Assembly (NCBI GenBank): GCA_016212295.1
Contig: JACRGO010000138.1
Location: 1-29,856 of the forward strand
Length of the DNA stretch: 29,856 nucleotides
Reading direction: 5' to 3'
DNA from: Nitrospinota bacterium
GTDB lineage: Bacteria; Nitrospinota; Nitrospinia; JACRGO01
Part shown: in pieces, positions 1 to 29,856 of the stretch
How positions within the stretch are numbered: position 1 is the stretch's first letter
How the letters are laid out: each line of letters opens with the position of its first letter
Notes under the pieces: model-generated
Database searches by the model: none
What the model saw: only the letters and a program-made list of their open reading frames with translations
Told to the model about the DNA's origin: nothing
Translations under genes and position numbers: made by a program

Positions 1-23
1 ACATTGACCTTCAGCTCAATCAT
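1..23 (-). CDS. 5' end of an unidentified gene leaving the left edge
   Basis: An ATG at 23-21 on the minus strand opens a frame reading MIELKVN before the window ends. A strong AGGAGG ribosome binding site lies at 37-32, 8 bases before the start, and this is what supports a real gene. Too few residues are visible to name a product. It lies downstream of flgH on the same strand, but 267 bp separate them. The start does not look like the signal peptide expected of FlgI, the usual next gene in such operons. Confidence 0.55.
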
Positions 24-290
24 GGCGCATTCCTCCTTTTAGGGGTTGTTAAACTTAAGCCTTTAAAAATCCAATATTAAGGTGAATGCGCCTTTTTTTC
101 TACCCCCTCATAAATTTACACAAAAAATATTACACTACCGGTTTCATTGGTTAAGTTAGTTTAATTAGTTCAATTAGTTCAATTGGTTACATTGGTTACA
201 TTGGTTGAATTTGTTTTATTGGTTTTGGTTAGAGCATTTGTTGAGATACGTTATGAAGCTGTTAATTTTCTTCCAAACAAGTTCAGCTTG
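24..290. repeat. Intergenic tract with roughly 10-bp tandem degenerate repeats
   Basis: No gene is seen here apart from the ribosome binding site of the left-edge gene. Positions about 148-230 hold degenerate tandem copies of a word like TTCAATTGGTTACATTGG, with units of about 10 bp. Low-complexity tracts of this kind recur between many genes in the window. Confidence 0.6.
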
Positions 291-1004
291 TTAAAACGGC
301 CAAATTAAATCCAGAATCCTTGTGCCCCAGCCCACCCTTTGTTTGTCCGCAAGGACCCCTTTCCCTTCGTATTGGATCTCGGCGTTGGCAATCAGCGTTG
401 ATGAGATGGTGTTGTTGTATGCTACATCCTCCGGCCTGATGACGCCGGTCAGCACAAGTGTCTGTTTTTCATTATTGACCTTCACGACTCTTTTCCCTTC
501 AATTTTTAAATTGCCGGAGGGCAATATCTCCGTTATGACTGCCGTCATGGTGGCGGTCAATTTATCGCTTCTGGAAGTGGCGCCCGCGCCCTTGAAAGCT
601 TCCTTGTTGCTCGTTGTTAAAGATGGGTCCAAAGGATTGCCGGAGCCGAGAAAGTCGGTAATGCCCATGTTGGATCCCAAACCGAAAATCTTGGTCATGT
701 TCAGATTTTCAGAAGAGTCCTTGGAGGTTGTAGTATTAGCCTGCTTGGAAGCCGTGGAGGTTTCAGCTATAAGTATGGTTACTATATCGCCCACCTTCGA
801 TCCCTTTGAATCGGCGAAAAGCCCGTTCTTGTCCGCGCCTTGGGGCCAGAGGGAACCTTCAGCGGTTTTTGCTTTATAAAGCTGGCGAGGTTCCTCTCCG
901 ATATCAGCGGGCGCCACCGACCCGATCGGTGTGGAACAGCCGGAAAATAAAAAAAGGCAAAAAAGAAAGAACGCGGGAAAAATGATTTTGGGGGTTTTAT
1001 TCAT
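291..1004 (-). CDS. flgH: Flagellar L-ring protein FlgH
   Basis: FlgH is the outer-membrane lipoprotein that forms the L ring around the flagellar rod of Gram-negative bacteria. The 237-aa product starts with a lipoprotein signal: a hydrophobic stretch ending in the lipobox LFSGC, with Cys23 as the lipidated residue. The mature part carries family-typical segments, including GSLWPQ near residue 50, VGDIVTILIAE, and the C-terminal stretch leading to VGWGTRILDLIWPF. Length is normal for the family. It is last in the visible flgF-flgG-flgA-flgH series. Its ATG overlaps the flgA stop by one base (TAATG), and AAGGTGG lies about 8 bases upstream, so translation is probably coupled to flgA. The lipobox and the operon order make the call firm. 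Confidence 0.96.
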   Translation of the reverse strand: MNKTPKIIFPAFFLFCLFLFSGCSTPIGSVAPADIGEEPRQLYKAKTAEGSLWPQGADKNGLFADSKGSKVGDIVTILIAETSTASKQANTTTSKDSSENLNMTKIFGLGSNMGITDFLGSGNPLDPSLTTSNKEAFKGAGATSRSDKLTATMTAVITEILPSGNLKIEGKRVVKVNNEKQTLVLTGVIRPEDVAYNNTISSTLIANAEIQYEGKGVLADKQRVGWGTRILDLIWPF

Positions 1005-1969
1005 TAAAATTCCACCTTTACCAGGTTCTCGCCTATGACCTTGGCCACGATCGTCTTTTCGGAGTCCAGGTTCATTACCTTTATGTAGCTGCCTTGAGGG
1101 CCGCTCTCCTGCGCTACCCCCACCGCGGAAATCGTCAGGAACTTGGACTCAAAAACAATCTTGACCCTGTCCTTTTTGTTCACCAGGGGAGGAACATCAA
1201 TCATATTTTCAAGAATGGGCTGATTTTCTTGAATGGACTTCGAGGCCCGTTTGCCTATGATATCCTTGGCATCCGCGGGGGAAAGTGAATTTTCCTTCCG
1301 CGCCTCTACTTTCCCCATGTGGAAATCATCCTCTGTAAGTATCTCCCCTTTTTTTATGTTTCTGGAGGCAAGGGGCGCCTCGGTGGACGTTTCCACTTCC
1401 GCCTTTACCTCAATCCTTTCCGTCAGCCTGCCATCCACCATCAAATTCGCGTGAAGGAAAAGGTTTCCGGCCAATGGCGACCGGTTCAAGGGCAGGAATT
1501 CCACATCCAGCTTCCCCTCCGGCAGGGACAAATCGCCCCCTTCCAGCGTGAGGCTTTTTATAATTACATCGCCCCCTTTTTCCTTGAGGCCCTTTTCCAG
1601 ATGCGCCCTGGCCATCTCCTCCAGACTTGCGGCCTCGACCTTCATGGTCTTCCTTGAAATCTTAACCTCCTCAGGCGCGGTGAACTCCATTTCATCGGTT
1701 TTGAACCGGTTTTTTTTCAAAATCCCGGCGATCATTTCCTTGTTGATGGATTTTGAAAGAACGCCGGCAGGCAGATTCATGACAAAAATGGACATGGCCT
1801 TTTCGACTTCCTTGTCCTCTCCACTGATCTTGGCTATATCTCCAAGGCTGATCCTCTCGGTGGCTACAACAGGATTTGCCTGCACCTCAACCTTTAGCGT
1901 GGATGCGGCGGCCCATCCGCTATAAAGCATTGCGGCAATGAAGAATATTGATCCAAGGATGAATTTCAT
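1004..1969 (-). CDS. flgA: Flagellar P-ring assembly chaperone FlgA
   Basis: FlgA is a periplasmic chaperone needed to assemble the FlgI P ring. The reading frame opens at 1999, but the ATG at 1969 is the better start. It has AAGGG 9 bases upstream and gives a clean signal peptide (MKFILGSIFFIAAMLYSGWA, cut near AAA-S), about 321 aa in total. The C-terminal half is a SAF domain: ASRNIKKGEIL, a DIIGKRASKSI segment, then the beta-rich tail with VNKKDRVKIVFE and ending VIGENLVKVEF. The N-terminal half is longer than in the short enterobacterial forms, as in many delta-type bacteria. It sits between flgG (146-bp gap) and flgH (1-base overlap). Confidence 0.93.
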   Translation of the reverse strand: MKFILGSIFFIAAMLYSGWAAASTLKVEVQANPVVATERISLGDIAKISGEDKEVEKAMSIFVMNLPAGVLSKSINKEMIAGILKKNRFKTDEMEFTAPEEVKISRKTMKVEAASLEEMARAHLEKGLKEKGGDVIIKSLTLEGGDLSLPEGKLDVEFLPLNRSPLAGNLFLHANLMVDGRLTERIEVKAEVETSTEAPLASRNIKKGEILTEDDFHMGKVEARKENSLSPADAKDIIGKRASKSIQENQPILENMIDVPPLVNKKDRVKIVFESKFLTISAVGVAQESGPQGSYIKVMNLDSEKTIVAKVIGENLVKVEF

Positions 1970-1999
1970 TTGTTTAAGCCCTTTTAGTTTTTTACACAT

Positions 2000-2145
2000 G
2001 CATTTTGATAATTCGTCTATAACAGTCCAATAAAACCCGGTGGAATTTTAGATTTTAAATTTATGATTTTAGATTTGTGGTGGTTTTTTTCTTTTTATAT
2101 TCCTCCAATCTGAAATCCACAATCTGAAATTTCAAATGCTCTTAT
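2000..2145. repeat. flgG-flgA spacer with mirrored AT-rich words
   Basis: This spacer inside the flagellar operon holds related words in both orientations: GATTTTAAATTTATGATTTT at about 2050 and AATCTGAAATCCACAATCTG at about 2107. They could fold into a weak hairpin. No gene is seen. Confidence 0.4.
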
Positions 2146-2934
2146 TTACCTCTTCAAGCCGTTGGCCGTTTGCAGCATTTCATCCGAGGACTGGATGGCC
2201 TTGGAATTGACCTCATAAGCCCGCTGGCCGGTGATCATGTTCACCAGTTCCTGTACGATGCTCACGTTGGAAAGCTCCAGAAAGCCTTGTTCCACGGTCC
2301 CGAATTCATTCTGTCCGGCGGTCCCGGTGGTGGGTGGACCGGATGCGTCGGATTCTTTATATAGATTTCTCCCTATGGATGAAAGGCCCGCCGGATTCAC
2401 GAAATTTCCTAACTGAATGGTCCCTACAAGGGTCGGGGTGGTGGTGCCGGGCTGGGTGACGAACACCCCGCCCGTGGAATCAATGGAAATCGCCGTGGCG
2501 TCAGTGGGGATCGTGATTGTCGGTTCGAGGCGATATCCGTCGGAAGTAACGACCGCGCCCGTGTTGTCGAGTTTGAAGGAACCGGCGCGGGAATACGCTA
2601 TTGAACCGTCCGGAAGGGTCACCTGGAAAAAGCCCTTACCGCTGATGGCCATGTCCAACTCGTTTTGGGTCTGGACAAAGTCACCCTGGAGAAATATCTT
2701 TTGTATGGCGGCAGGTTTAACGCCCAGGCCGAGTTGCACGCCGGTCGGGATCTGGTTTCCCGCTTCGGAAAGGGTGCCTACAAGCCGTAAACTCTGGTAC
2801 ATCAAATCCTGGAAGTCCGCCCTGCCTCTTTTATAGCCGGTAGTGTTCACGTTCGCCAGATTGTTGGAAATGACCGCCATGTTAAAGTCCATGGCCTCCA
2901 TTCCTGTTGCCGCTGAGTAAAGTGACCTGATCAT
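2146..2934 (-). CDS. flgG: Flagellar distal rod protein FlgG
   Basis: FlgG builds the distal rod of the flagellar basal body and is exported through the flagellar type III apparatus without a cleaved signal. The 262-aa product has the N-terminal rod signature ([14 protein letters not shown], then [20 protein letters not shown]) and the C-terminal heptad region ending in [20 protein letters not shown]. The family length is about 260 aa, so it is full length. GGAGG lies 6 bases before the ATG. It follows flgF by 29 bp and precedes flgA, the usual order. The central [17 protein letters not shown] stretch separates it from FlgF. Confidence 0.97.
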
Positions 2935-2963
2935 TTAAATCCTCCTTGGAAAAATTCTAAACT

Positions 2964-3749
2964 CTACGCAACGCGGCTGACTTCATTCACAGCCTTGTTG
3001 TTCAGATTGTCTATGCTCTGGATGACCTTTTGGTATGACTCATACCCCCTGGTCACTTCGATCATGCTGACCATTTCCATTGCGATATTGACGTTGGAGG
3101 ACTCCAGCCCTCCCTGCAGGACTTCAAAATTCTCCGCTGGTTTGGCAGTGGACTTCTTGCCGGTTTCCTTGAAATAGTTAGTCCCTGTTTTTTCCAGAGC
3201 CCCGTAATCGGGGAAGTCCACTATCTTCAAATTTCCCACGGTCGCGGCCCCGGCGCCGTTGCTCACTGTCACCTGGCCATCCTTATCGATAGTAAAATCC
3301 TGGGCCGAAGGGACCACCCTGATCGGGCCATTTTGTCCCATCACAAGGTCGCCGTCCGGGGTGATCAATTCCCTGTTGCTGTTGAAGCGGAAACTCCCTG
3401 ATCTCATGTAACGGGGGCCTTCACTGGTCTGCACCTCCAGAAAGCCTTTCCCGTCAATGGCAATATCCAAGGGATTTCCGGTTTTGGCCACCTGCCCTGG
3501 CGAGAAATCAGTTTTCAACGTCGCGAGCGCTGGATAAAGCTCCTTGGCTGTTCCAAAGCCCTTGGGATGGGAAACGGGTTCCGGCCCGGCCTTATCGTTC
3601 CTGTTGAATTTGGAGGATACGGCCTCAAAGGCAAGGAGGTCCTTTTTAAATCCATTGGTATTGACGTTAGCCAAATTACCGGCCAGGGCCTCCATCATTT
3701 TTTCCTGCTTGAGGCTTCCGGAAGCGGCTATGTAAATTCCGTTGTCCAA
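2964..3749 (-). CDS. flgF: Flagellar proximal rod protein FlgF
   Basis: FlgF is a proximal rod subunit of the flagellar basal body. The 261-aa product has the shared rod N-terminus (GSLKQEKMMEALAGNLANVN, then TNGFKKDLLAFE), a central IDGKGFLEVQT segment and the C-terminal MVSMIEVTRGYESYQKVIQS. It starts at a TTG with GGAG 7 bases upstream; no better in-frame ATG exists. It is the first gene of the minus-strand flagellar operon, so a promoter should lie in 3750-4162. FlgF and FlgG are paralogues. The FlgF call rests on its position upstream of FlgG and its divergence from it. Confidence 0.92.
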   Translation of the reverse strand: MDNGIYIAASGSLKQEKMMEALAGNLANVNTNGFKKDLLAFEAVSSKFNRNDKAGPEPVSHPKGFGTAKELYPALATLKTDFSPGQVAKTGNPLDIAIDGKGFLEVQTSEGPRYMRSGSFRFNSNRELITPDGDLVMGQNGPIRVVPSAQDFTIDKDGQVTVSNGAGAATVGNLKIVDFPDYGALEKTGTNYFKETGKKSTAKPAENFEVLQGGLESSNVNIAMEMVSMIEVTRGYESYQKVIQSIDNLNNKAVNEVSRVA

Positions 3750-4162
3750 ATTTTATCTCCAGCGTTTTTAAAATATTTTTTGATCCACCGAACATTGAGT
3801 GAGCAAGTTTTATACCGCTAACAATTTCTTGCGGTTATTTTAAAATTTATCAAATAAATCAATTGGTTGGAAATAAATTCGGTGCGCCAAAAAAACGTTG
3901 CTTTCAGGGGTGGAAGGCGGGCAAAACGGACAAAGGGGAATTTTTTGCCGGGCGGTTCAGGGGTTTGGAAATCGTAAGCAGGGGAAAATTCCAAATATCA
4001 AATCCCGAATTTTTAAATCCCAAATCCCAAATCCGCAACCCACAATTTCAAATGTCCTTCCCAGCGTCTTGGACTTGATTATTTTCCCAATGTCCAATAC
4101 AGTAATATAGCCAACGTCTACTTATTTCTTGCGTTTACTATACATCAAAATTATTGTAAAAC
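3750..4162. other. Divergent intergenic region with short AT-rich repeats
   Basis: This 413-bp gap separates the minus-strand flagellar operon from the plus-strand signalling genes, so it should hold both promoters. No confident sigma-54 or sigma-28 site was found by eye. Positions about 3990-4055 are degenerate tandem words such as AAATCCCAAATCCGCAACCC, the same class of intergenic filler seen elsewhere in the window. Confidence 0.5.
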
Positions 4163-5470
4163 ATGGAAAAGGAAAAATATAAAATACTGGTCGTGGATGA
4201 CAGCAATTCCTGCCGCAAGGCGATCATCAACGACCTTTCCCCCCTGGACGCGAAATTTTTCGAGTCAACCGACGGGCGCCACGCCCTCATTTCCGCCCTT
4301 AAGATCAAACCAGACCTGATTACCATGGACGTGGAAATGCCTAAGATGAACGGCTTCGAGGCATGCAAGAAACTCAGGGGCAACAAGACCACCTGCGATA
4401 TCCCCATCATAATGGTGACCGCCCTAGCCTCCAAGTCGGAATTGGAAAAGGGGTTCGAGGCCGGGGTGGCGGAATATTTCGTGAAACCCTTCGCCAAGGG
4501 CGACCTTTACAACTACGTTAAACGGCTTTTCTCCGGCAGGGAGGCGGAAAAATCCGGCAAGGCATTCATTGGAAGCAACGACAAGAACTCTTCCAACATA
4601 ATCAGGATGGCCCTGGAAAAAAACGGCTTCGACATCTCGGAATATGAAAACGCCATGCAGCTTCTCGGCTCCCTGGAGGATGAAACCGACCTTCTGCTCC
4701 TGGATGAAAGCATCAAGGGGCTCAATCCCTACGAATTGACCAATCTGATCCGCAGGCAAAAGGAATTCGAGCACATCCCCATTGTTTACATAACGGAAAA
4801 GGGAGACCCCCTGAAACTCGTGAAGGCGTTGGACATGGGAGCCAACGATTATCTTCAAAAGCCCTTTTGGGACAGGGAATTGATCGCAAGGGCCAACGCC
4901 CTGGTCAAGTCCAAGCGGCTCTTTGACGTGGTCCAGGCGCAGAATAAAATCCTGGAAACCCTGGCCATAACAGACAAATTGACCGGACTGTATAACCGCC
5001 ACTTCCTGGAGGAAGTAATTGACAAGGAGTTCGGCATCAGCGTCAGGCATAAGCGGCCCTTGAGCCTGGCCTTCCTGGACGTGGACCATTTCAAAAAGAT
5101 GAATGACACGCATGGGCACCAGAACGGCGACCTTGTGCTGGAGCACCTGGGACAGCTTCTCCAGAAAAGTTTCAGGGTTTGTGATATCAAGGCCCGTTAC
5201 GGGGGAGAGGAGTTCGTGGTCCTCATGCCTGAAACATCGCTGGAAAAGGCCGCCGCCAAAATGGAAAAGTTCCGGCAAGCCCTGGAAAAATATTCCTTGC
5301 CCTCCCTGGACGGAAGAACCCAACTGCAATTCACGGTGAGCATAGGCGTCGCGGGCACCGAGCAGGCAATCCAGACCAAGGAGGATCTGCTCAGGTTCGC
5401 GGATGAGTCCATGTACAAATCAAAGGAAAACGGCAGGAACCGGGTAACCGTGCACCAGAGTGGACAATAA
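4163..5470 (+). CDS. Diguanylate cyclase with two receiver domains (PleD-like)
   Basis: This is a cytosolic two-component output protein that would make cyclic di-GMP from two GTP. The 435-aa product has receiver domain 1 at about 6-125 (acidic pair D12/D13, phospho-acceptor D56, K108 in VKPF). Receiver domain 2 lies at about 135-255, with D181 as likely acceptor and K233 in QKPF, but its acidic pocket is reduced. A GGDEF domain covers about 265-430. The active site is GGEEF at 347-351 and the inhibitory I-site RVCD is at 338-341, so both activity and product inhibition are expected. No membrane segment is present. It heads a plus-strand block with CheW-, CheX- and CheY-like genes and lies divergent from the flagellar operon, which suggests a role in motility control. 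No clear ribosome binding site precedes the ATG. Confidence 0.94.
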   Translation: MEKEKYKILVVDDSNSCRKAIINDLSPLDAKFFESTDGRHALISALKIKPDLITMDVEMPKMNGFEACKKLRGNKTTCDIPIIMVTALASKSELEKGFEAGVAEYFVKPFAKGDLYNYVKRLFSGREAEKSGKAFIGSNDKNSSNIIRMALEKNGFDISEYENAMQLLGSLEDETDLLLLDESIKGLNPYELTNLIRRQKEFEHIPIVYITEKGDPLKLVKALDMGANDYLQKPFWDRELIARANALVKSKRLFDVVQAQNKILETLAITDKLTGLYNRHFLEEVIDKEFGISVRHKRPLSLAFLDVDHFKKMNDTHGHQNGDLVLEHLGQLLQKSFRVCDIKARYGGEEFVVLMPETSLEKAAAKMEKFRQALEKYSLPSLDGRTQLQFTVSIGVAGTEQAIQTKEDLLRFADESMYKSKENGRNRVTVHQSGQ

Positions 5471-5673
5471 GAAGAACATTGCTTCGCGAATTGATTAATG
5501 AAAATAGACGATTTTCCAAAAAACTGAGTAACTAAAGTGTCAAGTGAACTAAAGTGACTAAAGTTGCGGTAGGTTTTTTTATAGTAGAAAAATAACTTCC
5601 ACAACTTTAGTCACTTTAAACTTTAGTTCACTTTAGGCACTCGCACCGCAATTCCGTTTATTTAAAAAAAATC
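5471..5673. repeat. Inverted repeat built from 7-bp ACTAAAG units
   Basis: This gap holds arms at 5544-5566 and 5602-5631. The right arm matches the left except for one extra 7-base unit, which indicates slippage of a heptamer. The arms could form a long hairpin around a 35-base loop rich in T, so it may act as a terminator after the diguanylate cyclase. No gene is seen. Confidence 0.55.
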
Positions 5674-6147
5674 TTGAAATTCAAATACAGCAAACTACAA
5701 GTCCTGTTTTTCCTCTGGGCCGGGCGGGAATTCGGCATGGAGCTCAAGGACGTCCGGGAAATCCTGAAGCTCGAAAAAACACAGCCCGTGCCCCTTGCCC
5801 CCTCCTTTTTAAACCGCATCATGAACGCGCGCGGGAGGGTCCTGTCAATCTTCTATTTGAACCAGTTCTTTAAAATCAATGCCGGACCGGACGCGGCGGA
5901 AGCGCGGGTGATGGTCCTGGGGGACAATGAAGTGCAAGCCGGGATTTACGCGGATTCCGTTTCAAGGATTGAATTCATGGAACCTTCCTGCCTCAACCCG
6001 GATCCAGGGCAGGCGCTTCAAAAAAACGTGAAAGGGTTCGTGAAGGGAGCGCTCGAAATAAAAACCTGTGAGAAAAAAATATTGCTCCTGGATTCCGGCG
6101 CCGTTATAAAATTCCTGAAAAAAATAAAATTCAGGCAAAAATCATGA
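5674..6147 (+). CDS. CheW-like chemotaxis coupling protein
   Basis: CheW-domain proteins couple chemoreceptors to the kinase CheA. The 157-aa product is about the length of a stand-alone CheW. It shows the family pattern: an opening strand pair ending in FFLWAGREFGMELKDVREIL, the LAPSFLNRIMNARGRVLSIF stretch that matches the usual 'NLRGxVLPVIDL' segment, and the VMVLGDNEVQAGIYADSVSR strand. The final basic helix region is divergent. The proposed start is a TTG at 5674 without a good ribosome binding site. The next in-frame ATG (5737) would remove the first strands. Its stop overlaps the next gene by 4 bases (ATGA), so the two are probably translated together. Confidence 0.8.
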   Translation: MKFKYSKLQVLFFLWAGREFGMELKDVREILKLEKTQPVPLAPSFLNRIMNARGRVLSIFYLNQFFKINAGPDAAEARVMVLGDNEVQAGIYADSVSRIEFMEPSCLNPDPGQALQKNVKGFVKGALEIKTCEKKILLLDSGAVIKFLKKIKFRQKS

Positions 6148-6611
6148 CCACCAAAAAAATACTGTCCTCTATCTATGAAAACACCAAGACCGTGCTGAAG
6201 TCCATGGCCGGTATAAAGACCTCATTGGATAAAATAGAGCCTGTCAGCCGCGAAACCCAGTCAGCGGATTATTGCATACTGATAGGAGTGACCGGCATAT
6301 GGAGCTGCGTGATAATTTTCAGCTTCGACTCAAAAACCGGCCTCGCCCTTGCGTCTCGTCTCACGGGGAAGAAAGAGGAAAATTTTTCCGAGGAATGCGT
6401 GAGCGCGTTGTGCGAGGTGGCCAACATCATAATCGGAAACGCCTTGATTTCCATGGATGGGACCGGGTTCCACGGCAATCTCACCCTCCCGGCCTTCACC
6501 AAGGGGGGGAATATCAGTTTTTTCATGCCCACTGCCCCAATGGCAAACCTGATCACCTTGCAAATCGAGGTTGGGGTGTTAAAAATTTTCATTTCATCGA
6601 AAAATGAATGA
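6144..6611 (+). CDS. CheX-like CheY-P phosphatase
   Basis: CheC/CheX/FliY proteins remove phosphate from CheY. The 155-aa product carries one copy of the catalytic signature: S87, then E91 and N94 in CEVANIIIGNA, with GNA at 98-100. A single motif and a chain of about 155 aa fit CheX rather than the two-motif CheC. No membrane segment or signal peptide is seen. The ATG overlaps the CheW-like stop by 4 bases, and a CheY lies 270 bp downstream, a natural substrate. Whether it acts on that CheY or on the receiver domains of the upstream diguanylate cyclase cannot be told from sequence. Confidence 0.83.
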   Translation: MTTKKILSSIYENTKTVLKSMAGIKTSLDKIEPVSRETQSADYCILIGVTGIWSCVIIFSFDSKTGLALASRLTGKKEENFSEECVSALCEVANIIIGNALISMDGTGFHGNLTLPAFTKGGNISFFMPTAPMANLITLQIEVGVLKIFISSKNE

Positions 6612-6880
6612 ACACGGCGCGGCATGGCCACAACCAAAATCCAAATCACAATTGTCAAATAACAAATAAATCTCAATAGCCAAAATAACAAATGATAAAC
6701 AAGGAAATGGAATTGTTTTGGACATTCGGTAATTGTAATTTGTAATTTATTTGTCATTTGCTATTTGTCATTTGGAGTTTTGTTTTCCCTTTGACTGCGG
6801 CCATGCCGCGCAATGTAGGTATACATACATTATTAACAACATCAAAAACGTGGTATTTTACGGCACGGGAGAAAGATTGC
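6612..6880. repeat. Intergenic tract with a dispersed repeat copy
   Basis: AT-rich filler made of words such as CAAATAACAAATAAATC and TTTGTCATTTGCTATTTGTC in opposite orientations. The segment 6711-6775 (from AATTGTTTTGGACATTC to CATTTGG) recurs with few changes at 25719-25776. A GCGGCCATGCCGCGC palindromic word follows at about 6798. No gene is seen: the open frame running from 6758 into cheY has no ribosome binding site or CheY homology before 6881. Confidence 0.55.
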
Positions 6881-7258
6881 ATGGGCGCTGAAAAAAAAAG
6901 GACAGCTCTAATAGCGGACGACACCATCTTCATGCGGAAAATGCTTAGCGATATTTTTGGAGCCCACGGCATAGAGGTTGTGGCGGAGGCTGGCAACGGC
7001 AAGGAGGCGGTGGAACTCTACGAGAAGCATTTGCCGGATTTCGTCACAATGGATATCGCCATGCCTGAGATGGACGGGCTTCGCGCCTTGAAGGGCATAA
7101 AGGAGATAGACCCGGTGGCGGTGGTGATCATGGTGAGTTCCATGGGGTTCCAGGAAAAGGTGATCGAGGCCATCAGGCTAGGGGCCAAGAATTTCATCGT
7201 CAAACCCTTCACTGAGGCCAAGGTCATGGAGGTGGTCAACAAGTCCGTCCCGGCTTGA
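6881..7258 (+). CDS. cheY: CheY-like single-domain response regulator
   Basis: A stand-alone receiver domain of 125 aa, the standard CheY length, which would carry the phosphoryl signal from CheA to the flagellar switch. The key residues are present: acidic pair D13/D14, phospho-acceptor D58 in VTMDIAMPEMDG, S86/S87 in MVSSMG in place of the usual Thr, and K108 in VKPF. The frame is open from 6758, but the start at 6881 is chosen because GGGAGAAAG lies just upstream and the receiver fold begins at residue 7. It follows the CheW- and CheX-like genes on the same strand. The SSMG variant is common among CheY proteins of this type. Confidence 0.92.
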   Translation: MGAEKKRTALIADDTIFMRKMLSDIFGAHGIEVVAEAGNGKEAVELYEKHLPDFVTMDIAMPEMDGLRALKGIKEIDPVAVVIMVSSMGFQEKVIEAIRLGAKNFIVKPFTEAKVMEVVNKSVPA

Positions 7259-7462
7259 ATTCAGGAAATTGTCTGATGCCTGATTTTTCAGTCAGGAAAT
7301 TCGGAATCCGAAGCACGAATTCAAGTCTTCTATGTTTATCTTCATCGGGCGAATATTGGCTTTATCAAAAATACGAAACAAGGGCAAAAACACTGATTTC
7401 CAAATGACAAAAACCTAAATTTTCCTCTGCGGACTTTGCGTCTTTGCGGTCAATTGAAAAAA
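7259..7462. other. Spacer between cheY and cas6
   Basis: No gene is seen. A short repetitive phrase, CTCTGCGGACTTTGCG followed by TCTTTGCGGT, lies at 7431-7450, just before the cas6 start. Phrases like this are intergenic filler in many environmental genomes, so the open frame crossing it (from 7436) is unlikely to be coding. Confidence 0.4.
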
Positions 7463-8491
7463 ATGATTCTTCCTTTTAAATCAGGCGTTTTTCAGTTCCG
7501 GCTTGCGGCCCGTGACCCATTGTCCCTCCCCCCTTACAAAGGCTCCACTCTCCGTGGCGGCTTCGGGACCGCCTTTAAGAAGGTGGTTTGCGCCGTCAGA
7601 ACCAAAGACTGCCTACAGTGCTTACTCAAGGAAAAATGCGTCTACTCCTATGTCTTTGAAACCCCGCCTCCAAAAGATTCGGAAATCCTCCGCAAATACG
7701 AGAAGGCCCCGCACCCTTTCATTATCGAGCCTCCCCTGGAGGACAAAACGGAATACAAGCCAGGCGATTCCCTGGACTTTCACCTTGTCCTCATAGGCAA
7801 GGCCCTGGACTACCTGCCTTACTTCATTTATACCTTTGAGGAATTGGGGACCATTGGGATCGGAAAAGGGAGGGGGAAGTTTGAATTGCTGGAGGTCCGG
7901 CACGGGGACCGGACCATTTATCAGTCAACCGACAAAAAACTTCAATCCATACCCGACTCAGATTTTTCCTCTTCAAGTGTTTTTAACGGCCAAAACGGTT
8001 CCGGCGATTTCCACGGCCTTGACAACTCCAACGGAGGCCCCTCCCTGTCCTTAAACTTCCTTACCCCCACGCGGATGATTGTTGACGGCAAACTCGTGAC
8101 AGAGCCGGATTTTCATCACCTGGCAAGAACTCTCCTCCGCCGGATTTCCACTCTTTCCTATTTCCATTGCGATAAAAGGCTGGACCTGGATTTCAAGGGC
8201 CTGATCGAAAAAGCGAAAAAGGTGAAAACCCTGGACAGGAAAACAACATGGCACGACTGGGAAAGATATTCCGCCCGGCAGGATACAAAGATGAAAATGG
8301 GCGGGTTCGTGGGGAAAATAACCTTCGAGGGGGAGTTGGGAGAGTTTATGAAGTTTATAGAGCTTGGCGAGAGGCTGCATGTGGGCAAAGGGACGAGTTT
8401 CGGGTTGGGAAAGTATATTATTACGTTCAGAAAATTTTCCTTTAACCGCTCAACGCCGATTTTATTTCAAGCGGAAAAGGCAAATTTCTGA
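7463..8491 (+). CDS. cas6: CRISPR pre-crRNA endoribonuclease Cas6
   Basis: Cas6 cuts CRISPR transcripts inside each repeat to release guides with an 8-nt 5' handle. The product, about 342 aa from the ATG at 7463, belongs to the Cas6 group with a Cys-rich insert: KGSTLRGGFGTAFKK, then CLQCLLKEKC and YVFETPPP. The second ferredoxin-like half follows (LNFLTPTRMIVDG, LLRRISTLSYFHC). The C-terminal Gly-rich loop is GERLHVGKGTSFGLGKY. The frame also opens at a TTG at 7436, but that part is repetitive intergenic sequence; neither start has a good ribosome binding site. After GLGKY, where such proteins usually end, about 24 extra residues are encoded by a near-palindrome at 8414-8504, so the tail looks like an insertion or a read-through hairpin. 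Confidence 0.9.
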   Translation: MILPFKSGVFQFRLAARDPLSLPPYKGSTLRGGFGTAFKKVVCAVRTKDCLQCLLKEKCVYSYVFETPPPKDSEILRKYEKAPHPFIIEPPLEDKTEYKPGDSLDFHLVLIGKALDYLPYFIYTFEELGTIGIGKGRGKFELLEVRHGDRTIYQSTDKKLQSIPDSDFSSSSVFNGQNGSGDFHGLDNSNGGPSLSLNFLTPTRMIVDGKLVTEPDFHHLARTLLRRISTLSYFHCDKRLDLDFKGLIEKAKKVKTLDRKTTWHDWERYSARQDTKMKMGGFVGKITFEGELGEFMKFIELGERLHVGKGTSFGLGKYIITFRKFSFNRSTPILFQAEKANF

Positions 8492-8504
8492 ACGTAATAA
8501 TATA
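8414..8504. repeat. Near-perfect palindrome forming the 3' end of cas6
   Basis: Arms 8414-8433 and 8485-8504 are 20-bp perfect inverted copies (outer end TATATTATTACG). A second, imperfect pair lies inside (8439-8450 with 8470-8480), so about 36 of the bases on each side can pair around a loop of about 19 bases. The cas6 stop (8489-8491) is inside the right arm. It could be a transcription terminator or a small palindromic mobile element that changed the cas6 C-terminus. Confidence 0.75.
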
Positions 8505-8517
8505 ATCAAACGTCTTG

Positions 8518-8655
8518 ATGCACGGAAAATTTATTTTGGTTGCGGCCATGTCGCGCTATGAAGAAATGGAGCGGCGCGGGATTCCTCATGCGTTGCCTAA
8601 TGCGGTCCTGAATAACCCGCAGCAGGTGGTTCCTGAAAGGGAGGGGAAATCATGA
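8518..8655 (+). pseudogene. Short DUF4258-like remnant overlapping the DUF2283 gene
   Basis: A 45-codon frame (or 35 codons from the ATG at 8548) whose centre, EEMERRGIPHALPNAVLNNP then QQVVPEREGK, resembles the middle of DUF4258-family proteins. That family often neighbours DUF2283 genes as a putative toxin/antitoxin-like pair. Family members usually continue for another 25-35 residues after this point and have a longer N-terminus, so this looks like a truncated relic. It stops with ATGA, overlapping the DUF2283 start by 4 bases, an arrangement typical of an intact two-gene module. No ribosome binding site is seen. The family assignment rests on a short stretch and is tentative. Confidence 0.4.
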
Positions 8656-8849
8656 AAGTGATTTATGACCCGGAAGTCGATGTATTGCGCATTATTTTCA
8701 GCAATGCGCCGGTTGAAGAAAGCGATGAGGACAAACCCGGCGTCATCCTTGACTATGACAGCGCGGGCAATATTGTCGGCATGGAGATATTGGACGCCTC
8801 CAATCGCATGGAAAATCCCCGCTCGGTTGAGTATGCGGTCGCGAATTGA
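8652..8849 (+). CDS. DUF2283 family small protein
   Basis: The 65-aa product matches the DUF2283 pattern: MKVIYDPEVDVLRIIF, then an acidic middle, GVILDYDSAGNIVGMEILDA and a short tail. The whole family is about this length. The biochemical function is not established; these genes usually lie beside DUF4258 genes and are treated as candidate antitoxins. A strong purine-rich ribosome binding site (AAAGGGAGGGGAAATC) precedes the ATG. It lies between cas6 and cas10, where it has no known role in CRISPR immunity. It is more likely a passenger inserted in the locus. Confidence 0.8.
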   Translation: MKVIYDPEVDVLRIIFSNAPVEESDEDKPGVILDYDSAGNIVGMEILDASNRMENPRSVEYAVAN

Positions 8850-9181
8850 CGCCCCTGTCGGCGCTTCGCCCCAAACCTTCAAAGACTGTGGTTGTGTGTA
8901 GATTGTAGGCACGCTGCTGTATGATGTGTGGATATTAATGGGGAGGACGGGAAAAGCGCTTCGACCGGCGCAAATACCTTTGCGTCCAGGTCTCCGGACA
9001 AATCTCCGGTCTGATCCAGGACTTAAAAGGTTCCAGATTCAAGGGGGAAAAATTCAAAAAGGAGCAAAAGAGTTATCGCGGCGAATTCCAGGAATTCCTC
9101 AAGGATTTTTACAGGAACAAGGAACCTTGAACTTTAATTTTTAATTTTGAATCTTAAACTTTTAATTTTTAATTTTATTTT
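8850..9181. other. Region between the DUF2283 gene and cas10
   Basis: A 332-bp stretch with no intact gene. It contains the 3' gene remnant at 8939-9130, followed by an AT-rich tract (9121-9181) of words such as TTTTAATTTTTAATTTT that runs up to the cas10 ATG. No ribosome binding site for cas10 is visible in that tract. Confidence 0.5.
8939..9130 (+). pseudogene. Unidentified 3' gene remnant upstream of cas10
   Basis: A reading frame of about 63 codons ends with TGA at 9128-9130. It has protein-like composition, with basic and aromatic helices (KRFDRRKYLCVQVSGQISGL, then FKKEQKSYRGEFQEFLKDFY). It has no usable start codon and is closed upstream by a stop at 8936, so it looks like the surviving C-terminal end of a deleted gene. 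I do not recognise the family. Its place directly before cas10 suggests a lost CRISPR-linked or mobile gene, but that is inference. Confidence 0.4.
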
Positions 9182-11872
9182 ATGAAAATGACCTCAGACC
9201 AAAAAAAGGAATACCAAACCGTCATCCTGGCGGAGTTACTGCATGATGTGGGGAAATTTCTGCGGCGGGGAAATGGAAAATACAAAGGATCTCACCCGGC
9301 TGCCTCCGCGAAATTTATTGAAAATTTTCACGACAAGTTAAAGAACGATTCCCTTTATGACATTGAGCTTGTAAAAACCCTGGCCCTTCACCACCATTCC
9401 ATAAAAAAGAAAGTCTTTGGGTGCCCGTTACTTAAGGATAAGCCACAAACGGAAAAAGATCATTTTTGGCAATTGCTGAAAATCGTAAAGGTCGCGGATA
9501 TTTATTCCTGCATGGAGCGGGACCATTTTCAAAACAGAAACAGCATGGTTGATAACAAAAGAATGCCTCTGGATTCTGTTTTTTCAAGCATTCATCTGGA
9601 ACCTGAAGAACCCTTGGAGAAAAAACCAGGAAGATACCATGCTTGCCGCATTGACCCCTTAACTTCCTTCCCCGATCCCTCAGTTGATTTTTCCTCCTTG
9701 GGCGAAAAGGAGGTTCCTGGCCTTATCGCGAATTTCGAACGCCATATCCCGGACTTTTCCCGGCTGGAACAATTTGACGATGTGTTAACCGCCTGGCTCA
9801 ACATCCTGGAGCCCTTCACCTGGGCCATTCCCAGCGACACGAGGTATGGACATTCCGACATCTCCCTTTTTGATCATCTCCGCTCTTCGGCGGCCATGGC
9901 GGCCTGTCTGCACAAACGCCACCTGGCGAATATGGAGACCGGAGAAAACTTTAACCGTAAATATGAATTCATGTTCATCGCCGGGGATTTTTCCGGCATT
10001 CAGGATTACATATTCCACGTCACCAACCTGGGATCAGGCGGCGCGGCAAAACGTCTCCGCGCCCGGTCTTTTTTTGTTTCCCTTTTCTCCGAGGCCGTCA
10101 TCCATAAGATCATTCACGCATTAGACATTCCCCTTTTATGCAATGTTTTTTCCGCCGGAGGGAAATTCTTGATCCTCGCCCCTGATATTGACGAGACTGG
10201 AAAATTACTTCAGAGCGTCAAGGAATCAATTGAGAACGAAATCCACTCCACCTATTTCAACCAATTTTCATTTCTCATGTCCTGGATGCGCATGGAAGAG
10301 TTTAAAGCGAATTTTAAAGTTTATAAATTCTTCAAGGTCGCGGACGAGATGTTCCACAGACTGGAAACCGAGAAGACTCAAAAATACCGCAATGTCTTAT
10401 TGGACCAGGAAAAAGGCGCATGGCAGGAAGAGTCTTTCAAGGCAGGAAAGCTTTATGCGGGTTATAAGGAGACAGGAGATTGTAAAATATGCGGAAGAGG
10501 TCCGGCGACGCCTGAAATTTATAATGACCGGAAAGGGTTGGACGAGGATGAAGAAAGAGACACCTGTTTTTTGTGTTACCGGGACAAGTTTCTTTTGGGC
10601 CAGACTCTGCCGCGTATCAAATTTGTAGCCTTCGGCAGGGGCAAGTTAGCGGATGAAGAGAAAAAGAAAAAAATTGTATTGTTCAACGGAACTGAGGATA
10701 GCAGTCTCGATTATTATGCGGACCTGCTGGAGCGGCCTGAAAGCTCGCGGGATTGTTACCTCATCCACGCATTGGAGGAGACCAAATCGGATTGGAATGT
10801 CTTTGGCGGTAAGCCTTTTTTGAGGAAGTATTACGCCAATCATGTCCCAACGGTAACGGAAGACAACAACAAAACCACAATGTGTTTTGAGGATATCGCC
10901 AAATTGTCCAGATGGGAAAAGAAAGAAAACGGGAAATCAATAATATTCGGCGCGGAACTCCTTGGGGTCCTGAAGGTGGACATGGACAATCTTGGCTTCA
11001 TCTTCAGCAAAGGTTTTGAAAACCCGTCAAAGCTCGAAAAAAAGAACGAATCAGGGAAACCGCTCCGGGAAATTGACCGGAAGACCGCTTCCCGGTTTCT
11101 GACCATGTCAAGAATGATCGAGCTCTTCTTTTCCGGTTGGATGAAAGAGATCATGGACAAAAATCGGGAAGAAGAAATCATTTCGGAACTGAAAAGGAGC
11201 GGGAAGATAGATGTTGACCGCTTTGCAAAATACATAGGAGAAAGCCCGGTTGATTTTAAGAATATTTACACGGTTTATTCCAGCGGAGACGATATGGTCC
11301 TGGTTGGTCCTTGGGAGACCATGATTGTTTTTTCCATTTTCCTGAATATGCGATTCAGGAAGTTTACCAGCAACAACAAGCACATTACCCTGTCCGCCGG
11401 GCTTTCCTTTGTGAAGCCGAAACACCCCATCGCCTCGGCCATCCGCCAGGCCGAGGAACTTTTGGAAAAGTCCAAGAGAGAGGGAAAGGACAGGATAACC
11501 TTTTTCGGGACCACGGTGGAGTGGGAGAAACTCCCGGACTTGGTGAATTTCTTTTTGTTTCTGAATGAGAAGTTGATGGACAAGGATTCAAAAATCAAGA
11601 CCGGCTTTGCCCACAGGCTTTTTGAATACCACCGAATGGCATTAAGTTTTTTTGAAGAAGGAAAAATAGAGGGCTTAAAGTACCTATCCGCCCTGAGTTA
11701 CGATATGGGAAGGAATTTGATCAAGCGCGATGCACAAGGGAAAATAATTAGAGGAATGGAGGAATATATCGCTCTTCAGCCTTTAATAAATGATTCACCC
11801 AATAAAATTTCTCTGATTTCTAAAGTGAAAATACCTTTATTTTGGGCGCTTTATAGAAATAGGAGAGCATAA
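9182..11872 (+). CDS. cas10: Type III-A effector subunit Cas10/Csm1
   Basis: Cas10 is the large subunit of the Csm complex. When target RNA binds, it cuts single-stranded DNA (HD domain) and makes cyclic oligoadenylates (palm domain). The 896-aa product has an N-terminal HD domain (H21-D22 in LLHDVGKF, with LALHHHS and KVADIYS). The first palm-like domain shows DFSGIQDYIF and SAGGKF at 324-329. A zinc-finger-like pair follows (C434/C437 and C462/C465), then the second palm (VDMDNLG near 600). The catalytic motif is S701-G702-D703-D704, so the first Gly of the usual GGDD is Ser while both Asp remain. Length is normal. The ATG at 9182 has no clear ribosome binding site; 9188 is an alternative. 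The stop overlaps the next ATG by one base (TAATG). The last 150 bases are more AT-rich than the rest of the gene. Confidence 0.96.
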   Translation: MKMTSDQKKEYQTVILAELLHDVGKFLRRGNGKYKGSHPAASAKFIENFHDKLKNDSLYDIELVKTLALHHHSIKKKVFGCPLLKDKPQTEKDHFWQLLKIVKVADIYSCMERDHFQNRNSMVDNKRMPLDSVFSSIHLEPEEPLEKKPGRYHACRIDPLTSFPDPSVDFSSLGEKEVPGLIANFERHIPDFSRLEQFDDVLTAWLNILEPFTWAIPSDTRYGHSDISLFDHLRSSAAMAACLHKRHLANMETGENFNRKYEFMFIAGDFSGIQDYIFHVTNLGSGGAAKRLRARSFFVSLFSEAVIHKIIHALDIPLLCNVFSAGGKFLILAPDIDETGKLLQSVKESIENEIHSTYFNQFSFLMSWMRMEEFKANFKVYKFFKVADEMFHRLETEKTQKYRNVLLDQEKGAWQEESFKAGKLYAGYKETGDCKICGRGPATPEIYNDRKGLDEDEERDTCFLCYRDKFLLGQTLPRIKFVAFGRGKLADEEKKKKIVLFNGTEDSSLDYYADLLERPESSRDCYLIHALEETKSDWNVFGGKPFLRKYYANHVPTVTEDNNKTTMCFEDIAKLSRWEKKENGKSIIFGAELLGVLKVDMDNLGFIFSKGFENPSKLEKKNESGKPLREIDRKTASRFLTMSRMIELFFSGWMKEIMDKNREEEIISELKRSGKIDVDRFAKYIGESPVDFKNIYTVYSSGDDMVLVGPWETMIVFSIFLNMRFRKFTSNNKHITLSAGLSFVKPKHPIASAIRQAEELLEKSKREGKDRITFFGTTVEWEKLPDLVNFFLFLNEKLMDKDSKIKTGFAHRLFEYHRMALSFFEEGKIEGLKYLSALSYDMGRNLIKRDAQGKIIRGMEEYIALQPLINDSPNKISLISKVKIPLFWALYRNRRA

Positions 11873-12633
11873 TGAATGTTTTGATAATTTCTGATAATTT
11901 TGAAAAAGAATATTTGCCTCAAGAAAAACAAGAAGATTTTGATTTTATAAAATGGAAGGAAGAAAAAATCAAACCTTCTTTGAATGAATACGACATTTTT
12001 GTCATTGATCTTTGCTTTTCAGAAAACAGAGATAGTTTGAATTTCATTAAAGACGTCTATTTAAGCTTAGAACAGAAACTAAACCGAGAATTAATTCAAG
12101 AGGGTTTAGTACTCATAATAATTTCTGGATATGAAAATAAAAAAATTTTCGACTATGAGAATATTGAAGAAGAAGGGGATAATAAAAACCAAGAGGGGTC
12201 TTCAAAATATGGCCCAGAAATGATTGACAAGGTAAAGCTTACGTATGATTTTTTGAAAAGAATCGACGTTGAGATTTATAACAGAATTGAATTTATTGTC
12301 GGCAAAAGGTTTGCCAAACCATCTGAAACAGTATTTTCAGATTACTTTAATCATGTCAGTAAATTTTTTATGACTTTAAATTTGCACCTTAGCCAGGATG
12401 ATAATTTTGAAAAAATCTCCAAAACTGCTGGCTTTGGAAGTGCTTGGGTTTCTTTTGGGAAAAAAACCGGCAAAGGTTTTTTATTAATTTTCCCCGGATA
12501 TGATTTAGACAAAAAAAAGGATTCCTTCATCGCCATATCAAAAATTTTAGATATTTATTATGAGAAACAGCAAAAAATTATATTTGAAAAGGAAAACGAT
12601 TCAGGAAGTAAAACACAACCGGCACCAGTCTAA
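11872..12633 (+). CDS. Unknown alpha/beta protein embedded in the csm operon
   Basis: I do not recognise this 253-aa protein. Its start overlaps the cas10 stop (TAATG), after AGGAG at 11861-11865, so it is translated with cas10, and csm2 follows 61 bp later. The N-terminal part alternates strands and helices: MNVLIISDNF, YDIFVIDLCF and GLVLIIISGYE look like three parallel core strands of a receiver, Rossmann or glutamine-amidotransferase-like fold. A charged linker follows (about 97-117), then a helical middle. Near the C-terminus lies a Gly-rich strand (TGKGFLLIFPGYD) and a tail rich in Lys and Glu. No HEPN (R-x4-H), PD-(D/E)xK nuclease or transmembrane motif is visible. It is clearly more AT-rich and Lys/Asn-rich than the cas genes around it, which suggests separate acquisition. 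Its position makes it a candidate accessory or effector of type III immunity; this is inference. Confidence 0.85.
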   Translation: MNVLIISDNFEKEYLPQEKQEDFDFIKWKEEKIKPSLNEYDIFVIDLCFSENRDSLNFIKDVYLSLEQKLNRELIQEGLVLIIISGYENKKIFDYENIEEEGDNKNQEGSSKYGPEMIDKVKLTYDFLKRIDVEIYNRIEFIVGKRFAKPSETVFSDYFNHVSKFFMTLNLHLSQDDNFEKISKTAGFGSAWVSFGKKTGKGFLLIFPGYDLDKKKDSFIAISKILDIYYEKQQKIIFEKENDSGSKTQPAPV

Positions 12634-12694
12634 ATAGTGAATAGCCGTTTACAATTTTTCTTAAAATACTTGCAAATGAAAGGAGGAACAGTAA

Positions 12695-13126
12695 ATGCCA
12701 ACTTTTTTTTATCAAGACGATTCAAAAAAAGAAATTAAGGAGGAATTCCTAACCAACAAAGCCAAATCCTGGGCGGAAAACTTTATTTCTCCAAAACAAC
12801 CAAAGGAGAGATGGGAAAGAAACCCAAAATTGACCTCCGCCCAATTGCGGCGGTTCCATATCGAGGCAAAAACCCTGGAGGAACGGGTCCGCAATATGGA
12901 AAACCCGGAAAAAGAGTTCCCTGGACTCAGGCCCCTCGTAAAAATGCTGAAATCCAAGGTGGCCTATGCCTGCCCCAATACTGGAAGAGACAGAAAAGTC
13001 CCGGATGAATTTCGGAAATATATAGAGGAGATGGTGGACCACATTGAGGACCACCGGGACTTCATGGCCTTTGCCTTATGCTTTGAGGCTGTGGTTGGAT
13101 TCTTTTACGGACAAGGAGGGAGATAA
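12695..13126 (+). CDS. csm2: Type III-A small subunit Csm2
   Basis: Csm2 is the small helical subunit that lines the inner filament of the Csm effector beside Csm3. The 143-aa product is all-helical in character. It has the family pattern of an N-terminal variable part, then LTSAQLRRFHIEAKTLE, a central PLVKMLKSKVAYA segment and the C-terminal HRDFMAFALCFEAVVGFFYG helix. The gene has a perfect AGGAGG ribosome binding site 8-9 bases before the ATG and sits 1 bp before csm3. Csm2 is weakly conserved in sequence, so the call leans partly on order: cas10-(unknown)-csm2-csm3-csm4-csm5. Confidence 0.92.
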   Translation: MPTFFYQDDSKKEIKEEFLTNKAKSWAENFISPKQPKERWERNPKLTSAQLRRFHIEAKTLEERVRNMENPEKEFPGLRPLVKMLKSKVAYACPNTGRDRKVPDEFRKYIEEMVDHIEDHRDFMAFALCFEAVVGFFYGQGGR

Positions 13127-13127
13127 G

Positions 13128-13865
13128 ATGAAACTCTTAGGATATAAAAAAATCAATGGAATTATTGAAGTGGTTACCGGACTTCACATCGGCGGGAGCA
13201 CGACAATCATTGAAATCGGCGGCAAGGACAACCCGGTTATAAAGAACCCCATCACCAAGGAACCATACATACCAGGGTCTTCCATCAAGGGAAAGATGCG
13301 CTCTCTTTTGGAATGGAAACTTGGAAAAATCGACGCAGACCCCAATAGCAGGGAGCGGGGAGAAGTTCATAAATGCACGGACGATAAATGCCCCATCTGT
13401 GTCATCTTCGGCACGTCCGCCGATGAGGCCGCCCTCGGTCCCACTCGCCTTGTGGTCCGTGACTCAGTTTTGAATGATGATTATAAGAAAAAACAAAAAT
13501 TAAAAAACCCCAACTGGACCGCCTTGGATCTCCTGGAAGATAAGTACGAAAACACCCTCAACCGCATAACCGCCAGGGCCAACCCCAGGAATTTCGAGCG
13601 CGTGGTCGCAGGCGCGGAATTTTCCTTTGCCATGACCTACAAGGTCTTTGAAAACGGGAATGGCGATAATTTGGATGTAGGGCTTTTCCAACACGTTTTT
13701 GATGGCCTAAAGCTCGTGGAAAGCGATGCCTTGGGCGGAGCAGGCAGCCGGGGCTGCGGACAGGTCAAATTTAAGATAAGGGGCGCTGATGGAGAGCTTA
13801 AAGGTTTGGAAGCCATCGATATAAAAGAAGATTTCCCAACAGAAGGAGTTCATGACGCAAAATGA
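13128..13865 (+). CDS. csm3: Type III-A backbone RNase Csm3
   Basis: Csm3 is the repeated backbone subunit of the Csm complex and cuts bound target RNA at 6-nt intervals. The product, 245 aa from the ATG at 13128, shows the RAMP signature: VVTGLHIGGS, then KDNPVIKNP with D34 as the expected catalytic Asp, PYIPGSSIKGKMRSLLEW, and a Cys cluster (KCTDDKCPICVIFG) that may bind zinc. The Gly-rich C-terminal loop is DALGGAGSRGCGQVKF. The frame is open from 13044, but GGAGGG lies 7 bases before the 13128 ATG, which is one base after the csm2 stop. The retained Asp indicates active target-RNA cleavage. The gene overlaps csm4 by 4 bases (ATGA). Confidence 0.96.
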   Translation: MKLLGYKKINGIIEVVTGLHIGGSTTIIEIGGKDNPVIKNPITKEPYIPGSSIKGKMRSLLEWKLGKIDADPNSRERGEVHKCTDDKCPICVIFGTSADEAALGPTRLVVRDSVLNDDYKKKQKLKNPNWTALDLLEDKYENTLNRITARANPRNFERVVAGAEFSFAMTYKVFENGNGDNLDVGLFQHVFDGLKLVESDALGGAGSRGCGQVKFKIRGADGELKGLEAIDIKEDFPTEGVHDAK

Positions 13866-14866
13866 CGGATTGCCAAGGTTTTACTATCGAAATTGACTTG
13901 AGGTCCTCCTTGGGCACGCCCTTCCAATCGGACACCTTTTTCGGCCACCTCTGCTGGTCTCTCCGTTTTCTTTGGGGAGAGGAAAAACTTCAGGAATTTC
14001 TTAGCCGTTATGAAAACAGGGAGTCCCCTCCCTTGCTGCTGAGCGACGGCTTTCCCGTGGGTTATCTCCCCAAGCCGGTCCTGCCTCCCGTTAGCCCGAC
14101 GGATCTGGATCGAATCGTAGGAAAGGAAAACAGAATTCACAACTCGTTCATGATCAAGGCCATAAAAAAAGCGGTCCTTATGCGAAGAGACATTTTTTTT
14201 GAACTTCAACAAGACGCCATTACCCCTGAAAAACTTTTCAAGGCCATGAAAAGCGCATATAAGAATGAAGAGGGAACGGAAGGACCAGGAATCAAGGAGT
14301 CCATTCAGCATAACACCATCGACAGGATCACAGGGTCGGTGAGGGATGGAGGACTCTTTATTCATGAGGATACCTTTTTTGAACCTGAATCTTCCCGTTT
14401 TGAAGTTTACCTGAAGACCAACTGTTTTTCCATGCGAGAGCTTGAGAAAATATTTGAGTACATGGGAGAGGGAGGTTTTGGGCGGGACAAATCCACAGGC
14501 AAGGGGCATTTTACTTTCCAAATCCGGGAGGGAATAAATTTGCCGGAAACGGAAAATCCCAACGCCTTCATGACCCTTTCTTCTTACATTCCCCATGCGG
14601 AGGCGCCCACCAGAGGCCATTACCGGACCCTTCATAAATATGGAAAACTGGGAGGGACTTATGCCCAGGGTTCGCCGGAAGCACATAAGAATCCCTTTAA
14701 GAAGCCGCTCCTCATGTTCGCGGCTGGCTCCACCTTTTATGATCCCGACTTTAAAAGCGGCAAAATATATGGCTCGCTCCTGAGAGAGGTGCATATAAAT
14801 AAAGATATTCGTCATTACGCCTACGCCTTTCCCGTGGGTATAAGGCTGGAGGATAAGGGTTGTTAA
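13862..14866 (+). CDS. csm4: Type III-A subunit Csm4
   Basis: Csm4 binds the crRNA 5' handle and holds Cas10 at the foot of the Csm complex. The 334-aa product opens with a RAMP ferredoxin-like strand, DLRSSLGTPFQSDTFFGHLC, continues with the FPVGYLPKPVLPP segment typical of the family, and has a Gly-rich loop YMGEGGFGRDKSTGKGHF in the second half. The C-terminus carries HYAYAFPVGIRL. Length is usual for Csm4. It starts inside the csm3 stop (ATGA) and ends one base before the csm5 ATG, so the three genes are tightly coupled. It has base composition like csm3 and csm5, unlike the AT-rich gene after cas10. Confidence 0.94.
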   Translation: MTDCQGFTIEIDLRSSLGTPFQSDTFFGHLCWSLRFLWGEEKLQEFLSRYENRESPPLLLSDGFPVGYLPKPVLPPVSPTDLDRIVGKENRIHNSFMIKAIKKAVLMRRDIFFELQQDAITPEKLFKAMKSAYKNEEGTEGPGIKESIQHNTIDRITGSVRDGGLFIHEDTFFEPESSRFEVYLKTNCFSMRELEKIFEYMGEGGFGRDKSTGKGHFTFQIREGINLPETENPNAFMTLSSYIPHAEAPTRGHYRTLHKYGKLGGTYAQGSPEAHKNPFKKPLLMFAAGSTFYDPDFKSGKIYGSLLREVHINKDIRHYAYAFPVGIRLEDKGC

Positions 14867-14867
14867 A

Positions 14868-15908
14868 ATGAAACATTACACCTTAAAATTTGAAATCCTC
14901 TCCCCTCTCCATATCGGCGCTGGAGAGGAAATGGACCCCATGAGCTACATCATAAAGGGAAACCGCTTGTACCGCGTCTCCTTTGAAAAATTTGTTTCCA
15001 GGATGGATGAATCCCAAAGGTCGGAGTTCGAGTCAGTGATCGCAAAAGGCAATCTTGTGGACTTGCGAAGGCACGTCATAAAAAAACTGGACCTTGAAAG
15101 CGAAGCCCTTTACTCCGTGGAAGCGTCGATGCAAATCAGCAAACTCTATGACTCCAAAATTGGAGACATGGAGAATCAGTTGCTGATCCACCAGTTCCTG
15201 AGGACCGAGGACGCAGCCTTCCCCCTCATTCCCGGCAGTTCCCTGAAAGGGGCCATCCGCACCGCGTTGGTCAGCGAAATGGCCGGAAGGAGCGGACTTC
15301 CCAAGCCCAGGGAACCCAGGGAGGAATACGAATTCGAGTTCAAGGTCCTGGGCTGCAAGGACGCCAAGGAAGACCCCTTCCGTGGAGTGAAGATAAGGGA
15401 CAAAACCCTCTCCCATGATGCCGCCATAGTGCGGGAAATACGGAACATGGCCAAGGGCAAGGGAAGAGGATTGCAACCCAACAGCATTCAGATCATCGCC
15501 GAGACCACGCATTCCAAAATCACCGGTAAGGAGGTCCACTTTGAAACAGACCTGCTTATTGACGACGGCCTCTTCTCCACCCGATTTCTTGGCAAGACCA
15601 TCACCATTGACCAGATAGTGAAATCTTGCACCGATTTTTACATGGACAAGATGGAAATGGAGCACGACAAATTTTATAAAGGAAGCGCGGCGGAAAGCAC
15701 GTCCACCTTTCTCTTGAATACCGAATTCGATGATGATTCCTTTCCTCTTCGCCTGGGTCGCTTCTCCGGGGTGGAATCCGTCACCCTGGATGAATACCGC
15801 AACCCAAAACCGCCCGGAAAAACCGGAAAATGGGGGACCTCCAAAAACTTGGCGGAAGAAAAATATCCCATGGGATGGGTGAAGGTCACGGTTGAATGTA
15901 AGGATTAG
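14868..15908 (+). CDS. csm5: Type III-A subunit Csm5
   Basis: Csm5 caps the 3' end of the crRNA in the Csm complex and helps recruit trimming nucleases. The 346-aa product has the family opening YTLKFEILSPLHIGAGEEMD, a RAMP core with FPLIPGSSLKGAIRTAL, and a C-terminal part with PLRLGRFSGVESVTLDEYR. Length is normal. The start lies one base after the csm4 stop. It is the last gene of the interference operon; a perfect 18-bp inverted repeat (15923-15940 with 15971-15988) follows within 15 bp of its stop and may end transcription. Confidence 0.95.
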   Translation: MKHYTLKFEILSPLHIGAGEEMDPMSYIIKGNRLYRVSFEKFVSRMDESQRSEFESVIAKGNLVDLRRHVIKKLDLESEALYSVEASMQISKLYDSKIGDMENQLLIHQFLRTEDAAFPLIPGSSLKGAIRTALVSEMAGRSGLPKPREPREEYEFEFKVLGCKDAKEDPFRGVKIRDKTLSHDAAIVREIRNMAKGKGRGLQPNSIQIIAETTHSKITGKEVHFETDLLIDDGLFSTRFLGKTITIDQIVKSCTDFYMDKMEMEHDKFYKGSAAESTSTFLLNTEFDDDSFPLRLGRFSGVESVTLDEYRNPKPPGKTGKWGTSKNLAEEKYPMGWVKVTVECKD

Positions 15909-15922
15909 GCGTGAAGAGCCTT

Positions 15923-15988
15923 TCAAAGTTCAAGGTTCAAAATTTAAGATGGTAAGAGATGAGCCCAGCCTTGAACCTTGAACTTTGA
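15923..15988. terminator. Inverted heptad repeat after csm5, possible terminator
   Basis: Perfect 18-bp arms (TCAAAGTTCAAGGTTCAA at 15923-15940, its complement at 15971-15988) flank a 30-base loop. The arms are copies of the 7-bp TTGAACC-type filler also found near cas1 and cas2. There is no T-run, so a role as a rho-independent terminator is uncertain. Confidence 0.45.
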
Positions 15989-16017
15989 ACCTTGAATCAA
16001 AGCCGATAGGCTTTGGA

Positions 16018-16104
16018 GAATAAAGGATTGAGACGGCAAACTCTCTGGCAAACACTCCGGCAAACCCTCCGGTTGGAATGGCTGACTTGATGAATAAAGG
16101 ATTG
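16018..16104 (+). CRISPR. Decayed CRISPR array (one spacer) after csm5
   Basis: The 3' part of a repeat (16018-16034, ending GGATTGAGAC), a 37-base spacer (16035-16071), then a repeat at 16072-16104 whose first 33 bases equal the repeat of the main array before it diverges (GATTGGAAAG instead of GATTGCGAC). Orientation matches the main array. The first repeat is cut at its 5' side by heptad filler, and no leader remains. The spacer itself is three near copies of a 12-mer (GGCAAACTCTCT, GGCAAACACTCC, GGCAAACCCTCC). Confidence 0.85.
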
Positions 16105-16360
16105 GAAAGGCCGTGAGACGTGTCCGTTTACCGTGTCCGGGAAAAGATAAAAAATCGTGGAAGGAAAAAACGGACACGGAAAACGGTCACGGAAAACGTT
16201 TTTTTATCGACTTGATAAACATGCAAAGCGAAGTGAGCCTCACTGTTTTTGTGAGAAGAGAGAAGGGGAAAGAAAAAAGAGAAAGGAAAAAACGTGGGAA
16301 GACTTTGTTTCTTTTGCATGCCCGCCGAGCGGCGGTGAGGACTGGATGGGGCCGGAAAAC

Positions 16361-16753
16361 CTATTTATAAATTTTCACGCCCGGAATTTTTTCAAAATGT
16401 TTATCGAGGGTGAAAACCGCAAGGTTATGCTCCATGGCTAGGGCCGCGATGAAGATATCCGACAAAGGAATCGTCAGTCCGTCTTTTTTCAGCGATGCGG
16501 AAATTTGGGCTGATTTTTCCCAGAGAGACGCAGACATCTCGATATGCGGCAATCCCGAAAGAGCGCTCTTTATTGCCGCCCTTTCGGTTTCCGATTTTAC
16601 TCCTTGCAAAAGCTCAAACATGACGATGCCGCATACAAAAACAATTCCGCCGGAAATCAGCCCTTCAAGCCTCTTTCCCGCATCGGATTTGTTTTTAAAA
16701 AACTCGATCCAGACACTCGTATCCGCGAGAACGCCGCCGGCCCTATTGCCCAA
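16361..16753 (-). CDS. vapC: PIN-domain toxin VapC
   Basis: VapC toxins are PIN-domain ribonucleases that cut tRNA or rRNA and are held in check by VapB. The 130-aa product has the PIN acidic set: D11 in LADTSVW, E47 in MFELLQG, D99 in LSDIFIAALA and D117 in TLDKHF. Length is standard. It starts at a TTG inside the 3' end of vapB (11-bp overlap) with GGGAG 7 bases upstream, so translation is coupled. The module lies between the two halves of the CRISPR locus on the opposite strand. It could be a passenger or an addiction element that helps keep the locus. It appears intact. Confidence 0.9.
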   Translation of the reverse strand: MGNRAGGVLADTSVWIEFFKNKSDAGKRLEGLISGGIVFVCGIVMFELLQGVKSETERAAIKSALSGLPHIEMSASLWEKSAQISASLKKDGLTIPLSDIFIAALAMEHNLAVFTLDKHFEKIPGVKIYK

Positions 16754-16976
16754 GGAGTTTCTCCCGTTCAGCCTGCGCTTTCAGTTCAAGCTCTTCTTCT
16801 TTTTGCCAATCATAATCAATCCGGATCTTTCCCCGCAGCGCCAGAAGTTCCTTCACCTTTTTCTGTCTGATAAATTCTTCCATGGCGATGACAATGGCCT
16901 TGGTCTTGGACTTTTCTCCGGAAAGCTTCTGAACCTCGGACAGGAGCTCGTCGGGTATGTTTAATGTCGCACGCAT
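16743..16976 (-). CDS. vapB: VapB-type antitoxin
   Basis: The 77-aa product begins with a ribbon-helix-helix DNA-binding segment (MRATLNIPDELLSEVQKLSG, then SKTKAIVIAMEEFIRQKK) and ends with an acidic/basic helix that would wrap the toxin. This is the architecture of VapB antitoxins that pair with PIN toxins. GGAGG lies 8 bases before the ATG. It overlaps vapC by 11 bp. Two direct GCATACA copies, separated by 6 bases, lie just upstream (about 16990-17012) and could be the operator for autorepression. Confidence 0.88.
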   Translation of the reverse strand: MRATLNIPDELLSEVQKLSGEKSKTKAIVIAMEEFIRQKKVKELLALRGKIRIDYDWQKEEELELKAQAEREKLLGQ

Positions 16977-16990
16977 ATATGTCGCCTCCT

Positions 16991-17012
16991 ATGTATGCTT
17001 TTATTGTATGCG
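16991..17012 (-). promoter_or_regulatory. Candidate vapBC operator (direct repeats)
   Basis: On the minus strand GCATACA occurs twice with the spacer ATAAAA, directly upstream of the vapB ribosome binding site. Ribbon-helix-helix antitoxins commonly bind paired short repeats in their own promoter. The assignment is by position only. Confidence 0.4.
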
Positions 17013-17057
17013 GCGATTACGGTGATGTCAAGAAAGGAATTTTAATTTAGGAGGAAT

Positions 17058-17375
17058 ATGGAGTATCTTAGAAAAAAAGAGATTGATAATCCCTTGGGAA
17101 GCCTGAATGCCTTTCTAAAAAAGGCGGATGAGCCCACGCTTGTGGAGGCGTCCGCTGAAATCAATTTCTTATCCCACATGGGGATTGCGAAAGATGATAG
17201 GGTTGTTTTCTTGAGCAGTGACACGGATGAGGGAGAAATGGCGGCAAATTCCCTGGCAAGGAAATTAGAGAATATTAAAAAAATCGCCCATGCCCTGCAC
17301 GGCAAGGCAGCAAAGCTCGTTTACCAGAGTCCGGCGGCCGGAGACGTGACGGTCTTTGACCATTCTCCATATTAA
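17058..17375 (+). CDS. Short CARF-like protein, probably truncated
   Basis: The 105-aa product holds a stretch that resembles the CARF sensor domain of the APE2256/Csm6-like family: EASAEINFLSHMGIAKDD, then RVVFLSSDTDEGEMAANSLA. In that family the segment continues a Rossmann fold that binds cyclic oligoadenylate. Here the usual first strand (TxGTSLL) is absent, the frame ends after only about 40 further residues, and no HEPN or nuclease domain follows. A GGAGG lies 3 bases before the ATG. The gene sits between csm5 and cas1, a usual site for a type III CARF effector. It may be the stump of a lost effector, or a small stand-alone cOA binder. The family link rests on one motif region, read by eye. 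Confidence 0.6.
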   Translation: MEYLRKKEIDNPLGSLNAFLKKADEPTLVEASAEINFLSHMGIAKDDRVVFLSSDTDEGEMAANSLARKLENIKKIAHALHGKAAKLVYQSPAAGDVTVFDHSPY

Positions 17376-17687
17376 AAAAGTTCAAGGTTCAAGGTTCAAA
17401 GTTCAAAGTTTAAAATTAAAAAATAGCGGGAGCCATGGACTGAAGGGAAATAACCCGCTTTTAGGCCCTTATAGATTCACATCGACACAAAATTGTCTAT
17501 GCTTTGTAACATGTTGAAAATAAAGATGTTGTTAAGCCAGAAACCGAATAGGCTGTTCAGTTGGATACTGTATACCTACTGCCCCAGAGCGGCCGTGAAA
17601 AAACATTGCGCCTTTTTTGAAAATTTCAAATATTTTTGGCTAGCCTTACGTATATCACCATCTACCTTGAACCTTGAACTTTGAACC
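17376..17687. repeat. Spacer before cas1 bounded by heptad repeats
   Basis: This 312-bp gap begins with AAGTTCAAGGTTCAAGG-type heptads (17379-17412) and ends with their inverted form (CCTTGAACTTTGAACC, 17669-17684) touching the cas1 ATG. No gene is recognised between them, and no clear promoter is visible. The inverted ends mean the segment could form a large hairpin. Confidence 0.55.
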
Positions 17688-18692
17688 ATGCCTAATCTTT
17701 ATTTAACCGAACAAGGCGCCGTGCTCCGCAAGACCGGCGACCGCTTGATCGTGGAAAAGGACGGGGAGGTCCTGCTGGACGTCCAATGCCACAAGATCGA
17801 GGCGGTGCTCATCTTCGGCAATGTCCAGTTCACCACCCAGGCGGTGAAGGAGCTTTTCGAGCACGGGATCGAGATGGCCCTCCTGACGAAAAACGGAAGG
17901 CTCGTCGGCCAGATCACCTCCCCCTTCACCAAGAACATCGAGCTTCGGATCGCCCAGTTCGAGAGGCACAGGGACGAGGATTTCAAGTTGGAATTCTCCC
18001 TCTCCCTTGTGGCGGGAAAGGTCCGGAATGCCCTCCAGGTTTTGAAGACCTTTGCCTGCAACCATGCGGAAACAGACCTGACGGAGGAAATCCAGGGATT
18101 GGAATCCTCGCTGAGGACCCTGGAAAACGGAAAGATCGCTGCGGAAGGTTTGAACGGCACGGAAGGAAACGCGGCCAGGGCCTACTTCGCTGGATTCGGG
18201 AAGATGGTCCGGAACGGGTTCGGTTTCGAGGGGCGGAAGAAACGTCCACCCACGGACCCGGTGAACGCCCTGCTCTCCCTGGGGTACACCATGATCTTCA
18301 ACGAGATTTCCTCCCTCCTGGACGGTCTGGGCTTTGATCCCTATCTGGGCTATTACCACAAACCGGAATACGGCCGGGCCTCGCTTGCCTCGGATCTGAT
18401 GGAGGAGTTCCGCGCTCCCATCGTGGACCGCCTGACCCTGAGATTGGTCAATAACCGGATGCTGGCGGAGAAAGATTTTTACAATAACCCGAAGGGAGAG
18501 GGAATCTACCTGACCCGTGAGGCGTTGAAGAGGTATTTCGCGGAGTACGAGGAATTCATCGGACGGGAGTTCACCCACCCGGACACCAAGGAAAAGACCT
18601 CTTTCCGAAAGTGTTTCCGAATCCAGGCGGAAAGGCTCGCCTCCGCCATCAAGGGGGAGAAGAAATACCTTCCATTCCGATTGGAGAAATGA
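17688..18692 (+). CDS. cas1: CRISPR adaptation integrase Cas1
   Basis: Cas1, with Cas2, inserts new spacers at the leader end of the array. The 334-aa product has the N-terminal beta domain (MPNLYLTEQGAVLRKTGDRL and VLIFGNVQFTTQAVKELFEH) and a helical catalytic domain. The metal ligands are E159 in GTEGNAARAYF, H224 in GYYHKPEYGR and the Glu pair at 239-240 in SDLMEEFRAPIVDRL. Length is normal and all expected residues are present. The ATG follows directly on an inverted heptad tract, with no good ribosome binding site. It is separated from cas2 by 182 bp holding a MITE-like insertion; elsewhere the two genes are usually adjacent. Confidence 0.97.
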   Translation: MPNLYLTEQGAVLRKTGDRLIVEKDGEVLLDVQCHKIEAVLIFGNVQFTTQAVKELFEHGIEMALLTKNGRLVGQITSPFTKNIELRIAQFERHRDEDFKLEFSLSLVAGKVRNALQVLKTFACNHAETDLTEEIQGLESSLRTLENGKIAAEGLNGTEGNAARAYFAGFGKMVRNGFGFEGRKKRPPTDPVNALLSLGYTMIFNEISSLLDGLGFDPYLGYYHKPEYGRASLASDLMEEFRAPIVDRLTLRLVNNRMLAEKDFYNNPKGEGIYLTREALKRYFAEYEEFIGREFTHPDTKEKTSFRKCFRIQAERLASAIKGEKKYLPFRLEK

Positions 18693-18741
18693 TATGTAGT
18701 TCCCAGGGGACAGAGACCAGGGGGCAGGAAAACCTTGAATA

Positions 18742-18848
18742 TTATTAACCGTCTCAAAATAGAACGCACATAAAAATTCCCCTCCTTGGAGGGGTGGCGC
18801 GGAGCGCCGGGGTGGGTTATATCAATACTATTTTGAGACGGTTAATAA
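18742..18848. mobile_element. MITE-like element, copy 1, between cas1 and cas2
   Basis: A 107-bp non-coding element with perfect 21-bp terminal inverted repeats (18742-18762 and 18828-18848, outer end TTATTAACCGTCTC). The GC-rich core contains CCCTCCTTGGAGGGG and GGCGCGGAGCGCC palindromes. A second copy lies inverted at 21215-21323. It splits a heptad filler tract between cas1 and cas2. No target-site duplication is obvious and no transposase is in the window. Confidence 0.85.
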
Positions 18849-18874
18849 ATGTTGAACTTTGAAAAAGATGAGAT

Positions 18875-19150
18875 ATGCTTTATCTAATCTCCTACGATAT
18901 CCCGGACACGCCCAGGCGGACCAAGGTCGCGAAGATATTAAAGGACTTCGGCGACCGGGTCCAGTACAGCGTGTTCGAGTGTCTCCTGGATGGGGAACTC
19001 CTGGAAAAAATGCGCTCCAGATTGGAAAAGGTTTTGGTGGAGGCGGAGGACAGTCTGAGGATTTACGCCCTGTGCGGCAAGTGCGAAAAAGGAGTCACGG
19101 TGATTGGCCAGGGAGAGGTCTCAAAAGAAGAGAAATATTATATTTTATAA
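18875..19150 (+). CDS. cas2: CRISPR adaptation protein Cas2
   Basis: Cas2 forms the dimeric core of the Cas1-Cas2 spacer integrase. The 91-aa product is a single ferredoxin-like domain with the family opening MLYLISYDIPDTPRRTKVAK (D8), the DRVQYSVFECLLD strand, and the C-terminal LRIYALCGKCEKGVTVIG segment. Length is normal. The ribosome binding site is weak (AAAGATGAGAT just upstream). The gene lies between the MITE-like copy 1 and the leader of the main array, on the same strand as cas1. Confidence 0.96.
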   Translation: MLYLISYDIPDTPRRTKVAKILKDFGDRVQYSVFECLLDGELLEKMRSRLEKVLVEAEDSLRIYALCGKCEKGVTVIGQGEVSKEEKYYIL

Positions 19151-19349
19151 GGGGATAACGGAGCTTTGAAAAACCCTGAAAAAGGAGGGAAGTTACGGGA
19201 AGTGTATTAACTCATTGAAAAATGAGAGAATTTTAGCAATACCAGACCTGAAAATCAGTTCGGAAAGGGGGTGAAAAAGATATGAAAAGAAGAGGTTATG
19301 AAAAACATGGTTGCAACGTATTGATTTTAAATGGAAAAAATGGCCCGCG
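19151..19349 (+). promoter_or_regulatory. Putative CRISPR leader
   Basis: These 199 bases between cas2 and the first repeat are on the side expected for the leader, given that repeats end in the ATTGCGAC handle on the plus strand. Purine-rich runs occur (AAAAAGGAGGGAAG, GGAAAGGGGGTGAAAAAG). A 28-codon frame starts at 19282 behind the second run and ends inside the first repeat; it may be chance. No clear promoter hexamers were assigned. Confidence 0.6.
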
Positions 19350-19758
19350 GTTGGAATGGCTGACTTGATGAATAAAGGATTGCGACCGGACCCTCGCTCA
19401 CCGTGCCGACGTCACTTCCCATCGGTTGGAATGGCTGACTTGATGAATAAAGGATTGCGACGTTTCAACTCTTTCACGGCCTCCTCGAAAGTCTTTTTTG
19501 TTGGAATGGCTGACTTGATGAATAAAGGATTGCGACCTTGTTGTTTCCTCTCTTTCGATAAGCCGGGAACATTGTTGGAATGGCTGACTTGATGAATAAA
19601 GGATTGCGACCCAAGCCTGGGAAGAGTTTGACTTGACTGTTGAAGAAGTTGGAATGGCTGACTTGATGAATAAAGGATTGCGACAAGAAAAGTGCGGATG
19701 TCAGATAAATTCCGATGATGAGTTGGAATGGCTGACTTGATGAATAAAGGATTGCGAC
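19350..19758 (+). CRISPR. Main CRISPR array: 6 repeats, 5 spacers
   Basis: Six identical 37-bp repeats (starting GTTGGAATGGCTGACTTG and ending GGATTGCGAC) lie at 19350-19386, 19425-19461, 19500-19536, 19574-19610, 19648-19684 and 19722-19758. The spacers are 38, 38, 37, 37 and 37 bp. The last 8 bases, ATTGCGAC, match the usual Cas6-made handle, so transcription is on the plus strand away from cas2. The distal repeat is not degenerate and is followed at once by a different repeat family. That suggests the original end of the array was lost. Confidence 0.98.
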
Positions 19759-19905
19759 AACCCGCTTCGCGGAGGGAAAGATAAAGTGAAGAGTGAAAGG
19801 AAAGGACCTGGAAGTCCGGCTGCGCAATAAGCTCAACTTTCACTTTGGCTTTGTCTTTCTCTCCCTGGCTGGCTTTATCTTTATCTCCGGCCTTGCCGGG
19901 CCGAC
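19759..19905. repeat. Hairpin unit A (no ORF)
   Basis: First of four tandem units. It begins AACCCGCTTCGCGGAGGG and ends GGCCTTGCCGGGCCGAC. The inner arms (GGGAAAGATAAAG and AGTGAAAGG against CTTTCACTTTGGCTTTG and TTTATCTTTATCTCC) pair around a short loop with no gene. It directly abuts CRISPR repeat 6. Confidence 0.8.
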
Positions 19906-20028
19906 AACCCGCTTCGCGGAGGGAAAGATAAAGTGAAGAGTGAAAGGAAAAGACTTGAAAGTCCGGCTGCGCAATAAGCTCAACTTTCACTTTGGCTTTA
20001 TCTTTATCTCCGGCCTTGCCGGGCCGAC
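19906..20028. repeat. Hairpin unit B (no ORF)
   Basis: Second tandem unit, 123 bp. It is nearly identical to unit A but lacks the doubled right arm. It has the same start, the same loop (AAGTCCGGCTGCGCAATAAG region) and the same end (GGCCTTGCCGGGCCGAC). Confidence 0.8.
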
Positions 20029-20523
20029 GGCCCGCTTCGCGGAGGGAAAGATAAAGGGAGGAGTGAAAGGATATGAAGGATTTCAGAGACCTGATAGTCT
20101 GGCAAAAGGCGGTATTGTTGTTTGAACAATGCGTTGCTGATACGAAAAATTTTCCCAAGACCGAAGCCGCGAGAGTGATAATAAACCAGATATTAAGAAG
20201 CGTTGGTTCCACAAGCGCGAATATTGCCGAGGGATTTGGAAGGAGAAAGGGGAAAGAATATGAGCACTATCTTTATATCGCTCGGGGATCAATTAACGAG
20301 AGTCTGGATTGGTATGAAAAATTAAAGAGGTTAAAGTATATTGATGAGGCATCATTTTCGGAAAGGCAGGGAACGTGCAATGAGATCAGGGCCATGCTTA
20401 CAGCTATGATTGACAAGGTTCATGTATGATCTTTCACTTTGGCTTTATCTTTATCTCCCTGGCTGGCTTTATCTTTATCTCCCTGGCGGGCTTTATCTTT
20501 ATCTCCGGCCTTGCCGGGCTGAC
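20029..20523 (+). mobile_element. Hairpin unit C carrying the four-helix-bundle gene
   Basis: Same borders as units A and B, but a 357-bp gene takes the place of the loop. The right arm (CTTTATCTTTATCTCC) is repeated three times. A gene held in the loop of a long stem is the layout of 23S rRNA intervening sequences, seen here outside rRNA. Confidence 0.7.
20073..20429 (+). CDS. Four-helix-bundle protein (23S rRNA IVS-encoded type)
   Basis: The 118-aa product belongs to the S23/four-helix-bundle family first seen in intervening sequences of 23S rRNA genes and related to the Avd accessory proteins of diversity-generating retroelements. Recognisable parts are MKDFRDLIVWQKAV, then QILRSVGSTSANIAEGFGR, then YEHYLYIARGSINESLDWYE. 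Length is typical. The molecular role is not established; the family may bind nucleic acid. GAAAGG lies 5 bases before the ATG. The gene lies in the loop of unit C, just after the CRISPR array. No reverse transcriptase or template repeat is seen nearby, so a retroelement role is not supported here. Confidence 0.92.
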   Translation: MKDFRDLIVWQKAVLLFEQCVADTKNFPKTEAARVIINQILRSVGSTSANIAEGFGRRKGKEYEHYLYIARGSINESLDWYEKLKRLKYIDEASFSERQGTCNEIRAMLTAMIDKVHV

Positions 20524-20690
20524 GGCCCGCTTCGCGGAGGGAAAGATAAAGGGAGGAGTGAAAGGATATGAAGGATTTCAGAGACCTGATAGTCTGGCAA
20601 AAGGCGGTGGGATTGTTTGAGCAATGCGTTGCTGATACGAAAAATTTTCCCAAGACCGAAGCCGCGAGAGTGATAATAAACCAGATATAA
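20524..20690. repeat. Hairpin unit D (3' truncated)
   Basis: Fourth unit. It repeats the left border, the left arm and the first 120 or so bases of the four-helix-bundle gene, then breaks off into unrelated sequence. The right arm is missing. Confidence 0.8.
20568..20690 (+). pseudogene. Truncated copy of the four-helix-bundle gene
   Basis: The first 40 codons match the intact gene at 20073 with only a few changes (Leu-Leu becomes Gly-Leu near residue 15; a silent change follows). After INQI the similarity ends and a TAA follows. It keeps helix 1 and part of helix 2 and cannot form the four-helix fold. The near identity to the intact copy points to a recent tandem duplication. Confidence 0.88.
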
Positions 20691-20707
20691 GGTAAAAAGT
20701 AAAATTT

Positions 20708-21172
20708 CTATACCGCCAACTCACGGAGCAGGAAGGAAAGGGCTTTTTGCAGGTTCTCTTGCGCCCCCGGCGTGAGGCTTTCCACCGGCCCCCAACTGTA
20801 TCCCTTGATCCCCAGAAGATACGCCGCCGGACGCCGGTTATACAGTTTGCGGGCAAGTCCCAATACGTCGCCGGCGTCCAGTCCATGCGTGAAAAAAGAC
20901 ATTCGTGATGAAGCCTGGACCTCCCGGAAGGAAAAACCGTCGATGTCCTCCCTAGACGCGTCCACGAAAACCACTAAATCCTTCCCGGATACAAGCAAGG
21001 CGTCCTCGATATTCAATTGATAACTGGAATGAAGCTCTATCCGGGACTCCAAAGGGCATTCGCTTTTTTCCAATGAATCAATGAACAACGGCCCCAGGCC
21101 GTCGTCCTCCCTCCCTGGATTGCCGTAGCCGTAAACAAGAATTTTCTTCGCGGCTGGGTCTTGAAGATCCAC
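20708..21172 (-). CDS. Hydrogenase maturation protease (peptidase M52)
   Basis: This endopeptidase removes the C-terminal tail of a [NiFe] hydrogenase large subunit after nickel insertion. The 154-aa product has the M52 layout: YGYGNPGREDDGLGPLFID with D24 at the nickel-sensing position, D71 in VVFVDAS, and H96 in THGLDAGDVL. Length is normal. It starts at a GTG with GAAAGG 8 bases upstream. It lies downstream of the large-subunit gene on the same strand, which is its likely substrate. The 182-bp gap between them is mostly MITE-like copy 2. Its type (HoxW- or MvhA-linked) cannot be decided by eye. Confidence 0.9.
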   Translation of the reverse strand: MDLQDPAAKKILVYGYGNPGREDDGLGPLFIDSLEKSECPLESRIELHSSYQLNIEDALLVSGKDLVVFVDASREDIDGFSFREVQASSRMSFFTHGLDAGDVLGLARKLYNRRPAAYLLGIKGYSWGPVESLTPGAQENLQKALSFLLRELAV

Positions 21173-21214
21173 TACTTTGGCCTTTCAAATTGATCCACGG
21201 TTCTAATTTTACAG

Positions 21215-21323
21215 TTATTAACAGTCTAAAAATAGTATTGATATAACCCACCCCGGCGCTCCGCGCCGCCCTTCCAAGGAGGGGAATTTTTATGTGCGTG
21301 TTCTATTTTGAGACGGTTAATAA
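21215..21323. mobile_element. MITE-like element, copy 2, inverted
   Basis: A 109-bp element, the reverse complement of copy 1 at 18742. Terminal repeats are at 21215-21235 (two mismatches to copy 1) and 21303-21323 (identical). It keeps the GGCGCTCCGCGCC and CCTTCCAAGGAGGGG core. It lies between the hydrogenase large-subunit gene and its protease gene. Confidence 0.85.
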
Positions 21324-21354
21324 CCGTTAACAGTGAACTGACAACCGTGAACGC

Positions 21355-22803
21355 TTAAGTCGCCTTTTCATCAACCAGCATACCATTGGAATCGTAAATC
21401 GAAACGCGCAGGGGAATTTCCCCCAGCGCGTGCGTGGCGCAACTCAGGCAAGGATCATAGGCCCGGATCGCGACCTCCAGATGGTTCAACAGCCCATCAG
21501 TGATCTCCTTTACTCCGGTGAGGAAGGCTTTCGCCACATGCCCGACGGCGCGGTTCATGGCCTCGTTGTTATTGGTGGTGGAAACGATTAAATTGCACCT
21601 GGCGACGCTGTCGTCGTCATTCACCTCATAGTGATGAAACAGGGTCCCGCGCGGGGCCTCAACCACGCCGACTCCTTCCCTTTGGCGGGCGCCTTTGGCG
21701 ATAAGGTCATTCCCCTGCAAATCAGGATCGTTCAGCAGTTCCTTCATCTTTTCCGCTGAATGGAGAAGTTCAATAAGCCGCGCCCAGTGGGTGTGAAGAG
21801 ACATATTATTCGGCTTGCCTTTGGTGTAGGCCCGGAACTCCTCGAACTCCTTTTGGGCCAAGGGCGTTGGAATAAAATCAACGGTATTGAGCCTTGCAAG
21901 GGGCCCTACTCTATACCAGCCGTTTTCCTTGCCTATGGAGTTGAGAAAGGGAAATTTCATGTAGGACCAGGATTTGGTCTCTTCCTGGATATGTTTGACA
22001 TACTCCCTGTAGTCGACGTCGTTCAGTATCTTCCTGCCTTCCGCGTCAACGGCCCGCAGCACGCCGTGGTAGAGGTCCATCCCCCCGTCCTTGTTCACAA
22101 GGCTCAGATGGTTCGATGGAAAGGCCGCGAAACTGTCCATCAGGCCGCTGTTTTTTTTGTGATAGTTTTTTATGAAATCGATAATGGCAACAGACCAATC
22201 GACCATTTTATTAATATTAAAATCCTTTTCGCCCACGAGAAAGCGGTCTCTGTCCGCTATTGACAGGTTCTTATGGATGCCCCCGGGCACGGCGGAGATG
22301 CCGTGGATTTTTTTTCCGGCGGTCGCCAGGATAATTTCCTGGCCGAATTTACGCATGGTGATGCCTTGGATCGCAAGCTCCGGATACTCCCTGGCCACGG
22401 CCACGACATTACGTTTTTCCACGGAAGCCCCGGCCCCGAACAGAAGGTCGGGGGACGCCAGATGAAAAAAATGGAGGGCATGGGATTGAAACATCTGCCC
22501 GTAGTGCATGAGCCTTCTCATTTTTTCCCCGGTGGGCGTGAGGCCCTCCGGTCCGACTCCAACAACGCAATCAATGGCCTTCGCGCCAGCCAGGTGATGG
22601 CTCACCGGACATATTCCGCACAGCCTTTGCACGATCACCGGCACTTCCAAATAGGGCCTGCCCTGGATCATTCTCTCGAATCCGCGGAACTCCACGATAT
22701 GCAGCCTGGCGTCTTCCACGTTTCCCGCGTCATCAAGGTGTATAGTCACCCTGCCGTGGCCTTCCACCCTGGTTACCGGGTCTATTACGATTTTTTGTCC
22801 CAT
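21355..22803 (-). CDS. [NiFe] hydrogenase large subunit, group 3-like
   Basis: This subunit holds the NiFe(CN)2CO centre that splits or forms H2. The 482-aa product has both nickel motifs: C62/C65 in RLCGICPVSHH and C452/C455 in DPCLSCATH. A 24-residue tail after the final His is the piece the maturation protease would remove. The start MGQKIVIDPVTRVEGHGRVT and the motif style fit the cytosolic group 3 family (Mvh/Hox/sulfhydrogenase-like) rather than membrane group 1. No export signal is expected. GGAGAG lies about 8 bases before the ATG. No small subunit, diaphorase or iron-sulfur partner is in the window: upstream are 226 bp without a gene and then a tRNA. Confidence 0.95.
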   Translation of the reverse strand: MGQKIVIDPVTRVEGHGRVTIHLDDAGNVEDARLHIVEFRGFERMIQGRPYLEVPVIVQRLCGICPVSHHLAGAKAIDCVVGVGPEGLTPTGEKMRRLMHYGQMFQSHALHFFHLASPDLLFGAGASVEKRNVVAVAREYPELAIQGITMRKFGQEIILATAGKKIHGISAVPGGIHKNLSIADRDRFLVGEKDFNINKMVDWSVAIIDFIKNYHKKNSGLMDSFAAFPSNHLSLVNKDGGMDLYHGVLRAVDAEGRKILNDVDYREYVKHIQEETKSWSYMKFPFLNSIGKENGWYRVGPLARLNTVDFIPTPLAQKEFEEFRAYTKGKPNNMSLHTHWARLIELLHSAEKMKELLNDPDLQGNDLIAKGARQREGVGVVEAPRGTLFHHYEVNDDDSVARCNLIVSTTNNNEAMNRAVGHVAKAFLTGVKEITDGLLNHLEVAIRAYDPCLSCATHALGEIPLRVSIYDSNGMLVDEKAT

Positions 22804-23029
22804 GAGGCCGCTCTCCTTGTTAGAAACAGTATATCATTACTTTCAGAAATTTACGTTTTCCGCGCAAGTTTTTCAACCGCTTCTTGGAGCGCGCATGCAG
22901 GGAAGTCTGGCGGGTGCATGAAGCGCCTCGCCCTTGCAAGGCTATTCTGTGCGCGCCCGGAATGTTTAGATTATTTTTTGAAGTACGCTGAACAGTTGCT
23001 GAGCTACTTTGGCTTTATTAGAAAAAATA
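22804..23029. other. Gap between the hydrogenase gene and tRNA-Arg
   Basis: Nothing is recognised here beyond the hydrogenase ribosome binding site. The hydrogenase small-subunit gene that normally precedes the large subunit is absent. Confidence 0.5.
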
Positions 23030-23106
23030 TGGCGCGCCTGGCGGGATTCGAACCCACGACCTCTGGATTCGGAGTCCAGCACTCTATCCATCTGAGCTAC
23101 AGGCGC
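23030..23106 (-). tRNA. tRNA-Arg (anticodon CCG)
   Basis: On the minus strand the cloverleaf is complete. The acceptor stem GCGCCTG pairs with CAGGCGC, followed by discriminator G and an encoded CCA. The D-arm carries TAGCTCAGATGGATAGA. The anticodon arm CTGGA-CTCCGAA-TCCAG gives anticodon CCG, which reads CGG. The T-arm carries GGTTCGAATCC. The total is 77 nt. No integrase or duplicated tRNA end is seen beside it. Confidence 0.98.
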
Positions 23107-23188
23107 GTGATTTGAAATTTTATTCCCAGGGTCTCTTTGGTTCCGGGCTCGTCCGGATCAGGAGATCAAGGGAAACCAAATCATACTC

Positions 23189-24070
23189 TCATTCCTCCCG
23201 GGCTTCCACTTCCTCCTGATTAATGAACAGGATGGGCTTCGTATCGTCATCAGTGGAATCAAGGAGTTCAGTGGAGGCGTTGACCCTTTCCAGTATTCCC
23301 TCAACATTCCCTATGATTTTCAGGCTGGACTGTATACGGCCGATTAATTTCCGGTATTCGGATATAAGGGTCTTTTCTTCCTGGACGGAAATCTCCAGGT
23401 CCACCTTTTTCTTCTTTACGTCCTCAACCAGCAGGTTGTAATTTTTTTTCAAGGCGATTTGTTGCTTGTTGGCCTTGTCTTTTTTCTTTTTTATTTCCTG
23501 ATGGAACCTCTTTGTCTTTTCCTTTTCCTTGTCAATGGCGGCGAGTTCCTCGTCCATTCTCTGGAACAATTTCTGAAGCCCCTTTAAATATTCCTGGCGG
23601 CATTTCATCAGTTCCTCTCTATTGGCGGTCTTGCCGATGTTCTGCAAGTCCCTGCTGATATTCAACAGGTCCTGGCAAATATCACCGAAAATCTCGCTTT
23701 CCTCATTCGCCAAGGCGATGAGTTGGGAAGAGGACGAGGAATGGAGTATCTCCTCGTATTTTTTCTTGATCCTGGATTCCCGCTCCAGGAACACTATTTT
23801 TTTTTGTTCAAGCTGCTCCAGGTTTTTATCGTATATTTCAATATTGCGGACGACCTTTTTCAGTTTTTCAAAGACTTCGTTGCGGAGTTTTTCCGAGCTG
23901 ATTATTTTTTCCATCAACGCGATGCGGATTTTTTCCTTCAACAACAAGGTGCGATTGAAGAAGTCGATGATACGCTGAAATTCCTTGACAAGCATGGTCT
24001 CTTCCTTTTTCAAGGCCACGAGGTCCTTGTCCGTGTCAAAAGATTTAAATGAATCGTTTTCCATCGTCAT
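23189..24070 (-). CDS. Predicted coiled-coil protein of unknown function
   Basis: The 293-aa product is almost wholly helical and charged, with long heptad-like runs (EQLEQKKIVFLERESRIKKK, then KEKEKTKRFHQEIKKKKDKA). No signal peptide, membrane segment or catalytic motif is seen. I do not recognise the family. The first ATG (24070) is only 2 bases from GGGGA; the third codon (ATG at 24064, 8 bases away) is a better-spaced start. It lies 32 bp downstream of pdxJ on the same strand, so it may be co-transcribed with folP-pdxJ. A structural or scaffold role is possible but unsupported. Confidence 0.8.
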   Translation of the reverse strand: MTMENDSFKSFDTDKDLVALKKEETMLVKEFQRIIDFFNRTLLLKEKIRIALMEKIISSEKLRNEVFEKLKKVVRNIEIYDKNLEQLEQKKIVFLERESRIKKKYEEILHSSSSSQLIALANEESEIFGDICQDLLNISRDLQNIGKTANREELMKCRQEYLKGLQKLFQRMDEELAAIDKEKEKTKRFHQEIKKKKDKANKQQIALKKNYNLLVEDVKKKKVDLEISVQEEKTLISEYRKLIGRIQSSLKIIGNVEGILERVNASTELLDSTDDDTKPILFINQEEVEAREE

Positions 24071-24102
24071 TGTCCCCTATCGCGGCGCAGCCGCAACCCA
24101 AA

Positions 24103-24834
24103 TCAATTTGCCCTATTGCCGGATTGAATGACCCGGACCATTTCCCTGACCGCTGTTTCCATCCCGACCATTGAGGCCCTGGCCACTATATTATGCCCTA
24201 TATTGAATTCTTCCACCTCGGCCACTGTCAAAATACTTGAAATATTCTTGTAGGTGAGGCCGTGGCCGGCGTATACCCTGAGTCCCAGGGAAGCCGCCTG
24301 GAAGGCCGCCTGTTTTATTTTTTCCAGTTCTTCCACTATGCCCCTCTCCGCCTTGGCTTCCGAGTACTTGCCTGTATTGATCTCGATTGAAACCGCCCCG
24401 GTTTCCTTAGCGGCCTTCACATGGCGTGGATCAGGGTCTATGAATAAGCTGACCGGGATGCCGGCCCCTTGCAATTTTTTCACCACCCCGGCCAGATAGC
24501 CATGCTGGCCCAAGACGTCCAGGCCCCCTTCAGTGGTGACCTCTTCCCTCTTTTCCGGGACCAGGCTCACCTGGTCCGGCTTCACGTCCAAGGCGATGCC
24601 TGCCATTTCCCCTGTGGCCGCCATTTCCAGGTTCAGCTTGGTCTTTACAATTTCCCGCATGAGCCGCAGGTCCCTGTCCTGAATATGGCGGCGGTCCTCC
24701 CTAAGATGAATGGTTATTCCATCCGCCCCGCCGAGTTCCGCAAGGACAGCGGCATGGACCGGGTCGGGTTCATTGGTTTTCCGCGCCTCCCTTATAGTAG
24801 CAATATGGTCTACATTAACGCAAAGTTTTTTCAT
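24103..24834 (-). CDS. pdxJ: Pyridoxine 5'-phosphate synthase PdxJ
   Basis: PdxJ condenses 1-deoxyxylulose 5-phosphate with 3-amino-2-oxopropyl phosphate, the ring-closing step of the DXP-dependent vitamin B6 pathway. The 243-aa TIM-barrel product has the family signatures: [31 protein letters not shown] with catalytic H43, [20 protein letters not shown] with the conserved Glu, and [12 protein letters not shown] near the C-terminus. Length is normal. Its ATG overlaps the folP stop by 4 bases, so the pair is co-translated. PdxJ followed by acpS is common elsewhere; here a coiled-coil gene takes that place. Confidence 0.97.
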
Positions 24835-25685
24835 GTTGAACCGTTCCTGAAAAGGTCCGCCACCTCCGCCGCTCTTTTCGTCTCCTTAACGTCATGGGTC
24901 CTCAAAATGGAAGCGCCGTTCAATATGGCTATAACGGAAGCGGCCAGTGAGCCTTCCAGCCTTTCCTGGACCGGAAGGCCGGTTATTTGCCCAAGAAAGG
25001 ATTTTCTGGATAAACCTACCAGAATTGGCTTGTTCAAATCAAGGAAAGTTGATAGATTTTTAAGGATTGTCAGGTTATGGGCCGTGGTTTTGCCAAAGCC
25101 GATGCCTGGGTCCACTATGAACCGGTCCCTGGAAATACCCGCCCTGGTCCCGATATCTATTCCCTCCCCAAGATACTCCCCTATTTCCTTCATGAGGTCC
25201 CCATACACCGGGGAATCCTGCATGGTTCGAGGGGTCCCAAGCATGTGCATGACAACCACGCCCGCCTTGTAACGGGCGGCCACCCCGGCCATTAGAGGAT
25301 CACGGCGAAGCCCTCCGACGTCGTTTATTATGTCCGCCCCTTCGGCCAGGGCCGCGTCCGCGGTTTCGGATTTGTACGTGTCCACAGAGATGGGTATTGG
25401 AAAATTTTTTCGTATTTCGCGGATCACCGGCAGGATTCTTTTTCTTTCTTCATCGGAAGGGACCGGCATCGCGCCTGGACGTGTGGACTCCCCGCCCACG
25501 TCTATGATGTCCGCTCCCTCCTCAACCATTTTCCCGGCCCTTTTTAAAGCCGCTCCCACATCAAGGGAAGCCTCGCCGTCGTAAAAGGAATCCGAGGTAA
25601 TATTCAATACTCCCATGATATGGGTCCTTTTTCCAAGGTCCAATTCATATCCGGCGCAGGAGAAAATAAGAGAAGGGCGGTCCAT
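24831..25685 (-). CDS. folP: Dihydropteroate synthase FolP
   Basis: FolP joins p-aminobenzoate to dihydropterin pyrophosphate in folate synthesis and is the sulfonamide target. The 284-aa TIM-barrel product has all main motifs: [74 protein letters not shown] and [11 protein letters not shown]. Length is normal. The ATG at 25685 lacks a clear ribosome binding site; the N-terminal ten residues are variable in the family, so a slightly later start is possible. It leads the folP-pdxJ-(coiled coil) minus-strand group. Confidence 0.97.
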
Positions 25686-26056
25686 GTTATGTTTGTGTTT
25701 TTTAACGAAGTTTTATGAAATTGTTTTGGACATTCAACAATTGTAATTTGGAATTTATTTGTAATTTGCCATTTGGTATTTACTTTTTTTCCGGTTGCAC
25801 CCAAAGGCCCAGATTAAGTTTTTTGTATTTTAGCATAAATTAAGCTGAATAAATGAGGGATAAACAAAAAAAGATAGTCTATTCCTTTCCAATCCATATT
25901 CGGATGAAAAAGGCGTGGAGGGGAAGGAATTGGGACTTGAACGTCTTAATATATATGACATTGACAAGCTTGACTTTACAGCAAATCATTATTTCTTCCA
26001 ATCCATGAATATTGTATAATCCTTTTTGTCGTCACTCTATCTATACGGAGCATAAT
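25686..26056. other. Gap upstream of folP and the kinase gene
   Basis: This 371-bp divergent gap has no gene. The segment 25719-25776 is the second copy of the dispersed repeat at 6711-6775. A TATAAT at 26015-26020 could be the -10 box of a promoter for the kinase gene, but the matching -35 region is poor. GGAG at 26047-26050 is the ribosome binding site for the TTG at 26057. Confidence 0.5.
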
Positions 26057-26834
26057 TTGGCTAAGAATTCTGAAGACAGAGAAAACAATAACAGTGATTG
26101 GAGAGTCGGGGGGGGGGTATTTAAACAAATCTCCAGACCCAAGGTTCGAAATCATCAAAGAAGATAATTCTTCCGGCGGCGCGGCTGATATTTTTGTCGC
26201 TAATGATATGGGCCACCGAGGACGCACTGTTGTTTTGAAGCGTTTTAGAGACAAGAAGCACTGGGAACATTACCTTACGAGGGAACGCGATGGGTTGATT
26301 TCTATGCAAAACTATTGCAGGGACTCAGCCATCTTTGTTTACAATACTGACCTTGAGCAGCGATATGTTGCGCTCCAATATGGAAAGAGCAACCTATGGC
26401 AGGAAGGGATTAAAGATGAACCGCTGCACCTGATGAAAATGTACGAACTGTCTTGTATTCTTACAAAAAAAGTAGCTGATGCACCTAAGGTAATTAGGGT
26501 AGTTGATGGGCGTAAACGTAATCTTATTCACAGAGATCTTAAATTATCAAATATTAATTGGGGTTCCGTTGCGCCAAGTAAAATTTACATGGCCCTCTAC
26601 CTTCCGCCCTCTCATTCAAGGCATTCGGCCCCCATTCCATTTCAGTGGCGCTTGGAGTGTTTTCTTTGCCAGATTGTCAGCAAAAGGCTAGCAACGGCAA
26701 GGACGCTTAAAACAACAAGGACAAAATCAACCATCTTCTCCTCCCAAAATAAGCATGGCTACAACATACAGGATAATCGCGACAAAAACAGCCCAAAGAA
26801 TTCGGCTTGGCGCAATAGGAGAGCCGGGAATTAA
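26057..26834 (+). pseudogene. Broken Ser/Thr protein kinase gene behind a poly-G tract
   Basis: Kinase homology runs from about 26140 to 26561: RFEIIKEDNSSGGAADIF is the glycine-loop region, VVLKRF holds the ATP-binding Lys, and LIHRDLKLSNINW is the catalytic loop with its Asp. It then stops before the metal-binding DFG motif; the rest of the open frame (to 26834) runs over genes on the other strand and does not look like kinase. The best start is the TTG at 26057, with GGAG 6 bases upstream. Its frame reaches a run of ten G (26108-26117) and goes out of phase; nine G would restore it. A GTG at 26094 is in phase but has no ribosome binding site. So the gene is 3' truncated and possibly also phase-switched at its 5' end. 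Confidence 0.65.
26642..26734 (-). CDS. 30-aa single-pass membrane microprotein
   Basis: This small gene starts with ATG at 26734 behind a strong GGGAGGAG and encodes one hydrophobic helix followed by a basic tail (MVDFVLVVLSVLAVASLLLT, then IWQRKHSKRH). The start lies inside the last codons of the 63-aa membrane-protein gene, overlapping by 8 bases, so the two look like one translational unit. The family is not recognised. The good ribosome binding site and the clean helix-plus-basic topology are the only evidence. Confidence 0.55.
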   Translation of the reverse strand: MVDFVLVVLSVLAVASLLLTIWQRKHSKRH

Positions 26835-26918
26835 CCCGCCTATGCAAAATGCTATGATAACTGCCTTGGCCAAATCCAGAAAAGTTTTCGCCGTGTTTTC
26901 TTTTTGGCTTTTATTCAC
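26727..26918 (-). CDS. Small two-helix membrane protein
   Basis: The predicted 63-aa product has a short charged start, then two hydrophobic segments (LAKAVIIAFCIGGLIPGSP and SRILWAVFVAIILYVVAMLI) and an acidic end GGEDG. I do not recognise the family. The start is uncertain. The frame is open well upstream into plsC on the other strand; the GTG at 26918 is chosen because AAGGAG lies about 15 bases before it, which is longer than ideal. Its last codons contain the ribosome binding site and start of the 30-aa gene. Paired tiny overlapping membrane genes can be toxin-like or subunits of a small complex, but nothing here decides it. Confidence 0.55.
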   Translation of the reverse strand: MNKSQKENTAKTFLDLAKAVIIAFCIGGLIPGSPIAPSRILWAVFVAIILYVVAMLILGGEDG

Positions 26919-26958
26919 ATAATCAAATATACTCTCCTTGAATTTCTTTGTCAAAAAT

Positions 26959-27699
26959 ATGCAAAAATCAAAAGAAAAAGATCGTATAGCCTTATCCGAC
27001 GTGGTCCACACCGTATTTTTCTGGATCAGCATGTTCATCATAACGCCGCTGTTCGGAACGCCGGGGACCTTATTCGGGGCCATTGATTTCTCCGGGGACC
27101 TCTCCCTCCTCTGCGGCAGGTACTGGTCAAGGACGGTTTGCTTTTTCAACGGGGTCAGGGTGGAGGTCAGGGGCAGGGAAAACGTCCTCCTGGATCGCGC
27201 CCAGGTATTTGTCTCAAACCATCAGGGGTATTTCGATATTTTCTCCCTCATGGGCTATCTGCCGGTACAGATCCGGTGGTTTTCCAAGAGGGTCCTCTTC
27301 TGGATACCTTTCATGGGGTGGACCATGTCAGCGGCAAGGTTCATTTCGATTGACCGTGCGGACATCAAGGCGTCCTACAAGGCCCTGATGGAGGCAGTGG
27401 CCAAGGTGAAAAAGGGGAAATCCGTCATCATTTTTCCGGAGGGGACCAGGACCCCTGATGGAGAGGTCAAGGAGTTTAAAAAGGGAAGCCTCCTGCTGGC
27501 CCAGCGGAGCGGAGCGCCAATCGTCCCGGTAAGCATCAGCGGGAGTTTCGACGTTATCATGAAGAATTCAGGTATCTTCCGGCCCGGCAGGATCATAGTC
27601 ACCATAGGCAAACCCATCGAAACCGCGAATCTAAGCAAGGAAGAACAAGCTGGCCTGCTTGAGCGGGTGCGGGACCAAATCATAAAGAATATGGAGTAG
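26959..27699 (+). CDS. plsC: 1-acyl-sn-glycerol-3-phosphate acyltransferase (PlsC family)
   Basis: PlsC adds the second acyl chain to make phosphatidic acid at the inner membrane. The product, about 246 aa, has an N-terminal hydrophobic segment (VVHTVFFWISMFIITPLFG). The acyltransferase motifs follow: NHQGYFDIFSL (the NHx4D catalytic motif), SAARFISIDR, VIIFPEGTRTPDG (motif III) and GAPIVPVSISGS. Length is normal. The frame also opens at a TTG at 26938; neither start has a clear ribosome binding site, and the ATG is preferred. It is divergent from the two small membrane genes and stands alone on its strand. Confidence 0.93.
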   Translation: MQKSKEKDRIALSDVVHTVFFWISMFIITPLFGTPGTLFGAIDFSGDLSLLCGRYWSRTVCFFNGVRVEVRGRENVLLDRAQVFVSNHQGYFDIFSLMGYLPVQIRWFSKRVLFWIPFMGWTMSAARFISIDRADIKASYKALMEAVAKVKKGKSVIIFPEGTRTPDGEVKEFKKGSLLLAQRSGAPIVPVSISGSFDVIMKNSGIFRPGRIIVTIGKPIETANLSKEEQAGLLERVRDQIIKNME

Positions 27700-27890
27700 C
27701 GGATTTCTATATTATGTTATGGGACTTGCGTTTTCCGCGCGGAGCTTCAAGCGCCAAATAACAAACATCAAATCACAAATAAGCACCAAAAACAAAATAC
27801 CAGGCAAAAACCTTCCGCTATTGGAATTTCGTTCCTAAAATCTTTTTACCCCCGGCTTGTCATGTCTATACGCACATAGCCCCCGCATTC
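27700..27890. other. Convergent gap between plsC and the FAH-family gene
   Basis: No gene is seen. Positions about 27750-27800 carry AT-rich filler words such as CAAATAACAAACATCAAATC. No clear hairpin with a T-run was found. Confidence 0.4.
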
Positions 27891-28844
27891 TTACTGGGCC
27901 TCTCCCTTAACCCTCACCCTCAGGCTACCCACTTTCCCTATATTCATCTCCACAGTGTCCCCGTGTTTCAAAAATGTCCCCTTGGGAGCGCCGACGCCGG
28001 AAGGGGTGCCGGTGCTGATGATGTCGCCCGGCATCAAGGTCACGATCTGGGAGAGGTAGGAGATGGTCTCCGCGACGGAGAAGATCATTTGCCCTGTGTG
28101 GCCGTTTTGTTTCTGGTCGCCGTTCACGGAAAGGGTGATGTTTAAATCCTGTGGATCAGGGATTTCATCACGCGTAACCACCCAAGGACCCAAGGGGGCG
28201 AAGGTGTCCATCCATTTCCCGTTCAGCCAGTCGAAGAACTTGTCCCTTCCTCGGTCCTCGGTTCTTTCGCGGATTTTAAGACAACGCTCCGATATGTCCA
28301 TCATGCAGGTATAGCCGAAAACATACTGGAGGGCCTTTGCCGTTGGAACATACTTGGCCTTTTTCCCTATGACAACCGCCAGTTCTGCCTCCCAATCGAT
28401 CTGGCGCCCGACCCTTGGGAGGACAACCGGGCCGCCTGGACCAGTCACGCAGGTCTGAGGCTTGATGAAAATTGGCGGCGTCATTTTGTCCTGCTCCATG
28501 ACCTTTTCATTGAACTCCATGATATGGTCAGCGTAATTTCGCGCCAGGCAGTAAATGGTCCCTGGCTTTGGTACGGGCGCCTTCCATTTCACCCTGGAGA
28601 GTGGAAGGATTAGGCTGTCCTCTTTTTCTTCTTCCGCCAGCAAGATGATATCCGGAAGGATTTTTTTTATTTCAGGGAAATGCTCAATGAAGAAAGGAGC
28701 GTGGGTAAAGGCATGAAAGGGTAAAGGGGGCAATTTCCGTTTTTTACGGAATTTTCCGTAAGCCTCATGGAGAAGGATTACATTGGAGTCACGCGCAACG
28801 CAGACGCGGGGCTGTCTGTTTATTTCAATAAGACCAATTTTCAT
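27891..28844 (-). CDS. Fumarylacetoacetate hydrolase family protein
   Basis: FAH-family enzymes hydrolyse or decarboxylate beta-diketo acids using a divalent metal. The 317-aa product has an N-terminal variable domain (1-90) and a C-terminal FAH fold. Visible motifs are IYCLARNYADHIMEF, PQTCVTGPGG, the metal ligands in DWEAELAVVIGK and GYTCMMDISER, KWMDTFAPLGPWV, and DIISTGTPSGVGAPKG. Length fits the family. The substrate cannot be given from sequence: members act in tyrosine and homoprotocatechuate breakdown or as oxaloacetate decarboxylases, and no such pathway neighbours are present. It has its own minus-strand position, 95 bp downstream of the ComFB-family gene. Confidence 0.92.
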   Translation of the reverse strand: MKIGLIEINRQPRVCVARDSNVILLHEAYGKFRKKRKLPPLPFHAFTHAPFFIEHFPEIKKILPDIILLAEEEKEDSLILPLSRVKWKAPVPKPGTIYCLARNYADHIMEFNEKVMEQDKMTPPIFIKPQTCVTGPGGPVVLPRVGRQIDWEAELAVVIGKKAKYVPTAKALQYVFGYTCMMDISERCLKIRERTEDRGRDKFFDWLNGKWMDTFAPLGPWVVTRDEIPDPQDLNITLSVNGDQKQNGHTGQMIFSVAETISYLSQIVTLMPGDIISTGTPSGVGAPKGTFLKHGDTVEMNIGKVGSLRVRVKGEAQ

Positions 28845-28939
28845 TTATGGTTTTAACCGCGTGAATTTATGAGGCTGTTTGCAAGCAAGCCAAGCCTTAA
28901 TACTTTTTTCAAGACTTTTGGACTCCGTCCCTTCCGGCC

Positions 28940-29233
28940 TCACGAATGGTTCGGCGACCTTTTCACGATCTTGATTGCCTCCTTGATCGCGTTTTCGATT
29001 TCCATGTCGATTTTTTTGTCTTTCAGCTTTATGGTGCGGGAGTGCTTGTACCTGGGCGGCAGATTGTTCAACGCAAGGCCGTAAATATCCTCCATGCAAA
29101 CCCCGCAGAGGCACATCCCCGAGTATTCCTCCCTGTCGATTATTTTGTCCATGAGCCTGCACACGCTTTTTTCATTTTCATTCCTCATCTCTTTAAGGGA
29201 ATAACCCTTGACCGTGTAATCGGACCCTTTCAT
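28940..29233 (-). CDS. ComFB family (late competence) protein
   Basis: The 97-aa product has the ComFB signature: paired cysteines and the following block, MCLCGVCMEDIYGLALNNLP then PRYKHS. This family is named from the Bacillus late-competence operon, but its biochemical role is unclear; many members occur in motile Gram-negative bacteria. The Cys set C-x-C-x2-C could bind zinc. The frame is open from 29398, but the ATG at 29233 is chosen: GGAAGG lies 3 bases upstream, after a longer purine run, and the ComFB domain fills the rest. No partner genes for DNA uptake are seen. Confidence 0.82.
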   Translation of the reverse strand: MKGSDYTVKGYSLKEMRNENEKSVCRLMDKIIDREEYSGMCLCGVCMEDIYGLALNNLPPRYKHSRTIKLKDKKIDMEIENAIKEAIKIVKRSPNHS

Positions 29234-29349
29234 TTGCCTTCCCCCTGAAAAAAGTTTTGTCCATTGATTTACCGGACGCGTTCCCACGCTGGAAATACTA
29301 AAGAATTTCCCCTTTCCAGTCAAGGGAAGGCGCTCGGCAATGGCTGACG

Positions 29350-29649
29350 TTAACTCGTTTTTCTTGAAGATATCAAAGGCATGCGATTCTTGCCGCAACC
29401 AAGCGGGGCGAAAAAATATCTCATCTCAAACGGACTTTCCTTCCGCTCCCTGAAGAAGTTTTTCTCCGCCGCATGGAAAAATGCCGCCGCCGCTGTTACG
29501 GCCCTTTCAGCGTCCTCCAAGGTTTCGAAGCATGAAAAATCCTCCGGCGCTTTCCCAGCTATTTTTTCCACTTTATCAAATATCGCCGAAACTTTATCAA
29601 AATCCGCGCTGGATGTCAAAAACAAGGATAGCCCCTTGTTTTCGCGCAA
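29350..29649 (-). CDS. Hypothetical protein, uncertain
   Basis: A 99-codon minus-strand frame (TTG start at 29649; open further upstream) with protein-like composition, including FDKVEKIAGKAPEDFSCFET and an Ala-rich helix. A second frame on the same strand, from about 29435 to 29234, runs into the ComFB gene and also looks protein-like (FKKNELTSAIAERLPLTGKG, then GTRPVNQW, faintly like a low-molecular-weight phosphatase start). The two overlapping frames may be parts of one gene broken by a frameshift. I do not recognise a family with confidence. Confidence 0.35.
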   Translation of the reverse strand: MRENKGLSLFLTSSADFDKVSAIFDKVEKIAGKAPEDFSCFETLEDAERAVTAAAAFFHAAEKNFFRERKESPFEMRYFFAPLGCGKNRMPLISSRKTS

Positions 29650-29800
29650 TCCGTGTTCTTCGCGGTGATAGGAAGTTTTGGCGATTTTTTGAGGTCTATT
29701 TAAGGTCTATGATAAACTATAGAGCCTACGCATAAATTAAAAAACAACAAATCAATTTTAAAAAACCCAACAAAATCAATGAGTTAGGATTTTAGGGTCT
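29650..29800. other. AT-rich gap before the right-edge gene
   Basis: No gene is seen. The word GGTCTAT occurs at about 29693, 29703 and just before the right-edge start (29796), which may be a short direct-repeat operator or chance. The region is likely to hold the promoter of the right-edge gene. Confidence 0.35.
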
Positions 29801-29856
29801 ATGGGTAAATTGAAAACCAGTAAATATAAACTTGTCAATTTTGAAGCAGTCCCATA
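29801..29856 (+). CDS. 5' end of an unidentified gene leaving the right edge
   Basis: An ATG at 29801 opens a frame (MGKLKTSKYKLVNFEAVP) that runs to the window end without a stop. AGGG lies 4 bases upstream and AGGA 13 bases upstream, neither ideally placed. About 18 residues are visible, too few to name the product. Confidence 0.4.
   Translation, partial: MGKLKTSKYKLVNFEAVP

Follow-up and report, generated by a model that had tools for sequence, protein, structure and literature searches.

What kind of gene occupies the space between cas10 and csm2 in the type III-A CRISPR operon of a Nitrospinota contig (JACRGO010000138.1), and could it serve the Cas10 signalling pathway? The window (the whole stretch of DNA that was analysed, 29,856 nucleotides) carries, in order, cas6, cas10, the gene in question (here gene X), csm2, csm3, csm4, csm5, a CARF remnant, cas1, cas2 and a CRISPR array (Table 1). 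The final A of the cas10 stop TAA doubles as the first letter of the X start codon ATG, AGGAG lies shortly 5' of this start, and the frame is intact over 253 codons; ORF and operon assignments bear out the original prediction of a gene that starts in the cas10 stop and is wedged between cas10 and csm2. Searches of window X against the Pfam, PADLOC and NCBIfam profile libraries gave nothing below E 0.02, and no PDB sequence matched it. The protein, which had been said to resemble no known family by eye, was confirmed by these profile searches to match none, and a match to a housekeeping family, proposed beforehand as a possible refutation of a CRISPR role, was not found. Comparison with the closest homologue (L104) gave a pN of 0.31 against a pS of 0.89, which confirms that window X is a real gene.

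Table 1. Features of the type III-A locus in the window (positions are those of the window).
Feature	Positions	Strand	Remarks
cas6	7436..8491	+	Pfam, PADLOC matches
cas10/csm1	9182..11872	+	TIGR02578, E 8.6e-155; HD domain intact, palm motif SGDD
gene X	11872..12633	+	253 aa, ATG start; HEPN-less member of a cas10-linked two-domain family
csm2	12695..13126	+	Pfam, PADLOC, NCBIfam
csm3	13128..13865	+	Pfam, PADLOC, NCBIfam; ATG picked within longer TTG frame 13044-13865
csm4	13862..14866	+	Pfam, PADLOC, NCBIfam
csm5	14868..15908	+	Pfam, PADLOC, NCBIfam
CARF/Csx3 deletion remnant	17058..17375	+	CARF protein start joined to Csx3 ring nuclease end
cas1	17688..18692	+	PADLOC
cas2	18875..19150	+	PADLOC
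CRISPR array	19350..19758	+	six repeats, ~37 nt each, GTTGGAATGGCTGACTTGATGAATAAAGGATTGCGAC

The slot is normally without an extra gene, as had been claimed. In all 65 of the other readable type III-A loci, csm2 alone lies between cas10 and csm3, and the cas10-csm3 gap measures 382-666 bp, compared with 1172-1701 bp in the window and the loci of its homologues; the closest outgroup cas10 (L039), too, has a csm2-like gene immediately 3' of it. Single-sequence searches with X returned nothing from viral contigs, genome contigs, plasmids or phages, and relatives were reached instead through Cas10 synteny: a Cas10 alignment was searched against the genome contigs of 84,980 species, and the region 3' of cas10 was read in the best 80 Cas10 loci. 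The best-preserved homologue (L017, 361 aa) and a longer one (L020, 413 aa) both lie directly 3' of cas10. A third (L100, 379 aa), from the same genome as L019, lies directly 5' of csm2 at a contig start, and a fourth (L104, genome G375), directly 3' of cas10, is ended by the contig end after 188 aa; the rest of it, sought in G375 through csm3, was not found. This last homologue is the closest to window X (51% amino acid identity over 178 residues), and the other three share 23-24% identity with it. The X family has five known members, including the window copy, of which one (L104) is incomplete.

In the Cas10 tree, the window, L017, L018, L019, L020 and L110 (the L104 contig) form one clade (SH-aLRT 100), and X is present in all five assessable members of that clade, namely those in which the region downstream of cas10 could be found; L018 and L035 were left out of the scoring because their contigs break within cas10. 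Each of the five homologues (5/5) belongs to a csm operon. Profile searches located the N-terminal domain of X in five genomes only among ~1,080 distinct genomes, always at the csm operon, and a scan of the ORFs of the fetched type III loci with X profiles yielded no N-terminal domain outside the five members. Both expectations attached to a CRISPR role were thereby borne out: placement beside cas10 recurs in unrelated genomes (labelled Nitrospirae, Deltaproteobacteria and others), and no homologue was found away from cas10 in those ~1,080 genomes. In our preferred reading, X is a member of an accessory family that is confined to one clade of type III-A systems, lies within the core operon and is translationally coupled to cas10. 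Two weak tblastn matches within the phylum turned out to be due to chance, one being a LysM/SLT protein (L002) and the other full of stops (L003).

The longer relatives of window X carry a second domain. The C-terminus of L017 X is a DUF4145 domain (PF13643; E 5.6e-14, 52.4 bits against a gathering cut-off of 23.1), a family placed in the HEPN superfamily (PMC3710099). The predicted structure of this C-terminus has HEPN matches at Z 10-14.5, among them the Csm6 HEPN (6tug) with Z 10.1. The motif RGFGNLAAH of L017 X corresponds to R-x7-H, the typical DUF4145 signature, and the strict Rx4-6H RNase motif is absent from this protein; the same R-x-x-G-N-x-A-A-H signature occurs in solo DUF4145 proteins (L105, L108). 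In L100 X the motif reads KKAGDTAAH, with K replacing R, and DUF4145 is matched at E 0.001, below the gathering score; in L020 X it has degenerated to LLFYNAALN, without the H. Window X ends at the domain boundary, csm2 follows 61 bp on, and no HEPN residues are present in any frame before csm2. The incomplete L104 X ends before the HEPN region. Every member thus retains the alpha/beta domain, whereas the HEPN domain is subject to decay or loss. Full-profile matches in five further genomes (G133, G174, G324, G342, G412) proved to cover the HEPN part only and represent DUF4145-type proteins without the N-terminal domain.

The statement that no HEPN motif is visible therefore holds for the window copy and fails for the family, in whose longer members a DUF4145 HEPN domain forms the C-terminus. 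Because the window copy lost this domain, it does not represent a HEPN-free family but derives from a protein with two domains. Judging from the motifs, catalysis may not be a conserved function of the family, since L017 has R-x7-H and the H or the whole domain has been lost in L020 and in the window.

X forms a GC-poor island (0.30, compared with 0.45-0.50), and its history differs from that of cas10. The X tree joins the window to L104 and L017 to L100, whereas the Cas10 tree joins L017 to the L104 contig (SH-aLRT 98), and the X alignment rejects a grouping of L017 with L104 (p-AU 2.3e-5). Because the two trees conflict, X seems to have been exchanged at the cas10-csm2 junction and to behave as an exchangeable cassette; a long-branch rate artefact is the less likely source of the conflict. 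A scan of the cas10 tail for recombination within that gene was not significant (permutation p 0.07), and we therefore claim only the discordance of X as a whole gene. Between the window and L104, cas10 (pN 0.28, pS 0.90) is under constraint nearly equal to that of X, a comparison that speaks of long-term constraint and not of the recent past because synonymous sites are saturated.

The low GC content and the discordant gene tree could also be explained if X were a mere passenger, an unrelated gene of the abortive-infection or toxin-like sort that landed between cas10 and csm2 and acts outside CRISPR immunity, especially considering that other defence systems often contain DUF4145 HEPN domains (PMC3710099). 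A selfish passenger would be expected to move around, however, whereas X is confined to the cas10-csm2 junction, where all five assessable clade members have it, and was never found elsewhere in the ~1,080 genomes, the viral contigs, the phages or the plasmids. We regard such a passenger as quite improbable.

The N-terminal ~205 residues of X are predicted to form an alpha/beta, flavodoxin-like domain in models of low confidence. The best structure match of residues 1-208 is flavodoxin 5wid at Z 8.5, a score near background for such models, and from the AlphaFold model of window X (pLDDT 40) no usable fold match was obtained. The predicted secondary structure and the weak flavodoxin match together suggest a flavodoxin- or receiver-like alpha/beta fold, in line with the receiver-like fold among those proposed from the core strands. 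With flavodoxin- and receiver-like domains, X shares the predicted beta-alpha order and conserved S, D and G residues where strands end, but it lacks sequence similarity to them and has in addition a Gly-rich hairpin and an LPxY-like motif, C-terminal to strands 1-4 and near the domain end. Ten alignment columns are invariant across the five N-termini, and four of them, S7, W28, D46 and G86, are located where predicted strands 1 to 4 end on their C-terminal side, or beside these points, along an edge that, if the predicted topology is right, would be the usual ligand edge of such folds. For window, L017 and L020 X there is no PADLOC CARF match; hhalign of X against two small CARF alignments, whose profiles are shallow, gave probabilities of 0.1 and 1.2%, and no CARF protein is listed among the structures that match the N-terminal part. 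These comparisons give a CARF ancestry of the domain no support, though such an ancestry is possible.

Csm6 and Csx1 are CARF-HEPN ribonucleases of type III systems that are activated by cyclic oligoadenylate (cOA), and the plan of a Rossmann-like domain joined to a HEPN domain in a type III locus is already known from them. Full-length X resembles these proteins in its type III locus, in joining a predicted N-terminal Rossmann-like alpha/beta domain to a C-terminal HEPN domain and in the match of the L017 HEPN part to that of Csm6. It differs from them in that no CARF was detected in its N-terminal domain by PADLOC or profile comparison, in its position inside the core operon, in a HEPN domain of the DUF4145 family and, for the window copy, in the absence of HEPN altogether. 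With DUF4145 defence proteins, X shares the C-terminal domain of L017 and, weakly, of L100; unlike them, it is linked to type III CRISPR, its N-terminal partner is not in the fusions listed in PMC3710099, and the domain is absent from the window copy. In the literature searched, which excluded subscription journals and preprints, no description was found of this position between cas10 and csm2 or of a type III CRISPR-DUF4145 link of the X kind.

Published accounts assign type III sensors almost without exception to CARF and SAVED, and new messengers or sensors are expected at loci with an active Cas10 but without a known effector (PMC12669027; PMC11229360). The L017 locus fits this expectation. 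It is of type III-A, its Cas10 has intact HD and GGDD motifs, and X, a two-domain HEPN protein in the core operon, is its only candidate effector, since none of the scanned neighbour genes is a CARF or other known effector; the L017 genome also gave no match to one CARF/Csm6 model. L017 X is therefore a specific and testable candidate for a new type III sensor-effector. In a separate observation, csm4 of this locus appears to be split into two overlapping frames of 280 aa and 92 aa (L017 10882-11887; L102 10054-11059), which may reflect a sequencing error or a real frameshift.

We infer, with a probability of about 0.5, that full-length X is a Cas10-controlled sensor joined to a HEPN RNase effector, and that the window copy is a HEPN-less derivative of it. 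The slot of X, the single Cas10 clade, the DUF4145 domain of L017, the L017 locus, in which no other effector was detected, and the cas10-like constraint all support this reading. Target RNA would activate Cas10, and the alpha/beta domain of X would bind a signal, most likely a nucleotide made by Cas10, at the C-terminal edge of its beta-sheet (S7, W28, D46, G86). The signal-bound domain would then switch on the HEPN RNase of X, following the logic of Csm6/Csx1 with another sensor. Window X would be left with no more than the half that senses, binds or regulates, and it cannot itself cut RNA through a HEPN site because that domain has been lost. A more specific version, which we put forward only tentatively, is that the alpha/beta domain represents a new kind of sensor, distinct from CARF and SAVED, for a messenger that Cas10 makes and that may itself be new. 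This sensor would act through a DUF4145 HEPN RNase, the two would be exchanged together as a cassette between cas10 and csm2, and the HEPN-less copies would act as messenger sinks or regulators. The X family thus points to a helper of the Cas10 alarm system that has so far gone unrecognised.

The signal need not be diffusible, however. The alpha/beta domain could instead dock on Cas10 or Csm2 and regulate the complex, with the HEPN domain activated by contact rather than by a messenger. The place of X in the core operon with its translational coupling, an evolutionary rate like that of cas10 and an N-terminal domain that persists where HEPN has decayed or disappeared would all be consistent with such a contact partner, but typical Csm complexes work without X, as in the 65 loci above, and the exchange of X independently of Cas10 is awkward for an obligate subunit. 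We consider this the main alternative, though a rather doubtful one.

For the window copy, the reading as a HEPN-less derivative of a sensor-effector has to be weighed against the state of its own locus. The palm motif of the window Cas10 is SGDD in place of GGDD, a form seen in 2 of the 84 Cas10s compared. In the 105-aa product of the frame between csm5 and cas1, residues 6-76 match CARF models and residues 76-104 match the last Csx3 positions, and the frame was also picked up by a Csm6/CARF model; it is a deletion chimera from which a CARF effector and a Csx3 ring nuclease have been removed. As this remnant is the sole CARF trace there, the claim that no intact effector exists nearby was right for the window locus. 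Together, the SGDD motif, the CARF/Csx3 deletion and the HEPN loss show a signalling arm that has eroded, and window X could accordingly be taken for a remnant with no present function, left as the cOA arm (cyclase motif, CARF effector, Csx3 and X HEPN) decays. Its 253-codon frame is nevertheless intact and ends cleanly at the domain boundary, and the excess of pS over pN speaks against decay, although such an average would hide a recent relaxation. Moreover, SGDD need not be inactive, because a diguanylate cyclase with an AGDEF site is active (PMC3974145); by analogy, the window Cas10 may still be active. A functionless remnant is thus unlikely in our estimation. As a natural HEPN-less derivative, window X allows the role of the N-terminal domain to be considered apart from RNA cleavage.

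The window genome has another type III locus, III-D-like and on a different contig (G000 contig C195; L015, L118). It encodes a 749-aa fusion of Cas10 and Csm3 and a CARF protein of 495 aa that resembles an HD domain in its C-terminal half, and its csx10-like gene is spread over two frames that overlap. In three III-A loci (L022 8445-8993, L025 8448-9008 and L045 8525-9040), Csm2 has an N-terminal Cys-rich, zinc-ribbon-like extension (CxxC...CxxC). In the window, the interval from csm5 to the CARF remnant contains one intact and one degenerate CRISPR repeat (16013-16116), ~3.3 kb from the main array, as the trace of a second or displaced array. A 200-bp direct duplication (19994-20193 and 20489-20688, 97% identical) adjoins the main array, and shorter repeats related to it occur from 19699 onward.

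What the first reader, a model, noticed from the sequence alone, without database searches (positions are those of the whole stretch)
19759..20690. Tandem hairpin units with a four-helix-bundle gene abutting the CRISPR array
Four units share borders (ACCCGCTTCGCGG start, CCGGGCCGAC end). Units A and B are bare hairpins, unit C holds an S23/four-helix-bundle gene in the hairpin loop, and unit D is a truncated copy. This is the layout of 23S rRNA intervening sequences, with and without ORF, but placed outside rRNA and directly against CRISPR repeat 6. The junctions CGAC|AACCCGC at repeat 6/unit A and unit A/unit B are alike, which hints at how it joined the array. It may be a self-spreading RNA-hairpin element.
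Basis: partly seen in the sequence, partly recalled or inferred. Interest (0 to 1): 0.72.

Follow-up and report, generated by a model that had tools for sequence, protein, structure and literature searches.

The report
Hairpin gene element inside CRISPR arrays
A small hairpin-forming genetic element that carries a four-helix-bundle gene, previously known as an insert in ribosomal RNA genes, has a branch that lives inside the repeats of bacterial CRISPR immune arrays in several phyla, and this window holds one, which suggests that bacterial immune memory has its own resident genetic passenger.

Summary
In detail: four tandem units (A 19759-19905, B 19906-20028, C 20029-20523, D 20524-20690) abut CRISPR repeat 6. 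C carries an intact S23/PF05635 gene, A and B are bare hairpins, D is truncated. Contact with the array is not accidental. The window protein falls in an S23 clade (17 rows) of which 12 members, in Nitrospirota, Planctomycetota and this genome, sit inside or at the end of type-III-like CRISPR arrays. Each starts at or near the 3' end of a repeat and usually ends in a second, 5'-truncated copy of the local repeat. The leftover is exactly 25 nt in five arrays with at least three unrelated arm types. In one 2.37-Mb contig, near-identical bare hairpins lie at two places of one array, separated by spacers; in another genome the element has a true spacer downstream. Genome-wide, S23 genes sit between inverted repeats built from degenerate short tandem repeats, in transcript orientation (71:8), with ORF-less relatives. 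I read this as a CRISPR-repeat-dwelling branch of S23/IVS-like hairpin elements, probably mobile. The transfer mechanism and excision by Cas6 are inferred, not shown. No earlier description was found in the open-access library searched.

The parts
19350..19758 (+). CRISPR array, six perfect 37-nt repeats GTTGGAATGGCTGACTTGATGAATAAAGGATTGCGAC, five spacers; the element begins right after repeat 6
19759..19905 (+). Unit A, bare hairpin, starts AACCCGCTTCGCGG, ends GCCGGGCCGAC
   Evidence: fold z -4.5
19906..20028 (+). Unit B, bare hairpin with the same borders
   Evidence: fold z -3.4
20029..20523 (+). Unit C, hairpin element with the S23 gene between its arms; left border hairpin 20031-20042, right border hairpin 20505-20517, ends GGGCTGAC
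20073..20429 (+). S23 / 23S rRNA IVS-type four-helix-bundle protein, 118 aa, CRISPR-type clade
20524..20690 (+). Unit D, 5' copy of unit C truncated inside the ORF
   Evidence: 97% to C over 200 nt
19899..19905 (+). GGCCGAC at the A/B junction, read as the remnant of a partial CRISPR repeat (relatives keep GGGCTGACCTGATGAAAAAGGGATTGCGAC here); same at 20022-20028 and as GGCTGAC at 20517-20523
   Evidence: interpretation inferred
7436..8491 (+). cas6, the crRNA-processing nuclease that would act on repeats flanking the element
   Evidence: PADLOC Cas6 5e-112
9182..15908 (+). type III-A effector genes cas10/csm1, an unidentified ORF 11872-12633, csm2, csm3, csm4, csm5
17688..18692 (+). cas1, 61-72% identical to Cas1 beside several other element-bearing arrays
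18875..19150 (+). cas2
   Evidence: PF09827 2e-24

Best explanation
The four units are one ORF-bearing copy, two ORF-less copies and one truncated copy of an S23 hairpin element whose branch inhabits CRISPR repeats. Shown by comparison: the element sits in transcript orientation; it starts at (or, in L307, about 7 nt before) the 3' end of a repeat; where flanks are intact it ends against the 3' part, often exactly 25 nt, of a second copy of the local repeat. Thus the upstream repeat stays whole and the downstream one keeps at least the 8-nt end that becomes the crRNA handle. Inferred: (1) insertion, or movement of an element-plus-partial-repeat unit between repeats by recombination, created the duplicated repeat end; (2) in the window, deletion between the GAC direct repeats (GAC...GCGAC) reduced the partial repeats to CCGAC/CTGAC and fused the units in tandem; (3) the element RNA is released from pre-crRNA by Cas6 cutting on both sides, as RNase III releases IVSs from pre-23S rRNA, so it is tolerated; (4) the S23 protein binds the element RNA and helps it persist or spread, with bare hairpins as non-autonomous copies.
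For: Relatives in arrays. Exact 25-nt repeat suffix in L028, L029, L287, L305, L307; 23 nt in L308, 18 in L032, 14 in L320, 11-12 in L026/L027. Two near-identical bare hairpins at different places in one array (L320) and a relative in a second array of that genome (L321). CRISPR-type clade SH-aLRT 96, 12 of 17 in arrays; against other S23 loci Fisher p about 1e-11, on hand-curated counts. The CRISPR-type protein is unique to this genome among 77 of its phylum (195 vs at most 92 bits). Hairpin conserved with compensatory changes (7 of 29 pairs; 11 cells vs shuffled mean 4.4, 0/500). Purifying selection on S23, dN/dS 0.08 and 0.12 in two pairs. General S23 pattern: flanking inverted repeats 12/17 own and 48/79 others vs 0/74 and 0/790 controls; same arm families with and without ORF; orientation 71:8; arms track S23 subtype, Mantel 0/300.
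Against: No matched pair of the same array with and without the element; no RNA data. The leftover repeat varies (11-25 nt, nearly none in the window), so a fixed insertion mechanism is not proven. Many cases lie at the leader-distal end and their Cas1 genes are similar, which also fits one old insertion carried along with a CRISPR locus. Five of 17 clade members show no array, though some lie at contig ends or in decayed context. Most genomes are MAGs. S23 has no known catalytic activity.
Confidence: 0.65

Rival explanations
1. Host-functional CRISPR accessory module: the hairpins and S23 protein stabilise or end the pre-crRNA at the trailer, and the set is inherited with this CRISPR locus rather than being mobile.
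For: Mostly at the leader-distal end; same orientation as the array; S23 under purifying selection; Cas1 neighbours similar.
Against: Elements also lie between true spacers (L287, L320). At least three unrelated S23/arm families do it (A1-type, L307, L308). Truncated and tandem copies are common. S23 elements of other subtypes sit in groES-groEL, nuoC-nuoD and cas1-cas2.
Confidence: 0.2
2. The elements entered the arrays as spacers taken up by Cas1-Cas2 and were kept as the oldest array entries.
For: They occupy spacer positions, starting at the repeat 3' end.
Against: Adaptation duplicates the whole repeat, but here only 11-25 nt is on the right; lengths of about 83-480 nt against spacers of 30-48; the orientation is always the same.
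Confidence: 0.07
3. Chance neighbourhood: an ordinary S23 element landed beside the array and was tandemly duplicated.
For: The genome has 17 other PF05635 matches outside arrays.
Against: The closest relatives in other phyla share the location, border hairpins and junction.
Confidence: 0.03

Closest known systems
23S rRNA intervening sequences (IVS) with S23 ORF (Leptospira, Coxiella; PMC4990558)
   Same: Terminal inverted repeats forming a long stem, S23 ORF in the loop, forms with and without ORF, insertion into a transcribed RNA that is cut by an RNase
   Different: Host site is a CRISPR repeat or an intercistronic gap, not 23S rRNA; Cas6 rather than RNase III would be the likely cutter; tandem units; partial duplication of the target repeat
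DGR accessory protein Avd (PMC10053308 notes PF05635 resembles Avd)
   Same: Same protein superfamily; solved PF05635 relatives 2GSC and 2RLD have five chains
   Different: No reverse transcriptase, template repeat or variable repeat beside the window gene; G004 has 10 S23 matches and no RT match
REP/BIME and foldback-type elements (from memory)
   Same: Dispersed hairpins, non-autonomous copies, tandem clusters; foldback elements have inverted repeats built of short tandem repeats
   Different: No transposase; arms differ in sequence between element families; the linked protein is S23
[quoted passage not shown]
   Same: S23 near CRISPR adaptation genes
   Different: That legend gives no element, hairpin or repeat insertion; here S23 elements are seen inside repeats and between cas1 and cas2 (L312, L316)

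Membership tests
S23 / PF05635 / TIGR02436 protein family | Profile match above curated cut-off | tested here: met
   100.4 vs 33.8 bits Pfam, 101.1 vs 24 NCBIfam
23S rRNA intervening sequence | Located inside a 23S rRNA gene | tested here: not met
   The window copy lies against a CRISPR array; no 23S gene in this assembly, so other copies could not be checked
23S rRNA intervening sequence | Inverted termini forming a stem, ORF in the loop | tested here: met
23S rRNA intervening sequence | Excision by RNase III | not testable with these tools
   needs RNA work
Diversity-generating retroelement | Reverse transcriptase with template and variable repeats nearby | tested here: not met
   Only one RT match in the genome, on contig C142, not on the window's contig C92; template and variable repeats were not searched for
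CRISPR-repeat-dwelling S23 element (proposed) | Starts at the repeat 3' end, transcript orientation | tested here: met
CRISPR-repeat-dwelling S23 element (proposed) | Right end meets a partial copy of the local repeat | tested here: inconclusive
   Met in the relatives; in the window only CCGAC/CTGAC remains, read as eroded
Mobile element | Same element present and absent at one orthologous site, or copies with the same borders at different sites | tested here: inconclusive
   Copies at different places within one array and in two arrays of one genome and fast turnover at groES-groEL for other S23 elements; no paired empty CRISPR allele

The most novel reading that the evidence does not exclude
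A lineage of mobile RNA-hairpin elements specialises on CRISPR repeats: it inserts so that the 3' 25 nt of the repeat, including the Cas6 processing region and crRNA handle, is duplicated, is cut out of pre-crRNA by the host's own Cas6, and so lives in immune memory without destroying it, as the CRISPR counterpart of rRNA intervening sequences.
Probability: 0.4. Interest if true: 0.92.

Novelty: new variant of a known kind. Interest (0 to 1): 0.8.

Why it matters
S23/IVS elements have been treated as curiosities of 23S rRNA. Here they appear as a broad class of transcript-oriented hairpin elements, with one branch resident in CRISPR repeats. This could explain the reported association of 23S rRNA IVP genes with CRISPR adaptation modules, would reveal a parasite or passenger of adaptive immunity, and makes the old question of what the S23 protein does testable with Cas6 and repeat substrates.

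Tried and rejected
Exact-border search of the own genome found no copies outside the window. 23S rRNA test impossible because the gene is missing from the MAG. Same-genus genome G001 is too diverged for empty-site comparison; mainly repeats matched. RT dependence not supported as a general rule. The groES-groEL site in Chryseobacterium gave no cleanly empty allele, but S23 or bare-hairpin states unlinked to the gene tree. No Rfam family matches the units. Unit C as a whole does not fold better than shuffles. Paper searches found no earlier description of S23 elements in CRISPR repeats; preprints and most subscription journals were not searchable.

Full report
Observation. Window 19759-20690 holds four units directly after the sixth perfect repeat of a CRISPR array. 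A and B are bare hairpins (z -4.5 and -3.4), C holds a 118-aa S23 protein, D is a 5' copy of C truncated in the ORF. The array follows a type III-A locus with cas6, cas10, csm2-csm5, cas1 and cas2.

The genome-wide pattern. The own genome has 18 PF05635 matches, 17 above cut-off. Twelve of 17 tested loci have flanking inverted repeats scoring at least 14, against none of 74 control placements; the window copy itself scored 13 in that coarse test. In 79 loci from many phyla 48 pass, against 0 of 790 controls. The arms are degenerate tandem repeats of short units and differ between element families. In 341 kb of the own genome, arm families seen around S23 genes also occur as bare hairpins at other sites, so units A and B follow a common pattern. 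Where both flanking genes point the same way, S23 agrees with them in 71 of 79 loci (gene strand judged from longest open frames). Arm similarity rises with S23 identity above 50%.

Other homes. S23 elements lie between nuoC and nuoD in Mesorhizobium and relatives, between groES and groEL in Chryseobacterium, and between cas1 and cas2 in L312 and L316 (Cas2 confirmed, the Cas1 end read by eye). At groES-groEL, 57 Chryseobacterium genomes show two main S23 types or short, mostly hairpin-bearing gaps, and the states need 36 changes on the groES/groEL tree, no fewer than shuffled labels. This shows fast exchange or replacement at one site.

The CRISPR branch. The nearest relatives of the window protein lie in CRISPR arrays: L026, L027, L028, L029, L030, L032, L034, then L287, L305, L306, L307. 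They form most of a 17-row clade with SH-aLRT 96 that includes the window. In the window's own phylum (77 genomes) no other genome has this type (195 bits against 92 or less), which fits horizontal arrival, possibly together with the CRISPR locus, since Cas1 is 61-72% identical to Cas1 near several of these arrays.

Junctions. The element starts right after the repeat's 3' end in nearly all cases; L307 starts about 7 nt earlier. On the right it meets a truncated copy of the same array's repeat: exactly 25 nt in L028, L029, L287, L305 and L307, 23 in L308, 18 in L032, 14 in L320, 11-12 in L026 and L027. L306 and L034 end in 25-nt stretches of the same form but their full repeats lie off the contig. 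In the window the units end GGGCCGAC or GGGCTGAC, the same sequence with which the partial repeat begins in L306 and L029 (GGGCTGACC...), so I read the window as having lost the other 22 nt by deletion between GAC direct repeats. That step is inference.

Position. In L287 a true spacer and a full repeat follow the element. In L320, two 96-nt hairpins differing at one position lie at two places in one array, separated by three spacers, and L321, a second array of that contig, has a relative at its trailer. Either transposition or recombination between repeats can produce this.

Structure and selection. Nine bare units from several genomes share one structure; 7 of 29 pairs show changes on both sides, 11 such cells against a shuffled mean of 4.4 (0/500), and sliding the partner columns destroys the pairing. 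The structure was derived from these same sequences, so the slide control favours it somewhat. S23 is under purifying selection in the two pairs where dS is not saturated (0.12 for L026/L027, 0.08 for the generic pair L004/L005).

Reading. The window holds a CRISPR-repeat-dwelling member of the S23/IVS-like hairpin elements. It works like an rRNA IVS in layout but is not one by location. Mobility, Cas6 excision and the role of S23 are inferred. The main rival is a domesticated accessory of the CRISPR locus.

Noticed in passing
L216-L274 (groES-groEL, Chryseobacterium): Element identity between groES and groEL is unlinked to the gene tree (36 changes in 56 tips, shuffled mean 32.4): very fast turnover of S23 and bare hairpins at one site.
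   Followed up: partly
L076, L099, L101, L069, L084: S23 element between nuoC and nuoD in Rhizobiales; in Mesorhizobium the tandem-repeat arm overlaps the nuoC stop codon.
   Followed up: partly
L312, L316: S23 gene between cas1 and cas2, arms of AAGGCACAAAGGCAC type; a likely source of the published CRISPR-adaptation association.
   Followed up: partly
L329 1503-2362: A different S23 subtype in a CRISPR array with its bare unit amplified about four times.
   Followed up: no
window 18800-18852 and 21211-21263: 53-nt inverted repeat (94%) flanking the CRISPR-element region, containing the motif CCCCGGCGCTCCG; possibly another dispersed repeat family.
   Followed up: no
window 16022-16034: AAAGGATTGAGAC after csm5 resembles the 3' end of the CRISPR repeat with one mismatch; may be a stray degenerate repeat.
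   Followed up: no
L320 after rc 7299 and L331 after 622: A second, generic-type S23 element follows directly behind the CRISPR-type element at the array trailer in two genomes.
   Followed up: no
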